A DNA stretch of 64,000 nucleotides, from positions 558,001 to 622,000 of the forward strand of contig NZ_CP033219.1 of NCBI RefSeq assembly GCF_004006175.1, given 5' to 3'. The notes under the pieces are model-generated. The model was not told the origin of the DNA and made no database searches. It saw only the letters and a list, made by a program, of their open reading frames with translations. The position numbers and the translations under genes are program-made. Of the stretch, positions 1-64,000 are shown piece after piece. This stretch comes from Parasedimentitalea marina. Its GTDB lineage: Bacteria; Pseudomonadota; Alphaproteobacteria; Rhodobacterales; Rhodobacteraceae. The first letter of the stretch is position 1. The number at the start of each line of letters is the position of its first letter.

Positions 1-1
1 G

Positions 2-316
2 GAAATTGATGGATTTTCTATTTCGGTGTGTCAGGAAATCGATGTCGAGTTGTCTCGCCATCGCTCCCGGTCGTTTGATGAGATGGAGCGCTGGGGCGAT
101 GATCTATCCTCGTTCGATTTGGTGATCGCACTGTCACCAGCCAGCCAGCGCCGGGCGCTGGAGTTGACCCGGTTCTTTCATTTGGATGTGGAGTACTGGC
201 CGATTATGGATCCAACCGGATTGGGCGAAAGTCGCTCTGCCAAGTTGGACAGTTATCGCCAGTCCCGTGACCAGATCATCCAGCAATTGACCGACCGTTG
301 GGGGGCTCCGAGGTGA
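2..316 (+). CDS. Low-molecular-weight protein-tyrosine-phosphatase/arsenate-reductase-like protein, 5'-truncated by window edge
   Basis: The reading frame is open from base 2, so the N-terminus, including the CxxxxxR phosphate loop of the LMW phosphatase family, lies outside the window. What is visible is the C-terminal half: an SFDLVIAL beta strand followed by SPASQRRALEL, and a MDPTG segment in the place of the family's general-acid DP motif. The next genes are a nitrilase, infA, maf, an RNase E/G and yacG, an order known in Rhodobacterales, where a short LMW phosphatase-like gene is usual just before infA. The family hydrolyses phosphotyrosine or related phosphoesters; the substrate here is unknown. 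Family call fairly secure, function inferred. Confidence 0.7.
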   Translation, partial: EIDGFSISVCQEIDVELSRHRSRSFDEMERWGDDLSSFDLVIALSPASQRRALELTRFFHLDVEYWPIMDPTGLGESRSAKLDSYRQSRDQIIQQLTDRWGAPR

Positions 317-406
317 CCTCCTTAGAACGGACCTCGCTTTTTTGACCTATAGCAGAGGGCTTTCCAGTGTCGCAGCAGCGATGGATAGGCCCCTAAAGGG
401 ATGCTT

Positions 407-1285
407 ATGAAAATTGCCACTGCAGCGTATCCGCTAGACTGGATCGACAGTTGGGCACAATACGAGGACAAAATCGCGTCCTGGGTTGCAGATGCAGCCG
501 GGCAGGGGGCGGATTTGCTGGTGTTTCCTGAATATGGTGCGATGGAGTTGGCGGCTTTGGATGGAGCTGCGGTGGCGGCAGATCTTGAACGGTCCATCCA
601 TGCAGTTTCGGACCGGATGAAGGCGGCAGCCGCGGTGCACATGCGGCTGGCGATAGAGCACAGGGTTCATATCCTTGGGGCCTCGGCGCCTGTCCACTGT
701 GGGTACTCAAGGCCGGTGAACCGGGCTGAGTTCTACACCGCGACCGGGGGGCGTGATCATCAGGATAAACAGATCATGACCCGGTCAGAGCGCGACAATT
801 GGGATGTGATCCCAGGTGGGCCGTTGAAACTGTTTGAAACAGCACTTGGTAAAATTGGTGTTCTCACCTGTTATGACAGTGAATTTCCATTGCTGGGCCG
901 TGCCCTGAAAGCGGCGGATATTATCTTGGTCCCATCTTGCACCGCGGCTTTGGCGGGATACTGGCGTGTACGTATCGGAGCCATGGCGCGGGCCTTGGAA
1001 GGGCAATGCGTGACTGCCATGGCCTCGCTTGTTGGGCCGGCAAAATGGTCGGGTGCGGTGGACATGAATGTGGGGATGGGCGGTATCTTTGGGCCACCTG
1101 ATTCTGGGTTTCCGGGGACAGGTGTTCTGGCCGAGGGCAGGCTGAACACGCCGGGGTGGACAGTGGCCGAAGTTGATCTTGCGGACATTGCACGGGTGCG
1201 GGCTGACGGGGATGTTTTGCACCGTAGCCATTGGGACGAGCAGGAGGATCGGGTGAAATCGGTCACAATTAGCCAACTGAAGTGA
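407..1285 (+). CDS. Carbon-nitrogen hydrolase (nitrilase superfamily)
   Basis: The protein of about 292 residues has the nitrilase-superfamily catalytic triad: Glu in VFPEYGAMEL, Lys in QDKQIMTRSERD, and the nucleophilic Cys in GVLTCYDSEFP. Such enzymes cleave non-peptide C-N bonds of amides or nitriles in the cytoplasm; no signal peptide is seen. An upstream in-frame ATG at 401 touches the AAAGGG at 395-400, whereas the ATG at 407 sits 6 nt after it, so 407 is the better start. It lies between the phosphatase-like gene and infA, on the same strand. The acyl substrate cannot be read from the sequence; an omega-amidase-like or aliphatic-amidase role is possible. Confidence 0.85.
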   Translation: MKIATAAYPLDWIDSWAQYEDKIASWVADAAGQGADLLVFPEYGAMELAALDGAAVAADLERSIHAVSDRMKAAAAVHMRLAIEHRVHILGASAPVHCGYSRPVNRAEFYTATGGRDHQDKQIMTRSERDNWDVIPGGPLKLFETALGKIGVLTCYDSEFPLLGRALKAADIILVPSCTAALAGYWRVRIGAMARALEGQCVTAMASLVGPAKWSGAVDMNVGMGGIFGPPDSGFPGTGVLAEGRLNTPGWTVAEVDLADIARVRADGDVLHRSHWDEQEDRVKSVTISQLK

Positions 1286-1369
1286 TTGTGCCCTTGAAAA
1301 CCTACCCAAAAGCCCTCATTTAAGCGCACGTCCCGCATCTGAGCGGGGGTAACCAAAAATGGAGACAAC

Positions 1370-1588
1370 ATGGCCAAGGAAGATACGCTCGAATTTCCCG
1401 GTGTCGTAAAGGAACTCCTGCCCAATGCGACGTTTCGGGTCGAGCTGGAAAACGGCCATGAGATCATCGCACATACTGCAGGCAAGATGCGCAAGAACCG
1501 CATCCGTGTTCTCGCTGGCGATAAGGTCCAGGTGGAAATGACACCTTATGACCTGACCAAGGGACGGATCAATTATCGCTTTAAGTAA
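1370..1588 (+). CDS. infA: Translation initiation factor IF-1
   Basis: A 72-residue protein with the full IF-1 S1/OB fold: [20 protein letters not shown] at the start, then [30 protein letters not shown] and the terminal INYRFK. Length matches IF-1 exactly. GGAG at 1361-1364 lies 5 nt before the ATG. IF-1 binds the 30S A site during initiation. A hairpin terminator follows within 25 nt, so infA is probably transcribed separately from maf-rng-yacG downstream. Confidence 0.97.
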
Positions 1589-1609
1589 GCGAGATCCTGA
1601 TTGACGACC

Positions 1610-1638
1610 AAAGCCCGGCCCAGTCGCCGGGCTTTTGT
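1610..1638 (+). terminator. Rho-independent terminator of infA
   Basis: AAGCCCGGC (1611-1619) pairs perfectly with GCCGGGCTT (1626-1634) around a 6-nt loop, and TTTTG continues the T-rich 3' side. It begins 22 nt after the infA stop. Confidence 0.85.
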
Positions 1639-1763
1639 TATTCGGCTTTGCGATGCTCCGGCGGGGGTCCGTTGGACATCGATAAGACGGCTGCCTTGTA
1701 AGGTGGTTTTTGGCATGGGCTGATCCCATTGGAGCAAGCCCGATTTGGATAAGAGGGCCGGTG

Positions 1764-2345
1764 ATGGCATTCATTCTGGGATCAGGCAGCCCAAGGCGGC
1801 TGGAACTGTTGGCACAGCTGGGGGTCGCCCCGGATGATGTGCGTGCACCTGATATTGATGAGACCCCACAAAAAGCAGAATTGCCACGGGACTACTGCAA
1901 CCGGATTGCACGTGAAAAAGTCCGGGCTGTAGAGGCCGGGGATAACGATCTGGTGCTCTGTGCTGATACGACTGTGGCGCTGGGGCGCCGCATTTTGGGC
2001 AAGCCAGAAAATGCAGGTGAAGCGGCCGAATTTTTGCTGGCCCTCTCTGGTCGCCGCCATCGGGTGATCACGGCAATCGCGCTACGGCGAGGAGACAAGA
2101 TCTGGGCGCGGGATGTGGTGTCGCAGGTCCGGATGAAACGCCTGTCAGATCCCGAATTAAACGCATATCTTGCCAGTAATGACTGGCAGGGCAAGGCCGG
2201 AGGCTATGGTATTCAGGGCCCGGCAGGGGCTCTGATCCCTTGGATCAGTGGCTCGTATACCGGCATTGTTGGCCTGCCACTGGCCGAAACCGCAAACATG
2301 TTACTCGCAGCGGGTTATCCCCTGCATAAGGAGGCAGCCGAATGA
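1764..2345 (+). CDS. maf: Maf family nucleoside triphosphate pyrophosphatase
   Basis: The Maf/HAM1-fold N-terminus [18 protein letters not shown] carries the SxSPRR loop, and [12 protein letters not shown] and [11 protein letters not shown] are the following family motifs. Maf proteins hydrolyse non-canonical or modified nucleoside triphosphates to monophosphates in the cytoplasm. The frame is open back to 1710, but the ATG at 1764 is preceded by AAGAGGG (1751-1757) at 6 nt and gives the standard Maf N-terminus with a 193-residue product. The stop overlaps the RNase start by 4 nt (ATGA), so the two are translationally coupled. Confidence 0.93.
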
Positions 2346-3376
2346 AGGGCCGCACGATCATCCTCGACCACCTTGGCGACCGCGAAGCTGCGGCACTGAT
2401 GGTGGATGGTAAGCTGGACGACTTTCTGATCGAAAGCGACCTGCCATCACCTGGTACGATCTACCGGGCCCGTGCCGACCGCCCGGTCAAGGGGCAGGGC
2501 GGCATGTTCCTGAGTACTCCGGATGGTCCCGCGTTTCTGCGACAGGTCAAAGGGCTGGCACCAGGGCAGATGCTGCTGGTTCAGGTCACCGGTTACGCCG
2601 AAGATGGCAAGGCAATACCTGTCACCCAGAAAATCCTGTTTAAAAGCCGCTATGCGATTGTCACGCCCGAAGCACCGGGTCTGAACATCTCGCGTTCGAT
2701 CCGTGACGAGGGTGAGCGGGACCGGCTGCTGGAAATTGCACATGAGGTTATGGGTGACAGCGCCCATGGGCTGATTCTTCGCTCGGCCTGCGACGGGGCT
2801 GAGGCTGATGCCATTGCCGAGGATATCGCTGCAATGGCCGATATGGCCGCCGCAGTCATGTCAGATGACGGCAGCGAGCCCCAGGCTTTGACCGAGGGCG
2901 ACACTCCGCATCTGCTGGCCTGGCGGGATTGGTCAGAATCGGCAGATGTCGAGCGCGAAGTCGGTAGCTTTGAGCATCATGGTGTTTTGGACGCACTGGA
3001 GGCGGTAAGGGGCATTCATGTGCCGTTGTCCGGCGGTGCATTTTTATACATTGAACCAACGCGTGCTCTGGTTGCCGTAGATGTGAACACCGGATCTGAC
3101 GTCTCGCTGGCGGCTGGGGTCAAGGCAAACATGGCCTGTGCCAAAGCTCTGCCACGGGCATTGCGTGTGCGGGGCCTGGGAGGGCAAATCGTACTGGACC
3201 TGGCGCCGATGCCCAAAAAGGACCGCCGTGCTTTTGAAACATCTCTGCGCGCGGCCTTCCGGTCTGACGGTGAAGAAACATTGCTGGTCGGCTGGACGCC
3301 GCTGGGCCACTATGAGCTTCAGCGCAAGCGCGGTCGGGTGGCCGTGACGGGGATTCTGAACGAGGTGCTGGGATGA
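2342..3376 (+). CDS. rng: Ribonuclease E/G family protein (short RNase G-like form)
   Basis: A 344-residue protein with the core of the RNase E/G catalytic domain: an N-terminal S1-like region ([19 protein letters not shown]), then [12 protein letters not shown] and [17 protein letters not shown], the two segments that carry the metal-binding aspartates in RNase E/G. It is much shorter than E. coli RNase G (about 490 residues) and lacks a visible C-terminal Cys zinc-link; a short form at this locus is usual in Rhodobacterales. Role inferred: single-strand RNA cleavage in rRNA or mRNA processing. It overlaps maf and yacG by 4 nt at each end, an operon. Confidence 0.88.
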
Positions 3377-3555
3377 GCTGTCCAATTTGCGACGGTAAGA
3401 CGATTGCCTCTTACCGTCCGTTTTGCAGTAAACGCTGTGCTGACATTGATCTGGGGAAGTGGCTTAACGAGGCATATGCGGTGCCCAGTCAGGACCCCGA
3501 AGACATTGAAAATGCACTAGATCAAATCGAAAGAAACCCGCCGATCAAACATTAA
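3373..3555 (+). CDS. yacG: DNA gyrase inhibitor YacG, zinc-binding
   Basis: A 60-residue protein with the YacG zinc motif: CPIC near the N-terminus and [14 protein letters not shown], giving a C-x2-C-x15-C-x3-C pattern. YacG binds GyrB and inhibits gyrase in E. coli; here that is by family membership. The ATG overlaps the RNase stop (ATGA at 3373-3376). It is the last protein gene before tRNA-Phe. Confidence 0.92.
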
Positions 3556-3636
3556 TTTATTTCTTCGAAAAAGCCTCTGGACACCGTCGCGCCCACGTCA
3601 TAGAACGCCCACACCCAAGGCGAACAGCCTTCCCGT

Positions 3637-3711
3637 GCCCGGGTAGCTCAGGGGTAGAGCAGTGGATTGAAAATCCTCGTGTCGGTGGTTCGATTCCGCC
3701 CCTGGGCACCA
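3637..3711 (+). tRNA. tRNA-Phe (anticodon GAA), island integration site
   Basis: Acceptor GCCCGGG (3637-3643) pairs with CCTGGGC (3701-3707); the D arm is GCTC/GAGC; the anticodon loop TTGAAAA (3667-3673) contains GAA; the T arm is GGTGG-TTCGATT-CCGCC; and an encoded CCA ends at 3711. The anticodon stem GTGGA/TCCTC has one T-T mismatch. The last 16 nt plus two following bases recur at 29822-29839, so the island boundary keeps the tRNA intact. Confidence 0.93.
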
Positions 3712-3713
3712 TT
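3696..3713 (+). repeat. attL: 18-bp core at the tRNA-Phe 3' end
   Basis: CCGCCCCTGGGCACCATT, comprising the T-stem 3' strand, acceptor 3' strand, CCA and two flanking bases of tRNA-Phe. It is identical to 29822-29839. Confidence 0.88.
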
Positions 3714-3790
3714 ATCCACACGGATAATGCACGTAATATATTGATTACTATGAATACTTATGTTGATAGGCACTTCCTGAGGGAGGTGAC

Positions 3791-3814
3791 TGTATCACAT
3801 TTTGTATCACATTT
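3791..3814 (+). promoter_or_regulatory. Two tandem TGTATCACATTT boxes, likely integrase arm sites
   Basis: TGTATCACATTT occurs at 3791-3802 and again at 3803-3814, about 80 bp inside attL. TGTATCACA occurs once more at 29708-29716 between the integrase start and attR. Direct repeats near both att sites are the expected form of arm-type binding sites for a tyrosine integrase. The binding role is inferred. Confidence 0.6.
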
Positions 3815-4085
3815 CGGGGCTTGCCCGTGTTGCGCTGGCGCTACTGTGCAAGTGTTTTTGAATAGGAGTTTTCTTCGTTCGATTTGGCTTGTGAGGCATA
3901 AATAGCCAGCACGAGTTCATTCTGTCTTGTTCTGTTGGACCACATTGTTCGTGACTGAGTTAGAGCGGCGCCAAGCATACGCCTCAAGAAGATGGCCGCC
4001 TCAAAAATCTGAAAGCGGCCTCAATGAATTGTCTAAGTGAAATAGTCAGTCAGGTGGAAATTCTCGCCCCAGCTGCGGGCATATT
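3815..4085. other. Noncoding stretch inside the island's left end
   Basis: I see no convincing gene, RNA or repeat here beyond the arm-site boxes immediately to the left. Confidence 0.4.
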
Positions 4086-4241
4086 TTAGGCGTTTGCAAG
4101 TCTCCGGATACGCGCCATTGTATCTGTTTCGGCTTTTAAAGCTGTCAGTTCTGACTCTATCCTCTCGAATAGTGGCACATACAAGCTACCGTCGGATCGG
4201 CTCGCAATCGCCTTAGCCAAGTAAACTTGATATTCTTCCAT
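4086..4241 (-). CDS. Small protein (51 residues), unknown
   Basis: On the minus strand an ATG at 4241 opens a frame of 51 codons ending in TAA at 4086. The product starts MEEYQVYLAKAIASRSDG and continues YVPLFERIESEL, with a charged, helix-prone C-terminal half (TALKAETDTMARIRR). Its amino-acid composition looks like a real small soluble protein, unlike the neighbouring translations, and it lies next to the integration site where small recombination or accessory genes are common. I do not recognise a family. It reads leftward towards attL. Excisionase or regulator roles are only guesses. Confidence 0.5.
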   Translation of the reverse strand: MEEYQVYLAKAIASRSDGSLYVPLFERIESELTALKAETDTMARIRRLANA

Positions 4242-4614
4242 TTTTTTTATTGTTATTTTCAAAGATCTTCGCCTGATAATTGTTATGCGACATATTTCCC
4301 AGAGCTCAGTTAATCTGATGTTAAAGAATTTGACGATCCGGCTCTGCGCCAGGCTTGGGTAAGTCGTCTGGTGCCCTCCTCAAGCAGTCCCGGTATTGGT
4401 AAAGCCGCCTAGTATGGCCGCATTGCAGCTCACTGGCCTCGATAGTCCGAACAACTGAGGGTCAGAAGTAGAAGTTCAGGTACGTTCTACATGGAATATC
4501 GCATCTGAGGAGATTGGATGGCTTTCACGTTGGCACAAAAGGCATCTCAAAAATGCGGAACAGGCAAGCATTATCCATAATGTATCCCAATTATTACGTA
4601 ATTTTCTTAAAGCG
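4242..4614. other. Noncoding stretch with a degenerate copy of an IS leader
   Basis: No credible gene. The string ATCTGAGGAGATT at about 4502-4514 is repeated at 4670-4682 in the leader of the IS3 element to the right, and the preceding AGAAGTAGAAGTTC resembles that leader too. This suggests a remnant of a related IS left end. Confidence 0.4.
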
Positions 4615-4684
4615 GGTAATCCCCCTAAAATTAGTGGAGTTCAAAAGTAGAATTTTCTCGGTAGGATATCTGAGGAGATTTTTG

Positions 4685-4951
4685 ATGAAGACAACACGAT
4701 ATAGCGATGCACAGATCATGGGCATCTTGAAGCAGGCAAACGGTGGTGTCCCGGTGTCTGAACTGTGCCGCGAACACGGAATGAGCAGCGCGAGCTTCTA
4801 CAAATGGCGAGCTAAGTTTGGCGGCATGGACGCGTCCTTGATCGCTGAGATGAAGGACATGGCCGAGTAAAACCGCCGCCTGAAGAAGATGTATGCTGAG
4901 ATGAGCATGCAGAACGATCTGTTGAAAGAGGCGCTTGGAAAAAAGCGTTAA
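4685..4951 (+). pseudogene. IS3-family transposase OrfA, interrupted by an in-frame stop
   Basis: The helix-turn-helix protein begins MKTTRYSDAQIMGILKQA and contains VSELCREHGMSSASFYKWR, typical of IS3 OrfA. At 4868-4870 a TAA replaces what would be GAA, and the same frame continues as [23 protein letters not shown] to a normal stop at 4949-4951. The leucine-zipper half is thus cut off by one G-to-T change. AAAAAAG at 4939-4945 is a likely -1 slippery site that would fuse OrfA to the OrfB frame. As it stands no OrfAB fusion can be made without reading through the stop. Confidence 0.82.
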
Positions 4952-4971
4952 GGCCGTCTCTGAGGCGAGAG

Positions 4972-5772
4972 ATGGCCATGAACGCGGTTGCACGACACGG
5001 GGTCAGCATTGCGCTGGCCTGCCGTGCGTTTCAGATCAGTGAGACGTGCTATCGCTACAGCCCGGTTCTGAGTGACGAGAACGAGGAGATTGCTGATTGG
5101 TTGGAACGTCTGACGGCGAACAAGCGGAGCTGGGGCTTTGGCCTGTGCTTTTTGTATCTGCGCAACGTGCAGGGCTATGGCTGGAACCACAAACGGGTCT
5201 ACCGGATCTATTGCGAGCTGGAGCTGAACCTTCGGATCAAGCCCAAGAAACGGCTGAAGCGGGACAAGCCGGAGCCGCTGGCGGTGCCTGATCGACCCAA
5301 TGAGACCTGGTCGATGGATTTCATGGCAGATCAGCTTGCAGATGGGCGGTCGATCCGGACCTTGAATGTGCTGGATGATTTCAATCGCGAAGGTTTGGCC
5401 ATCGAGGTCGACTTCTCGTTGCCTGCTGAACGGGTCGTGCGCAGCCTAAACCAAATTATCGAATGGCGCGGCAAACCGCAGGCGATACGGGTCGATAATG
5501 GCCCCGAATATGTCAGCGGAAAGCTCATGGAATGGGCCGAGAAGCGCAACGTGCGGCTTGAATACATCCAGCCAGGCAAGCCACAGAAAAACGCCTATAT
5601 AGAGCGCTACAACCGCACGGTTCGCGGCGAATGGCTGGGGCAATACATCTTCGAAACGATTGAGGAGGCACAAGATCAGGCAACTGAATGGCTATGGACT
5701 TACAACAACGAGCGACCCAACATGGGCATTGGCGGCATCACACCCGCCATGAAACTAAAAATGGCCGCGTGA
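4972..5772 (+). CDS. IS3-family transposase OrfB (DDE integrase domain)
   Basis: A 266-residue rve-type integrase core with the DDE triad visible: Asp in SMDFMADQL, Asp in [12 protein letters not shown] and Glu in [17 protein letters not shown], ending in the usual [11 protein letters not shown]. The frame is open upstream to about 4945, as expected if it is normally made by -1 frameshifting from orfA. The catalytic half looks intact, but the orfA stop probably prevents production of the active fusion transposase. Confidence 0.88.
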
Positions 5773-5811
5773 ATTCTACGGCTGGACCCCATTAAAAATG
5801 GGGGGATTACC

Positions 5812-6721
5812 GAAGTAATGGCGGGTTGCGCAGTAGTTTAAAGTACCGATGCCATTAGTTAGGCTCTTTATCTTTTTGTTGAGGCATTCGTGCGCAGTTA
5901 GAAGTAAATCAGAAAGGCTCCGTGTGTTAGCACGGAGCCTTCTGGGTATCCCCACTAAAGCGGGGTGATCGTACAATTGTCAAATAGCGGCAATTATACG
6001 TTCTGGTCTACCCCCAGTGTACTGGGGGAGTGGAGCCATTTCGCCACATTCAGATACTGACCAGTATCCAATATGAATTTTATAATATTTTCAATAGAGG
6101 TTGGTCAACAGGAAATTGGTCCTATGGTGTTGTTTTTTAATCCTTAATGTTGACACGCACACTTTTAAATTGTTCAATGACGTCCATTTTTGAGCTGGGT
6201 TCTTGATTGCCCCATGCTACGTTGACTTCACGCTATCAGCCTTACCAGATTAAGTTGAATTAAAGTTCTTGAAATAGTGGGCCAAATGGAGATGTTCTCA
6301 TTGTTTGAATTAGAATTACTCCTTTAAATTGGTAGATTGTGATTAAAGGGAGGAGCGTTTCCACGTCGATTTCCTTGAGGCTGAAGGCGTCGGCCAAAAA
6401 AAGAGAATCGCTGACTGATCGTTCAACAAAAACATCCAGCGGGACCAATTGGAATACACACTGTTCTCTATTTTCGGCTTCAAATGTTTTCAAGCCCAAC
6501 TTGACTAGTTCACGGGTCACTTTGGTGCGCGCGAATTTCATTACTAGAATCCCAATCATCAATCTGCTCGGCCTCTTTTGAGGCAGATAGGTAATCCTCC
6601 ATTTTTGGCAGGGGTTATCGATGTAATGTTTGCGGCAATGACTGTATTCTGACTTGGGCTTGGAAATCTTGGGAGTGCCAGGTGATGACACTCCCAAGAT
6701 GAACATGGTGTTTGCGGCGAG
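5812..6721. other. Long stretch without a convincing gene
   Basis: It contains the hairpin at 5914-5941 and a minus-strand open frame at 6260-6706 (148 codons). The second half of that frame, from an ATG at 6559, has a plausible composition (VTRELVKLGLKTFEAE, VPLDVFVERSV), but I cannot assign it and its first third looks noncoding. I leave it as a possible remnant of a small gene. Confidence 0.35.
5914..5941 (-). terminator. Perfect 11-bp hairpin, terminator-like on the minus strand
   Basis: AAGGCTCCGTG (5914-5924) and CACGGAGCCTT (5931-5941) form an 11-bp stem with a 6-nt loop. On the minus strand the stem is followed by TTTCTGATTT, moderately T-rich, so it could end leftward transcription; on the plus strand no T-run follows. 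Confidence 0.5.
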
Positions 6722-7190
6722 TTACTCGCCAGCTTTGGCCTCGCGCAGACGCTTCATCACCTGCTCGGTTGTCACTACTTCATGAGCTAGAAACTCGAAG
6801 TTAGTCATGGCTGCGTCATGTGCTGCATCCCCGGCAGCAGCAGTGGCGTCGGCAACGAGCATTACGTCAAATCCGTTTTCGATTGCGTCGCGGGCATGTG
6901 ATTCAACACACATGTTGGCTGACATACCGTACATGATCACGGTTTCGATGCCATACTGGCGCAGTTGGATTGCAGCATCGCCGGACCAGAAGTTGCTCAG
7001 GCCTTTGTGCGGGTTCATGACAATGGTGTTGTCGTCAGGACGTAACTCTGGGTGATAATCGTGCCCCCAGGTGCCCTGCGCGAACATTTTGTTGTCGAAC
7101 ATAACCTTGTCGATGCCATTTAGGCTTTCCCAGTTGTCAAAGTCTTGTGGTGTGTACATGTGGGTCGAGTATGCCAGACGAAGGTCCCGA
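6722..7190 (-). pseudogene. Cysteine hydrolase (isochorismatase family), N-terminus lost
   Basis: The minus-strand frame ending at 6722 carries the C-terminal two thirds of an isochorismatase-like hydrolase: MYTPQDFDNWESLNG, VMNPHKGLSNFW with the catalytic-type Lys, and the nucleophile region YGMSANMCVESHARDA. The N-terminal segment with the catalytic Asp is missing: upstream of about 7190 the sequence instead belongs to an oppositely oriented alkylsulfatase fragment. The frame runs to a Met codon at 7252, but that extension is not isochorismatase-like. It is therefore a truncated, probably non-functional gene at a recombination junction. Confidence 0.78.
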
Positions 7191-7581
7191 TGCTTGGGTT
7201 GCGCCAATAAACATCGGAGAACCAGACTCAGCATTTGTTCCAGCAAACACACTGGTTGACGATGGTCAGGAGATGACCGTGCTTGGTCAACGGATGCAGT
7301 TCTTCACCAAGTACGGAACCGACGACAAGTTTCATACTACGGTCTGGCTTCCAGACCGCGAAATCCTATTAACCACAATGCTTTGGTCCTCTCCACCGCA
7401 ACTCTATTCGCTGAGAGGTGATTCATTTCGGGACCCACGCGAATGGATTGCCGGTCTGCGCCAAAACCTCGATCTGGAACCGGAAGTGCTTGTTTCCGCG
7501 GCCGCTAGACCTTTAGTCGGGAAAGAGAAAAATCCTAACCAAGGATCCGACTGTTCCGCCAATAACAACAGCGCGCCTTAA
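7180..7581 (+). pseudogene. Fragment of an MBL-fold alkylsulfatase
   Basis: The plus-strand frame here reads DAWVAPINIGEPDSAFVPANT, FTKYGTDDKFHTTVWLPDRE and GDSFRDPREWIAGLRQ, which I recognise as an internal part of the SdsA1/BDS1-type primary alkylsulfatases (metallo-beta-lactamase fold). The metal-binding HxHxDH region upstream and the SCP2-like C-terminus are both absent, so only about 110 codons of a 600-plus-residue gene remain. It abuts the truncated isochorismatase head to head at about 7180-7190. Gene debris, not functional. Confidence 0.65.
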
Positions 7582-7855
7582 CAGTCACTTCCTATGATAA
7601 ATGAAGCCTGTCGTTCCTGTTGCATTACTGTAGACACAGCATTTGATGACATCATGAGGTCCGGCAATCAATATTACCGTTAAATATGCAATTAATAAAT
7701 CAAATCGTATAATTAGTGATTTTCGATATAAAAATTAAATCACCCCCGTCAAAAACGACCAGCCCAGCCCTTGGCTTTTGAACGAATAACCGCATAAGTG
7801 TATTATATGAACGCTTTAGACCCCGACAGGTCCATTTTGACTAGAGAAGACTTAT

Positions 7856-10174
7856 ATGAGCAAGCCAACTGCGAGAGAACTAATCGAGGAGGAGCTTCAG
7901 AAGGAGACTCCTGACTGGCGATTGGTTGAAAGCTTAAGTCGTGAGGAGGTTTCACAGGACGAGGAAAACGTACGGTTTTCCGTCGATGCGGGACATATCC
8001 AACGCCTAGGGGTTGAGCTGGTGGGGAAGAAAGATACCGCCTTGTCTGAATTGATCAAAAACGCCTTTGACGCAGATGCAACGGAGGTAAACCTGAATTT
8101 TAAGAAGAGCCAAGCTAAGGGTGGTACTCTAATCATTTCAGATAATGGATCTGGAATGTCGCTTGAAACCATTCGCAACAGCTGGATGCGAATTTCTACT
8201 GACAGCAAGGCTGAAACCCCTTTTTCACCCAAATACCAACGACGTCGAGCCGGTCGCAAGGGGATAGGCCGTTTTGCTGTGCAAAGGCTCGCGAAGAGGC
8301 TTGAGTTTAGTACTTATCCCGAAGGAGATTCGAAGGGCTATCTGGTTACATTCAACTGGGACGAAGAATTTCGCCCAGGACTGGATTTGAATGAAGTGTT
8401 TAACCAAGTTCATGTCATTCCAAACGCCGAAGGCCGAAGTGGTACTGAACTCAAAATGATTTCGCTACGGGACGCATGGACGCCTCCGGCAATTTCAAAG
8501 GTGTGGAAAACGGTTCTCCTTCTCCAGCCTCCATTCCAGATCGCTAGCATTTCCGGGATAGCCGACGGCAAGAAAGGTGATCCTGGGTTCAAAGTTCGAG
8601 TAGACGGTAAAGAAGATGATCAGAGCGTGGAGTTCTTTTCCATTGAAAACTCTTTCCTTAGTCAGGCTGTTGCAGATATCGAAGCGAGGATTGACGAAGA
8701 CGGGAATGCTAGCGTTCGGGTGAAGTCAAAAAAGCTCGACCTTGATGACACCCAAGATTTTGATGAAAAATTCTCATTGGTAGGCGCTCTCACTCTCACT
8801 TCAAAATACTTCATTTATCATTCTAGCATTTTGTCAGGAATGACTCAGAAAAATGCGACAAGCATGGGGCATAGATATGGAGGCATCAGGGTCTACAAAA
8901 ATGGATTTCGTGTGCTCCCTTACGGTGAACCATCAGACGATTGGATGGGAATGGATTCAGCAGCGGGTCGCCGTGAGTTCTTGGCACCTGGTAACAACAG
9001 TAATTTTTTCGGACAAGTTTTTGTAGGCGACGACGACAACCCACTCCTTGAAGAAACTGCTAGCCGTGAAGGGCTCCAGGAAAACGAAGCCTTTGAAGAG
9101 CTGCAAACTTTTGCAAAACAAGCTCTTGTCTGGGCAATTACACGAGTAGCGGCCCATCGGGGAAGAAAACAGACATCTTCTCAACCAGGCTTTATTTCCA
9201 AGATACGCCCTCCCTCTGAATCTATTCAGGATGCTATCGAGGTCTTTGAAAAACGCGTTGCGACGAAGAATAAAGAGACCAAGCAGAAGGATACTAATAA
9301 CATCAAAGGCGACGTAGCAGACAAGTCGTCTGAGCAAGATGCTCTCGTAGTTCTAAAGTCAGTGCAACATGACGTGCTGGAAGCCGAAGAAGAGTGGGAA
9401 CGCGAACGTCAGGCATTCTTGCAGTATGAGGCAATGCTTCGGCTACTTGCATCTTTAGGGCTCTCGATCAGTGTATTCGGACACGAAATCAAAGGTTCTC
9501 GCGAAGCAATCAGAGCACGTCTAAAACTAATTGAAGACGAGATAAGTTACTTGGCGGAAAGTGAAGAAAAAACGGAGTTAGAGCAAGAACTCGAACAGTT
9601 AAATTCCGCTACTCAACGTTTGTTTGACATTGGCGGATACATTTCTGGTCTAATGTCAAAAACAGAAAGTCGAGAACTGACGGAACTATCAGTCCAAGGG
9701 TCACTTGAGCGTTTTAAGAAGCAATTCGCCATATATATGGCAAGGCAAAAAATTGAATTTGCTCCCATCGTTACCTCACCTTCGAACCTTCGCACCTGTG
9801 AGATGCATGCCAGTGAACTGGACACAGTGCTCCTGAACTTTCTGACCAATTCCATAAAATCTATGAAGAAGGCAAAAACTTTTAAACGCCGCATTCGAAT
9901 GGACGCCAGGAAGGAAGCTCGGCACATCGTCATTGGCTTCGAAGACAATGGTTTTGGTATCCCTGAGGAACAAAAAAACCTCATTTTCGATGCGTTTTTT
10001 ACGACTACACTGACGGCGGAAGAAGACGAATTAGCTGGTCCGGGCACCGGGTTGGGTCTAAAAATCGTCTCCGACATAGCTCAAAGTTATGGTGGAAACG
10101 TATCTGTGGTGGAGCCGAGCGAAGGATACAACTGCCGCATTGAATTTAGAATTTTGAACAGCGAGGCTGAATAA
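7856..10174 (+). CDS. Double-GHKL ATPase: MORC/Hsp90-like module fused to a histidine-kinase-like module
   Basis: A 772-residue soluble protein with two ATP-binding GHKL domains. N-terminal (residues 40-170): N-box SELIKNAFDADA, G1 ISDNGSGM and G2 GRKGIGRFAV, of the MutL/Hsp90/MORC type. After a charged helical linker (430-520) comes an H-box-like SVFGHEIKGSREAI (about residue 545) and a C-terminal histidine-kinase ATPase with N-box LLNFLTNSI, G1 EDNGFGIP, F-box FDAFFTT and G2 GPGTGLGLKIV. No transmembrane segment. The stop overlaps the start of a receiver-domain gene by 1 nt, so a phosphorelay between them is likely. I infer a cytoplasmic sensor in a defence or stress operon; the trigger is unknown. 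Confidence 0.82.
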   Translation: MSKPTARELIEEELQKETPDWRLVESLSREEVSQDEENVRFSVDAGHIQRLGVELVGKKDTALSELIKNAFDADATEVNLNFKKSQAKGGTLIISDNGSGMSLETIRNSWMRISTDSKAETPFSPKYQRRRAGRKGIGRFAVQRLAKRLEFSTYPEGDSKGYLVTFNWDEEFRPGLDLNEVFNQVHVIPNAEGRSGTELKMISLRDAWTPPAISKVWKTVLLLQPPFQIASISGIADGKKGDPGFKVRVDGKEDDQSVEFFSIENSFLSQAVADIEARIDEDGNASVRVKSKKLDLDDTQDFDEKFSLVGALTLTSKYFIYHSSILSGMTQKNATSMGHRYGGIRVYKNGFRVLPYGEPSDDWMGMDSAAGRREFLAPGNNSNFFGQVFVGDDDNPLLEETASREGLQENEAFEELQTFAKQALVWAITRVAAHRGRKQTSSQPGFISKIRPPSESIQDAIEVFEKRVATKNKETKQKDTNNIKGDVADKSSEQDALVVLKSVQHDVLEAEEEWERERQAFLQYEAMLRLLASLGLSISVFGHEIKGSREAIRARLKLIEDEISYLAESEEKTELEQELEQLNSATQRLFDIGGYISGLMSKTESRELTELSVQGSLERFKKQFAIYMARQKIEFAPIVTSPSNLRTCEMHASELDTVLLNFLTNSIKSMKKAKTFKRRIRMDARKEARHIVIGFEDNGFGIPEEQKNLIFDAFFTTTLTAEEDELAGPGTGLGLKIVSDIAQSYGGNVSVVEPSEGYNCRIEFRILNSEAE

Positions 10175-11274
10175 TGAGCTTTTCAGGTTTCTTCATCGAC
10201 GATAACGAGACAGAAAACGTTTACGCCAAAACGATGTCTACCAAAGGGGCGCTTAAGCTTGCGTATGAGGCCCCAGAACAGGTTAGCCGCCACGCGAAGT
10301 CCGTTTTCGCGCGAAAGCCGGATTTGTTGGTCCTGGACTTCCGGCTGGACGAAGATAGCGATTTAGACCCTAATGAAACATATAAGGGAAGCGTTTTGGC
10401 GCAGCAGGTTCGTGACTGCTCTACAGCTACGCCCGAACACGATTTCCCAATTGTACTAGTTTCTTCAGAAGACAAAATCCGGGAGCAATTTGCCCCTGAT
10501 CTCACCTCACACGACCTATTTGACAAGGTATATTCAAAGGAAGAGGTCAATGATCGAAGGGACGAAATTCGCGTTGAACTTTTGAGTTTGTGTGATGGAT
10601 ATCAAATATTGCGGAGGAGTGTTGGATCATATGATTTGTTTAAACTCACAAAGCTTGATGCAGAAGAAGACTATATACTTGATCATCAAGAGTTAGAGCT
10701 TGCAATTCGTCGAGCGTCAGCTCCGCACCAGATTGCTTCTATATTTCTGAATCAACTGATTGGACAAACCGGCCTTTTGTTAGATGTGGACGAGGCTTGC
10801 GCGCGGCTCGGCGTCGCTCAGAGCGAGCGAGATGAGGTCGAAATTTATCTAGACGAATGTGGAGCAAGATATAGTGGACTGTTTTCAAATGGTTGGCCCA
10901 GATTTTGGGCCCACAGATTAGATCAAATTTCTGGCGAAGTTTTTGGCCAAAGAGCTACTGGTGTTCCTGCGGACCAGCGCGCGGCCAAGCTCTCCGAAGT
11001 TTTGAAGCGCGAGCTGCAACCCGCCAAGTCACCCTGGACTGGAAAGAATGACGCTTTAATTGCGTTTGCATGTGCCTGTTGTTCCGATGGAACGGAGTTG
11101 CGACATTCAGTTGGAGTTTTTGAAACGAATATGCCGAGTTTTTCTGTTCGTCGCCGTGTTTGCTGGCGATGCATTCATACCGATAGGTATTTGAATAGTC
11201 AGCCTAGTTTTGAAATCGATGCATCGGACAAACGTTTAGTTGGCGAAGTAAAGACACTTCAGATCCCCGGATAA
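10174..11274 (+). CDS. Receiver-domain protein with unknown Cys-rich C-terminal region
   Basis: The first about 130 of 366 residues form a response-regulator receiver domain: acidic pair in FFIDDNETEN, phosphoacceptor Asp in LLVLDFRLDED, Ser in IVLVSSEDK and Lys in LFDKVYSK. The remaining 230 residues match no output domain I know; they contain CACC near residue 290 and CWRC near 330, a possible metal site. There is no helix-turn-helix I can recognise, so the output is probably not transcription. It is coupled to the double-GHKL gene (1-nt overlap) and followed after 5 nt by another unknown gene. Partner of the kinase by context; effector activity inferred only. Confidence 0.75.
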   Translation: MSFSGFFIDDNETENVYAKTMSTKGALKLAYEAPEQVSRHAKSVFARKPDLLVLDFRLDEDSDLDPNETYKGSVLAQQVRDCSTATPEHDFPIVLVSSEDKIREQFAPDLTSHDLFDKVYSKEEVNDRRDEIRVELLSLCDGYQILRRSVGSYDLFKLTKLDAEEDYILDHQELELAIRRASAPHQIASIFLNQLIGQTGLLLDVDEACARLGVAQSERDEVEIYLDECGARYSGLFSNGWPRFWAHRLDQISGEVFGQRATGVPADQRAAKLSEVLKRELQPAKSPWTGKNDALIAFACACCSDGTELRHSVGVFETNMPSFSVRRRVCWRCIHTDRYLNSQPSFEIDASDKRLVGEVKTLQIPG

Positions 11275-11279
11275 AACTC

Positions 11280-11969
11280 ATGACGGATATTAAGGCTGAA
11301 GCCGCGGGTGAAGCTTTGAAAGCTATTGCTCAAAAATTAGATGATACTGGAGTAATTGCACCTGAAGGTCGCAGCACCCTTCTGAGGGTTGCTAGTGAAC
11401 TAAAGGGAAAGAAACGGAGTAAACAGTGGCCTCAGGAAGTGGACCGTGGTTCTCCGGTTCGGTTTAATGTGGGGAAAACCGCTGACAACAAGCCAGTTCG
11501 CCCAATAATTGATTTTGCAAAAATACATGTAAATCAAAATCATAAATCGCGCCCTCCCTTCGATTGTTTTGATTTGGCAATCGTTTTGGAAAGTGACACA
11601 GGTGATCTGCTATCACGATGGCACATCGATCAAGCAAATAGCGAAGGTGGCTCTTACCAGGCGGGACCTCTATTTCACCTTCAGTTCGGGGGCCGGAACA
11701 ACGGCTATGACCGCTCGGTTGATCATCCGATTAAGGAACCAAGATGGTGCCATCCACCAATGGACCTAGCTCTTTCAACTGAGATGATTGTTGCCAACTT
11801 CTTTGAAGACGCTTGGCACGGCCTTCGGGAAGATCCCAGCTGGTGTCTTAATATAGGTTTGTTTCAGAAGCTCTGCTATGAAGCATACTTGGAACACCTG
11901 CAAAAATGTATAAGCGCGCCTAGAGGCTCTACTATCTTGAATGATGTTTGGGCCGCCAACTGGAAATAA
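11280..11969 (+). CDS. Hypothetical protein, third gene of the GHKL/receiver operon
   Basis: A 229-residue protein that starts 5 nt after the receiver gene. The first 60 residues are helical and basic (LKGKKRSKQWP); the rest contains DCFDLAIVLESDTGDLLSRWHID and a Trp/His-rich stretch PRWCHPPMDLAL, EMIVANFFEDAWHGL. No signal peptide or membrane segment. I do not recognise a family. Position in a tight three-gene operon with a kinase-like protein and a receiver points to a shared role, perhaps effector or target recognition. It ends 16 nt from the convergent methyltransferase gene. Confidence 0.7.
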   Translation: MTDIKAEAAGEALKAIAQKLDDTGVIAPEGRSTLLRVASELKGKKRSKQWPQEVDRGSPVRFNVGKTADNKPVRPIIDFAKIHVNQNHKSRPPFDCFDLAIVLESDTGDLLSRWHIDQANSEGGSYQAGPLFHLQFGGRNNGYDRSVDHPIKEPRWCHPPMDLALSTEMIVANFFEDAWHGLREDPSWCLNIGLFQKLCYEAYLEHLQKCISAPRGSTILNDVWAANWK

Positions 11970-11985
11970 ACCACGCTGGAATAAG

Positions 11986-13656
11986 TCAGCGTTGCCTGTT
12001 TTGCCGAAGCTGAGCCAGACCGGATTTCAAAATGGCAGCCTGGGTGGGAGCACAATCAACATCAAGCGACTCCAGAATAACATGGTCGGCTACTTGGGTT
12101 GCTTCATTGAAATCGCCAGCTCTCAGGAATGCATCCGCTCTTCGAAAAGCTGAACTGATTTTGGTGTGATGTATCGGTGGCAACAATAGTCCGATGGCCT
12201 CAGCCTCACGTGGTTCATGTTTTAGCGCGCCCGAGCCATAAGAGCGCCCTGCGATTTCAGCAGATATTTGGGAGAATGTGGACAAGGAGGCCAAAGAAAT
12301 AAACTTTTTTCTGGTTTCCGAAACGTCTTGAATGAAATAACCACGATGGATCGAGTTGGTGCAGTTCAAGCCCGCTGTGTTCAAGACAACACGCGGTCCG
12401 TTATGCTGCATGACTGGAAAGAACAAGTCAGGTATCGCCCCATCATCAGTTTGAGACCATGACGACCTTTTTTTGAAGGTCGAACATTTAGCTTTGGCAT
12501 CCTCAGGATAGGAGGCCAAGTATTCTCCAATTTTTTGTGGTGCATTTTCCATGCTCTTTGCACTGACAAGGAATGTTTTTGCCGCATTTTCACGCATCAC
12601 ATCGACATCATTAAGCGTAAGGTGAGAGCCTTTTACAAATGAGAACCTAGGAAGGATATCAACGAGGTCTCGGGTACTGATACCCGCTTCTTGCCTCTCA
12701 TCATCAGTTCTCAGGAAAAATCTGTTATTTCCTGTAACCAGCCCGATTTGAATTCTTACATATTCCCCTAAAGTGTGGTGATGCTTGCTAGCTTTGAGTT
12801 GTTCGAAGAGTTCCAGCGGTGCGCGTGAAAGACAATCAAGAACGGCAGACCCACAAGAGGACGTTCCGCTGCTAGAACCATCCTTCCATTTTTGGATCTC
12901 ATCAGCCAAGTCGCGAACTCCTGCGCAACGGGCTAGCTGAATGTCCCCAACAAGATTATCTGATGCCTTGGAGCGCTTTCCTTCAGCGAGAACAACAATT
13001 GTTTTTTCTTCCGTCCCTTCAAGTAAAAACTGTCGCTCTTGCATTTCAAATGCGCGAACGTCTTCAAAGCTATTATAAATGAATTTTCTTAACGATTGCG
13101 AATAATTGGCGTAAAGAAAGCTGCTTGGCAGGACCCAAGCCATTCGTCCCCCCTCGGTTATGAATCGTGATGAAAGCCCAACAAAGTAGGCCCAAAGGCT
13201 TGCACGGCGACCAAGGTCAAGCCCTTCATCACGCAAGTATGCCAAAGCAATTTCGCGTACTGATGGATGAATTTTTTGATAAGATAAATAGGGAGGATTT
13301 CCAATGACCGCATCGAAGCTACCCAGCCACGAACGTGGGAATTCTTGGAGCAAGAAATCTCCCTGGTGAAACCGTTCTAAGTCGATAGGGCGCTCAAGTA
13401 GGTCAGCCAAGAAACCGAACGCCTCTGGGTCGATGTCACAACCAAAAATCTGCTCAGTTGCTGCACTTCCTTCGAAGTCGGTGAACCGATCATGAGCGGA
13501 ACGCAAAAATCCACACCCGCCAAAGCTCGGTTCAAAAACACGACAATTGCTTGATCGAATTGCCCACTCGCATATGATATCGGTAAGGCCCTTGTGGGTA
13601 TAATATGCCCCAAGCTCCTTTTTCCGATCATTGGCTCTTTTTTGCAAGGTGTTCAT
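11986..13656 (-). CDS. N6-adenine-type DNA methyltransferase (Eco57I/Type IIG-like), no nuclease domain seen
   Basis: A 556-residue protein with methyltransferase motifs: RKKELGAYYTHKGLTDII near the N-terminus, SAM-binding VFEPSFGGCGFL, and the catalytic NPPY in VIGNPPYLSYQK. The C-terminal half resembles a target-recognition region (LGEYVRIQIGLVTGNNRFF). The protein is shorter than full Type IIG fusions and I see no PD-(D/E)XK motif, so it is either an orphan modification enzyme or works with an island nuclease. It is convergent with the GHKL operon. A methylation mark protecting the island or phage defence is inferred. Confidence 0.85.
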   Translation of the reverse strand: MNTLQKRANDRKKELGAYYTHKGLTDIICEWAIRSSNCRVFEPSFGGCGFLRSAHDRFTDFEGSAATEQIFGCDIDPEAFGFLADLLERPIDLERFHQGDFLLQEFPRSWLGSFDAVIGNPPYLSYQKIHPSVREIALAYLRDEGLDLGRRASLWAYFVGLSSRFITEGGRMAWVLPSSFLYANYSQSLRKFIYNSFEDVRAFEMQERQFLLEGTEEKTIVVLAEGKRSKASDNLVGDIQLARCAGVRDLADEIQKWKDGSSSGTSSCGSAVLDCLSRAPLELFEQLKASKHHHTLGEYVRIQIGLVTGNNRFFLRTDDERQEAGISTRDLVDILPRFSFVKGSHLTLNDVDVMRENAAKTFLVSAKSMENAPQKIGEYLASYPEDAKAKCSTFKKRSSWSQTDDGAIPDLFFPVMQHNGPRVVLNTAGLNCTNSIHRGYFIQDVSETRKKFISLASLSTFSQISAEIAGRSYGSGALKHEPREAEAIGLLLPPIHHTKISSAFRRADAFLRAGDFNEATQVADHVILESLDVDCAPTQAAILKSGLAQLRQNRQR

Positions 13657-13934
13657 CTAGCCTAAATGAGATTTCGGTCTTGGGATGACCTCTACACTCA
13701 ATCCGATCTTGGTGAAACGACGAAGTTTCTTCAGCACCCTATAGTAGCCAGAAATGGCCCCTTACTTGATCAGTCATTCAGAACTGGATCTCTTCTCACC
13801 GCCTATGTGACCTCAGTACGATGTGAAGCTGGCCTAGCCCCCAAGGGACAGGCAGACAGTGTCTTTCTTCCCCATTTCCCTAGACATTGGGCGACCTGGC
13901 AATGAGGTTAAGTCAAGCCGACCCTACCATCTCT

Positions 13935-14996
13935 TTAATGAAACAACGGCACTTGGTCTAACCGATGCAATTCATCGATCAGCCTAACAGCCATACGAAT
14001 ACTATTCCCCATCTGATATTGCCTCGCGCAGCACATCAGCTGTTGTACGTTCCTCACAACGCACTCAGACATGCCACGTTTCAGAACTTCTCTTTTGATA
14101 AACTCTGTCATCTGCTTATCGGTCGGTGGAACGATGTAAACAGTACGAACACGTGTCCTCAATGGTTCCGGCAAGCGGCTAGCATCGTTGCAACTCATAA
14201 TCCAATTGATGTGGCTCATATCAAAAGTCGTCTGAAAAAACGGACAAGTCCAACTTTCCGCAGAGATGGGTTCCAACAGCCCCAATAGAGCATGGTGTAG
14301 CGAAGTACTTAAGCCGCTTGTACTTTCTGCAACACCGGCCTTGTCGATCTCGTCAATACAAACGATGGGGTTTGCCACTGCTCTTGAGAGCATGACTTTA
14401 AGGGGGCGCCCACATTCTGCTGATCCCCAACCCCTGCCCACGCCGGACAATGGAAACCCCTCAGAGCCACTACCTCCATCAATCTGAACTGTTGGCAGCT
14501 TACATAGTTCTGACAACCGCTTAATCAGGTGCGATTTCCCCAAACCTGGAGGGCTTTGCAATAAGGTTGGCCGGAACTTCAAGCCAGTGCCACCTTGCTG
14601 GATGTGGTGCCTCATATCCAGCCACAAGGTATGGATCACCGATTGAAGCCATGGCATTTCCTCAAACAATTTGGCTGCGATTTCATCTACCTCATGAACT
14701 GACTTCGGCCCCTCTAAGGTAACCCCTTCCATGATTGGCTTAAGAAGTTTTCGCTCATCCCGCTTCAGGTGCCCTCCTTGATCGAACCGTGATCGGGCTT
14801 TGATAAGCTGGTCGGCCCGACGCGAAATTTTGGCTCGGTCATCTAGGAAGACCCGATGTCGTGAATAGCTTTCGTCACCATCTGGCAACCCTGTCGACCT
14901 GAGTGTTCTAAGGTGTTCGATCAAGTGATCTTCAATTTGAGAGTCATCAATTCTGAAGAGCCGTAACTCTTTCAGCAAGGGAATACGCTGAGCCAT
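13935..14996 (-). CDS. Lon-like AAA+ ATPase without protease domain
   Basis: A 353-residue protein with Walker A SPPGLGKSHL, Walker B VCIDEIDKAG, sensor-1 IMSCNDASRLP and an arginine-finger stretch LRTRVRTVYIVP, all close to the ATPase module of Lon. There is no Lon Ser-Lys proteolytic domain and no long N-domain; the first 100 residues are helical and charged. It lies 206 bp downstream of, and on the same strand as, the HUH-type replication protein. Roles as a remodelling ATPase or replication helper are possible. AAA+ membership is certain, job unknown. Confidence 0.85.
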   Translation of the reverse strand: MAQRIPLLKELRLFRIDDSQIEDHLIEHLRTLRSTGLPDGDESYSRHRVFLDDRAKISRRADQLIKARSRFDQGGHLKRDERKLLKPIMEGVTLEGPKSVHEVDEIAAKLFEEMPWLQSVIHTLWLDMRHHIQQGGTGLKFRPTLLQSPPGLGKSHLIKRLSELCKLPTVQIDGGSGSEGFPLSGVGRGWGSAECGRPLKVMLSRAVANPIVCIDEIDKAGVAESTSGLSTSLHHALLGLLEPISAESWTCPFFQTTFDMSHINWIMSCNDASRLPEPLRTRVRTVYIVPPTDKQMTEFIKREVLKRGMSECVVRNVQQLMCCARQYQMGNSIRMAVRLIDELHRLDQVPLFH

Positions 14997-15202
14997 AATG
15001 TTTCTCTGTATGTAAGTACGCCCGATACGCCAAACTAAGTATAGGTGGTTTCGAGCTTACGGAATTGGAATGGGTGACCGGCTTATCAGCAGGTCATATG
15101 AGACAGCAAAATGTCGAAGTGTTCCAATCCATTGAACAAACATAAGTACTTCCCTGAGATATTTCAATCTTACTGATCCAGAAACCTGTGCACCCATTTT
15201 TC

Positions 15203-16816
15203 CTATAACCTCTGATCGGCCCCAAATAGTGATCGGTGAATTTTCATTACTGCCACTTTGGCTTTCTCCCAAAGTCTTGACAGTACAGAATAGGACTCAA
15301 CTATATTTTGAGGTTCGCTTTTGGGATCCCGAAATTCTGGATCCTTTGGTTTTCTTTCAGCCATAATTTCAGCTAAGGCTTCCTTAATCCCTAAGCTGAG
15401 AGTTATCGTGTAATAGGGTACATTACCTCCTTCCAATGTACGCGCGAGTTCTTCGGCAAAAGGCTCCAAAAATTTCTTCAGCGAATACTCCTGCCCAGTA
15501 TTGTTCTCCCATGCCGTCAGAGCTTCCCCATTCGCCTCATCATAATTGAATTGGCCTGAACAGCGGTTACGCTTTCGGAATTCTGAAGGCCTAAAGTTCT
15601 TCACAACGCTATATGAGATCAACCTATCGCCAGGAGCTGGCGCCGGAGTGCTTACGCCGCAAAATACATTGGCTTCTTCCACACGCTCATGAGATTCATC
15701 ATGTTGGTCACAAATCCGTTCCTCCGCACCGAGCCCACCAAGAGCATCAGTACCTTCCACCTCAGTGGCCCCATTCGAATTATCTGGCAAGTTTTTCGGG
15801 CCATCCTGACGCCTCGTTTCTTTGTCCACCAACTTGAGCGTCGATACATCCCCCTTGCCATATACCCTTCCCGGCTTTTGGCCATTCCTGTCAGCGGTTG
15901 ATTTGTACCTCTGGAAACCACCCATACTTCTGGTCATGCGCCTCTTGCTAACACGGCTTATGTATTCTTCAAATTCTGCAGGGTGGTCAGCTTCAGCAAG
16001 CTGAAATGCTGTTTGGGAGGGTTTGGTGCAGTAATACGCAACGGCCGAAAACTTCTCTTTAGAAACCGGCTTCAACGAAACGCTAGACCACATTAGGCTA
16101 AGCCCAGCAGCATACCCAACAAGCAACTCGTTGATTTCTTTTGCGATCTGATCTTCTGAACTCGTTTCAAGAATTATGTGAAAATGAGGATAAAACGTCC
16201 GGTCACCTTCTCTGTATGGTGTTTCCAGCTGAGCATACAGAATGTCGATCCAACCATGCTCTGCATCGCTCAAAACCTCTGTCAGGATCTTTAATTGTTT
16301 AAAGGCTTCACCCACTGCATCGTGCAATTCATTCAAGCCGCAGCGGCCGTTACCAGCAGGCAGGGTAAGCATCCAAAACTTGCTGCCTTCACCATATCTC
16401 TCGTTTGCATAACAAGTAAGAAACTGAGCAGTTTTGCTGGTGTCGATCAGAGAAACTGACGGAAGATTTTTGTTGTGTTTATATGCCAACGTATCTGCGA
16501 TTGAGAGAAATTCTCCGGCCGGCAGCGGCATCATTAAATGGCTAGTTGTTCCACCAGTCTTTCGCAGCAGATTGATCCCGTGTCGAAGACCATAGTCAGC
16601 AACCGCCCAACTCATCCTCCTATATTTTTGACTACCTTCATGAAGCTTGAACCCACCCCGATATCGTGCCTTCTTCCCAACGTTCTTCAGCTGTTTATGG
16701 ACAAACTCATATCCAGTTTCAGTCTCTGGCCCCCCATTGGGTTCTGGGCCAGTCGCACCTTCAATTTCGGCTTGGGTGTTATCGCCTTCGTTCTGCGCTT
16801 TGAAGTCTTCCATCAT
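15203..16816 (-). CDS. HUH endonuclease / rolling-circle replication-initiator-like protein
   Basis: In this 537-residue protein FYPHFHIILE gives the metal-binding H-F-H (HUH) motif and AVAYYCTKPSQ, about 70 residues later, the Tyr motif (YY…K) of rolling-circle initiators and HUH relaxases. The first 45 residues are acidic and low-complexity, and the last 200 are of unknown type. Such proteins nick one strand and join it covalently to Tyr to start rolling-circle replication or mobilisation. With the AAA+ ATPase downstream it may form the island's replication unit. The motif reading is direct; the replication role is inferred. Start ATG at 16816, with AAGGTG just upstream. Confidence 0.72.
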   Translation of the reverse strand: MMEDFKAQNEGDNTQAEIEGATGPEPNGGPETETGYEFVHKQLKNVGKKARYRGGFKLHEGSQKYRRMSWAVADYGLRHGINLLRKTGGTTSHLMMPLPAGEFLSIADTLAYKHNKNLPSVSLIDTSKTAQFLTCYANERYGEGSKFWMLTLPAGNGRCGLNELHDAVGEAFKQLKILTEVLSDAEHGWIDILYAQLETPYREGDRTFYPHFHIILETSSEDQIAKEINELLVGYAAGLSLMWSSVSLKPVSKEKFSAVAYYCTKPSQTAFQLAEADHPAEFEEYISRVSKRRMTRSMGGFQRYKSTADRNGQKPGRVYGKGDVSTLKLVDKETRRQDGPKNLPDNSNGATEVEGTDALGGLGAEERICDQHDESHERVEEANVFCGVSTPAPAPGDRLISYSVVKNFRPSEFRKRNRCSGQFNYDEANGEALTAWENNTGQEYSLKKFLEPFAEELARTLEGGNVPYYTITLSLGIKEALAEIMAERKPKDPEFRDPKSEPQNIVESYSVLSRLWEKAKVAVMKIHRSLFGADQRL

Positions 16817-17506
16817 TCACCTTCGGTCTGCACCGAGGGCTCAGGAATGATGATAGAGAGTACAGCTCTCTCTTCAGTTCTTCAGGCGTTCATCGGCTTT
16901 TCAATGTTAAGCGCCATCAACGAGTTCCCATGATTTCGTCGAATTAGGCGCAATATGAACCTGCGGTCTCGCAGTTTAACTGAAATTAAAATTTTAGGGA
17001 TTTGCCGATCACAGAAGGTCAAATTGCTCAACTTTCGCAAATGGAGACTTTTGAGTTGAAAACTATTTTCTGTCTCCTCCCCCCATTACTCCATACTTTT
17101 GAATACATTTTCTGTGAGTTTGGTAACCATTTTCCACAGCCTTTTTTTGGCAGAAAATATCGTGATCCTTCTGCATTACGGCGGCCAACAGCTTTCTGGG
17201 CTGCACCTCTCCTTTGGGTTGATTAAGGGCTTCCGCTGCAGTCAGCGCCATCGACGGCAATGCGCAAGAAAGCGAACTTTACAAAGTTTCGCCAACGGCA
17301 CTGAGTTACAGTGTGTGTCCTTTCTGGTTGCTGCTGCGCAGCTTCCCCGAACCAGACCTTCGCCACACGCAATTTTCACAACCGGATACTAACTGTTCTG
17401 CGGACTGCACCGCCGCAGTTTCGAGCGGCGCATTGACTAAATGGCCTACCGCATTCATCATGCTATGGAATAGTTGGTATCCCATCATTTCTCCGGAGGT
17501 TGAATA
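16817..17506. other. 690-bp intergenic region upstream of the M48 locus
   Basis: Divergent spacer between the HUH gene and the membrane-protease pair. Several short frames exist in all directions but none has a convincing composition or ribosome site. It presumably holds promoters for both sides and, if the HUH protein is a replication initiator, could hold its origin; I see no clear iterons. Confidence 0.4.
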
Positions 17507-17908
17507 ATGTTCCTTGGACTACAAGAGGTCTCGCGAGCCTTTTTTTCAAAGCCGGAGCAAAATGATGCCCACACTCAGCATGCTATCGACATTCTGAAAA
17601 CCGCCAAGGACCAACCGCTGAGATTTTTTGGTAGAGATGAGACTGATGCTATCGAAACAGCTGTGCGGATTTTGGCGGAACATGGAACAGAATTAGGGGG
17701 AGAGGAAAGACTGAAAGTGGTCACAGCGTTGAAGGAGATGGATGACGTGCGTCGGCTCAGACAGCGGGTGGTAGTGCAAGTGGCCATTACAATTGTATTG
17801 TTGGCATTTTCTCTCACTGTTGCTTTTGGTGCGATCTCAGCCTCAGACCAACTCCAGAAATTATCCTTCGGTTTAATCGGAACGGTTGTGGGCTTTTGGT
17901 TAAAGTAG
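17507..17908 (+). CDS. Small membrane protein paired with an M48 protease
   Basis: 133 residues: a soluble, charged N-terminal 90 residues, then one clear transmembrane segment (VVVQVAITIVLLAFSLTVAF) and a short C-terminal hydrophobic hairpin ending GLIGTVVGFWLK. GGAGG at about 17493-17497 precedes the ATG. The next gene, an M48-like membrane protease, starts inside its last codons (17896), so the two are probably made together and may form a membrane complex. No family recognised. Confidence 0.7.
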   Translation: MFLGLQEVSRAFFSKPEQNDAHTQHAIDILKTAKDQPLRFFGRDETDAIETAVRILAEHGTELGGEERLKVVTALKEMDDVRRLRQRVVVQVAITIVLLAFSLTVAFGAISASDQLQKLSFGLIGTVVGFWLK

Positions 17909-20163
17909 CTCGCGTACCGCCGTCTATTCAATCGGCATCCAGCTTGTTGCTGGTCTCGTTAGCAATGCTGGTTGCATCGGTATTTTTGTTTCTAACTCCC
18001 TATGAATCCATTTTGAGCTGGTGGTCTCAGGGAGAAAATTTTGACAGGAAACTCGAAACTGCGTTGGAGATGTTTTCTCCTGTTATTGCATGGGTATTGT
18101 TCACCTTGCATCGCAGGTTCTCCGACCGACGCCAACGCAGAGTTCTCCATGGTTGCCATCCAATCCCCTGGACACAGATTGGCGAATGGCCTCTTCTAGA
18201 TGAAAACTTCCATGACACCCGTGCTCGACTATTGGTTCTCGGCACTATTGCTCGAATTCGAGATCCGGGTGGGCCTGTGCTGGCTTCGCCCTTTGCTTGG
18301 GTGCCGACACGCTGGAATGAGCCACCCGCCATTATTTTTCCCGCTCTTGCTTGGAGCCGCCTTAGTTCGAACGTTGGCGCACTGGCAGCAGTAACTGCTC
18401 ATGAACTTGGGCATATAGTGAATCGTGACACGCGTTGGATAGTGAATTTGGAACTTGCGCTAAAGTGCAGCTTGTTAACAGCAGCAGCTCTGGTGCTTAA
18501 AGGCTTTCTAATTTCCGGCTACGTCGACCTAAGAAATGGCGAGGGATTTTTTGCCGTTATTCAGGCCAATGTTGCGGGTAAATCCTCCGGTTTCGCTCTG
18601 CTAGTGATAGTTGTTTTGGGTGTCTGGTTGGTACGAATTAGTCAGTCGCATCGCGAGTACATGGCTGATCAGTTTGCCATCTACGCAGTTGGATTAGAGC
18701 ACCTCAACGCAGCGGAGATCCTTCTTGGGGGGGCTGACGAAATACATGCACGGCGCCATTGGCGATCCTGGACCGTCGATAGAACGTTGATGTCTTTTCC
18801 GATGCTGATTGCATTTGGCGCAGTGTGCTCGGTGCTAGCGGCGTACCTAATCAGCCCATTCGCATATCTTTGCCAGGTAACATTGAGTGAATCCCTACAA
18901 TGCAGTTCAAACGCGCTCGCATCCTCGATCCAATCGACTGTCGCATATGTGGCACTGCTACTGTTATTGATGTCAGCTACCACATCTTCGAAATCCGCCG
19001 AAGGTCAAGCACCGAGTTTATTGTCCATGTTCATCATCGGTTGGGTGGCTGGGTTTCTGGTGAGCCAGTCCATTCCGCTCAGCCTTTCTGCGCTCCCAAT
19101 CTTCGACGACTTCACAAACGTCCATCGCCATGAACCTGCCGCACTGTTTCTTGGGACGACGATGGATCGGTTAGCGGTGATAACAACCGCTACACTGGTG
19201 GCCTTTCCAATTGTGTGCATCTGGCGCGCCAAGGGGCGAATGACGCTATTGGCCCCAATTGGATTTGTGATTGTTACCCTCGGTTACTGGGAACCAATTG
19301 TTCCCAATAGCCCCACACTTGGCATGCTGGCTCCGCTAGTTGTCACAGTTGTCTTTCTTGCGGCTTTGTTTTTCTTTGGACATCCGAGCTTGAAATTCAG
19401 TTCGCAGAAAGCGGTGCTAACACTTATTGCAGTATTAACAATCGGGTCTTGGATTGGTCTGGGCGGACCGTCATCACCGGCAATTGGGTTTCAACATTCT
19501 GCATGGCGGTACTTGGATCAAGGTGACCTCGTGCGTGGGTTATCAAGAATGGAGACTGCAGCGCACTTAGCTCCCTTTAGCCCTAGCGGATGGCAAACAC
19601 TGGCAGAAACACGTTACAGCCAAGGCGGAAACCCAGCTGAGATCATTGCGGCATCAACTCGCGCATATCAGGCGCCGTATTTGAGTGATTGGGGGGAGAT
19701 TGCACGAATTGAGGCCTTCGCAGGTGCCGTCAGACTTGAGTTCAGTAAGTCTGACGAAGATCTATTTGATGCCAGGCAACTCCTCTTTTCAGCTCTTGAG
19801 AAGTGGCGCTTGAACGCCAGAATCTCAGACGACATCGGCGTCCTTGCACTCTACAATCTAGCAGCACTCGAAATGCGACTTGGACAGTCGCGATTGCTCG
19901 CCCTTTCACAGCTCTTTGAAGCCTCGTCGATGCAACCTGACATCGCCTCAATTGCGATTGAGGATCCCGATTTTTCCGAGCTGAATATCGCTGGGGCTCC
20001 CAATCCGGATTTAAATTTCACTCGACAGTTCATGACTGACCAGGCGGATCTCAACGCCATCTTGCAGAAGGCAACCAATTCGAGTTTCTTTGAGGAGCAG
20101 GCAATCTTGGTGGTAACACTTGCACTACGCTGCCGTGCTGCTGAAACACTCGACAGTTCATGA
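17896..20163 (+). CDS. Membrane-embedded M48-family metalloprotease with TPR-like C-terminus
   Basis: A 755-residue protein. Two N-terminal transmembrane segments are followed by the zinc motif TAHELGHIVNRD (about residue 168) and the third-ligand motif HREYMADQFA (about 252), as in HtpX/Ste24-type proteases. Several more hydrophobic segments (300-530) precede a helical-repeat region (YLDQGDLVRGLSRMETAAHLAP…) that looks like TPR. Start TTG at 17896, overlapping the small membrane gene by 13 nt. A 128-bp tandem duplication has replaced the natural C-terminus: the frame now ends in ETLDSS, while the second copy would continue ETNLNLRCETQ to a stop at about 20304. Substrate unknown. Confidence 0.82.
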   Translation: MVKVARVPPSIQSASSLLLVSLAMLVASVFLFLTPYESILSWWSQGENFDRKLETALEMFSPVIAWVLFTLHRRFSDRRQRRVLHGCHPIPWTQIGEWPLLDENFHDTRARLLVLGTIARIRDPGGPVLASPFAWVPTRWNEPPAIIFPALAWSRLSSNVGALAAVTAHELGHIVNRDTRWIVNLELALKCSLLTAAALVLKGFLISGYVDLRNGEGFFAVIQANVAGKSSGFALLVIVVLGVWLVRISQSHREYMADQFAIYAVGLEHLNAAEILLGGADEIHARRHWRSWTVDRTLMSFPMLIAFGAVCSVLAAYLISPFAYLCQVTLSESLQCSSNALASSIQSTVAYVALLLLLMSATTSSKSAEGQAPSLLSMFIIGWVAGFLVSQSIPLSLSALPIFDDFTNVHRHEPAALFLGTTMDRLAVITTATLVAFPIVCIWRAKGRMTLLAPIGFVIVTLGYWEPIVPNSPTLGMLAPLVVTVVFLAALFFFGHPSLKFSSQKAVLTLIAVLTIGSWIGLGGPSSPAIGFQHSAWRYLDQGDLVRGLSRMETAAHLAPFSPSGWQTLAETRYSQGGNPAEIIAASTRAYQAPYLSDWGEIARIEAFAGAVRLEFSKSDEDLFDARQLLFSALEKWRLNARISDDIGVLALYNLAALEMRLGQSRLLALSQLFEASSMQPDIASIAIEDPDFSELNIAGAPNPDLNFTRQFMTDQADLNAILQKATNSSFFEEQAILVVTLALRCRAAETLDSS

Positions 20164-20276
20164 CTGACCAGGCGGATCTCAACGCCATCTTGCAGAAGGC
20201 AACCAATTCGAGTTTCTTTGAGGAGCAGGCAATCTTGGTGGTAACACTTGCACTACGCTGCCGTGCTGCTGAAACA
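20019..20276 (+). repeat. Perfect 128-bp tandem duplication at the 3' end of the M48 gene
   Basis: The segment starting CACTCGACAGTTCATGACTG at 20019 recurs at 20147 with no mismatch that I can find, through GAAACA at 20276 (period 128). Because 128 is not a multiple of 3, the protease frame hits TGA at 20161-20163. The perfect identity implies a recent event, or an assembly artefact. Confidence 0.92.
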
Positions 20277-20304
20277 AACCTAAACCTGCGTTGCGAAACT
20301 CAAT

Positions 20305-20766
20305 GAATTTTACTTCTAGGTCGGTAAGCTCCTGGTATGATAAAGCGGACAAAAGACGGGGACTTTCAGGTCCTGTAGCCCAACACCTACATTCGGTCGA
20401 CCATCAGTGGATGACAGTATAGAGTATGGGAAATGAGGTGCTGCCATGCGTTTCCGGTCTCCTTTTAAGATCATCGGAACTAGTCAGATAAAGCTCAACC
20501 ACTTACCTTCAAAGCCAAAACTTCGAGCGAACTAATGTGCCTGTGCGAAGAATTCAACTTGCTGCGGCGGACCGACGACCCATAATTGCCCGGTCTGGCG
20601 GATGCTATAACGAATGCAGGAATCGGTTGTTTTTGGAAAACGAATTAGGTGAGAAAGCGCGTCTCGTGGACGATGCCCATAGCGGCTATGCGAAAGCAGC
20701 GTTCAGACAGTCCGCGGACGGTGGCTTTGGACCGCCCTCCCGGTTAATGATTTAAGCGCACGGCCT
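20305..20766. other. Intergenic region between convergent genes
   Basis: Between the M48 gene and the convergent unknown gene. I see no supported gene; the plus-strand frame at 20537-20755 has an atypical composition and no ribosome site. Confidence 0.4.
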
Positions 20767-22218
20767 CTAACCCTTCATTTTGTCGCATAGGCTTTGCACG
20801 GCCGAAGCCACCGAATATGCAGGTGCGCGAATGCGTCTGAGCGCACGGGACAGCCCATGTTTTCCTTCCCCAGGACTGGTCTCGGCCTCGAATCTTGCGG
20901 TTTCGCCGATCTGCATGACTTTCTGATGCGTCAGGACTAGGTTCAGAATATTTTGCTCAAGCCCGCTAAGACTCTGGCCCTCCCGCATTTCTTTGGCCCG
21001 CGCCAACAGCTCGTCTGCGCCGATGCTCAACAGATTGTTGAACAGCGCCTCGGAATCGCGCAGCGACAGGCGGACCGGTCCCTGCGTTGGTTCGTCGGGT
21101 AGACGATGCAATAGCCAAGGCGCGCTGCTCGCCACGTTATGTGCGATCTGCCCTGGCACGCTGGCCGGATGGATTAGGCTGGCACGGGCGCGGGTTGCGC
21201 GCACCATGAAGTCCCAACTGGCCAAGAACATCGGCGGCCGGCTCAGCTCAAATGACCGCCCATAGCCTGAAGTACGCAACCCAAGCTCCAGCGCTTCGAG
21301 GTCCGGATGATCAACAGTCATGCATTTAAGGTTGCACAGAACCGTATCCAGCAGTTCATAGTTTCTCTTGGGTCGCCTCATCAACAAATGCGCTACTGCA
21401 AAACCCAGCATCGGGTTCTTGAATTTCTCGTCCAAGAAACTGTTGATCACCTCGCGCGACACGACGTTGCGCCCTTGGCTGATCGCGTGTTTCGCAAGCT
21501 CGCCTAGCCTGAGATTGGGGTTGTAAGGATCAAATCCCTCGTGGGTTCGCGCCATGAAGATCGAGGATCGGCGCAGCGACACCGCCGTGACGCGTTCGTT
21601 GTTGCGCTCAAAAACGTCGGGGGTCAGGAACACCTGGGTCTGCCAACCATCACATAAGCTGACGAACATTTCATAGGTGCCCAGCACAGGATTGACGACC
21701 CTCACCCGGTAGGTCCCCGGTGGCAGGGCTCGCGTCAGCCCCGCGCAGCGCGCTGCTTCATCCCACATCCCCTCGTTCAATCCAGCAATCAGCTCGCCCG
21801 CCAAGTCCAGTACCTGAACCTCCACCGGTTCGATTTGTCGCTCCTCGTCCTCTTGGCGAAGGAACAAGAACAAGCTGCAATACGGGACGCCCTGCATATG
21901 GGACCATTCCTGCGCTCGGTTCAGTTGAGCCACATTGGCGGTCGCCGTATAGGCCAGGGGCGCAGCGGACCGAAAGGCTATGGGTTCGGCGTGCACGGCA
22001 TGGCGTTCTGTCTCACCGGTGACTTCGATCAACTCATCCACCTGCGTTGCGGCCGACCGATAGCGTAGCTTATAGAACCCCGGTGCCACATCATGCCCGA
22101 GCCACCCCACCCCCTTGGCAATACGCCGCAGTCGCCCGTCAATCAGGAAGATCTCGGTCGCCGCATCAGCCGCGTTGACCTCAAGCGTCACCAAATTTGA
22201 GTTCGATGATGATTGCAT
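20767..22218 (-). CDS. Unknown protein, third gene of the hydrolase-caspase operon
   Basis: A 483-residue protein. The first 220 residues look beta-rich, with two similar sandwich-like units: EIFLIDGRLRRIAKG…GHDVAPGFYKLRYR and VEVQVLDLAGELIAGLN…LPPGTYRVRVVNP, recalling PEGA or carrier-type domains. The rest is helical (GELAKHAISQGRNVVSREVINSFL). No signal peptide or membrane segment. Its start lies 38 nt inside the caspase-like gene, so co-translation is nearly certain. Not recognised. By context it may be the sensor, scaffold or substrate of the peptidase. Confidence 0.75.
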   Translation of the reverse strand: MQSSSNSNLVTLEVNAADAATEIFLIDGRLRRIAKGVGWLGHDVAPGFYKLRYRSAATQVDELIEVTGETERHAVHAEPIAFRSAAPLAYTATANVAQLNRAQEWSHMQGVPYCSLFLFLRQEDEERQIEPVEVQVLDLAGELIAGLNEGMWDEAARCAGLTRALPPGTYRVRVVNPVLGTYEMFVSLCDGWQTQVFLTPDVFERNNERVTAVSLRRSSIFMARTHEGFDPYNPNLRLGELAKHAISQGRNVVSREVINSFLDEKFKNPMLGFAVAHLLMRRPKRNYELLDTVLCNLKCMTVDHPDLEALELGLRTSGYGRSFELSRPPMFLASWDFMVRATRARASLIHPASVPGQIAHNVASSAPWLLHRLPDEPTQGPVRLSLRDSEALFNNLLSIGADELLARAKEMREGQSLSGLEQNILNLVLTHQKVMQIGETARFEAETSPGEGKHGLSRALRRIRAPAYSVASAVQSLCDKMKG

Positions 22219-23215
22219 CGCCTCGTACCTCGATTAGATCATTTTCTTCGGTTTCAAGAATCAGTACCTTGTAGAACTCTGGTTCGATCCGCAGCCCAAA
22301 CTTCAGCTCGACAATAGTGTGGCGGATGACCTCCACCCCGCCAAAGCTCTCGAAGATCAACGTTTGCCCGAGGTATTGGTCCCGTATCTGAAACATCGTC
22401 TCGGGCCCAACGGCTTCTGCAGCTTCGCGCTGCAGAAACAGCACCTCTTTGTCGCTATCAACTTTAATCGTCGGAGCGGTAACCACAAGGTCACCTGCAA
22501 CTTCACCAAAAATATTGTGGACGCGATCTTTAATGATACTGCCGGTGACGCGGCCCAGCCGGTTCGGGGTCGCGCTTTCAAGCGCGGCGATCATTGTTTT
22601 AGTGAAAACCCCGTGCGCAACCCCGTCAAACTTCCTTTCGCGCGCTGCGCTACCGAAACCGGTGGCATAGCCATAGAACATCTTGACCTTGTTCGTGTTC
22701 GCATGCGCCTGAAGTTCGGGCAGAGGGGGGGAACTGATCCGCTGAAAGGGCAGGTTCGTTCGGCAGGCGTCAAAGATCAGGAAAATCTCGTTAAAGGTCC
22801 ATAGGCGGCGAAAATAGCTCGCATAGAGCTCGACAGCCACATGGGTATGAAACTCGTCTGTGGCGTCCGCCGCATAAAGCGCCGCCGAGTCCATGTCTTG
22901 CGGATCGGCGAACCCGTGCCCCGCCACAAATAGGAACAGCCGTCCGTCGATGTGCTCTCCATGGGCCGCGCGCGTGCTGAGCGGGCGAAACAGCCTCTCG
23001 ATTTCTGATTGAAGTGGATGGGCGTCCTCCAACCCATCCGGTGGATCAAACTCCGACGAAAGACACATCTTCACATTGGCCGGGTCCAAGCTGCCGCCCG
23101 CCGGATTGATCAGCCATTCGCGGAACAACTGGGCGTCGTTGCACGGCCCCTGCAGGTCCGAAATTCCGGGATAACGGTCGATGCCAATGACAATCGCGTG
23201 GTCCGGCACCGTCAA
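22181..23215 (-). CDS. Caspase-like (peptidase C14) protein
   Basis: The 344-residue protein starts HAIVIGIDRYPGISDLQGPCNDA, the standard first strand of prokaryotic caspases, followed by the catalytic His in FLFVAGHGFAD and the catalytic Cys in IFLIFDACRTNLP. The about 90 C-terminal residues after the protease fold are beta-rich and unassigned. The start is a TTG overlapping the hydrolase stop (TTGA at 23212-23215). Bacterial caspase homologues act in regulated self-killing and antiphage systems. Its place in a three-gene operon within a tRNA island suggests that kind of role here. The family call is strong; the function is inference. Confidence 0.86.
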   Translation of the reverse strand: MTVPDHAIVIGIDRYPGISDLQGPCNDAQLFREWLINPAGGSLDPANVKMCLSSEFDPPDGLEDAHPLQSEIERLFRPLSTRAAHGEHIDGRLFLFVAGHGFADPQDMDSAALYAADATDEFHTHVAVELYASYFRRLWTFNEIFLIFDACRTNLPFQRISSPPLPELQAHANTNKVKMFYGYATGFGSAARERKFDGVAHGVFTKTMIAALESATPNRLGRVTGSIIKDRVHNIFGEVAGDLVVTAPTIKVDSDKEVLFLQREAAEAVGPETMFQIRDQYLGQTLIFESFGGVEVIRHTIVELKFGLRIEPEFYKVLILETEENDLIEVRGDAIIIELKFGDA

Positions 23216-24705
23216 AACCCGTGTTTCAGGATATGTTTCAGGCTCGTCAGCGTAGTTTCATCATTGTCGAAATCCCCGTGGCATAGCGATTGTGAATTCA
23301 GTCCCGGCCCCGCCCCCGTCGTCACCGACCAGACAACGCTGTGTTCGATGCTTACCAGGTGGTTGCGCAGCGATGCCACCTTGGGAAACTCGTCGTCCGG
23401 AAAAGCCTCTGTCTCATAAAACCGCTGCATCCCCACCAAGGGCGCGTCCGGTTCGAATTCGACTACCCCCGAAACGAAATAGAGCAAAGAATGCGGATAG
23501 AGGAACTTCACCAGAACATCCTCTTGCTCGTTCTCGTCGGTCATGGTGAAAATCCGGAAATTCCGCATCTGGCCACCGTGATTCTGGAACGCCGTTGCGG
23601 CCAGATCAAAGGTAACCGCAGGAGCCAGAAAGACGACGTCAAAATTAAACCCTTGGGGCCTGATTTCATCGGCTTTTTCCAACATGTGCGCAATATAGAC
23701 CGCGCCGGTGCTGTGCCCGACCAGCGTGATACGTAAGTCGGGGTCAGCCTCCATCAGGTCGTTCAGAACGGTCAGAACAGCGGTCCCACCGTGACGTTCC
23801 GGGTTGTCGCCAAAACTGTCCGCCGTGTCCTGTTTCATGTGTTTCCACACGAGGCCACCCACGTTCGCCACGTAAAATTCGCGCAGGATCTCTTCGACCA
23901 CCGTCGCATGCAGCCCGTGAGCCCGTCCGTCCAGCGCCCGGCTAATACAGCGTTTAGCCACGGCGATCACCGCTTTGGCGACCCGGATCACCGAAAGGAC
24001 GCCGCGCGACGCGGGGTCTGGGCGGTCCACCATGCGCTCGATACTGCCGGGGTCCATCAGGGTTTCGGCCGAACCACGTACCGAATTGGCCGACCGGGAA
24101 CTGAGCTCATTGGCGATATCGTCGGCGTCGCGCAGACCATTTGTAACCTCGCCTACCGCCCGGCGCAGCGTGAAATCGCGATTCAGCTCTTCTCGCAGCT
24201 GCAACTCTTCCAGTGGTGTCAACTGCGCAAGCCCCGAGACATCCACAATATCGGACAACAGCTCGCCGCTCGCATCTTCGCCAACCGCCAGCGCATCCAA
24301 GGCTTCTTCCAGCTTAGCCTCTACGCCGCTGAGGTTCACATTGGGAAGCGCCCCCGTCGCGCGATCTCCGTCGGTCTGGGTCAGTTTACGCGCCAGAATA
24401 CCCGTGACGCGTTTGACCACTGTGCGGAAAATCAATTCCTTCGCGATCTGACCAAGATTGTTCTGGATCGTTTCAAGCAGACCCGCCTCCCAGACAAAGA
24501 AAACTGGATAGGCGTCGCCTTCATCATATTGACGAGTCAGAAACTCGGCGATGTCGCGCCCGCGCGCTTCGGATACAAGACCGCCGTGAAAATGCAGCAC
24601 GATGTTCTTGCTTGCCGCGGCTTGGGCTAGGATTTCGTCGACCTTCGATTTCGGGGTGTCGGACTGAAGTTCACCGTTCGCGAGGTGGATAATGTGATTA
24701 GACAA
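23212..24705 (-). CDS. Alpha/beta-hydrolase, first gene of the caspase operon
   Basis: A protein of about 497 residues. The oxyanion-hole type strand is NIVLHFHGGLVSEARG and the nucleophile elbow is RITLVGHSTGAVYIAHML (GHSTG Ser), with later FNFDVVFLAPAVTFD. Residues 85-300 are a helical insert of unknown role. The frame is open to 24768, but the TTG at 24705 has AGGAG at 24713-24717 exactly 7 nt before it and gives the clean start SNHIIHLANGE. It is a serine hydrolase, possibly a lipase or esterase, translationally coupled to the caspase gene. Confidence 0.82.
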   Translation of the reverse strand: MSNHIIHLANGELQSDTPKSKVDEILAQAAASKNIVLHFHGGLVSEARGRDIAEFLTRQYDEGDAYPVFFVWEAGLLETIQNNLGQIAKELIFRTVVKRVTGILARKLTQTDGDRATGALPNVNLSGVEAKLEEALDALAVGEDASGELLSDIVDVSGLAQLTPLEELQLREELNRDFTLRRAVGEVTNGLRDADDIANELSSRSANSVRGSAETLMDPGSIERMVDRPDPASRGVLSVIRVAKAVIAVAKRCISRALDGRAHGLHATVVEEILREFYVANVGGLVWKHMKQDTADSFGDNPERHGGTAVLTVLNDLMEADPDLRITLVGHSTGAVYIAHMLEKADEIRPQGFNFDVVFLAPAVTFDLAATAFQNHGGQMRNFRIFTMTDENEQEDVLVKFLYPHSLLYFVSGVVEFEPDAPLVGMQRFYETEAFPDDEFPKVASLRNHLVSIEHSVVWSVTTGAGPGLNSQSLCHGDFDNDETTLTSLKHILKHGF

Positions 24706-24969
24706 TGGGCTTCTCCTAATGCGGAAAATTATAATTTCCAATTCTACCAAAGCTTGAATGTTTGTCAAAATTTGAATAGCGGGACAAGTGCTCTCAGCGA
24801 CGTTGGTGGAGTTCTATTCAGGGGGGCAACAGGGGCAAATCCCATGAGCGATATAGTCTCACGAACTGGAGCGAACTCTTGTGCACACACTGATTTAGCT
24901 CGATCAATGGGTCGTAGGCGGTAAATGTTGTGCTTTGCTAATTGCTACCGGACCATGTCGACCTATGCC

Positions 24970-25275
24970 CTAAAGGGCCAGATAGTAAGCATCCGCTGCC
25001 ATCTTGAGCCCGCGCACCCCTCGGTCCAAATCGACGGGCCCATAAAAAGAACGAACCCCGCCAAGATTTCCGTCGGCCATGCCAACAGCGCTGGCGATGA
25101 ACTCTCCCAAGCGACTTTTCACCTCTACGTACCCATCGCGATATTCAAGAACGATGACGCCCGGAGGCAAGTTCCTTTGTAACGTTTCTACGTTTTCCAT
25201 GATCGTTTCCAATGTTTGATTCGATACAATGAATGTAGCGGCACACATCCCAGTTGCGCGGCGAACCTTCGGCAA
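24970..25275 (-). CDS. Hypothetical small protein
   Basis: A 101-codon frame; a second Met gives a 92-residue form starting MCAATFIVSNQTLETIMENVETL. The body reads GVIVLEYRDGYVEVKSRLGEFIASAVGMADGN, a believable soluble fold. No family recognised. It lies upstream of, and on the same strand as, the hydrolase-caspase operon, with about 260 bp between. The overlapping plus-strand frame looks like a shadow. Confidence 0.5.
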   Translation of the reverse strand: MPKVRRATGMCAATFIVSNQTLETIMENVETLQRNLPPGVIVLEYRDGYVEVKSRLGEFIASAVGMADGNLGGVRSFYGPVDLDRGVRGLKMAADAYYLAL

Positions 25276-25373
25276 ACTGAAAGGCCACTTAGGGCTCGTC
25301 AGAGAGTCATAGCCTAAGCATATTGTAGATTTTGCGTGGGTACTAAGATTGCCCCCTTGCTTTGGGCGCCACC

Positions 25374-25568
25374 TTATGAATCGTCGGCCTTATCTATTTC
25401 AGATCTATGTTGGGCCAGGCCTTTCTCGATCAAGGACCTGATCGCCGCAGACCGAGTGCGTATCTGTACAGAAGGATGAAACGAGTAATCATCAACTTCT
25501 TTGAGCTCATCATCGTCCATCAAGATGTGGATCCGGTGGGCGTCCTTACTGGTTCTTTTAGGCGGCAT
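25374..25568 (-). CDS. Ribbon-helix-helix DNA-binding protein (CopG/Arc-like)
   Basis: A 64-residue protein with the RHH pattern: strand HRIHILMDDDELKEVDDY, then RTRSAAIRSLIEKGLAQH. Such proteins dimerise and bind operator DNA as small repressors, often as antitoxins. No toxin gene is adjacent, so a regulator of the island or of the hypothetical gene downstream is more likely. Confidence 0.72.
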   Translation of the reverse strand: MPPKRTSKDAHRIHILMDDDELKEVDDYSFHPSVQIRTRSAAIRSLIEKGLAQHRSEIDKADDS

Positions 25569-25989
25569 AAATCATCTCCATTTCACAAAATGTAACATAA
25601 CGCACACGATGTGTCAAAAACCACTTTACTGCACATAGGGCACATGATACACATTGCACACAAATTGACGAGGTATTCCCATGAACTTGATTTTCAAAAA
25701 GAGCTGGCACGGTTTGCATGAAGTTGCAGTCGTAATTCACGTGACCTTGGTTTTCGGTGAAATGGCTCACCAGATGCACATCTTCTAAGAACGGAACGTG
25801 ATGTTGATCTATCAGTTGAAGATACCGCAGCACCCTTCCAGCCGAACGAATTAGGAACATACAGTAGCGACCTGTACGGGATTTGTACGGATCATACGCG
25901 GTTTTGGACCGTTTGTTCTTGTTCTGGGCCAACGCGATTGAAGAGATTTCAAATCGAGTCCGCATAAATCACTGATAAATAAAAAGAAT
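25569..25989. other. Region without a supported gene
   Basis: A minus-strand open frame (25558-25965) covers most of it, but its composition (many Cys, His, Phe) is not protein-like. Confidence 0.35.
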
Positions 25990-26040
25990 TGGTGACCCCG
26001 GTTGGACTTGAACCAACAACCTGCCCCTTGGGGGGGCAGG
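25990..26040 (-). other. 3' fragment of a tRNA gene
   Basis: Read on the minus strand, GTTGG-TTCAAGT-CCAAC is a canonical T arm, followed by CGGGGTC, a discriminator A and CCA ending at 25990. Upstream is a C-rich/G-rich inverted repeat in the position of the anticodon arm, but it has no proper loop, and there is no D arm or 5' acceptor strand. This is therefore only the 3' part of a tRNA, the kind of remnant left by a second integration event. Its identity cannot be read. Confidence 0.5.
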
Positions 26041-26503
26041 CTTGAGCCGCGAAGGGCTCGACACCTCAACTGAAGAAGGGCAGAGCCTTTATGAATGGTC
26101 AAAAGAGAATATCTTTGAAATTGAATCTTGCCCCTTTGACTGGTTGTTTCCCCAATGTGCTGCCGTTGTGCATCATGGCGGTGCTGGCACGCTTGCCGCA
26201 GGTATACTTGCCGGTCGTCCAACAATTGTTTGCGCAACACAAGGTGATCAACCTTTTCACGGGTCACTTGCAGAAACGCGAGGGATTGGCAGGTATCTTG
26301 GGATGGTCGGTTCTAAAGCTTTAACAGCTGAACGTGTTGCTGCAGGAATTAAGACCGTGACAACTGATCAGACAATCCTAGCTGCAGCGCAGTCTCTCAG
26401 CGCTCAAGTTCACAAGGAAGATGGAGTCGGGAACGCCATCAAGTTCATGGACGACATGGCTGCCTCGTATTCATATCCATGGCCAACGTTAAATGTGGCC
26501 TAG
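26041..26503 (+). pseudogene. C-terminal fragment of a UDP-glycosyltransferase (GT1-like)
   Basis: About 153 codons carrying the GT1 nucleotide-sugar binding signature: CPFDWLFPQCAAVVHHGGAGT, then GRPTIVCATQGDQPFHG, as in sterol/flavonol-type bacterial glycosyltransferases of about 420 residues. The N-terminal acceptor-binding half is missing; the fragment begins right beside the partial tRNA at 26040. Broken gene, not functional. Confidence 0.75.
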
Positions 26504-26907
26504 CAAATTCTCCATGTATGATTTTTAGCTGGGATCTAAAAACAGTCCGCTACCATATTTAGTTTCAGTTCGCGCAACCTTTCATGGCATTCCCATCTCG
26601 GATTCCATCAAGGATTAAGGTGAACCATAAGTTCCCGCTTCGCAAAACAGCCCGAGCTGCTTCAACGGCTATGACGGGGTACACGTGTGCCTTCTTCTGC
26701 ATCAGTGCCAACTAATAGCTGGAAGTTAGCGGTGAGCCTTCCGTAGGAGAGACTAGGCTCGTCGGAATTAGGCCTGTCTGACGCGAGACATTGGGCCGCT
26801 GACTTGGGGGGGCTCCAGACATTTAGCGCAGCAAGGAGGTATGACGATGCCCCTGCTGCACTTACAAATATTTCTTATTACTCTTCTCAGTTTGTGGGAG
26901 GAGAGCC
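26504..26907. other. Intergenic region
   Basis: Between the glycosyltransferase fragment and the convergent DUF1214 fragment. I see no gene or structured element. Confidence 0.4.
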
Positions 26908-27510
26908 TTAATCGACCAGTTCGAGGTCGCTCGGACGCCATGTATTGTCAAACCAGGGCTCAAGCGGGCCGTAGAGCCTGAGGATAGTTGAAAAGCCTTT
27001 GCCGGGCATAGTTTGGATCCAATTGCCTTCCTTACCTTCTGGCGCTTCAGGGCCAAACCAGATTGTGAAAGAACCATCTTCGTTGGCAACTACATCTTTT
27101 AAAGTGCTGTCGAGCCCTGCAAGCCGCTGGTCTGTTTCCAGCATTGAGCGGTGTTGGTTGTCGTAAACCACGAAAGACCAGAAATCGTTGGCAGGAACAG
27201 GCCCCGGAAGCGTTACACTGTACGTCTTGCCTCCATCTAGGTACATTCCATCACTGTCATGCGGCGTAAAAGCGTAGACTGAACCTGTGCCTACAGAAGG
27301 CGCGGACATGGCAGGTGTAATACCCGTCGCCATGTAGTGGAACATCGTCCGATAATTGAGGTTCAAGCTTCCTGCATCTATAAACTCGTGGCTACCGCCC
27401 ACAAACGAAGTGTACCAGCCCCGATCCTCCCAGAAGAATAAGTCGCGGTCCCTCGGCTGATAGGCCATCGCTCTGGCAGTAGCGTTGCTGTCCGCAAAAT
27501 CACAAAGCTG
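26908..27510 (-). pseudogene. DUF1254/DUF1214-type protein, C-terminal part only
   Basis: The frame encodes a DUF1214 domain: NYRTMFHYMATGITPAM, YLDGGKTYSVTLPGPVPANDFWSFVVYD and a terminal NWIQTMPGKGFSTILRLYGP. Family members usually carry an N-terminal DUF1254 domain and total 400-500 residues; here only about 190-200 are left. The frame stays open rightward past the Met at 27468 to a stop near 27590, with no DUF1254 sequence. Probable truncated pseudogene. Confidence 0.68.
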
Positions 27511-27589
27511 GACGAGTTGATGCCATCGATAGAACGTCCGAGATCAGTCGCTGGCCCGTCGATATGGCCACCAAGGGTGACGCTGACTA

Positions 27590-28262
27590 CTTCCTTTTCA
27601 TTGAACGGGGCCTTCGGACGTTGGAGCCGGCCTTCTACTTACTTAGCAGCGCCCAAGCAAAGGCTGCACACAAGGACTACAGCGGAAGTGGGAATTGCCT
27701 GCCAAACAGGGTTCGCGCCACCGTCGACGTCAATGACTTCAGCATACTGACAGGTGAACCGCCGGAACCCATTTTTGCACCAGAGCCCCGACCTGTCATC
27801 TCGCAACCCAAGCCCAAATACGAGACGAGTGATTTGCGGCGAACGATTGCCCAAAAGGCCGAGTTCAATGGCAGCCGGCCACGTGCCAATTGCCACATAA
27901 CGCCGCCATTTAGAGACTTTCCGTGAAAGACCGGATTGTTAAAGGTTTGTGGCTGCTAGGTGTGTTTCATCCAGCGGCGATAAACCTGACAAGGAGGAAA
28001 GCGCGGGCAAACTGCGATGCAATGGGGATTGTTCATTAACAGACCTCGCTTGTTGCTGATGTTTGCTTCAGACATCAACTAGTAGAGGCAAGTGTCCTCA
28101 GTCGGTCCAATCCAATGAAATGCCATGGTATCGGCATGTTTCACGAAAGAGCCATTTCTATTGAAAAGGTTCGCGCTATGGTCTGGATATCAAGTCAAGT
28201 CAAGGCAAGGCAAGGCAAGGCAAGGCAATTGATTGTGTAACTGCCGCACTGCCTACGATTGT
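27590..28262. other. Noncoding stretch before the integrase
   Basis: I see no supported gene; the plus-strand frame at 27564-27926 is proline-rich and unassigned. It includes the CAAGG microsatellite at 28192-28228. Confidence 0.4.
28192..28228 (+). repeat. Pentanucleotide microsatellite (CAAGT then CAAGG)n
   Basis: TCAAGTCAAGTCAAGG is followed by four further AAGGC-phase units and ends GCAATTG. It lies 35 bp beyond the integrase stop. Such tracts change length by slippage; no reading frame crosses it. Confidence 0.75.
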
Positions 28263-29681
28263 TCAATCCTTGACCCGAAACCCTTCGGCAATAAGAAGAT
28301 TATCTACAATCTGTAAAATTTCAGTGGGGCTTCTCGGCTTCCAATAGGGAGTTTGAAATGACACCATCTCCGCAAATAGCGCCCTGATTTTCAGGCTAGT
28401 TTCATCACCATAAACTTCACGACCCCTGATTTTTTTCATGGAATGTCCCATCATATAGCCGCGGTCTTCATTACTGACACTGGCATGCCTCATCCGAGAC
28501 TCAAACCTGTGCCGCAAGCCACTGATTTTGTGATCAGGTGAAGGCAGCAAGCTGTTATCCTTGAAGAATTTCATCACCGTATCGCTGAAGCCCTCCTTTC
28601 CGCGGTAGCGGTCGAAGCCTAATGGGTTTCGCTGCAGGGCTCTTAATGCTGATCCAACTAATGGAACGGTCCTTCGAGAGGATTGGTTTTTGATCTCACG
28701 CTTATGTTCTCCATCTTCCTCGATCCTAACCAAGATGTGGGGAATTTCTGCATCCAACCTGATGGCCGAGGCGGGAAGGTCGAAAATTTCAGTTTGCCGA
28801 CAACCAGTTTCCGCACAAATAGTCAAAATGTCTCTTGCCTGAGAGTTCAAGTGACCAAGAAGGTCGCCATTGATGATGGTGCTTCGGATCCAGTTAGGAG
28901 TGAATTCAGGCTTTCTATTTGGGTCCTGGGTTTTCTCCCAAGCAGCTTTCTCAGAAAGCTTTAAGCCCAAAAATGGATTGACGTATTTGTTGACTTCCAG
29001 GTCGCTATAAAAAGTATCAATCATGGTGCGAATGTAGCCAAAGTGCTTGTTTGCATATTCGGTGCTTACTTCTCGCTGCTTCACACGGTCTTGCCAAACT
29101 CGGCGATAATCGTGCGCATCATCTTCACTGATGTCTTTCAAAGGTTTGTCGCCAATTGTCGTCGAAAAAGTCTCCGCGGCGCGCTTGTAGCGATTGTGCC
29201 AATTTCGTGCTTGCCTATAGTTCTTGCTAACTACTTTATCGGGGCACAGATCGGGCATTTTGCCAGCCACCTGGAGGAGTGTCATTTCTGGTAGCTCAAA
29301 ACCTCCCAAGTCTGCGGCAAATCTGGCCGAAACCCCATTTGGGTCCAGTTGAACTAATTTTTCGATCCGTTTGATCAGGTCATTGAGTGGCCCTTGAGCC
29401 AGCTCACTAGCCGTTTGTGGCGCGACATCGTTGGCAACAGCTAGACCAATTGTCGACTTGTATGCTGCATCGCTGCGGGGTGAGTGCCCTTGGAATGCTC
29501 TCGCTTGGAGCTCGTTTAGCCAGTCCAATCGAACTTTCTGCGCCAAGTTCTGAGCTAATGAACGGCTGTCTGTATTGAGCGATTGAGTGATATATTCCCT
29601 CTCGTGAACACTACTATATTTCTTCGGGCATCTCATCCGGAACCAATATACATTCCCCCGCAACCATAGATAACTCATCAA
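28263..29681 (-). CDS. int: Tyrosine recombinase / integrase of the tRNA-Phe island
   Basis: A 472-residue protein. The N-terminus (YLWLRGNVYWFRMRCPKKY) is the DUF6538-type segment common in alphaproteobacterial integrases; a core-binding region around residues 180-260 follows. Catalytic residues: Arg in AETGCRQTEI, Lys in REIKNQSSRRTVPL, SGLRHRFESRM for box II, His in YMMGHSMKK and the nucleophilic Tyr in REVYGDE. It starts 140 bp from attR and has a TGTATCACA box between, as expected for an integrase that recombines attL and attR. The gene appears intact. Confidence 0.93.
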   Translation of the reverse strand: MMSYLWLRGNVYWFRMRCPKKYSSVHEREYITQSLNTDSRSLAQNLAQKVRLDWLNELQARAFQGHSPRSDAAYKSTIGLAVANDVAPQTASELAQGPLNDLIKRIEKLVQLDPNGVSARFAADLGGFELPEMTLLQVAGKMPDLCPDKVVSKNYRQARNWHNRYKRAAETFSTTIGDKPLKDISEDDAHDYRRVWQDRVKQREVSTEYANKHFGYIRTMIDTFYSDLEVNKYVNPFLGLKLSEKAAWEKTQDPNRKPEFTPNWIRSTIINGDLLGHLNSQARDILTICAETGCRQTEIFDLPASAIRLDAEIPHILVRIEEDGEHKREIKNQSSRRTVPLVGSALRALQRNPLGFDRYRGKEGFSDTVMKFFKDNSLLPSPDHKISGLRHRFESRMRHASVSNEDRGYMMGHSMKKIRGREVYGDETSLKIRALFAEMVSFQTPYWKPRSPTEILQIVDNLLIAEGFRVKD

Positions 29682-29707
29682 CTCGTCCCATCGACTGTTT
29701 CACAATT

Positions 29708-29716
29708 TGTATCACA
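29708..29716 (+). promoter_or_regulatory. TGTATCACA box between integrase and attR
   Basis: Same 9-mer as the two boxes at 3791-3814 near attL, in direct orientation, 27 bp from the integrase start codon. It may serve both as an arm-type integrase site and for autoregulation. Inferred. Confidence 0.5.
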
Positions 29717-29821
29717 CAGGGCCTTCTGCGTTCCATTCAGGACGCTTAGACGCCAGTGGTTTTGTGAATAGCATCAATAGCTTGGGAGGTTGTTAAACTG
29801 GAGTTAACGTATCATTGGATC

Positions 29822-29839
29822 CCGCCCCTGGGCACCATT
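29822..29839 (+). repeat. attR: 18-bp duplicate of the tRNA-Phe 3' end
   Basis: CCGCCCCTGGGCACCATT, identical to 3696-3713. The bases to its left no longer match a tRNA, so this is the displaced end of the original gene. Confidence 0.88.
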
Positions 29840-30607
29840 TGCTTGCTGAAAACCATGTATTTTCATATGGTTGTAAGTTTTCTATGAGTTTGCATCCACC
29901 CCTGTACCCGCCCTGCTGCGTTTGATGCCAAAGGGGTTGCGCGCAATAAGTGAGCTCTACACTTCTAAGAAATTGGAGCGAGCAGATCATTGGTTTGTGA
30001 GTTCAGCGCATTTGAAATCTTGTAAGTCTTGTCGGAAGATATGTTTTGCTCACAAAGCGCCGTCACGTTCGAGTAGGCGCGCCTCACTCCAAAGACGTTT
30101 CCAGGGCTTCCTGGCAGTATACTGTTTTGGCTCAAAAGATTTGCGCACCGGGTTCAAAGATGCTTCGGTTGAAAATACTCGTTTCCCAGTGATTTGGACA
30201 GTTTCCAATTTGTCCTGCACTTGCACGAACCTGTCACGCAGGTATTCCCGAAACCGTCATTTAGGAAGCGACGCAATCGTATCATCGTCTCGCGCTGTCG
30301 ACGTTCCGCGGTGAGCCATTGCGGTCAATACTGCCACAAGCACATTTCGGCGTGAAAGCTGGCAAGCCAAGTTTCGCTGCAATTGCGTACCTAAGAACAG
30401 AGTTCTAAGAAGCGGACTTTCGATACAGGTGCGAGCTAAAAGGAGTGTCCTTGGAATCCGTGTCTGACATGGAAGTCTCCGTTGATTGGCTAGGGGAAGG
30501 GGTAACCCCGTTTGCCGCGGGACCAGACGGAGGAAGAGATGACATCGACGGGCGCTTTTTTGAATGCACTAGAACCTTCGTTCCACGTCTGAGATGTGAG
30601 AGCCCTT
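29840..30607. other. Noncoding region beyond the island, holding repeat copy A
   Basis: From attR to the end of rhaI. I see no supported gene. It contains the 234-bp segment shared with 59714-59947. Confidence 0.4.
30240..30473 (+). repeat. 234-bp dispersed direct repeat, copy A
   Basis: Colinear with 59714-59947 (constant offset 29474), with only three differences noticed (GGACTTTCG versus GAATTTTCG, and GCGAGC versus GCGGGC). Both copies begin AGGTATTCCCG and end GACATGGA; the flanks differ. There are no clear terminal inverted repeats and no intact frame. Probably a fragment of a mobile element. Confidence 0.92.
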
Positions 30608-31882
30608 TTAGACAATACCGCCACCCGCTCCGGTGATTGCTGGCCGTTTCTGGGCGACCTTTGCCCGATACTGGGACGCGCGATAGGCCGTCACGGGGCA
30701 TATTGCACCACGAGCCTCACAACGCGCCATGGCGAGAATGGGTTCAACATCGGTGCGGAACCCGTGTTTGAGTGTTGTTGTTGCCATCAGGGGATCGTTG
30801 TCGTCCTGAAAACCAGCCAGCGCCGCACGGTCCACAAGCAATGCCTGCGCATAGGCGCGCTGCACCTCCATCGCGGATACCATCAGGCTCTCAATAGGGT
30901 CGGTGACATTGTGACTTTGGTCCAGCATGTGCATGGGGTTGAAATCGGGGTTCACTTCGGCCTCGACCAGCTCGTTGAACACCAGGAACAAACGGTAAGG
31001 ATCGATGCTGCCGGTATCCAAATCATCGTCTCCGTATTTGCTGTCGTTAAAATGGAACCCGCCGAGTTTACCGAACTGTGTAAGTCGCGCGACTATCATT
31101 TCAACATTTGCATTTGGCGCGTGGTGGCCCAGATCGACCAGACATTTTGCTCTGTCGCCCGTTTGCTGCGCGATCAGCAGGTTGGTGCCCCAATCCTGCA
31201 CCACGGTGGAATAGAAGGCTGGCTCGTACATTTTGTGCTCGGTTAGCAGCGTCCAGTCGTCGGGCAGGGCGTTATAGACCTGCTTAGTGGCGTCGAGATA
31301 GCGTTCAAACTGGCGGGTGAAGTTGGTCTGACCTGGAAAGTTTGACCCGTCGCCCACCCAGATGGTCAGTGCCTTGGAACCGAGCTGCCCGCCCAGCTCG
31401 ATGCATTCGATGTTGTGGTCCACGGCCTGCTGGCGGGTCGCCGCGTCGGTATGCGAAAGTGAGCCGTATTTGTAGCTGTGGGGCTGATCGGGCTGATCCT
31501 GAAAGGTGTTTGAGTTCATCGCATCAAAGGTAAGTCCAACTTCCTCGGCCTTAGCGAGGAGATCACTGGCTGGGGCTTTATCCCAGGGAATGTGCAGCGA
31601 AACTGAGGGCGTAGCGCGGGTCAATTGTTGGATCACGCCGCAATCGTCAAGTTTGTCAAAGATATCGCGGGGTTCGCCACTGCCGGGGAAGCGCGCAAAA
31701 CGGGTGCCGCCGGTGCCGACGCCCCAACTGGGCACGGCAACGCCGTAGTTGCTAACTTTGGCTTTGATCTGGGCAATGTCGATGCCGCGCCGGTCCAAAT
31801 GTTCACCCAAGGCGTCATAGTCGGCCTTGAGGGTGGCGTGGAAACGGTCGTTGTCTTGGGCAATGATAGTATCGTTAATCAT
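30608..31882 (-). CDS. rhaI: L-rhamnose isomerase (RhaI, Pseudomonas/rhizobial type)
   Basis: A 424-residue TIM-barrel enzyme that converts L-rhamnose to L-rhamnulose in the cytoplasm. Recognisable segments are VSNYGVAVPSWGVGTGGTRF, LTEHKMYEPAFYS (metal Glu), LVDLGHHAPNANVE (Asp, His) and GGFHFNDSKYGDDDL (metal site). It belongs to the xylose-isomerase-like RhaI family, not E. coli RhaA. The start is 11 nt from the stop of the aldolase/dehydrogenase gene, in the same minus-strand operon, facing rhaR across a shared control region. Confidence 0.94.
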   Translation of the reverse strand: MINDTIIAQDNDRFHATLKADYDALGEHLDRRGIDIAQIKAKVSNYGVAVPSWGVGTGGTRFARFPGSGEPRDIFDKLDDCGVIQQLTRATPSVSLHIPWDKAPASDLLAKAEEVGLTFDAMNSNTFQDQPDQPHSYKYGSLSHTDAATRQQAVDHNIECIELGGQLGSKALTIWVGDGSNFPGQTNFTRQFERYLDATKQVYNALPDDWTLLTEHKMYEPAFYSTVVQDWGTNLLIAQQTGDRAKCLVDLGHHAPNANVEMIVARLTQFGKLGGFHFNDSKYGDDDLDTGSIDPYRLFLVFNELVEAEVNPDFNPMHMLDQSHNVTDPIESLMVSAMEVQRAYAQALLVDRAALAGFQDDNDPLMATTTLKHGFRTDVEPILAMARCEARGAICPVTAYRASQYRAKVAQKRPAITGAGGGIV

Positions 31883-31893
31883 GATCCGTTTCC

Positions 31894-33996
31894 TTAGCGG
31901 GTAAAAGACTGTACGTTGCCGGCGTCCACGTTGATTATATTGCCGGTGGATTTTGCCGACAGGTCCGAGGCCAGAAAATAGGCCGCTTCGGCGATGTCTT
32001 CGGGCAGGACCGAGCGTTTCAACAAGGATCGCTGGCGGTAGTGCTCTTCCAGTCCTTCTTTGTCTTTACCATAAGTCGAGGCGCGTTCCTTAAGCCAGTC
32101 ACCGGACCAGATTTTTGAACCTTTCAGTACTGCGTCGGGGTTCACCACATTGACGCGGATGCCCTTAGGCGCGCCCTCCAGCGCCAAGCAGCGGGCCAGG
32201 TGGATTTCTGAGGCTTTGGCAGTGCAATAGGCGGAGGCATTGGGCGAGGCAGCAAGGCCGTTTTTGGACGCGACAAAAACCAGAGCACCGCCCATATCCT
32301 GCACATTCATCACTTTGAAGGCCTCGCGACTGACGAGGAAATAGCCTGTGGACAGGATATCCATGTTCTTGTTCCACAAATCCAGACTGGTGTCTTCGAT
32401 TGGGGCCGAGCTGGCGATGCCGGCGTTTGACACAAGGATGTCGACACCGCCGAATTCTGCAGCGGCCTTGTCGAAAGCGGCGATGACAGCTGTTTCATCA
32501 GTGACGTTCATGTTCACCGTACGCACCACGTCGGCCGAGTAGCGACTGGTCAGGTTTTCAGCGGTATCTGCAAGTGCTGCGTCATCGATATCGGCCAGCA
32601 CCACACAGGCCCCATCGCGCAGGTAACGTTCAGCGGTGGCCGAGCCAATTCCGCCTGCGCCGCCGGTGACCAGCGCGACGCGGCCTGCCAGTGATTTTGG
32701 CTTGGGCATGCGTTGTAGCTTGGCCTCTTCCAGAAGCCAATATTCGATATCAAAAGCTTCCTGCTCGGGCAGTCCCTGGTATTCGGACACCGCATCGGCA
32801 CCGCGCATCACGTTGATTGCGTTGACATAGAACTCGCCCGAGATGCGGGCGGTTGCCTTGTCTTTGGCAAAGGTGATCATACCAACGCCAGGAATCAGGT
32901 AAACCACAGCATTGGGGTCGCGAATGGCCGGGCTGTCGTCTCTCTTGCAGCGTTCGAAATAGGCTTTGTATCCCTCTCGGTAATCCGCGACAGCATCAGC
33001 CAGACTCGCCAGCGTGGCGTCGATGTCGGGTTTGGCCGGGTCAAAACTCACCACCAGTGGACAAATTTTTGTGCGCAGGAAATGGTCGGGGCAGGAGGTG
33101 CCGAGGGCCGCGAGCCGTTTCATATCCTGTGCGTTGACGAATTCAAGTACTGTGTCATTGTCAGTGAAGTGGCCGACCGTATGCTGGTCGCCGGAAACCA
33201 TGCCGCGAATGGCGGGCATCAACCGAGCTGCTGCGGCGCGACGGTCATCTGCTGGCAAGCTGGAATGGAGTGCGCCACCAAAAGCCTCCTTGCCTTCGGT
33301 TTTGTGTGCAAACCAATCCATTGCTGTCTGGATGATGTCCAGCGTCAGATCATAACAGTCCTGCGCATCATCAGCCCATGTGAACAAGCCGTGGCTTTCG
33401 AGCACAACGCCTTTGGCATCTGGGTTCTCGGCGCAAAAGTCCGACAGCCACAGACCCAATTCATAGCCTGGTCTTTTCCATGGTAACCAACCGATGCTAT
33501 CGCCGAAGATCTTCTTGGTCAGTGCCTTGCTGTCTTTGGCGGCTGCAATCGCAATGATCGCGTCAGGGTGCATGTGATCGACGTGTTTTTTTGGCACATA
33601 GGCGTGCAGGGGCGTGTCGATGGAGGCTGCGCGTGGGTTCAGGTTGAAAGTGCAGTGAGGCAGGTAAGCGACCATCTCATCCTCAAACTCTACTCCACGA
33701 TAGATGTCACGCAATGCGTTCAGTTTGTTCATGTATAGGGTCGAAAAGCCATCCATCTTGATCGAGCCAACATCGCCGCCTGATCCCTTTACCCAAAGCA
33801 CTTCGACAGCTTGTCCCGTGAGCGGGTCGTCTTGCATCACCTTGGCTGATGTATTGCCGCCACCATAGTTCGTGATTCGTTTGTCCGACCCCAGAAGGTT
33901 GGATCGATAGAGCAGTTTTTCAGGTTCGTTCATACCTTTGGCTCGGGTCGCATCCCACTTGTTTTCAAGGCGTTGGCTTTGGGTGGCGTCGGGCAT
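31894..33996 (-). CDS. rhaD: Bifunctional rhamnulose-1-phosphate aldolase / lactaldehyde-type short-chain dehydrogenase
   Basis: A 700-residue fusion. The N-terminal 420 residues are a class-II aldolase (NYGGGNTSAKV, LWVKGSGGD, HVDHMHPDAIIAIA zinc site) that splits L-rhamnulose-1-phosphate into DHAP and L-lactaldehyde. The C-terminal 260 are an SDR with VTGGAGGIGSATA and SAYCTAKASEIH (Tyr-Lys), presumably oxidising lactaldehyde. This fusion is known from rhizobial and roseobacter rha loci. The frame is open to 34017, but GGAG 6 nt before the ATG at 33996 makes that the likely start. First gene of the minus-strand rhaDI operon. Confidence 0.93.
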   Translation of the reverse strand: MPDATQSQRLENKWDATRAKGMNEPEKLLYRSNLLGSDKRITNYGGGNTSAKVMQDDPLTGQAVEVLWVKGSGGDVGSIKMDGFSTLYMNKLNALRDIYRGVEFEDEMVAYLPHCTFNLNPRAASIDTPLHAYVPKKHVDHMHPDAIIAIAAAKDSKALTKKIFGDSIGWLPWKRPGYELGLWLSDFCAENPDAKGVVLESHGLFTWADDAQDCYDLTLDIIQTAMDWFAHKTEGKEAFGGALHSSLPADDRRAAAARLMPAIRGMVSGDQHTVGHFTDNDTVLEFVNAQDMKRLAALGTSCPDHFLRTKICPLVVSFDPAKPDIDATLASLADAVADYREGYKAYFERCKRDDSPAIRDPNAVVYLIPGVGMITFAKDKATARISGEFYVNAINVMRGADAVSEYQGLPEQEAFDIEYWLLEEAKLQRMPKPKSLAGRVALVTGGAGGIGSATAERYLRDGACVVLADIDDAALADTAENLTSRYSADVVRTVNMNVTDETAVIAAFDKAAAEFGGVDILVSNAGIASSAPIEDTSLDLWNKNMDILSTGYFLVSREAFKVMNVQDMGGALVFVASKNGLAASPNASAYCTAKASEIHLARCLALEGAPKGIRVNVVNPDAVLKGSKIWSGDWLKERASTYGKDKEGLEEHYRQRSLLKRSVLPEDIAEAAYFLASDLSAKSTGNIINVDAGNVQSFTR

Positions 33997-34064
33997 CATC
34001 GTCTCCATCAACAGCAATTTGTCTTCATTTGCTTGCGACTAGGCTGGCTTGCAGATTTGATTAA

Positions 34065-34135
34065 GTCAATCACAAACGCTCAAAATCAATCAGGTTAAGC
34101 TAATGAATGACTGAAAATGACATTTAGTGATTGAC
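34065..34135. promoter_or_regulatory. Divergent rha control region with a 9-bp inverted repeat
   Basis: GTCAATCAC at 34065-34073 and its exact inverse GTGATTGAC at 34127-34135 lie 53 bp apart in the 190-bp spacer between rhaD and rhaR. TCAATCA occurs again at 34086-34092. The repeat pair between divergent operons is a good candidate operator for the DeoR-type repressor RhaR, perhaps by looping. No experimental support is visible. Confidence 0.6.
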
Positions 34136-34186
34136 AGGTAGCGACGACTCGCTCCACCTTATGAAAACCAAAACGGAGAATTACCG

Positions 34187-34990
34187 ATGCACGAGAAAGA
34201 CAGACACAGGGTTATTTTATCGGCAGTGCAAGACCGGTCAGTGGTGACGGTTGCCGATCTGTGTGTGCTGACAAGCGCGTCCGAGGCAACGGTGCGCCGT
34301 GATATCGGGACGCTGGATGGGCAGGGCAAGTTGCGCCGTGTGCGTGGCGGGGCTGAGGCGTTAATGACAACGCCGTTTGTCGGTCTAGCCGGTCGGCCGT
34401 TTTCCTATAACGAAACAATCAACAGTGTTGAAAAGCAGGCCATAGCCAAGGCCGCTGTTGAGCTGTGCTCGGATGGGGAGCCGATCATCATCAACGGCGG
34501 TACGACGACGTTTCAGATGGTGCATCCGTTAGCGTCGCTGCAGATGCAGGTCTTTACCAACTCGTTCCCGATTGCCGAACATCTTCTGAAAAACAGCCGT
34601 AACACAGTGTTGCTATCCGGCGGTGTGATCTACCGCGAGCAGAACATCATCCTGTCGCCGTTCGACAATGATGTGACGCGCAACTTTTATGCCAAGCGCA
34701 TGTTCATGGGCGCGCAGGGGATTGGTCCGCTGGGACTGATGGAGCAGGACCCACTGTTGATACAGGCAGAGCAAAAACTGATTGGCCAGGCCGAGGAACT
34801 GGTGGTGCTGGTCGATAGTTCAAAATTCGCCAACCGATCCAGCCTGATCCTATGCCCACTGAACCGGATTACCACGATCATTACGGATGACGGCATCGAT
34901 GACCGCACGGCGGCGATGCTTGAAGCAGCGGATGTGAACCTGATCATCGCGCCGACCAACGGGGCGCAAAAAGAAGGGGCAGTGTCTTAA
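34187..34990 (+). CDS. rhaR: DeoR-family repressor of rhamnose genes
   Basis: A 267-residue protein with an N-terminal DeoR winged helix-turn-helix (VTVADLCVLTSASEATVRRD, LDGQGKLRRVRGGAE) and a C-terminal DeoRC sugar-phosphate-binding domain (NGGTTTFQM, FMGAQGI, VVLVDSSKFANRSS). In rhizobial rha loci this regulator heads the transport operon and represses until rhamnose metabolism starts. It is divergent from rhaD and 37 nt upstream of rhaS. GGAG lies 9 nt before the ATG. Confidence 0.92.
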   Translation: MHEKDRHRVILSAVQDRSVVTVADLCVLTSASEATVRRDIGTLDGQGKLRRVRGGAEALMTTPFVGLAGRPFSYNETINSVEKQAIAKAAVELCSDGEPIIINGGTTTFQMVHPLASLQMQVFTNSFPIAEHLLKNSRNTVLLSGGVIYREQNIILSPFDNDVTRNFYAKRMFMGAQGIGPLGLMEQDPLLIQAEQKLIGQAEELVVLVDSSKFANRSSLILCPLNRITTIITDDGIDDRTAAMLEAADVNLIIAPTNGAQKEGAVS

Positions 34991-35027
34991 GCGTTGTCCA
35001 AAATGCAACCACTCCAGGGAGGAAACC

Positions 35028-36023
35028 ATGAGTGTATTCAAGAAAGCAATGGCATCTGCGGCCATTGCAGCAACCATGTTCGCAGCGCCAGTTATGGCGG
35101 AAGACAACATGCGCATTGCGCTGGTGGTCAAGGCTCTGGGCATTGGCTTCTTCGAAGCCGCCGCTAAGGGGGCTGAAGAAGCTGCTACTGAACTGGGCGG
35201 TGTCGAAATTATTTATACCGGTCCAACGGATACAACGGCCGAAGGGCAGATCGAGGTGATCAATGCTCTGATTGCGCAGAATGTAGATGCAATTGCAATC
35301 TCGGCCAACGACACCGACGCATTGGTGCCAGCGCTGAAGAAGGCGATGAGCCGTGGCATTACTGTGATCAGTTGGGACAGTGGCGTAGCTTCAGATGGCC
35401 GTCAGATGCACCTGAACCCATCGTCCAATCCGTTGATCGGTAACATGATCATCAAACTTGCTGCTGATCACTTGCCGGATGGTGGTGATGTTGCAGTTCT
35501 GTCCGCCACGGCCACTGCAACAAACCAGAATATCTGGATCGACGAAATGAACAAAGTGACAGGTGAATACTCAGGGATCAACGTCGTCGCGACGGTATAT
35601 GGTGATGACTTGGCAGATAAATCTTACCGCGAAGCACAAGGCCTCATGGCCAGCTATCCTAACCTGAAAGCAATCATTGCCCCTACAACAGTGGGCATCG
35701 TTGCTGCGGCACAAGCCGTGACTGACGCCGGTAAAATCGGTGAGATCAATGTGACTGGTCTGGCCCTGCCGTCAGAAATGGCGGGTCATATCGAGAGCGG
35801 TGCGTCTAAATCCTTCGCGATCTGGAACCCGATCGATCTGGGCTATGCGGCAACGATGATCGCCTACAATCTGGCCAAAGGCACTGCAACAGCAGAAGCT
35901 GGAAAGTCCATTCCGATGGGCCGCATGGGCGAAGTTGCGTTAGACGGTAACAGTGAAGGTGCTATGGCGGACCCGTTTGTCTATGACGCCAGCAATATCG
36001 ACGCCTTCAAGTCGATCTTCTAA
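35028..36023 (+). CDS. rhaS: Rhamnose ABC transporter, periplasmic binding protein
   Basis: A 331-residue RbsB-type sugar-binding protein with a 24-residue signal peptide (MSVFKKAMASAAIAATMFAA, cleavage after PVMA). The body has the family features KALGIGFFEAAAKGAEEAA, INALIAQNVDAIAISANDTDAL and AIIAPTTVGIVAAAQA. It delivers rhamnose to RhaPQ/RhaT. AGGGAGG lies 8 nt before the ATG. Confidence 0.92.
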   Translation: MSVFKKAMASAAIAATMFAAPVMAEDNMRIALVVKALGIGFFEAAAKGAEEAATELGGVEIIYTGPTDTTAEGQIEVINALIAQNVDAIAISANDTDALVPALKKAMSRGITVISWDSGVASDGRQMHLNPSSNPLIGNMIIKLAADHLPDGGDVAVLSATATATNQNIWIDEMNKVTGEYSGINVVATVYGDDLADKSYREAQGLMASYPNLKAIIAPTTVGIVAAAQAVTDAGKIGEINVTGLALPSEMAGHIESGASKSFAIWNPIDLGYAATMIAYNLAKGTATAEAGKSIPMGRMGEVALDGNSEGAMADPFVYDASNIDAFKSIF

Positions 36024-36104
36024 GCTCTCATGTGTGGTCCGGTAAGCTACCTTGTGCTGGGCCACACACTTTATGATCCAATTACAAAGCCGAGAAGAGC
36101 TGAA

Positions 36105-37625
36105 ATGACCGACCACGCAACGCCCGTTGTGTCGATGGACGCGATCACCAAGACCTTTCCCGGTGTCAAAGCACTGGATGCTGTTCAGCTGGACCTTTAC
36201 GCAGGCCAAGTGACTGCGTTGGTTGGAGAGAATGGCGCGGGAAAGTCCACCACAGTCAAAATTCTGACCGGGATTTATTTCCCCGATGGCGGCACTATTC
36301 GCATTGATGGAGAGCCCGTCACCTTTGCAAATGCAAATGCGGCGGCAGACGCGGGTATTACAGCAATCCATCAGGAAACAGTATTGTTTGACGAATTGTC
36401 GGTGGCCGAGAACATCTTTATTGGCCATGCGCCGCGCACCCGCTGGGGACTGATAGACAAGGCTGCAATGCAGCGTGCCGCGTCTAAGTTGTTGCACGAC
36501 ATCGGCGCGACGTTTGATCCACGCGCCCTGTTGCGGAATCTTGGTATTGCAAACAAGCACCTTGTCGCAGTCGCGCGTGCTTTGTCTGTCGATGCGCGTG
36601 TGGTGATCATGGATGAGCCAACTGCAGCCCTGTCTCACAAAGAGATTGAAGAGCTGTATGAGCTGGTAGAGACGCTGAAAAAGCAGGGTAAGGCGATCCT
36701 GTTCATCAGTCACAAATTTGATGAGATTTTCCGGATTGCTGACCGCTATACCGTCTTTCGCGATGGCGGATTGGTTGGCACGGGTTTGATTTCTGAGATT
36801 AACGAAGATGCACTGATTCAGTTGATGGTTGGCCGCACCGTTGATCACATCTTTCCCCAGCGCACTCCGAATGTTGCCGAAGACGTGTTGCAGGTGGTGG
36901 GCTATGCGCATCCGACCGAATTTGCAGACATCAACTTCACTCTGAAACGCGGTGAGATATTGGGGTTTTATGGATTGGTTGGAGCCGGTCGGTCAGAATT
37001 CATGCAATCGCTGTTTGGTATCACCAAACCATCCAAGGGGGTCTGTAAGATCAACGGAAGCATTCGCGTGATCCGCTCACCTGCGGATGCAGTGGCCAAT
37101 GGTATCGTTTATGTGCCCGAGGATCGCGGCAAGCAGGGGACTATTATCGGTCTGCCAATTTTTCAAAACATCACTCTACCGTCACTGGGACGTACTTCGA
37201 AATCCGGTTTTTTGAGACTAGTTGAAGAGTTCAAACTGGCGCGCGAGTATTCCGAGCGTCTGGACTTGCGCGCGGCCTCGCTGGATCAGGACGTGGGCAA
37301 TCTTTCGGGCGGCAACCAGCAAAAGGTGGTCATTGCCAAATGGTTGGCGACGCAGCCCCAGGTGATCATTCTGGACGAGCCGACCAAGGGCATCGACATC
37401 GGGTCCAAGGCGGCAGTCCATGAGTTCATGGCTGAATTGGCAGCGCAGGGGTTGTCAGTGATCATGGTCAGCTCAGAAATCCCTGAAGTGATCGGTATGT
37501 CGGATCGTGTCATCGTGATGCGTGACGGTCGGATTGAGGCCGAGCTGGAGGGCGATGCATTGAGCCCAGAAACTTTGGTGCGCCATGCTGCTGGCATTTC
37601 AGCCACCCTGATGGAAGAGGCTTAG
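36105..37625 (+). CDS. rhaT: Rhamnose ABC transporter, duplicated ATP-binding protein
   Basis: A 506-residue RbsA-type protein with two nucleotide-binding domains. First half: Walker A GENGAGKST and Walker B VVIMDEPTAAL, with a degenerate signature (NLGIANKHLVAVARAL). Second half: LSGGNQQKV signature and VIILDEPTKGID Walker B, with a degenerate Walker A (YGLVGAGRSEF), as is normal for this class. The frame is open from 36030, but the ATG at 36105 gives the usual start MTDHATPVVSMDAITKTFPG and has GAAGAG a few bases upstream. Confidence 0.93.
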   Translation: MTDHATPVVSMDAITKTFPGVKALDAVQLDLYAGQVTALVGENGAGKSTTVKILTGIYFPDGGTIRIDGEPVTFANANAAADAGITAIHQETVLFDELSVAENIFIGHAPRTRWGLIDKAAMQRAASKLLHDIGATFDPRALLRNLGIANKHLVAVARALSVDARVVIMDEPTAALSHKEIEELYELVETLKKQGKAILFISHKFDEIFRIADRYTVFRDGGLVGTGLISEINEDALIQLMVGRTVDHIFPQRTPNVAEDVLQVVGYAHPTEFADINFTLKRGEILGFYGLVGAGRSEFMQSLFGITKPSKGVCKINGSIRVIRSPADAVANGIVYVPEDRGKQGTIIGLPIFQNITLPSLGRTSKSGFLRLVEEFKLAREYSERLDLRAASLDQDVGNLSGGNQQKVVIAKWLATQPQVIILDEPTKGIDIGSKAAVHEFMAELAAQGLSVIMVSSEIPEVIGMSDRVIVMRDGRIEAELEGDALSPETLVRHAAGISATLMEEA

Positions 37626-37628
37626 GCT

Positions 37629-38612
37629 ATGGTTTTGCGACACATTCCAATCCGTGAGGCGATCCTTGGCGCGGCCATCCTGGTGCTGTTGGGAGTGGTT
37701 TCCACCCGGTATTCTGGTTTCATCGCTCCGGCAAACCTTGCCAATGTGTTCAACGACACGGCGCCATTGATTATTCTGGCGTTAGGGCAAATGGTGGTTA
37801 TCCTGACCCGCTGTATTGATCTGTCAGTGGCGGCAAACCTGGCGTTGACTGGCATGGTGGTGGCCATGTTGAATGTGGCCATGCCAGGCCTGCCAATCCC
37901 GGTCATCCTTGCCATTGCCATCCTGCTCGGCGCAGTGATGGGGGCGATCAACGGACTGTTGGTCTGGAAACTGGCAATTCCACCTATCGTGGTGACACTG
38001 GGCACCATGACAATCTTTCGAGGCATCATCTTTTTGATTTCCGAGGGTAAATGGATCAATGCCCACGAGATGAGTGCGGCCTTTACTGGGTTCTCGCGCG
38101 CGGCTTTTCTGGGTTTGCCGGTTTTGTCCTGGATCGCAATTGTGACTGTGATTGTGTTTGGCATGATGATGTCACGCACCGCTTTGGGGCGGTCGATATT
38201 TGCTGTCGGCGGCAACCCGCATGCGGCGGTCTATACAGGTATCAATGTCGGAAAGACCCAGTTTCTGGCCTTTGTCTTGTCTGGTGCCCTTGCGGGTCTA
38301 ACAGGTTATCTTTGGGTTGCTCGCTATGCTGTGGCCTACGTTGATATTGCAAGGGGGTTCGAACTTGAAGTGGTGGCGGCCTGTGTCATTGGCGGCATCT
38401 CAATCGCGGGAGGCATCGGGTCTGTTGGCGGAGCAGTGCTGGGGGCTCTCTTCCTGGGCGTGGTCAAGAACGCGCTTCCCGTGGTGAATATTTCACCCTT
38501 CTGGCAATTGGCGATTTCCGGCAGCGCGATCCTGATTGCTGTGGCCTTTAACGCCCGCGCTGGCCGCTCACAGGGCAGGGTTATCCTCAAATCAGCCGAG
38601 GGTTCAGTATGA
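37629..38612 (+). CDS. rhaP: Rhamnose ABC transporter permease 1
   Basis: A 327-residue RbsC-type inner-membrane permease with about nine hydrophobic segments. Family motifs: LALGQMVVILTRCIDLSV, GLLVWKLAIPPIVVTLGTM and GGISIAGGIGSVGGAVLGA. It starts 3 nt after rhaT and overlaps the second permease by 4 nt (ATGA). Confidence 0.92.
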   Translation: MVLRHIPIREAILGAAILVLLGVVSTRYSGFIAPANLANVFNDTAPLIILALGQMVVILTRCIDLSVAANLALTGMVVAMLNVAMPGLPIPVILAIAILLGAVMGAINGLLVWKLAIPPIVVTLGTMTIFRGIIFLISEGKWINAHEMSAAFTGFSRAAFLGLPVLSWIAIVTVIVFGMMMSRTALGRSIFAVGGNPHAAVYTGINVGKTQFLAFVLSGALAGLTGYLWVARYAVAYVDIARGFELEVVAACVIGGISIAGGIGSVGGAVLGALFLGVVKNALPVVNISPFWQLAISGSAILIAVAFNARAGRSQGRVILKSAEGSV

Positions 38613-39616
38613 GTGATACCACCATGACAGCGCGTTATGTACCTAATCGGCTGAACAACCGTGCTCATCGCGTTCTGCGCAGTTGGGAGGCCTTGCTGCT
38701 GGTTGTTGCCGTTGGGGTCTTTGTGCTAAACAGTTTCGCCTCGCCCTATTTCCTGAATGTCTGGAACCTAAGCGATGCGACGTATAACTTTACAGAAAAG
38801 GGGATGATTGCCTTTGCCATGGCCCTGTTGATCATCTCGGGAGAGATCGATCTCTCCGTTGCGTCGATAATCGCGCTGGCTAGCACGGCAATGGGGCTGG
38901 CAGCGCAATACGGGGCAGGGACACCGGAACTGGTGATGATTGGCCTTACCGTCGGTTTGCTCTGCGGTGCTTTCAACGCATTTTTTGTCACGGTTCTGGG
39001 CCTGCCCTCCATCGTGGTCACTATTGGCACCATGAGCCTGTTTCGCGGCATCAGTTACATCGTTCTGGGGGATGGAGCATATGGCGGCTATCCAGACAGC
39101 TTTGCCTGGTTTGGGCAGGGTTACATCTACTGGGTGTTCACGGCCGAAATTGCCATATTTGCCGTGATTGCTGTGATCTATGGCGTGGTACTGCACAAAA
39201 CCAACTTTGGCCGGGCGGTCTATGCCATTGGTAACAACCCCACCGGCGCGCTGTTCAGCGGTATTCGGGTGCAACGGGTTAAATTCATTCTGTTCCTTTT
39301 GACCGGATTGATGTCCGGAGTGGCGGCTATTTGCTTAACCTCACGCCTTGGCTCAACCCGTCCCAGTATTGCAGCAGGTATGGAATTGAGTGTGGTGACC
39401 ATGGTGGTGCTTGGTGGGATAAACATTCTCGGCGGCTCTGGCTCGATCCCTGGTGTTGTGATCGCTGCTTTTGTCATGGGGCTGGTCACCTTTGGTCTGG
39501 GCCTGCTCAACGTTCCGGGCATCGTGATGTCGATTTTCATTGGCTTGCTTTTGATTGGGGTGATTGCTTTGCCGCGGCTCTGGTTGATGATTGCAGCCAA
39601 GAAGCGCTCAGCATGA
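38609..39616 (+). CDS. rhaQ: Rhamnose ABC transporter permease 2
   Basis: A 335-residue second RbsC-type permease: [37 protein letters not shown] and [17 protein letters not shown]. It is expected to form a heterodimer with the previous gene product. ATGA overlaps at both ends (38609-38612 and 39613-39616) couple its translation to both neighbours. Confidence 0.92.
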
Positions 39617-39930
39617 CTAGGCGTTTTGTCTTTCGGATGCGTCTGGATCCCGGCATGGGCGAAGAATACCAACGCCGCCATGACGAAATCTGGCCTGAAC
39701 TGGTTAGGTTATTGGGTGAGGCGGGTGTCAGTGATTACGGCATCTACCTGGACGAAGAGAGCGGGGTGCTGATCGGTGTACTGACCCGTACCGAGGATCA
39801 CACAATGGACAGTCTGCCGGATCACCCGGTGATGCGGAAATGGTGGGCGCATATGGCTGACATCATGGAGGCCTATCCAAACAATGAACCTGTCGTGGTG
39901 CCACTGACGCGCCTGTTTCACATGCCATGA
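39613..39930 (+). CDS. rhaM: L-rhamnose mutarotase (RhaM/RhaU)
   Basis: A 105-residue protein with the family's features: [36 protein letters not shown] with the catalytic-type His/Tyr, and [15 protein letters not shown]. It interconverts alpha and beta anomers of L-rhamnose. The frame is open from 39331, but the ATG at 39613 overlapping the permease stop gives the standard length. It is also the order seen in Rhizobium leguminosarum (rhaRSTPQUK). Confidence 0.94.
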
Positions 39931-41309
39931 CAGTCTTTCGCCACATCGCTGTCATCGATATCGGCAAAACCAACGTCAAATTGGCGCTGGTTGATCTGGT
40001 GACGATGAAAGAAATCGCTGTTGATACGCGCCCCAATGCGGTTCTTCCGGGGCCTCCGTGGCCACATTTTGACGTTGATACGCATTGGGTGTTCTTACTT
40101 GATGCGCTGAAGCAGTTTCATCGCGATCATGGCGTCGATGCCATCTCGGTTACCACGCACGGGGCCAGCGTCGCGTTACTGGATAAAAACGGCGAGTTGG
40201 CGGCTCCAATCCTAGACTATGAATGCACTGGGCCAGCGGAGACAGCTGCGCAGTATGATGTGATCCGGCCCCCGTTCGAACAGACGGGGTCGCCACGGCT
40301 AGGAGGAGGTTTGAATGTCGGTGCGCAGTTGCACTGGCAGTTTCAAGCTGATCCAGGATTGCACGCCCGCACAGCACATATTCTGACCTACCCCCAGTAT
40401 TGGGGCTACCGTTTAACAGGTGTTGCGGCCAGCGATGTGACCTCAATCGGGTGTCATACAGACCTGTGGCAACCACATAAGGGAGAGTTTTCTGATTTGG
40501 TTGAGGTTCTCGACATCGCAGACAAGATCGCGCCGGTGCGCAAATCGACAGACATTCTGGGGACTGTGTTGCCCGAAATCGCAAATGCCACTGGGTTGAA
40601 CAGGGGCACACCTGTGGTCTGCGGCATCCACGATTCCAATGCCTCTCTCTATCCCCACATAGTGAACCAAAAACCGCCGTTTTCTGTCGTGTCGACAGGG
40701 ACATGGGTGGTGGTGATGGCGATGGGTGGGGCCGAGCTCGTTTTGGATCCGTCTCGAGACACTCTGGTCAATGTAAATGCGCTGGGCGAGGCAGTGGCGT
40801 CAGCCCGCTTTATGGGTGGACGAGAGTTTGAGACGGTCCAGAAGGGGCGTCGGGTATCGGTTGAATATGTGGACGTTGAACAGGTTTTGAAGCAAGAGAT
40901 CATGCTGTTGCCTGCGGTTGATCCCCTTTCTGGCCCATACCAAGGAAAGGAGATGCGATGGCATGGGGATTGTCCCTCGGAGGGGTCTGGTTCTCGTGCA
41001 GTGGCGCTTGCCTACTATTTGGCTATGATGACAGATACCTGCCTGCGACTAACAGGAGCGGACGGGCCGATAATTGTTGAAGGCCCCTTTGCCCACAATG
41101 CGCAATACCTTGCTATGTTGCAGGCTGCGACTGGGCGCCCGGTTCTTCAGAGACAATCTTCCACTGGAACCAGTATTGGGGCGGCGTTGTTGTTTGGATC
41201 CGATATCGTTGCCTCAAAATCGAAGGTTATTGATGCGCCAGAGAATTTTTTGCAAATGGAAGCATACGCGGTGCAATGGCGTTTGAAAGTTGAACGCGAC
41301 TTGGCATGA
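39927..41309 (+). CDS. rhaK: Rhamnulokinase-type FGGY sugar kinase
   Basis: A 460-residue FGGY-family kinase: N-terminal phosphate loop [27 protein letters not shown] and [14 protein letters not shown] in the middle, and [26 protein letters not shown] at the C-terminus. It phosphorylates L-rhamnulose at O-1; in R. leguminosarum RhaK also supports transport. ATGA overlap with the mutarotase gene. Last gene of the operon; no clear terminator follows. Confidence 0.92.
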
Positions 41310-41388
41310 GCGCGGGGTTTTTCGGTGGGTGTTTGTGGGTACTATCAGACGAACCATGGGGGGAAGGTGGATTACCTAGAGTTTCCGA

Positions 41389-41610
41389 GTGAAAAAACGC
41401 AGCCCATTTCATTGTTTTATAACGCCGCACAACATCCTCCTCCTTGTGGTGATGTTCTACTTCCGGTTCCCTTTGCCGTTCAGGAATGTGGAAGATTTGC
41501 TGAATGAGCGCGGGATTGAAATCAGTCGTGAGACTGTTTGGTTTTGGTGTATCGGTTTGAGTTGCTGTTCGCCGCAGAGATCCGAAGAGAACGGGCTCAG
41601 CAACTTCTGT
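41389..41610 (+). pseudogene. IS6-family transposase N-terminal remnant, frameshifted
   Basis: The frame opens MKKRSPFHCF and contains FYFRFPLPFRNVEDLLNERGIEISRETVWFW, the recognisable N-terminus of IS6/IS26-type transposases. After about 45 codons the homology moves to another frame (RFELLFAAEIRRERAQQLL), showing a small indel at about 41550. The DDE domain is absent. A decayed element just downstream of rhaK. Confidence 0.78.
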
Positions 41611-42009
41611 CCGTCGTCATATAAAATGGGACATCAGAGCGGTTTGGACGACCCATTGCTACCGCTTATTTATGGTGCGGAGAATGCCCAATCCCCCAAT
41701 AACAGACCTTGCTTTTGAGTTAATCGGCAAGGCCACCAACAAGGGTTCCATACGCCTCGTGATGCCGCTAGCTGTAGTAGGGCGCTCGTCTCAGTCTATC
41801 GTCAATTGAGTAAGCCGAATTTGCATTATGTCATGAGGAGCATTTGATTGCGGACTTCACAACTAAGGTCCGAGCTTTTTCTGCGTGCGGTCAGTGCGAA
41901 GTCTCCTCGGCTTTCGTCACCTTTCGCAAAGAACTTCAAGAGAGATGAGTGGTCCAACGCTCTAATAAATGCACCTTGAAGCGCGAGCGAAAGGGACAAG
42001 AAACTGAGC
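41611..42009. other. Decayed region
   Basis: No intact gene. A short plus-strand frame from about 41848 to 41979 (KSPRLSSPFAKNFKRDEWSNALI) has a protein-like composition, ends at a TGA, and the same frame then continues into the 42010 frame. It may be the original 5' end of the broken nuclease gene. Confidence 0.4.
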
Positions 42010-42377
42010 GTGGCAGCACTTTTCTTTGGCAGAAATGTTGCGTCGCTCAGAAAACACTATCACGGCCGATTTTTTGGCACGCTCAGCAAAAAGTCCGTCT
42101 TAATTTTGGCTGTCGGATCCGCAAACCGGAACTTCGTCGCAGTGCGGAACGACTTCAAGAAAAGACTAGCTCAGTCAAAAGGCGATGATGAGCTATATAA
42201 TTTTTTGGAGTTCGCGAAAAAAACCGATTCAGAATGGTCAGCAAGCCGAAATGTCCTCAGATGATGCCGTGATGGCAATCATCGACACAATGCCACTTTG
42301 GTTTTTGTGGCAAAGGGCAGACCCGATAAACGAGAGCCGCTATCAACTGTTTTTTTTATCTCGAAAATAAAATTGGA
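42010..42377 (+). pseudogene. 5' part of a broken gene, two frameshifts upstream of the nuclease-like ORF
   Basis: From a GTG at 42010 the frame reads VAALFFGRNVASLRKHYHGRF and LYNFLEFAKKTDSEWSASRN, then stops at about 42264. The next frame continues it (MSSDDAVMAIIDTMPLWFLWQR, ESRYQLFF) up to a run of eight T at about 42349-42356, after which the third frame gives YLENKIG and joins the ORF at 42378 without a stop. The simplest reading is one gene with two small indels, either genuine decay or sequencing errors, the second in a homopolymer. Confidence 0.55.
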
Positions 42378-43856
42378 ATGATGCTTTCAGTTGAAGCTGG
42401 TCTGAGGGACCTGTGGAATGCCGCATTATGGGAGGGATCGGAACTTAGCCAAAATGGAGATCAGTTATATTTTGGGCCGCCGGATAAGGGTGATGCATTC
42501 TTTTGGTACGCGTGCCAAATGCGATCAGAAGCGGCGCAGATCGGGCTTCTTGCAACGTTTTATGATGTTCCTGCGGACACCAGCAACATAGGTCATCTCT
42601 TTGCTGCACAAGTACGAGTTCTTAGAGGTGGGCGCAGAAGGTTTGAGACGAAAAAACTCTCCAAGGCGATCCTAAGAAGGCTTGCCGATACACTACAAAC
42701 TCTTGAAAATTCGTATCTTTCGGATTTTTTGGACATCCCTATTTCTGGCGGGAGGGTGGAACTCACAATGCGCCAGCTAATTCAGGCATTGTGGGTTTTG
42801 GATACTTTGACGGCCAGTATGGAAACGTCGGTTAGCCGGGGTTACATACGCAGCTACCGCGATGCATCTGAATACTCATTCCGTATTCCGAAGGGGCGCT
42901 GTCTCAAAATTTTGGAAGAGTGTCTTGGTGTTGAACCAGAACAGGCAACTGCATTGTTTGCACAGTTGCTATTGGACCCTGACAATACCACAAAGTGCTT
43001 CAATGAGGGCGTTTGGCTGCACCCAATCATCGAATTGGATGACGACGAAGTCGTGCTCGTTCGTCCTTCAATCGCGGTTGGATCGAAGGTCCGGTTTGTC
43101 GAGCGTACGCTGACCGAGTTGCTTGGAAACGACCTTTCAGGGTCGGACAGTTTTGGAGGAAATTTCGAGCGCAAAGTTCGAACCTCCGTGTCAGAAGCTT
43201 TGAAAGACAATGAGCTGATATCGGACTTTTGTGTACTTCCACATGCGTTGAAGAGGGAAGAGGAGAACGGAGAGGAGATCGATCTTTTGCTTCGGATCGG
43301 TGCTGTGGTGCTTGTGTGTGAGTTAAAGTGCCTTCTTGTTCCGACTGAGCCGATAGATCGTTATAACCTCCAAAAAAAGCTGGAAGAAGCTGCCGAACAA
43401 GCCTCTCGAAAGCTTCTTGGCAGAAAAAATTCAAAAACTATCGAAAAGTGCCTCGGCGCTGTAAACGATGCTGAAAGACTTCAAGTCCTTCCTCTTGTGG
43501 TATTAAATCACAAAATTGGACCGGGCTTGACGATAGATGATGTCGTGATCACTGATCAAAACATGCTGAACCTGTTTCTGGGGAGCGGAAGCTACAATTC
43601 AGGTGTTGCTATCCACAAAGGCAAAAAGGCTATTTCTTCCAGCCAACTCTATAAGTCACAAAGTGAGGCTGAAAGGGCTCTGCTGCAAATACTTTCCGAG
43701 CCGCCGCCGCTCAAGTCATTTTTGAAGGCGGAGCATTGGGTGAGCTTTGGTTTCCCAGTCAGTGACCGAGAGTTACAAGTCATGAAGCCAAGTTTGAAGC
43801 CGGATGCCCTAGGTGACGACGAAATGATCTCGACGGCTGCTTTGCTTTCAAATTGA
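42378..43856 (+). CDS. PD-(D/E)XK nuclease-like protein (3' portion of a longer gene)
   Basis: A 492-residue ORF. Near residues 255-330 it has the restriction-nuclease pattern: FERKVRTSV, then EEIDLLLRIGAVVLVCELKC (Asp and E-x-K), then a helix with Gln (EEAAEQASRKLL). The N-terminal half is helical and unassigned. The usual first Met is doubtful because the upstream frame appears to be continuous with it (frameshift in T8 at about 42349-42356). It stands alone between IS remnants. Possible nucleic-acid nuclease of a defence type; the ORF may be inactive if the frameshifts are real. Confidence 0.62.
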   Translation: MMLSVEAGLRDLWNAALWEGSELSQNGDQLYFGPPDKGDAFFWYACQMRSEAAQIGLLATFYDVPADTSNIGHLFAAQVRVLRGGRRRFETKKLSKAILRRLADTLQTLENSYLSDFLDIPISGGRVELTMRQLIQALWVLDTLTASMETSVSRGYIRSYRDASEYSFRIPKGRCLKILEECLGVEPEQATALFAQLLLDPDNTTKCFNEGVWLHPIIELDDDEVVLVRPSIAVGSKVRFVERTLTELLGNDLSGSDSFGGNFERKVRTSVSEALKDNELISDFCVLPHALKREEENGEEIDLLLRIGAVVLVCELKCLLVPTEPIDRYNLQKKLEEAAEQASRKLLGRKNSKTIEKCLGAVNDAERLQVLPLVVLNHKIGPGLTIDDVVITDQNMLNLFLGSGSYNSGVAIHKGKKAISSSQLYKSQSEAERALLQILSEPPPLKSFLKAEHWVSFGFPVSDRELQVMKPSLKPDALGDDEMISTAALLSN

Positions 43857-43874
43857 AGTCGCAGTTGCAAATGG

Positions 43875-43900
43875 CGCATTCCGGATTTACGCGGAATGCG
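43875..43900 (+). terminator. Hairpin after the nuclease-like gene
   Basis: CGCATTCCG (43875-43883) pairs exactly with CGGAATGCG (43892-43900) around 8 nt, starting 18 nt after the stop. It is followed by TGTTTG, only weakly T-rich. Confidence 0.5.
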
Positions 43901-44093
43901 TGTTTGAGCGAATGCACCCCCACCTGCGCAAAACGCAAGCGAAATTGGTGCTTCCTTACCGCATGACGCGCTTCGTGTGCCTGTGCGAAGCTAAATGTCT
44001 CCTTCGGGCTGGGAGCATGCGCAATTGGGCTGCCTCTGTTCTGAGGTCGAGCTCCCGATGAGATTACAGAGTGTCTGTGACCAAGGGAGATAG

Positions 44094-45130
44094 ATGATGG
44101 AATACTTTGCTGGATTGGATATTTCGCTGCGCTCTTGTGCGCTATGCATTGTCGTCACGAACGGAAAGGTGATCCTTGAACGTGAGCTGGCTTGCGAAGT
44201 CGATGACATCTCCGAGTGCCTTTCTCAATTTCAATATCCGATAGAACGGGTTGGCTTTGAAGCTGGAACGATGAGCCAGCATCTCTTCTTTGGGCTGACC
44301 AACAAAAGGTTTGATGTCGTTTGCATTGAAGCCCGACAAGTGAATGCCGCGCTGTCTGCGATGAGGAATAAGACCGACAAGAATGATGCAGGGGCATCGC
44401 TCAGCTTCTGCGCACCGGATGGTTCAGCCCGGTTCACATGAAGAGCCGCGAGGCGCATGGCCTTCGTGCGTTGCTGAGTACCTGCAAGGCATTGCTCAAG
44501 AAGACGATGGATCTGGCCAATGAGGCCCGTGGTCTGCTGATGATATTCGGTATCCGTCTGCCTAGAACCGTGAAGCATGGTAGTTTCGACGGTGTTGCTA
44601 GGCCAATGATCGAGATGGATGATGTTCTTGCACATGCTTTGGTGCCCCTGCTCGATGCGCGAATGGTACTGTATCAATATTTTCTGGAGCTTGATCGGCG
44701 GGTTAAACGGGCCGCCAGCCAAGACGAGGTCTGCGTGCGATTGATGACGGTTCCCGGAGTTGGGCCAATCGCTGCGCTTACGTTCAAGGGAGCTATTGAC
44801 GATCCTGCGCGATTCAAACGATCCCGCACAGTTGCTGCGCACTTTGGGCTCACACCGCGACGATACCAGTCAGGGGAGCACGATAATCCAGGTCGCATAT
44901 CGAAAGCGGGTGATAAAGATGTCCGAGCAACCCTATATGCTGCCGCAAATGCGTTGCTCATGCGAACGATGGCAAGTTCGCTGATCAAATCATGGGGCAT
45001 GCGGCTGGTGCGTACAAAAGGCCGCGGCAGGGCTGTTGTCGCCGTTGCACGCAACCTCGCAGTTCTACTGCATTGCATGTGGATAGATGGCACGGAATTC
45101 CGTCAGGACCAGGTGGGAGGCAGGGTATGA
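44094..45130 (+). pseudogene. IS110-family transposase, frameshifted
   Basis: The DEDD domain is in the first frame: FAGLDISLRSCALCIV, ERVGFEAGTMSQHLF and RNKTDKNDA. The second frame (from about 44390) resumes with GIAQLLRTGWFSPVHMKS and carries the Transposase_20 domain (TVPGVGPIAALTFKGAIDDP, FGLTPRRYQSGE). The break is a missing base around 44388 (GCAGGGGCATC where GCA-CGG-GGC-ATC is expected). About 345 residues in total, the usual length. The element ends were not located. Inactive as it stands. Confidence 0.85.
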
Positions 45131-45670
45131 TCTAAAACGCTAACCACCCAATCCTAAAGCTGTGATCAAAGCTCTAAACACTGATTTCGATGAGTTTTGG
45201 AAGAAAACTTGACATCGCATGCATACAAGAATGAGCATGAACGCGATGCTTTGGTTTGTGCCCTGCGTTGTAAGTTTGGGGTTGAAGGCATCTGGAAAAA
45301 AGACCTGAGCCTAATCAGACCACAATCGAAAAAGGTCCACCAACCTTTTGCCTTTGAAGCTCGCTACTATTGGCCTGCCGCTCCGGGGAGTGAATGTGAT
45401 GACTAGCGTCGAACTAAGCCTGCTGGCCGTCAACTGATACCGGGCCGGGCCTCCGGATCACCAGTTCTAACGTATTCGGCCCCTCCATATTTTCTAGCCT
45501 CTCGTTTCACAAAGCGATGCCACTCGGCAGTTGAGCTAAGCGAGCCGCGTCAATTGCGGTTCAGTCCAGTCTCGGCATGTCTGGTATCAAGGACCTGCTT
45601 CCAGAACGTTTCTCTGTCCAGAATGACTGCATCGTCTGTTCGTGCGTCGCGATGTTCCAACAAAATCGGC
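45131..45670. other. Spacer right of the IS110 remnant
   Basis: Contains one short frame (45197-45406) starting at TTG: MEENLTSHAYKNEHERDALV, CALRCKFGVEGIWKKDLSL. The first 40 residues have a protein-like composition, but I do not recognise them; perhaps a fragment. I see nothing else. Confidence 0.35.
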
Positions 45671-47125
45671 TCAGCTTTTTGGCATCAAGGCCAACAGCCT
45701 GTCCCGAATGCCCTTTTCCTCGTCCCACAGGTTGGTCAATTCGTGGGGGTCTTTTTGTAGATCATAGAGTTTTCCGGGCTCAGGCAGGCTGTGATCGAAT
45801 TGCCCAAATTGAATCTCTACCTGAGGAACAGTTTCATCAAGACCAACAATCAGTTTGTAGCGCCCGTCGGTGACAGCCCGCCAGGATCCCAGCCCAGTTT
45901 GCGTGTCCTGACGCGGCATCTGTTCATCTCCGCAAAGGAACGGGCCCAGATCATATCCGCTGTATTCCTTTGGCACTGTAACTCCGGCCATTCGCAGATA
46001 GGTCGCGGGCAGGTCAATAAGGTTGGCGGGGGTATCGGGCAGGTTTCCGCGCGCCACGATGCCGGCGCCTGAGATTACCAGCGGCACCTGTACAGCGGGT
46101 TCAAAGGGGACTTCTTTTTGCCACAGATTTCTGTCGCCCAGCATTTCACCGTGGTCGCTGGCAAATACTATCACCGTGTTGTCATACTGGCCTTGGGCCT
46201 TTAGCTGATCGACAAAGGCGCCAATCCAGCGATCAATATTTTCGATCATCGCGGCGTAGTGGCGCCGGATGTTGCGAACGAGCGTTTCGTCCGGGTGGTG
46301 GCATCCGACGGGATAGGGCAGCTCTGCGTCTCTCCACGCGTCTGCCATTTCAGGAGTGATGTCCATCGGCTCGTGCGGGCCGGGGAAGTTCACGATTGTG
46401 AACCAGGGGTCCTCACCGTCAAATTTCTTGAGGATATCGAGGGCGGCTTGCCCGATGAAGTTATCGCTATATGCGTCTTTTGGTATCTCGACAGGTTCGA
46501 TGTTTGTATAGGCCTGTACCGGTTCGACCCATTGCCCCTCAAGCCAGTCCGACAGTGGCACTGGTTCATGCGAGGTCAATGACCTGCCCTCAAAGTCACG
46601 CACATAGTCATCGATCAGGCCCTGAGATTTGAGCATGTCCGTATAGGGATCAATACAGCCTCTTTCGGCGGCGTTGATGGAATCATGCTTGCCCGCGCTG
46701 TCGAACCCATCGCTGAATCCAATCTCGGCCATCCCATCGCGGTCGTCTACAATGTGCCGCCCGTCTGCGCCCCAGCTGTGTGCCTGTTTGAGCAGGTCGG
46801 ATTTGCCAAGGTTGGCAACCCGATATCCGCTGTCGAGCAATAGCCGATAGAAGGTTTTCTGGTCTAGCGGCAGGTTGTCTTTGTTGTGACGCACTGGCGA
46901 GGCATCATAGCTGCGCCCCAAGGCCAGACAGGCCCGGGCCGGGGCGCAAATCGGGCATGGGGTCCATGTGCGGCCAAAGCTGACGCCGCGGGCCACCATG
47001 TCATCGATATTTGGGGTGCGAACAGGAATGCCGGAAATCGCATGAACCCAGTCACCGCGCCATTGGTCGGGAAAAATCATCAGAATATTAGGGCGTTTTT
47101 CCAACGGGTCGGGTCCGGCTTCCAT
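45671..47125 (-). CDS. Sulfatase (type I, formylglycine-dependent)
   Basis: About 484 residues with an alkaline-phosphatase-like sulfatase fold: metal Asp in ILMIFPDQWRGDW, the C-x-P-x-R activation motif in CPICAPARACLALG (Cys to formylglycine), and SDHGEMLGDRNLWQKEVPFEP. No signal peptide, so it is probably cytoplasmic. The frame runs to 47203, but the Met at 47125 gives the normal N-terminus and lies beyond the tctA stop (47158). Last gene of the uxaA-tct operon, suggesting a sulfated organic substrate. The substrate cannot be read. Confidence 0.88.
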   Translation of the reverse strand: MEAGPDPLEKRPNILMIFPDQWRGDWVHAISGIPVRTPNIDDMVARGVSFGRTWTPCPICAPARACLALGRSYDASPVRHNKDNLPLDQKTFYRLLLDSGYRVANLGKSDLLKQAHSWGADGRHIVDDRDGMAEIGFSDGFDSAGKHDSINAAERGCIDPYTDMLKSQGLIDDYVRDFEGRSLTSHEPVPLSDWLEGQWVEPVQAYTNIEPVEIPKDAYSDNFIGQAALDILKKFDGEDPWFTIVNFPGPHEPMDITPEMADAWRDAELPYPVGCHHPDETLVRNIRRHYAAMIENIDRWIGAFVDQLKAQGQYDNTVIVFASDHGEMLGDRNLWQKEVPFEPAVQVPLVISGAGIVARGNLPDTPANLIDLPATYLRMAGVTVPKEYSGYDLGPFLCGDEQMPRQDTQTGLGSWRAVTDGRYKLIVGLDETVPQVEIQFGQFDHSLPEPGKLYDLQKDPHELTNLWDEEKGIRDRLLALMPKS

Positions 47126-47157
47126 GGGGTATCTTTCGTTATTTTGGGGCAGCCTGT

Positions 47158-48630
47158 TCAGGCGGTCAATTTGCGTTTTTTCAGTTCCTGACTGGCCGCC
47201 CACAACACGGCAAGCAGGCTCAGACTTAGAAGAACAAGGGGGACAGGACGGGTGACAAAGGGCATGAGACTGCCTCTGGATTCCATCATCGCTGCCCGCA
47301 CGGCCTCTTCACCGATCGGGGTCAGAACAAAGCCGATAATGAAGGCGGGCAAGGGGATCCCGCTAGACAGAAAGATCAGACCGACAGCGGCAAACCCAAA
47401 GAACACCCACAGCTCGAATGGATTGTTCGAATAGGTCAGCGTTCCGACCATGCAGAAAAACAAGATGGTCGGAGTCAGAATGTACTTGGGCATTTTCAAG
47501 ACAATCAGCAGGTGGCGGCTGGCCAGCACCATAAAGAACAACATGGCAAAGTTGGCAATCAAGGCGGCAGAGATGATGCCGTAGAATTCTTTCGGATGAT
47601 CGATAATCATCAGCGGCCCCAGCTGAACATTCTGCAATGTAAGGGCGGCGATCAGGATAACGTCGGCCGCACTGCCCGGAATGCCAAGCGCGATCATTGG
47701 GATCAGCGCGCCCATGACGGTGGCGTTGTTGGCGGCCTCTGCCGCGACAATGCCTTCGGGCTCACCCGAGCCAAAGGTCTCGGGCTTTTTCGATGTGATG
47801 CGGGCGATCGAATAGGAGACAATCGCCCCGATGGCAGCGCCAACTCCGGGCAACGCGCCGATCGCGGTGCCGATCACTGACGATCTGATAAGGTTCCCTG
47901 GAAAGGTCAGCACCGCGAAGAAATGGCGCCTCAGGCTTGTTGTTGTCGACACCTGTTGCGGCGCGGCGGTCCGGTTTGTCAGAAGGTCATGCAGGATGGG
48001 GGCAAAGGCAAATATACCCAGAATGACCGGAATCAGACCAAACCCACTTTGCATATCCGCGATGCCCAATGTCAGACGCGGCGTGGCATCAATCGGGTCG
48101 AGGCCCGGAATGGAGCACAGGGCCCCCAAAGCGCCGGCAAGCAGTGCTTTGGACAATGAGCCCGAACCCACGGCGGCGATCAGCAGAATGCCGGTAATCA
48201 CCAGCGCCGTCGTTTCAAAATTGCCAAATTTCAACGCCACCGCAGCCAGCGGCGCGGACAGAAAGGCCAGCACCAGCCAGCCCAGCATACCCCCAACAAA
48301 TGACGCGCCGATACCAAGCGCGAGCGCGCGCGACGCCTGACCTTTTTTGGCCATGGCATGGCCGTCCAGCGTCGTCATGACGGCCGTGGGTGAGCCGGGT
48401 ATGCCAATCAGAATTCCTGATATCAGGCCACCGCTGACACCGCCCACATACATGCCGATCAATAGGCCCTGCGCCGAAACCGGATCCATGTAAAAAGTCA
48501 GAGGAAGCGTCAGCGCCATGGCCATGCCGCCATTCAGGCCGGGGATTGCACCCGCCACCACACCAACCAACATTCCGGTCATCGAAAAGACAACCAGCGC
48601 CATTGTGATCGTGCTCAGGAAAATTTCCAT
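47158..48630 (-). CDS. tctA: Tripartite tricarboxylate transporter, large membrane subunit TctA
   Basis: 490 residues, very hydrophobic, about 12 segments, with TctA motifs: AGAIPGLNGGMAMALTLP, GGLISGILIGIPGSPTAV, GALPGVGAAIGAIVSYS and NNATVMGALIPMIALGIPGS. It forms the channel of a proton- or sodium-driven uptake system with TctB and TctC. 65 nt follow tctB. Confidence 0.93.
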   Translation of the reverse strand: MEIFLSTITMALVVFSMTGMLVGVVAGAIPGLNGGMAMALTLPLTFYMDPVSAQGLLIGMYVGGVSGGLISGILIGIPGSPTAVMTTLDGHAMAKKGQASRALALGIGASFVGGMLGWLVLAFLSAPLAAVALKFGNFETTALVITGILLIAAVGSGSLSKALLAGALGALCSIPGLDPIDATPRLTLGIADMQSGFGLIPVILGIFAFAPILHDLLTNRTAAPQQVSTTTSLRRHFFAVLTFPGNLIRSSVIGTAIGALPGVGAAIGAIVSYSIARITSKKPETFGSGEPEGIVAAEAANNATVMGALIPMIALGIPGSAADVILIAALTLQNVQLGPLMIIDHPKEFYGIISAALIANFAMLFFMVLASRHLLIVLKMPKYILTPTILFFCMVGTLTYSNNPFELWVFFGFAAVGLIFLSSGIPLPAFIIGFVLTPIGEEAVRAAMMESRGSLMPFVTRPVPLVLLSLSLLAVLWAASQELKKRKLTA

Positions 48631-48695
48631 AGTATATTATCTCACTCGAATTCCGGCCGTTTTGTCCGGCAGCGTTGCAGACCCACTGATCACGA

Positions 48696-49172
48696 TTATG
48701 GAAGTGGCAGGCCCAGCACGTTTTTGAACAGCTGCGCCACGCCCAGCGTTAAAACAACGCCCGATATGCACAGATACCCCAGAGTTTTGCCGGTTGGCTT
48801 GTGATCTGGCGAAACCTTGATCACCAATAAACCGATCAGGGCAAAGATCGCTATCAGAACCAACTCTGTCGAAAATAGCCGTTTAACGATAAGAACCGAC
48901 ATTGCGGCTGGAACGGCGACAAAAATCAAACCCGTCTTAAGCGTGTCGAGCGATTTTCCGGTCTCTTCCGCCCCCGCTTGTCGTGCCCGCCTGACAGCAG
49001 AGGCGGTGCACAAAGCGGCTAGGAATGTTGCAAGCGCGCCAATGACACCCATGATGTTCTGCGTGCCCACTGGATCAAAGCGGGAGGGTGGCGTCGCTAT
49101 TGCGGTCGCCACCACCCCCAGTCCCATCAGTGTGATCAGGGCGAAAAGCACGGCTTGATCTCTATTGTTCAT
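48696..49172 (-). CDS. tctB: Tripartite tricarboxylate transporter, small membrane subunit TctB
   Basis: 158 residues with four predicted membrane helices (LFALITLMGLGVVATAIA; FVAVPAAMSVLIV; LIAIFALIGLLVI; CISGVVLTLGVAQLF). Size, topology and position between tctC and tctA fit TctB. Confidence 0.85.
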   Translation of the reverse strand: MNNRDQAVLFALITLMGLGVVATAIATPPSRFDPVGTQNIMGVIGALATFLAALCTASAVRRARQAGAEETGKSLDTLKTGLIFVAVPAAMSVLIVKRLFSTELVLIAIFALIGLLVIKVSPDHKPTGKTLGYLCISGVVLTLGVAQLFKNVLGLPLP

Positions 49173-49222
49173 GACAAGCCTTGCTCCTTTCGCCAGACTG
49201 ATCTCAGATTACGACAGGTCGG

Positions 49223-50167
49223 TCAGTTGCCGGATATCGCAGATACTGATGCTGCATAGTTGGCCATTTGCTCGTCCAGTGAGGCCGAAGTCTCGGCGGC
49301 ATTCAAGTGCAGAGGCGCATCGATGCCACGCTCGACAAATTCGGCCTGCACGGATTCTTTGGCCATGATATCGCCAAGGGCCTGTTCGATGACCGATTTT
49401 GCTTCGGCGGGAACGCCTTTGCCCATCATCCACCAGAATGCGAGTTGGAAGCGTGCTGGAAAGTCTTCCTCGCCAGCCGAGGCGGTATCAGGCACAGCGG
49501 CGCTGCGCTCGTCGGCAAGAACGGCCAATGGCACAAGTTCGTCACGACCCGCAAATTTGCCTTTCCCGAGTATCGCGACATGAGTGAATTCACCCAGCAA
49601 TGACTTCAGCTTGGCGGCACCGCCACCGGGCACATTGACATAGTTGAAATCGGCGCCCAGACCATCGGCGATTTGCAGCATCACAAGGTGGCCAAGACCA
49701 CCAATATTTACCCCGGCATTAACCTCGCCTGGGTTCGCAGCCGCATAGGCCTTTAGCTCGGGGATGTTTGAAAAAGGTGCGCCCTTGTAGGAGACCAGAT
49801 AGTTTTCCATCAGACCGGTTTGTCCGACACCGTCAAATTTATCCAGCGGGTTGAAACCCAGCAATCCCGACGCTCCGATGACCAGCATCTGCTGATGGGT
49901 GACTAGCATGGTATAGCCATCCTGATCGGCGTCGTCAGCCTGACGAATACCAATGGCGGACGCTCCGCCTTTTACATTCACGACCGGAAAGGGAACGCCG
50001 AGCGTTTCCTCAAGTTGCACGGAAATCAAACGTGCGACTGTATCCAGCGCACCTCCGGCTTTGGCCGGTACGATCAGTTTTACTGGTTTTTCGGGGTAAC
50101 CGGCAGCAACCACACTGGTCGCCGAGGCCATCATGGCAGCGCAGATCAAAGTTAGAAATCTTTTCAT
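49223..50167 (-). CDS. tctC: Tripartite tricarboxylate transporter, periplasmic binding protein TctC
   Basis: 314 residues with signal peptide MKRFLTLICAAMMASATSVV (cleavage near VAA). Mature part: YPEKPVKLIVPAKAGGALDT, FPVVNVKGGASAIGIRQ and NAGVNIGGLGHLVM, diagnostic of the TTT solute receptors. AGGAG just inside the end of the aldo/keto reductase gene serves its ATG. The ligand could be a sugar acid, sulfonate or carboxylate. Confidence 0.92.
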   Translation of the reverse strand: MKRFLTLICAAMMASATSVVAAGYPEKPVKLIVPAKAGGALDTVARLISVQLEETLGVPFPVVNVKGGASAIGIRQADDADQDGYTMLVTHQQMLVIGASGLLGFNPLDKFDGVGQTGLMENYLVSYKGAPFSNIPELKAYAAANPGEVNAGVNIGGLGHLVMLQIADGLGADFNYVNVPGGGAAKLKSLLGEFTHVAILGKGKFAGRDELVPLAVLADERSAAVPDTASAGEEDFPARFQLAFWWMMGKGVPAEAKSVIEQALGDIMAKESVQAEFVERGIDAPLHLNAAETSASLDEQMANYAASVSAISGN

Positions 50168-50168
50168 T

Positions 50169-51251
50169 TCACTCTCCTGAGATTGGATGTTGTTGCAACT
50201 TCGCGTAATTTCCTACGTCTTCTTTTTGATTTTCGTGAGCGGTGGATGCCGTTTGAATGTTTCGCTTTGAGACAGGCCTGCCTGCATAGTTCTGTGAGCC
50301 TGGCCGACAGCTCTTTTCCAAGATGGCAATCGGATCAGGCACGCCAATTTCCGCCAAATCGGCCCATAATTCCGACGGAATTTTCATCTGCATGTCGACC
50401 ATGTTGCAGCGCAGGTCATCAGGTTCGACAAGTCCCAGGATAAGCCGTTCGACTGCTGGGTGGCGTGCACAATATTGCAGCGCAGCACGTTTGAGAGGCA
50501 CACCGTAGGCGTCGCAGATCGCTGCAATCCGACGTGTTCGATCCAGAATTTCAGGATCGGGAGTGGCATAGCGATACGTTGTCGTCATGTCGCCTGGACC
50601 GGTGGCCAGAATGCCGGAATTGAATGGGGCAGCCAGTTCAACCGAGATGTTGTTTCGTAAGCAGAAAGGCAACAATCGTGCACCCGCGTCTTGAGTGAGC
50701 AGGCTGTAACTGTTGGCCACCATCAGCACATCCAGATCAACGCGATTCAGTATTGCTTCATGGGTTCTTGCGGTGTTGCTTGCGCAGCCAATGCTGCCAA
50801 TCACGCCTTGATCCCGCAACCGGCACAAGGCAGGGAATGCCCCTGCCACTGCTTCTTTTACAAAACGATCGCAATCGTGAATGAAGACGATGTCAAACCT
50901 GTCCACCCCCAACCGTTCCAGGCTCTTCTCTATGGATCGCAGGCATGCGTCGGCCGAATAGTCGTAGATGTCAGTTGGATTGTTGCGCTGGTCTGCAAGC
51001 ACTGCGCCATAAGGCCGGTACCGTCCAACTTTTGTTGACAAAATGTAGCTGTCACGCGGTTGCCCTTTAAGCAATTTCCCCAATCGGTCTTCCGATTGAC
51101 CACCACCATACAGCGGTGACGTGTCAAACCGGGTGATGTTCAATGCCAAAGCGGCCTCGAAAATATTCTCCGCGACATCATCCGAAAGCGGCAGTTGCTG
51201 GGACGCCCCCAAGGACGCAAATCCAAGACCGATGGACATCGCGCCGATCAT
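50169..51251 (-). CDS. Aldo/keto reductase (aldose/fucose dehydrogenase-like)
   Basis: 360 residues, AKR barrel: FDTSPLYGGGQSEDRLGK (catalytic Asp/Tyr), ILSTKVGRY (Lys), DIVFIHDCDRF (His), and VERLILGLVEPDDL near the NADP site. It resembles the D-threo-aldose/L-fucose 1-dehydrogenase group, which oxidises sugars to lactones. ATGA overlap with the preceding SAF-domain gene (51248-51251). Together with a sugar-acid-type lyase it suggests oxidation followed by dehydration. Confidence 0.85.
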   Translation of the reverse strand: MIGAMSIGLGFASLGASQQLPLSDDVAENIFEAALALNITRFDTSPLYGGGQSEDRLGKLLKGQPRDSYILSTKVGRYRPYGAVLADQRNNPTDIYDYSADACLRSIEKSLERLGVDRFDIVFIHDCDRFVKEAVAGAFPALCRLRDQGVIGSIGCASNTARTHEAILNRVDLDVLMVANSYSLLTQDAGARLLPFCLRNNISVELAAPFNSGILATGPGDMTTTYRYATPDPEILDRTRRIAAICDAYGVPLKRAALQYCARHPAVERLILGLVEPDDLRCNMVDMQMKIPSELWADLAEIGVPDPIAILEKSCRPGSQNYAGRPVSKRNIQTASTAHENQKEDVGNYAKLQQHPISGE

Positions 51252-51520
51252 GCGCGCTTGCTTTCAAGGTTATGCACATGAACCCATGCGCCGCGTTTGA
51301 TTGCCCTCGTTGCTCGACCGATAACATAGCCATCCCGTACGACATCGGTGCCGGATGCGATATCAATAAGCGCGACCTTGTGAAAACAACGAATGTTTTC
51401 AAGAGCCTCGACGGAATCTTCCGACTGATGCCCGCTAACGGAAAGACAATCATTCTTGATGACCGCTTCAAGAACATTGGCAACATTGTCGTTGGCTTGC
51501 AGTTGAACACAGGGTTTCAC
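51248..51520 (-). CDS. UxaA-family lyase, small SAF-domain subunit
   Basis: 90 residues forming the SAF domain found at the N-terminus of altronate dehydratase: LQANDNVANVLEAVIKND, HKVALIDIASGTDVVRDGYVIGRA and GAWVHVHNLESKR. It is split from the large subunit, as in SuyA of (R)-sulfolactate sulfo-lyase and in many roseobacter UxaA-like pairs. ATGA overlaps with the genes on both sides. Confidence 0.85.
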   Translation of the reverse strand: MKPCVQLQANDNVANVLEAVIKNDCLSVSGHQSEDSVEALENIRCFHKVALIDIASGTDVVRDGYVIGRATRAIKRGAWVHVHNLESKRA

Positions 51521-52686
51521 AGTGAGGCTCCAAATCTGGAGATCGTTTCAGAGCCCTCGGCAAGGATTTCACCAAATGTAAGGCTTCCCGAGGCGACGTC
51601 TGCGACATGCTCGGCCAGTCTCGCAGTTGCTTCGTCCCACGGCCCACCAGACAAAAGACGACTACAGTCGAAATCTATTTGTTGGGGGAGGGCTTGTGAT
51701 GTGAACTTGTTGGCAGACACCTTGATGGTCGGCGCCAATGCGCTGACATAACTGTTTCCCAGCCCTGTGCTGAAGATCATCAACTGCGCGCCTGCTGCAA
51801 CAAATCCCGTCAGAGATTCCGGCGAATACGAAGGTGCATCCATTAGGTAAAGCCCGCGCCCCGATGGTCGTTCGGCATACTTTAAGACACCGGATATTTG
51901 TTGGGTCCCGGTCTTGGCAGATGAACCGCTTGCCTTTTCCTCAATCGTTGTGAGGCCGCTCTCTATGTTTGCGTGATTGGGGTTGTTTCCCGTCAAATTG
52001 ATGCCGGCGTCTTGTGCAATACGCTCGCGGCGTAAGACGGCTTGGCGAATGTCTTCGGCGATCTTTGGCGTCCTGGCACGGGCAGCCAACCGATCTTCAA
52101 CGCCAAGCCATTCCAGTGTCTCCCCGACGATGACTGTTCCGCCTGCCGCGACCATCTGATCGGAAAACCGCCCCATTAGCGGGTTCGCGCCAAGCCCTGA
52201 GGTTGGATCGGAAAGACCGCATTCCAGACCAATAACCAAGTCTGACAGAGGCTGGGACGTAGGGCGGTGACGTGACATGTCTCGGCTCAGCACCGCGCCA
52301 GCTCGAATACCCTGATCGGTCATGCGCAGCGTATCGTGACCAACATCATCATATGCGATCGCGTGAAATGGTTTTCCGCTTTTTGCAAGTGAGTTGCTGA
52401 TGATATCGCAGCGTGGCCGATCTGCGCTCAGGATAAGCACAGCCCCTGCGTTGGGGTGGTTTGCCAGACCGAGAATTGAATCAACATGCACCTGTGCATC
52501 CTCACCCAGCATGCCACCGCCAAACGGTGTTGAGGCAAATAAGGAACCTGGCAGAGCAGCATGAATTCGCCGGGCGGTCAGCTCGCTCAGACCCGTTGTA
52601 TTCAAAATCAACAACCTGTTGCGAATGCCAGCTGAACCTGTTGCGCGCGCATAACCCTGAAATGTTCGTTCCGAAATGTTGATCAC
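51517..52686 (-). CDS. UxaA-family lyase, large subunit (altronate dehydratase / SuyB-like)
   Basis: 389 residues with the conserved features of the UxaA/GarD catalytic part: FQGYARATGSAGIRN, GLECGLSDPTSGLGANPLMG, GGTVIVGETLEWLG and FSTGLGNSYVSALAPTIKVS. The family removes water (or sulfite in SuyAB) from 2-hydroxy acids using an iron centre. It heads the operon; a 16-bp palindrome lies about 75 bp upstream. Whether this is a sugar-acid dehydratase or a sulfo-lyase cannot be settled here; the TTT transporter is known with both. Confidence 0.83.
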   Translation of the reverse strand: MINISERTFQGYARATGSAGIRNRLLILNTTGLSELTARRIHAALPGSLFASTPFGGGMLGEDAQVHVDSILGLANHPNAGAVLILSADRPRCDIISNSLAKSGKPFHAIAYDDVGHDTLRMTDQGIRAGAVLSRDMSRHRPTSQPLSDLVIGLECGLSDPTSGLGANPLMGRFSDQMVAAGGTVIVGETLEWLGVEDRLAARARTPKIAEDIRQAVLRRERIAQDAGINLTGNNPNHANIESGLTTIEEKASGSSAKTGTQQISGVLKYAERPSGRGLYLMDAPSYSPESLTGFVAAGAQLMIFSTGLGNSYVSALAPTIKVSANKFTSQALPQQIDFDCSRLLSGGPWDEATARLAEHVADVASGSLTFGEILAEGSETISRFGASL

Positions 52687-52759
52687 ATGCGCCCCTTGAA
52701 CAGATCGTGCCTCTTGCTTACTACATAGGGTGCTCAGGTGGGGAACCAGAAAGAATCTT

Positions 52760-52775
52760 AACTGAGCGCTCAGTT
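52760..52775. promoter_or_regulatory. 16-bp perfect palindrome, probable operator
   Basis: AACTGAGCGCTCAGTT is its own reverse complement. It lies in the spacer between the uxaA operon (start 52686) and the divergent gntR-type gene (52939). The form resembles TetR-type operators more than the shorter GntR/FadR site, so the binding protein is uncertain. Confidence 0.65.
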
Positions 52776-52938
52776 GGAATTTGTGTTAGACTACAGCCGG
52801 GGCTCAACGTGTCAACATACTATTATTGGAAAATTGAAGTAGCGCATATTGACGTATCAGCGGTAGACAGCTCTGGCATATAACGGGCAACGAGGCGTCT
52901 GCCACAGGTCAAGAAAGTAAAGGGGTAATTGTCGGAAA

Positions 52939-53625
52939 ATGGATGTGAGAAAAAGCCAACATACACAAGAAGACGCATACAACACTTTGCGTGAAGAAGC
53001 TTATCGACAATTCATGAATGCGATGCTGGACCGAAAATTTCGCCCGGGCCGCATGCTCAGCCAACGTGAGCTGGCCAAGTGGACAGGAAGCTCTTTGGCC
53101 TCGATGCGCGAAGCCCTGAAACGGCTCGAAGGCGAAGGTGTTGTGAAGCTCATCCCTCAACGCGGAGTGCTCATTACCGAGGTGACTCGAAAAGATATCG
53201 CTGATGCCTATGACTTCAGAATTCTGATCGAAACGCATGCAATTCGACACTATGTTGCCAATTGTGACCCAGCCGAAGTAGAGCGCATACGTGCGCAAAC
53301 CAAAGAAATTCTGGCCGCGATTCCCGACGAAAAAGGGATCGAGCATTTCAACAGATGTCTGGAAATCGATCGCGAACTTCACCGACAAATTGTAGCAGCT
53401 CTTGATAACTCGGCCATGAGCGATACGCATCAGAAAATCGAAACGACGATGATGCTGGCACGCTTGAACTTACCTGCAAAACTTAACGCTGGCACCGCTG
53501 CTTTCGAGGAACATCTTGATCTATTGAACGCGATAAATAGCGGCGATCCGGAAGACGCCGCCGCATCACTTCGCAATCACCTAATAAAGGCAAGAGAGCG
53601 CGCGATGGAGTTTGCCGAGTTGTGA
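52939..53625 (+). CDS. GntR-family regulator (FadR/FCD type)
   Basis: 228 residues. N-terminal winged helix: FRPGRMLSQRELAKWTGSSL, MREALKRLEGEGVVKLIPQRG. C-terminal FCD ligand domain with its metal-site features: YDFRILIETHAIR, IDRELHRQIVAALDN and LDLLNAINSGDPEDAAASLRNHL. Divergent from the uxaA-tct-sulfatase operon, which it probably controls in response to a sugar acid or related carboxylate. Confidence 0.92.
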   Translation: MDVRKSQHTQEDAYNTLREEAYRQFMNAMLDRKFRPGRMLSQRELAKWTGSSLASMREALKRLEGEGVVKLIPQRGVLITEVTRKDIADAYDFRILIETHAIRHYVANCDPAEVERIRAQTKEILAAIPDEKGIEHFNRCLEIDRELHRQIVAALDNSAMSDTHQKIETTMMLARLNLPAKLNAGTAAFEEHLDLLNAINSGDPEDAAASLRNHLIKARERAMEFAEL

Positions 53626-54135
53626 ATGTTGCAGCCATCGGCTGTCCAGACATTCTTTGGAACTTTTTTGCTCGTCGGCCGAGACAATGACACTGTCTCG
53701 GCTCCGTGAGAAGCCGCTGAGTGTAAGGCCGCCGATGTGGTGTTTGTGCGTCGGCAGAGTTTTTGGAACCAATGGCAGCCTAAACTCAGAGAGTGTTTGG
53801 GTCACTTGGTTGCTGTGATTCTGCGGTGTGGTTGCACTGATGTAAGAGTTTGATTTTGCCCTGAATTTACGGATGTTACGGGGCATTGTACGCCGATGGT
53901 TTGCAGATTTGGATGACAGTAGAAATTACCTGCTTTAAATCGGCATTGAACTTTCTGAAACAGGCCTCTGAAGTCGGTCAGCCGATATTTGATGCCAGGA
54001 GAATTTGTTACAATAAATCAACTGTGCAGCGGATCGAAGCCTACGACACCCCGTTGGTGGCAGCAAACTGGAAATTGAGGTCGTTTTCAAGTACTCTTTG
54101 AGCACAGTTTGTTCCGTAAAAAACGGAGAGTGCAA
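53626..54135. other. Intergenic region upstream of the toxin gene
   Basis: I see no supported gene. A 9-bp hairpin (GCCGAGACA at 53678-53686 with TGTCTCGGC at 53694-53702) lies about 50 bp after the gntR-type gene, without a T-run on either side. Confidence 0.45.
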
Positions 54136-57100
54136 TTGTCGGGACTTAAAGTTGAAGGCGAAGAGCTTAAGAAACTAATTTTACTCGGCAAGAAAGGGCC
54201 CCTTCCATTTGGCTTTAGCCCAGGAGCCAAGGACGCGGACCACACGATTGCCATTCACCGGACAAAGAAACCCTCTCTGTTAGGCAAGGCAGCGAAAGCT
54301 GAGGGATCGGGGAATAAGTTTGCTTTTGGAACGTTTCAAGTCGACGGTAAGATCATCACGCTGACTTGCGAAAAAGAGCTTCCGGCGATCGCCAAGAAGT
54401 TAAAAAAATACCTCAAGCTCCAGAAAATTTCACTCAATGTCATTGTATTGGATACCAATGGTGACGAACTCAGCCGGGATGTTGAGGAGCCCACAGAACC
54501 TCCTGTGCCCGGTAATGTTAGCAGTGACCAAGCCAAACCCATTGAAGAACCTGCAAGAAGTGACCCTGATCCGCAGGAAGAGGTCGAAGAAGAAGATATT
54601 GTCAGCGAAAAAACTGCTGGCGACGCTCTCAAGAAATTTATCAAGCTTGGAAAAAAGGGCCCCCTACCTTTTGGCTACAATCCGGGGAAGCAAGACGATG
54701 ACCATGCCATTGTCATTCACCGCAAGAAGAAACCCGCCTTGTTGGGAAAGGCCGCAAAAAAACTGGGTGAGGGCAGCAAGGTCGCATTTGGCACCTTCAC
54801 CGTTAGCGGCAAGGTGATCACCTTGACGTGTGAACGTGTGCTTCCAGCCATGGCGAAGAAGCTCAAGAAATATCTGGTGACCCAAAAAATCCATATGAAC
54901 GTTGTCATTCTGGATGCCACGGGTGCGGAAATTGACAGCGATGTTGGTGGCCTTCCTGATGATGAACAGTTGAGCGATAAGGCACCTGAGGGCGCGGTTC
55001 AAAACGCTCGGAGGATGTTGGAATCCTTTGTTATTCCCAAATCACTCTCTGACGAAGAGGCACAAAAGTTATCAGCCGTTCTCACCAAGTTACGGGCTAT
55101 GCTGGAGGCTGATGCTTCACAAAAAACAGTTCATCAAATTATCTCTGCAACACATGTAATTCTTGAAAAATCTGCAAGCTTGATTGGTAAACTTCCCGCA
55201 GGACAACCGGGTGATGACCCTGCGGATAATCTAAAACGAAACAATGCCCAAAAGGCAGATTTAAAGGCGCTTTTGGATGCGGTCCAGCTGCCCAGCGATG
55301 GGGCATCGGACAAAGCTAAAAGCGTCAGGGCCGCCATCGCGATGCTGCATGCCAAAATTGATGGGGCAAAACCCGATGCAGATTTGGGGGAAATTGCTGC
55401 TGCCACAAGCCTTGTTATCGGCAAGGTCGCAACGATTAACGCAGCGGCCCCAACAAAGGCAGGTGCCAATCCGCCCCCCAAATCAACCAAAGCGCCAAAA
55501 GGCAGCGACCCAGAGCCAAAAACCATCGATTTCGAAGACGGCGATACGGTGGATGGGCTGAATGCAAAGGTATTGTTAAAGAAATACTCCGACGTGTTCA
55601 CAGCGCTGAAACCGTCTTTCCTGCCGGGTGAGAAAAAGGCGATCAAGAAGCTGCATTTGAAGTTTTCGCTGGCCTTGAAGAATGGCTACTTAGATTTGGC
55701 CGATTCCATTTTGCATGCCTTTCAAGAGCGCGCGAAGGGAAATTTGATACCGTTAGCACAGCTGAAAATGCCGGATATCACAGACCCGGAACACCGGGCC
55801 CTTATGGGCGCCGCTATGGCGATACAGCCCGAAGAGGTTGAGAAGCTCGAAACCTGGATTGAAGCCAATTATATGGCAGAAAAGACGGAACTGAATGTTG
55901 GTATTACCACTGGCGTTTCGATGACCGACGAACAGGGTGGGGAGCGCCTTGCAGAAGCGCTCAAGGGTAAAAGTGCTCTTGGGGAATTAACCGAAGACCA
56001 GATGCAGTATCTGGCCGCGCGAGTTGTGCGTAAATGGATACACTCCCCGGATACCGGCGAAGACGGTGCCAAGGAAAATATCGCGGAATGGACCGCCGAG
56101 ATGGTCAAAGACCCCAAATTGTCTCGCAAGATGGCGATCCTGCTATGGCAGACTTACCAGGCCAATAACCAGTTCGACGAAGGTCCCAATAAGGAAGGGT
56201 TTGAAAAGCGCGATCTGTCTCTGTTCATGCTTGAAAATGCTATCGACCTTGCCCCAGAGGGAATGACCAAGGAACTGGCAATTCATATCGGCGGTAAGGG
56301 GGTTGCGGAATGGGCCACGGGCTGGCGCAAGAAAAAACCCTTTAGAGGGCGGCCGATGGCGCGCGAGGACATTGACGAGCCCTATTTCGATAAGATTTCA
56401 TTGGAACGTCGATATACGTTGATGGATCAGGTCGCAGAAGGGGCATTGTCCACCGAGGAAACTGATCAGTTTGTTTCATTCATGTTTGGCGCAACTTCTG
56501 AGTATGAACTTGAAGATAACAAGGCTGCCCAAAAAAGCTGGGCGAAATTGCTTGCCTCGACTGTTGGGCGCAGCAATTGTCTGGTCGAGAAATCGACGAA
56601 GGAGCTCGAAGCTACTTTAGGCGAAGTTCTAAAAACCGAGGGTGGCCAGAACTTATTGTTCCGGCACAATGTCGACGCGCCAATGCGCAATTGGGCATTA
56701 AGCCAACTGGCCCCCTCCAATGATCCGCTGCACAAACCCTTGGACCCGAGCAAGCTTGCTGAAGGTTGGGAAAGTGATGTCGTGGGCAAGGCATTTGCCA
56801 AAGAAAGTCTGGATCAAGCGGAAAAGCAGTTTCCAACACCAATCAGCTTTTCAGTGAAGGACAATAAAGAGGCCTTGGCCAATACGTTTGGTCAGGCTTT
56901 TGGGATGCCCGGTACCGTTGCCTTAGATCCGAACGAAACGCCAAAGCAGATGCAGGCGCGACTGGATGCGGGCTTTGATCATGCTTACTACGATACCGAA
57001 AAGGCGCCGATGAAGGCTTTCTTCAAGTATTTGGAGGAGGAAAAGATCGATCCGGCGGGAATTACACCGATCCCGATTACTTTTATGAGCAACGAACTGG

Positions 57101-59001
57101 GAACCGCCGTTTTCAAGGTGATGCGCCTTGAAACTGCAAAGGGACCGATTTTTTTCGACCACAGGAACAACACCTTCGATTCCGTCAAAGAATGGGAGGA
57201 AGACAACAAGCTGCCGCCCGGCAAGATGACCTATCCTGAAGATCTTATGTTAGGTAATCCGGCGAAATCGAAAACCACGCCTGCCGATTCAACCGAGGCC
57301 TGGATCTGGGACAAACTGGATATGGCTGCGATGATCGCAGGTACCATTGCCGGGATTGTTGTCCTGGTTGGGTCGGGTGGCCTTGCGGCGCCCTTGGTTG
57401 CGGGGGCTGCTGCGGCCTACGGTGGTGTGCGAGCAGGCATGGCACTGGATGAAAAATCCGATCTTGGCCATGACATTTCCGATCTGGGGGATCCGGAAAT
57501 TCGTGCTTTGTGGCTTGAAGCAGGGTCAAGCGTTCTGAGCATCGGTGCAATTGGCGGCGGCATCCGGGCCGCGCGACTGATAAAACAAGGCGGCAAGATG
57601 AGCCGTGCGGGTGCCAATATTGTGGCTGGCATGACCCATACCGGCAATTTGGTTGATGCGGTGGCTATGGGCGATACCGTCAATACACTGTCCAACAATT
57701 GGGACAAGATGACGCCCGAGCAAAAATCTCAGGCTCTTTTGTCGTTGTCGTTCCAATTTGGCATGAATGCGGCATCGAACAAGGCCAACGGCGGCCGATT
57801 CAGCGACAATTTCAACTTTAAAAAAACCCGGAACCAATTGGAGTTCGGAACCCCGTTCGATGTGGTTAAAAACCCCAAGCTCAAACCCGGTGAAGTCGCT
57901 GTCACATACGACAAGCCAACGGCTGAAAACCCATACCCCAGCAAGTTCAAGATCACCTACAACGGAGACAAACCACCCAGCCGCGCGATGATTGACTTGC
58001 ACAGTCAGGCCGCTAGCGCGATGGAGGCCTCGGTGGGACTGCAAAAACGCTATAAGTCCATGGTCGCAGATGGGCAGGAACCCAAGGCAGGCACTGCGGC
58101 ATGGGAAGCGAAGTTTGAGCTCACCAAAATCTCAGCCGAGGCGGAACTGGTTTTAAAGCGCCTATCAAGCGGCGATTTGTCCCCCGAAGAAACCGGCAGG
58201 CTAAAAGCGCGGATGGACGAACTGAATGCCGCCCTGATTGAAGAGCGTGGACGGCTGGATGCTTGGGAAAAAGACAAAAGCATAACAACCCCTGGAAAAG
58301 GCAAAGTGGCGGCTCCAGTAACTGGAGAAACGCAACGAGATGCGCTGAAATGGCCTGACGCGCCTGACGATCATATTTGGGTGGCTGGGCCCGGTGAGCG
58401 CCCGTATTTGAGGCGAAAGGACGGCAGCGGCGTACGCATGTTCTATGACGAGTCAAAAAAGGCGTTTGTCAAACATTCAGAACGACCAGACGCAGATATG
58501 CGGGTGGTTGGGTCCGGCGACAACGAGATGACATTTCTGGTTCGCGGTGACGGAAAAACCGCCGAGACCCATGCAACCCTGCGCAAGTATCACGTCGGAG
58601 CCGAACGATCGTCTCAAGAACTGTCCGCACAAAACAGAGTAGGAAAACAGGGGCATGATACCGACGAAGGTGGTCATATGGTCGGCCACAGGTTTGGATT
58701 GGATCACGGCGCAGACAACATGTTCCCGCAAGACGCCAATTTCAACAAAGGCGCATACAAGGCCATGGAGAATGAATTTGCGGCCTGGATAGACGCAGGT
58801 TGCGAGGTTCAGTTAAGCGTGACACTCAGTAAGTATTCTGGGGATCGGCCTCAAACAGTTACAGTACGGTACAAAGTAGTCGATAAGACTACCGGCAAAG
58901 TTGTGCACGCACCACAAAAAAGATTTGCCAATGACGGCAATCAAACCTTTAAGCGACTTGACCGGGCGGAGATTGCCGCCAAGGTCGCGGCAGCAAATTA
59001 G
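54136..59001 (+). CDS. Polymorphic toxin with C-terminal DNA/RNA non-specific endonuclease domain
   Basis: About 1621 residues. The TTG at 54136 has GGAGAG 5 nt upstream; the frame is open from 54109. Two copies of a roughly 105-residue domain (residues 2-108 and 160-267, each with LGKKGPLPFG…LLGKAAK…AFGTF…ITLTCE…AKKLKKYL) are joined by an acidic, Pro-rich linker. Two helical units follow (ARRMLESFVIPKSLSDEEAQ, LKALLDAVQLPSDGASDKAK), then a long middle part and hydrophobic stretches near 1060-1100 and 1130. The C-terminus has DEGGHMVGHRFG (about 1510, catalytic His), NMFPQDANFNKGAYKAMENEF, the Endonuclease_NS_2 signature. No signal peptide. An immunity gene follows. The export route is unknown. 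Confidence 0.87.
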   Translation: MSGLKVEGEELKKLILLGKKGPLPFGFSPGAKDADHTIAIHRTKKPSLLGKAAKAEGSGNKFAFGTFQVDGKIITLTCEKELPAIAKKLKKYLKLQKISLNVIVLDTNGDELSRDVEEPTEPPVPGNVSSDQAKPIEEPARSDPDPQEEVEEEDIVSEKTAGDALKKFIKLGKKGPLPFGYNPGKQDDDHAIVIHRKKKPALLGKAAKKLGEGSKVAFGTFTVSGKVITLTCERVLPAMAKKLKKYLVTQKIHMNVVILDATGAEIDSDVGGLPDDEQLSDKAPEGAVQNARRMLESFVIPKSLSDEEAQKLSAVLTKLRAMLEADASQKTVHQIISATHVILEKSASLIGKLPAGQPGDDPADNLKRNNAQKADLKALLDAVQLPSDGASDKAKSVRAAIAMLHAKIDGAKPDADLGEIAAATSLVIGKVATINAAAPTKAGANPPPKSTKAPKGSDPEPKTIDFEDGDTVDGLNAKVLLKKYSDVFTALKPSFLPGEKKAIKKLHLKFSLALKNGYLDLADSILHAFQERAKGNLIPLAQLKMPDITDPEHRALMGAAMAIQPEEVEKLETWIEANYMAEKTELNVGITTGVSMTDEQGGERLAEALKGKSALGELTEDQMQYLAARVVRKWIHSPDTGEDGAKENIAEWTAEMVKDPKLSRKMAILLWQTYQANNQFDEGPNKEGFEKRDLSLFMLENAIDLAPEGMTKELAIHIGGKGVAEWATGWRKKKPFRGRPMAREDIDEPYFDKISLERRYTLMDQVAEGALSTEETDQFVSFMFGATSEYELEDNKAAQKSWAKLLASTVGRSNCLVEKSTKELEATLGEVLKTEGGQNLLFRHNVDAPMRNWALSQLAPSNDPLHKPLDPSKLAEGWESDVVGKAFAKESLDQAEKQFPTPISFSVKDNKEALANTFGQAFGMPGTVALDPNETPKQMQARLDAGFDHAYYDTEKAPMKAFFKYLEEEKIDPAGITPIPITFMSNELGTAVFKVMRLETAKGPIFFDHRNNTFDSVKEWEEDNKLPPGKMTYPEDLMLGNPAKSKTTPADSTEAWIWDKLDMAAMIAGTIAGIVVLVGSGGLAAPLVAGAAAAYGGVRAGMALDEKSDLGHDISDLGDPEIRALWLEAGSSVLSIGAIGGGIRAARLIKQGGKMSRAGANIVAGMTHTGNLVDAVAMGDTVNTLSNNWDKMTPEQKSQALLSLSFQFGMNAASNKANGGRFSDNFNFKKTRNQLEFGTPFDVVKNPKLKPGEVAVTYDKPTAENPYPSKFKITYNGDKPPSRAMIDLHSQAASAMEASVGLQKRYKSMVADGQEPKAGTAAWEAKFELTKISAEAELVLKRLSSGDLSPEETGRLKARMDELNAALIEERGRLDAWEKDKSITTPGKGKVAAPVTGETQRDALKWPDAPDDHIWVAGPGERPYLRRKDGSGVRMFYDESKKAFVKHSERPDADMRVVGSGDNEMTFLVRGDGKTAETHATLRKYHVGAERSSQELSAQNRVGKQGHDTDEGGHMVGHRFGLDHGADNMFPQDANFNKGAYKAMENEFAAWIDAGCEVQLSVTLSKYSGDRPQTVTVRYKVVDKTTGKVVHAPQKRFANDGNQTFKRLDRAEIAAKVAAAN

Positions 59002-59015
59002 ACAGGGTAACGACG

Positions 59016-59414
59016 ATGGCAAACTCAACTCAATCTGCATTGGTCTTCGAAATCGGAGAAATGATAGTAGAAGATCCATCGGTCGACGCCCAACCTTGGG
59101 AGGCCATTTCATTGGTCGCCACCTACGAGGATGATGGTGAGGAACTGTTAGGGTATCGGTATTTGGGCGGTGGAGGCTACGAGGCAGTGGCCCCGCAAAA
59201 CTTTGACGATCTCATGGATAAGCTGTTGGAACTGCGTCAAGTGATGAGTGAAGAAGTCGAAGGGCTTTGGGTGCAGTGCCTGTTGCAAGTCAGCAAACCA
59301 AACTACGATTTTCGTGTGCAATATGAATATGATGATGTGCAACGTTGGGCCCCCAAAAGTATGAGTTCCACAATGGCGGATTTTGCTGAAACACTGCGGC
59401 CGACAATCCCGTAG
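59016..59414 (+). CDS. Probable immunity protein to the endonuclease toxin
   Basis: 132 residues, starting 14 nt after the toxin stop. Acidic, cytoplasmic, with no signal peptide: VFEIGEMIVEDPSVDAQPWE, YRYLGGGGYEAVAP and NYDFRVQYEYDDVQRWAP. The last stretch and the size recall YezG/DUF600-type immunity proteins, but I would not insist on the family. The position directly behind a toxin C-terminal domain is the standard place for immunity genes. Confidence 0.72.
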   Translation: MANSTQSALVFEIGEMIVEDPSVDAQPWEAISLVATYEDDGEELLGYRYLGGGGYEAVAPQNFDDLMDKLLELRQVMSEEVEGLWVQCLLQVSKPNYDFRVQYEYDDVQRWAPKSMSSTMADFAETLRPTIP

Positions 59415-60041
59415 TCTTGTACTGCAGTTCCTTTGCTGTGGCACATTAACGGCGCCCTTCCCACGAAATTGAATGCTTTTGATCCGTAGAATCAAAATCT
59501 GTGATGTCTTTTGTCTTCGATGTTACCACCCTCCGATCACTTGCGGTCCTTCCTGCAGCAACAGACTTTTGGGTCACACTGGGGTCGCAAAGTCACCATA
59601 ATCGAACGTTTCAACCTTAGACGAGATGAGACGGTTTGGCGTGGTTGTTTGCTTTGCAGTCAGTGACTTATGGTGCAGTTTGAGACAGGTTGAGATGATC
59701 TGTTTAGCTAGTAAGGTATTCCCGAAACCGTCATTTAGGAAGCGACGCAATCGTATCATCGTCTCGCGCTGTCGACGTTCCGCGGTGAGCCATTGCGGTC
59801 AATACTGCCACAAGCACATTTCGGCGTGAAAGCTGGCAAGCCAAGTTTCGCTGCAATTGCGTACCTAAGAACAGAGTTCTAAGAAGCGAATTTTCGATAC
59901 AGGTGCGGGCTAAAAGGAGTGTCCTTGGAATCCGTGTCTGACATGGACGTAAGAAGACCGACCTAATTAGACCGTTGCAGGTTACTCATCGTCAGACTGC
60001 CACGCTGAGACGATCACTCGAAATGCTGTAAGCGTTGTCCA
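59415..60041. other. Noncoding region holding repeat copy B
   Basis: No supported gene; the 59626-59829 frame is rich in Cys/Arg and overlaps the repeat. The 234-bp repeat copy occupies 59714-59947. Confidence 0.4.
59714..59947 (+). repeat. 234-bp dispersed direct repeat, copy B
   Basis: Near-identical to 30240-30473, in the same orientation. The two copies bracket 29.2 kb containing the rha locus, the uxaA-tct operon and the toxin/immunity pair. Confidence 0.92.
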
Positions 60042-61523
60042 TCAATATTGTAGGAACTTACCACTTACAAAACCGACCTGTCCATTTTCGGTTTCCACTT
60101 CATACCAGAAGCGGTTCGCGTCATAGCATTGGGATATTTCTTCAAAATCATATTGTTCAGAAATGAGTGAAGTTAGGCCGAAAGCGCTATATTCACACAG
60201 GGTTTCACATCGCTCGCCCGCTTGGGTGTTCCATAAGTGAACCTGACCATTTATCGGTTTTACGATTCCTCCAAGTTCTACTTGGCCTATGGCAGCCGCT
60301 TCCAAACCTGGTTGAGAGCGAAGATTTGTAAACGAGCTAACTCCTCTGACTCGCGCTGACATCCCGAGATTGTTGCACCGTCGGCGCAGTGATTTGACCG
60401 GCGATGAGACTACCTTTGCGAGCGCACGGCCTTTCCTTTGCACCTCCCGTGCGGCATTTTGCACCGAACTCAGCGGGGTTGATGGTTCAAAGATTACGTT
60501 CATTTCAAAACGGGGGGCGATGCTTTGCAAAGGCGATGCCCAGCGTTCAATATTTGGGTCAGCCGCTGCGATACTGCGGCAGTCACCGTTGCCGACAAAA
60601 CGTTCATCACTTGGGAAAGAGCCGCATACCTCTAATATAGGTGCTTCTTCACCTGTTACTCGCACAAGGCATTCGTTGCCGCTGCTTTCGGTCAGAAAGT
60701 TACCAAGAACAGCAAAGACGATTTCATTATTATTTCGGGTCAGAATATCGACATGGCGATCTGCATCTATTTCGTTCATCAGCACTTCTGAGTACCGTGA
60801 TTGCCACTCACCTAGATTGTCGCAGGCATGGATTGCTGAGCGTTTGTCAATTGCGTCCGGCCAGCGCACCCCATCGATTCCAATGTTCCAGCGGCCAGCC
60901 TTTCCAATTGTATCAATGTAGAAAAAATCACTGCCACGGTGGGCATACATTGACTGGATCAGATCCGATGGGATCATCGTTTCCCGGTAAGATCCAAAAT
61001 TTGCCAAAACGATAAATTGCAGCGATGCTTCAATGGCTAAGTCAAAGGCTTCTCCTAAGAGAGCTGAATCATTTCTGTCTGCCACAGAAGATACCAGTTC
61101 GGGTCGATGGAAACCCAGAACTGAGGACGTGTGCATCCGTCGGTCTGCGTTATGACCGTCACCTGGGGCGTGGTCTCCGTATGTGTTGCCCATCATAAAC
61201 GCGATAGCGCAGGAAGACAGGCACTCCGCCTCTGCTTCCAATCGCGTGGGGATGCCTCGATCATAAAGTAACTGCCCGATGCGCAGGCCCTCAGTAATCG
61301 ACCCTCCAGGGCTGTCGAGGCAAAGTTTTTGGCCGTGGATACCGCCTTCCAAGGCTCCATTCTCGTCAAATACCTTGCGGAGGGTATCAGCGTCTCCTTT
61401 GAGGATCTGGCCAGAAAAGCGGGTTTGGCAAAGATCATCTCGTCCGACGTCAACCGTGCCCGCCCAAAGAGGAGATCCGAATAGGAGCCCGATGGTGGCG
61501 AGAGAAATGGCGCTTTTCATCAC
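60042..61523 (-). CDS. Periplasmic ClpP/crotonase-like protein with C-terminal SH3 domain
   Basis: 493 residues. Signal peptide MMKSAISLATIGLLFGSPLWA. The N-terminal half has KLCLDSPGGSITEGLRIGQLL and AECLSSCAIAFMMG, the SxGG and SSC features of the COG3904-type periplasmic proteins related to ClpP/SppA folds; activity is unproven. The C-terminal 100 residues (FTNLRSQPGLEAAAIGQVELGG, VETENGQVGFVSGKFL) are a bacterial SH3 domain. Monocistronic. Substrate unknown. Confidence 0.75.
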   Translation of the reverse strand: MMKSAISLATIGLLFGSPLWAGTVDVGRDDLCQTRFSGQILKGDADTLRKVFDENGALEGGIHGQKLCLDSPGGSITEGLRIGQLLYDRGIPTRLEAEAECLSSCAIAFMMGNTYGDHAPGDGHNADRRMHTSSVLGFHRPELVSSVADRNDSALLGEAFDLAIEASLQFIVLANFGSYRETMIPSDLIQSMYAHRGSDFFYIDTIGKAGRWNIGIDGVRWPDAIDKRSAIHACDNLGEWQSRYSEVLMNEIDADRHVDILTRNNNEIVFAVLGNFLTESSGNECLVRVTGEEAPILEVCGSFPSDERFVGNGDCRSIAAADPNIERWASPLQSIAPRFEMNVIFEPSTPLSSVQNAAREVQRKGRALAKVVSSPVKSLRRRCNNLGMSARVRGVSSFTNLRSQPGLEAAAIGQVELGGIVKPINGQVHLWNTQAGERCETLCEYSAFGLTSLISEQYDFEEISQCYDANRFWYEVETENGQVGFVSGKFLQY

Positions 61524-61726
61524 AATTTATCCTTCCGGGCGGCTCAAGACACTTCCGGTAAGAAGGATGCCTTTCGCTTAGCGGTTTCGTCCAGCAAAAA
61601 GTAGAAAGTTGGCTGCGATATCGTTTTATGGGGGACCAAGCCAACACTATGTATAGCGGGGCTTGAAATCCTGTGCTTTCAGCGCGTGCCAGAACGTCAC
61701 TGATATTCACACCATCGTAAGCGGTA

Positions 61727-61960
61727 TCAGGCCTGCTTGCCAAAGTTCCAGGGCATGAGTTCTTCGATGCGCGTGTTTGGATGGCCAGCTGCGATAGCTT
61801 CGATTGTGCCTTGAGATAAGCGTATGGCTCGGTGCCATTTAACTTGTGGGTCTCGATGAGAGACACAATGCGGGCCCAGGTTCTGCCACGTTCGTTATGG
61901 CCCGCAAACAGCGCGTTTTTCCTTTTGAAGTCAATCGCCACGTTCTGATACTCACCCGCT
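61727..61960 (-). pseudogene. IS66-family transposase C-terminal remnant, frameshifted
   Basis: The minus-strand translation reads AIDFKRKNALFAGHNERGRTW, ARIVSLIETHKLNGTEPYAYLKA, then in another frame TIEAIAAGHPNTRIEELMPWNF and GKQA-stop at 61727-61729. This is the end of IS66 TnpC (…SLIETCKLN…PWN…). Only the last about 75 codons remain and a one-base shift interrupts them. Confidence 0.8.
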
Positions 61961-62057
61961 AATTCAAAGACCGACGTCCAACACAGATTGGCAAGCAGGC
62001 TCTCATTCTCAAACTTTGCTACAGAACGCCCATCACGATAGCGAATAGGTTAATTTG

Positions 62058-62753
62058 TCAGGTTCTTGATTTCTCAAATTCTGACCAAGCGGTTTCAAAC
62101 GCGGCGAAATCAAAACCGTCCTTCACCGCAGCATCCAGAACGATGCGCTCGGTCTGAAGTAATTTGCGGATTGCGGCCTCCAGATCTTCGATGATCTCAG
62201 CCGGAATGACCAAGGCACCGTGACGGTCGGCGTGGATCAAATCTCCGGGACTTATATTCAGACCGAAAACTAACACCGGAGTGTCGATCTCTTTGACGTG
62301 GACAAAGCCGTGGCTGGGGCCAATGGATCCGGCAACAACCGGGAACCTGTCGGGCAGATCGCCTAAGTCTCGCATGACGCCATTGGTCAGTGCACCGGAC
62401 ATTCCAAGGCCTTTGTGTATTGTGGTGTTGATCTCTCCCCAATAGGCGCCAATGCAATTGGGGTAGTCGGTGTCTTCAATCACAGCAACCGAAGGGGTAG
62501 GGCCTTGCGCCATGTATTTGTAGTAGGACATCCGTCGTTCACGGATCACATCGGGTGCTTCGGTTGGCGGTGACACAGCCGCGATTTTGGCAGTGCGTGC
62601 ATAGCCGACAATGGCGGGTTCATCTGGGGCAGAGCAGAGCATGGTGCCGCGGGTGAAGGCATCAAATCCGCGTTTGCCTTGGGCGACTTCGATGGCGTTG
62701 CAGACCGTCGGCGTGTCGACGCTGCGCAGGAGTTCTAGCAGAGAAGGTGTCAT
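62058..62753 (-). CDS. RraA-family protein (HMG/CHA aldolase-like)
   Basis: 231 residues with the RraA fold signature: SVDTPTVCNAIEVAQGKRGFD, GALTNGVMRDLGDLPD (metal and substrate site, with R-D) and PGDLIHADRHGALVIPAEI. Relatives are divalent-metal aldolases or decarboxylases of 4-hydroxy-4-methyl-2-oxoglutarate or oxaloacetate, and some are RNase E regulators. In an operon behind a hydrolase, an enzymatic role is likelier. ATGA overlap with the upstream gene (62750-62753). Confidence 0.87.
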   Translation of the reverse strand: MTPSLLELLRSVDTPTVCNAIEVAQGKRGFDAFTRGTMLCSAPDEPAIVGYARTAKIAAVSPPTEAPDVIRERRMSYYKYMAQGPTPSVAVIEDTDYPNCIGAYWGEINTTIHKGLGMSGALTNGVMRDLGDLPDRFPVVAGSIGPSHGFVHVKEIDTPVLVFGLNISPGDLIHADRHGALVIPAEIIEDLEAAIRKLLQTERIVLDAAVKDGFDFAAFETAWSEFEKSRT

Positions 62754-63487
62754 GTGTCCTCGAGCCAGCGGATCAGGGCCGCCGTTGTGATTTCGGGTTG
62801 TTCAAGAGTGGGCAGGTGGCCTGCTCCGTCAATGATTTGAAGTCGACTGTTGGGCAGTAGTTCGTGCATCAATTCATGGCGCTCAACTGGGCATAGCCTG
62901 TCTTCTTCCCCACACAGGACAAGAGCGGAACCATCGAACTGGCGCAGGGTTTCACACTGGTCCGGGCGGTCACGTAAAGCAATGGATTGATTCACAAAAA
63001 CCTCTGGTCCCAGATCTGTGGCCATTGTCATGCAAAGGTCCAGGATCGCGCCCATGTTGGGACCATCGGCCAAATAATTTGGTTTCATTTCATCGCGCAT
63101 GATACGGCTTAATTCACCTTTTTTGGCGGCCTCAATCTGGGGTGCGCGGCGTTCCTGAACTTCGGGCAATTCGGCACGCGGGTTGGTGTCGAGCAGGGCA
63201 ACCCGATCCACCCTGTCCGGCGCCTGGCGCAGGATTTCCATTGCCAGAATGCCACCCATGGAAAGGCCGGCAAGGGCAAAGCGTGGTGGCGCGTAGTTCA
63301 GGATTTCTGCAGCCAGGGCCTGCATGCTATCGTGGCCGCCGATTGGAGCTGTGACCAAAGGAAGGCGCCCGGAAAGCGCGTTGATTTGTGGCTGGAAAAG
63401 CCGGGCATCACACATCATTCCGGGCAGCAAGAGGAGAGGGAGCCTCTGTTGAAAGTTCAATTTGATATCCTCTTTGTCATCGGTCAC
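62750..63487 (-). CDS. Alpha/beta-fold hydrolase
   Basis: 245 residues: LLLLPGMMCDARLF (oxyanion region), nucleophile elbow FALAGLSMGGILAME (Ser), Asp in LVLCGEEDRLCP and His in IIDGAGHLPTLEQP, a full catalytic triad. GTG start overlapping the stop of the membrane-protein gene (GTGA at 63484-63487). Middle gene of a three-gene minus-strand operon. Substrate unknown. Confidence 0.88.
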   Translation of the reverse strand: MTDDKEDIKLNFQQRLPLLLLPGMMCDARLFQPQINALSGRLPLVTAPIGGHDSMQALAAEILNYAPPRFALAGLSMGGILAMEILRQAPDRVDRVALLDTNPRAELPEVQERRAPQIEAAKKGELSRIMRDEMKPNYLADGPNMGAILDLCMTMATDLGPEVFVNQSIALRDRPDQCETLRQFDGSALVLCGEEDRLCPVERHELMHELLPNSRLQIIDGAGHLPTLEQPEITTAALIRWLEDT

Positions 63488-63996
63488 AGGTGGTCAGCCT
63501 GGGTCATCTGGCGCGCTGTTAGCCAGCCGTCCAGACGCCACAACCCCCAGGCAAGTGGAATGGCGGCCAGTCCACCAATCACATAGGCGAGCGGTTCGTC
63601 ATGGAAACTTTCCAGGGCCTGTGTGTAGGCGTGGATGCAGGCAAAGGTGACAGCCGTGTTAAACAAGCCGCGCTGGTTCGAATGGGCGAACCAACCGATT
63701 GATCCAGCCAACCCGATCGCCCACAAAACGGAATATAAATTGGCCGAGATGAACATCGCGGTTTCGCGAAATGCATCGCGGGCCTCGTACCAACTGCTGT
63801 AAGCGATGCTATCCCAGTCTTCGTATCTGCTGGCTCCCCACAGTGTTTCACCCAAATAATCGCCCCACAGGCTGCCAACCAGCGCACAAAGATTGGCAAC
63901 AATGAAGGCCATCACTGCCAGGGTCATTGCATGTCTGGACACATGAGTGGATTGAGTGCGCGCTATAAACAGCAGTGCAAGTACAAGCAGCAGCAT
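63484..63996 (-). CDS. Integral membrane protein, possibly 5'-truncated by window edge
   Basis: 170 residues from the ATG at 63996, with about five hydrophobic segments (LLVLALLFIARTQ; LAVMAFIVANLCALVGSLW; LYSVLWAIGLAGSIGWF; LAYVIGGLAAIPLAWGLW). The frame is still open at the window edge, so the true start may lie outside. No family recognised. Coupled to the hydrolase gene by a GTGA overlap. Confidence 0.65.
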   Translation of the reverse strand: MLLLVLALLFIARTQSTHVSRHAMTLAVMAFIVANLCALVGSLWGDYLGETLWGASRYEDWDSIAYSSWYEARDAFRETAMFISANLYSVLWAIGLAGSIGWFAHSNQRGLFNTAVTFACIHAYTQALESFHDEPLAYVIGGLAAIPLAWGLWRLDGWLTARQMTQADHL

Positions 63997-64000
63997 CTGC

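Follow-up and report, generated by a model that had tools for sequence, protein, structure and literature searches.

A widespread three-gene cassette of a lipase-type hydrolase, a caspase-like peptidase and an adaptor-like protein, probably a self-destruct immune system

The closest precedents for the locus described here are the Canu system and the hydrolase-caspase pairing of the VMAP systems; as tested, the locus belongs to neither. In Canu (KaeCanABC), a caspase activates a nuclease (available text of PMC12799240). According to the same text, Canu resembles our locus in having three genes and a MALT1-like caspase, and it occurs in defence islands. The Canu caspase has an Ig-like fold at its C terminus and is in a complex with a second protein, and insertions with conserved glycines where cutting is proposed gate the hydrolytic proenzyme; our locus may share these features. 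However, its effector is an MBL-fold nuclease encoded downstream of the caspase gene, whereas here an alpha/beta-hydrolase with a GHSTG motif is encoded upstream. In HamMAB and Avs1, a pro-hydrolase loses its gating loop to a protease encoded beside it, much as proposed here, but the protease is trypsin-like, the hydrolase is an MBL nuclease and the sensors are different (same text of PMC12799240). In the vWA-MoxR ternary systems (VMAP), the caspase is always accompanied by a neighbouring alpha/beta-hydrolase gene, joint operation has been suggested, and effector cargo varies, as at our loci (available part of Kaur et al. 2020, PMC7159879). Finally, caspase homologues joined to an amidase, and once to an amidase and a lipase, in one protein (Asplund-Samuelsson et al. 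2012, PMC3501461) resemble far relatives of our system (L069, L073, L081); these cases are single proteins, in contrast to the trio, and the available part of that paper reports no third protein or R234-G235 loop.

The window analysed is a 64,000-nucleotide stretch of the Parasedimentitalea marina genome (contig NZ_CP033219.1, positions 558,001 to 622,000). It contains three open reading frames on the minus strand (Table 1), with the coordinates given by a first-pass annotation of this DNA; the hydrolase and caspase genes overlap by 4 nt, the caspase and third genes by 38 nt. The caspase frame encodes 344 aa from a TTG, or 342 aa from a GTG two codons downstream. The promoter-like site upstream of the operon is weak evidence by itself, because the scanned region contains fewer such sites (1) than expected from shuffled sequences (2.1).

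Table 1. Features of the trio locus, in window coordinates.
Feature	Position	Strand	Remarks
Sigma70-like promoter	24741..24768	-	TTGACA-16-TAGAAT with TG extension; upstream of operon; 11/12 consensus positions
Gene 1, lipase-type alpha/beta-hydrolase	23212..24705	-	497 aa; TTG start; SD AGGAG
R234-G235 codons (predicted site of cleavage by caspase)	24001..24006	-	loop 226-238 of helical insert
Gene 2, caspase-like peptidase (C14)	22181..23215	-	His100, Asp149, Cys151
C-terminal beta domain of caspase	22211..22405	-	hhalign to N-terminal beta domain of third protein
Gene 3, adaptor-like protein	20767..22218	-	483 aa; a pair of beta-sandwich domains followed by helices
Beta-sandwich 1 of gene 3	21976..22197	-	residues 8-81; transthyretin/CnaB-like
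Helical part of gene 3	20770..21531	-	about residues 230-483; variable cargo after it in some other loci

The product of gene 1 matches the DUF900 alpha/beta-hydrolase family of Pfam (E 3.1e-5, 24 bits, cut-off 20.5), and the GHSTG motif noted in the first-pass annotation was confirmed. The protein has HGG at 40-42 and, in the canonical order of the alpha/beta-hydrolase superfamily, a nucleophile elbow with Ser332 followed by Asp390 and His476. S332 and H476 are invariant in the 57 aligned sequences; D390, kept in 53 of the 57, is not. These column counts omit duplicates or partial copies (L001, L005, L028, L029, L067, L087, L095, L098) and hydrolases matching over less than 330 residues. Foldseek by itself gave no hydrolase match at E 0.001 or better. 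In the structure model, the hydrolase fold carries a long helical insert, which may gate the active site as in Canu. Far relatives contain the same hydrolase together with a caspase, or with a papain, in one chain.

The caspase assignment of gene 2 was borne out by a match to Peptidase_C14 (PF00656; E 2e-10, 41.2 bits, cut-off 21.4) and by H100 and C151, which are the same in all 57 sequences aligned from a set of 58 loci; the fold match and the His/Cys dyad of family C14 are thus both present. Asp149, two residues before Cys151, is also invariant (57/57), which we take to be a MALT1-like feature of enzymes with basic P1 specificity. MALT1 proteins were the best matches among PDB sequences, although weak ones (E 0.046). 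The C-terminal beta domain of the caspase is homologous to the one with which the third protein begins (hhalign probability 86.9, E 4.2e-6, 62 columns). The third-protein domain is modelled as transthyretin/CnaB-like, as compared with the Ig-like fold of Canu. The two-gene EACC1-caspase system was rejected as an assignment, the NCBIfam model caspase_w_EACC1 scoring 35.6 bits, under its cut-off of 140.

For the third protein, which the first-pass annotation could not place, searches of Pfam, PADLOC and NCBIfam up to E 1 gave nothing, and PDB sequences gave a single match (E 0.36). Its structure model has a mean pLDDT of 85.4, and Foldseek returned mostly beta-sandwich chains at low TM-score. 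At other loci it carries cargo: GroEL, EF-Ts, trypsin with NucA, trypsin with PLD, or pYEATS. The full GroEL is found in Bradyrhizobium cytisi and the core of EF-Ts, a protein that binds EF-Tu, in Variovorax sp. J22R24. A column survey (near-copies omitted for the caspase and the third protein) revealed no conserved [RK]-[GAS] pair in the third-protein family. The suggestion that the peptidase might cleave this protein is not supported; in appearance the protein is an adaptor and not a substrate.

The trio is a real and widespread three-gene cassette. Failure of the three genes to co-occur elsewhere had been named in advance as evidence against the proposal, and no such failure is seen. Of the 54 hydrolase loci that head the list from a scan across named genomes (L006-L059), 40 have hydrolase, caspase and third gene in this order, 9 have the caspase and the third gene fused, 2 are cut by contig ends and 3 lack both partners. 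The loci span 11 phyla. The fusions are mostly from one clade, and the caspase-less cases represent few independent events. Across 52 loci, with near-copies, L019 and L058 omitted, the pairwise distances for each of the three proteins are correlated with those for the other two (r 0.92, 0.89 and 0.86), and none of 500 shuffles, which do not correct for shared ancestry, was as high. Occurrence is sporadic: hydrolase matches were found in 4 of 195 genomes, that of P. marina included and three of them weak and partial, and in none of seven genomes of the same genus, while among 337 genomes of the class the third protein is found only in P. marina. Phage records contained no homologues of the third gene or the hydrolase.

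The first-pass annotation had placed the trio inside a tRNA island, which is borne out in part. The window does contain a tRNA-Phe (3637-3711), an IS3-type transposase, an integrase and, 7 kb from the trio, restriction-modification-like genes, but flanking attachment repeats were not found: neither the window nor the genome has the tRNA 3' end a second time. An all-against-all comparison of 232 flanking genes from 48 loci gave families common to up to 9 loci, actinobacterial with one exception; outside actinobacteria, no neighbouring family occurred in more than two loci. No constant fourth gene was found: in a Pfam census of neighbours (56 of 83 upstream and 52 of 83 downstream genes, plus 2 window genes; mostly genes on the strand of the trio, near-copies left out), the most frequent families are seen in 4 of 58 and 6 of 52. 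The M48 peptidase gene at 17896-20163 was rejected as a fourth member, being convergent on the opposite strand; M48 also does not appear in the upstream families listed (25 of 101).

The first-pass annotation knew of no described system with this gene set; the available parts of the papers do contain precedents, Kaur et al. 2020 for the pairing of hydrolase with caspase and Canu (2025) for pro-hydrolases that a caspase activates. The MBL-fold nuclease that characterizes Canu is missing, no protein of the trio matching an MBL family up to E 1. VMAP membership was rejected, the third protein having no VMAP-C (no Pfam match up to E 1); the domain was absent from all ten proteins checked, caspase-third fusions among them. 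Of 38 trio genomes, 6 do contain VMAP-C (5 over cut-off), though on contigs which, judged by their length, are not that of the trio, and the VMAP-C regions examined, 7 of 9, contained no trio-family hydrolase. No MoxR-specific or vWA family was found in 16 window proteins scanned. An AAA gene at 13935-14996 has a sub-cut-off AAA_5 match, and at other loci, among the families listed (25 of 101 and 25 of 59), AAA_5 appears in 2 of 58.

The alignments supply a specific candidate site for the proposed activation of the hydrolase by the peptidase. In all 56 alignable caspase-associated hydrolases, position 234 is [RK] and position 235 is [GAS], with G in 41 of them. Alignment entropy is 2.4-3.1 bits in columns 226-233 and 0.71 in column 234, and positions 234-235 are the sole strict [RK]-[GAS] column pair across the three protein families. 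The 120 homologues listed of 1048 found (that of the window included), counted irrespective of gene context, show R (109) or K (11) there, followed by G. By contrast, caspase-less hydrolases have L-G, S-A or P-G in the three alignable cases and nothing aligned in five. Two of these three are sisters in the tree, so the caspase-less hydrolases may never have had the site. From the conservation of the dipeptide together with the caspase, and from the invariant Asp two residues before the caspase Cys, we infer that the caspase cuts the hydrolase at R234-G235.

The reading that we favour, and consider somewhat probable, is a three-protein conflict cassette in which, upon a trigger, the caspase of a sensing unit unlocks a lipase-like proenzyme that stops the cell, probably as a self-destruct immune system. 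The hydrolase would be made as a restrained lipase- or phospholipase-like proenzyme with its long helical insert. Sensing and activation would fall to a unit of the third protein and the caspase, which share a homologous beta domain and form one polypeptide in some lineages. Upon a trigger, probably infection, the Arg/Lys-specific caspase would cut after R234 in the insert loop, and the unlocked hydrolase would attack the lipids of its own cell, or another ester, and thereby stop the cell. The sequences themselves show the genes, their catalytic residues, the gene order, the fusions and a conserved dipeptide that accompanies the caspase, whereas cleavage, activation, substrate, trigger and an anti-phage role are inferred. 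In favour of the reading are the gene order with its fusions, the distance correlation, the unique [RK]-[GAS] pair and its absence without caspase, the invariant Asp and the weak MALT1 matches. The hydrolase-protease chains of far relatives, the nearby restriction-modification-like genes and the sporadic occurrence argue in the same direction. The conflict-type character first proposed is supported as an appearance, and abortive infection may be its outcome. Counting against this reading are the ordered loop, the few caspase-less cases, the unaligned far class, the variation of D390 and the fixed place in Streptomyces.

A more tentative proposal makes the third protein a modular bait or cargo adaptor. 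In some lineages the bait would be a captured essential host protein (GroEL, EF-Ts), giving an integrated-decoy receptor wired to a caspase-activated lipase, similar to plant NLRs with integrated domains. Phage tampering with the chaperonin or translation factors would trip the attached caspase and unlock the pro-lipase, the system of the window being the form without cargo. It is rather unlikely that the [RK]-[GAS] pair serves the structure or an interface, with hydrolase and caspase acting as parallel effectors on the third-protein adaptor and no mutual cleavage. The dipeptide could be structural, since the model gives its loop, which has helices 219-225 and 239-258 on either side, as well ordered (pLDDT about 90, not disordered); varied cargo is expected of an effector platform, and the 12 far-class hydrolases kept have nothing aligned at the loop, though three are fused to caspases. 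However, exchange of R and K followed by G, A or S, in a loop otherwise variable, in length too, resembles a protease site more than a fold constraint, and hydrolases without a caspase lack the pair. We also think it unlikely that the trio serves a proteolysis-lipid pathway of housekeeping or development, such as envelope turnover or programmed lysis, instead of phage defence. Far relatives do carry Amidase_2 or peptidoglycan-binding domains, PADLOC models match the caspase alone, and in Streptomyces several neighbours recur in a neighbourhood common to different species, so the cassette there is inherited at a fixed place, not mobile. Elsewhere the distribution is patchy, some trios are on plasmids and one is on an IMG/VR contig (L086), and the cargo is typical of conflict systems (NucA with trypsin; compare the available part of PMC7159879). 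Quite improbably, the same cut would be an off-switch by which the caspase inactivates or turns over a constitutive enzyme that it guards: a conserved site implies that cutting matters and leaves its sign open, and the caspase-less hydrolases L049, L053 and L061 could be freely active, but the characterised protease-hydrolase pairs activate (Canu, HamMAB, Avs1; available text of PMC12799240).

For the caspase-unlocked proenzyme, R234 is one residue whose mutation would give a sharp test. Gasdermins are among the known cases of protease-activated bacterial immunity. If our reading is true, a lipase branch would join them and the nucleases (available text of PMC12799240), and the hydrolase-caspase pairing remarked on in 2020 would acquire a mechanism. 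The swappable cargo of the third protein (GroEL, EF-Ts) may offer a way to ask about integrated host-protein decoys in bacteria.

The window's trio consists of three overlapping genes. Gene 1, which has a TTG start with AGGAG just ahead of it, encodes a 497-residue alpha/beta-hydrolase. It overlaps by 4 nt with gene 2, coding for a caspase-like peptidase, which in turn overlaps by 38 nt with gene 3, whose 483-residue product gave no family match in family searches. Gene 1 is preceded by a sigma70-like site; shuffled sequence yields such sites no less often. The methyltransferase of the window's restriction-modification-like cluster matched a PADLOC model (E 8.9e-69), and the window's M48 peptidase gene has a perfect tandem duplication at its 3' end. 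In a genome of the same genus (G003), 47 bases of the tRNA-Phe 3' end are found again about 18 kb and 29 kb downstream, an arrangement as in tandem islands; a search of the window's own genome gave a single copy.

Coordinates of the features discussed (L, scanned loci; G003, same-genus genome)
Feature	Location	Strand	Description
Trio	window 24705-20767	minus	three overlapping genes
Restriction-modification-like cluster	window 7856-13656		double-HATPase protein partially matching REase_II, two genes of unknown function, type II N6 methyltransferase
M48 peptidase gene	window 17896-20163		128-bp duplication at 3' end, 20019-20274
tRNA-Phe 3' end and copies	G003 C1:2236133, 2254274, 2265567		
Hsp90 gene	L010:5697-7601		Mariprofundus
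NACHT-FGE-sulfatase gene	L022:14544-17465		Anaerolineae
Third protein	L039:5309-8815		Bradyrhizobium cytisi; C-terminal full-length GroEL (Cpn60; PF00118, E 1e-77)
Third protein	L059:12440-15049		Variovorax sp. J22R24; C-terminal EF-Ts core (PF00889, E 8.1e-44)
Third protein	L093:8294-12841		rhizobial plasmid; trypsin-like peptidase + PLD
Third protein	L094:8439-12197		rhizobial plasmid; trypsin-like peptidase + Endonuclease_NS
Third proteins	L109:8704-10683; L110:8769-10826		Rhizobium and Sinorhizobium plasmids; terminal pYEATS
Split caspase	L109:7717-8756		two overlapping ORFs
Split third protein	L058:12576-14222		two frames

The trio is real and widespread. Named genomes were scanned with a 31-sequence hydrolase alignment, and the best 80 of 104 loci were kept. 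Among the 54 listed first (L006-L059), 40 carried hydrolase, caspase and third gene in the same order and on the same strand, counting two in which the third gene runs past the contig end (L006, L019) and one in which it is divided between two overlapping frames (L058). Nine others had caspase and third protein fused (L027-L029 among them having identical coordinates and scores), two were cut by a contig end and three lacked both caspase and third gene. The remaining 26 loci (L060-L085) were without the trio except L072, where an Amidase_2-hydrolase protein is followed by one gene and then a caspase-third fusion. Caspase and third protein formed a single chain in ten loci; six of the fusions placed in our tree make up one clade, so that fusion there was probably a single event. 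The splitting of the L109 caspase and of the L058 third protein perhaps reflects frameshifts or errors in sequencing.

In the tree, the trio spans Pseudomonadota, Thermodesulfobacteriota, Acidobacteriota, Verrucomicrobiota, Calditrichota, Chlorobiota, Chloroflexota, Armatimonadota, Abditibacteriota, Actinomycetota and Bacteroidota. All three genes were present in each of the five plasmids fetched, all rhizobial, from 16 plasmid records matching the hydrolase. A complete trio also occurs on a contig classed as viral (L086, IMG/VR IMGVR_UViG_3300011630_000002). Despite this spread, the trio is rare inside any one group. The hydrolase matched 4 of 195 genomes including its own, three of these matches being weak and partial, and none of seven same-genus genomes. 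Third-protein matches in three groups numbered 5/296, 3/399 and 1/337 genomes, with the centre genome counted each time, four non-centre matches weak and few candidates scored per genome.

Distances of the three proteins correlate across 52 loci (r 0.86-0.92, uncorrected for shared ancestry), and outside actinobacteria no neighbour family recurred in more than two of the 48 loci compared; the three genes are therefore the unit. Streptomyces loci have several neighbour families in common, so that the cassette occupies a fixed place there. An Hsp90 gene and a NACHT-FGE-sulfatase gene lie near individual trios.

The eight far hydrolase relatives scanned are single chains joining hydrolase to peptidase: Amidase_2-hydrolase-caspase (L069, L073, L081), hydrolase-caspase (L077) or papain (C1)-hydrolase (L065, below cut-off, L074, L076 and L085). 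What all eight share is the pairing of hydrolase and peptidase.

The helical insert of the hydrolase contains a loop (residues 226-238) variable in length and sequence, with entropies of 2.4-3.1 bits at 226-233. Residue 234 is nevertheless Arg (45) or Lys (11), and residue 235 Gly (41), Ala (12) or Ser (3), in all 56 alignable caspase-associated hydrolases; the 57th, from L072, has nothing aligned there. [RK]G also stands at this position in the 120 homologues listed from a protein search, which were taken without regard to gene context. No second such pair was found in the hydrolase (columns at least 90% R/K examined), nor any in the caspase or third family (at least 85%). Eight near-class hydrolases lack a caspase. 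Five have nothing aligned at the site and three show L-G (L049), S-A (L053) and P-G (L061); since L053 and L061 group as sisters in the tree, these represent two events at most, and the three may always have lacked the site. Genes for a cytidylyltransferase and a Thy1 homologue lie downstream of L053, and a weak SprT match downstream of L055.

All 57 aligned caspases have Asp two residues ahead of the Cys, the arrangement of MALT1 and metacaspases for basic P1, human apoptotic caspases having Gln. MALT1 was also the best, though weak, match among solved sequences. On the basis of the conserved [RK]-[GAS] pair and this invariant Asp, we propose that the caspase would cleave the hydrolase after R234 in the insert loop. 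Against such a cut count the predicted order of the loop, the small number of caspase-less cases and the far relatives, in which no such loop aligned.

The predicted third-protein model (mean pLDDT 85.4) has two beta-sandwiches (about 8-81 and 115-205), the first transthyretin/CnaB-like, followed by helices. The C-terminal 60 residues of the caspase are homologous to this first sandwich (hhalign probability 86.9, E 4.2e-6). C-terminal cargo, sought in a few third proteins only, was diverse; the window's protein carries none. The GroEL and EF-Ts fusions both have frames without stops. Four other GroEL copies in the B. cytisi genome are 70-80% identical to the fused one, and the other EF-Ts of the Variovorax host is 54% identical to its fused counterpart. 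The third proteins of R. leguminosarum (L108, 576 aa) and R. gallicum (L094, 1252 aa) share 59.9% identity over residues 1-538, yet of the two only L094 carries the trypsin and nuclease domains: cargo is acquired or lost quickly.

Kaur et al. 2020 (PMC7159879) report that an alpha/beta-hydrolase gene always adjoins VMAPs with a caspase. Of 38 trio genomes, 6 had VMAP-C (5 of these over cut-off), on contigs whose length showed them to be other than the trio's, and no hydrolase of the trio's family lay in the 7 VMAP-C regions fetched of 9; one of these (L117) contains a caspase match. Excerpts of Asplund-Samuelsson 2012 (PMC3501461) record caspase-amidase and caspase-amidase-lipase proteins. The trio did not appear in the parts consulted of PMC8195603 or PMC13092281, and no description of it as a system was found in the open-licence PMC papers searched. 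The closest mechanism is that of Canu (PMC12799240), in which a caspase complexed with a second protein switches on an MBL nuclease that is gated and has conserved glycines. We regard the trio as a variant form of the protease-activated conflict systems, one whose proposed switch lends itself to a sharp test: cleavage would act on a hydrolase with putative lipase activity, and the whole may serve in defence.
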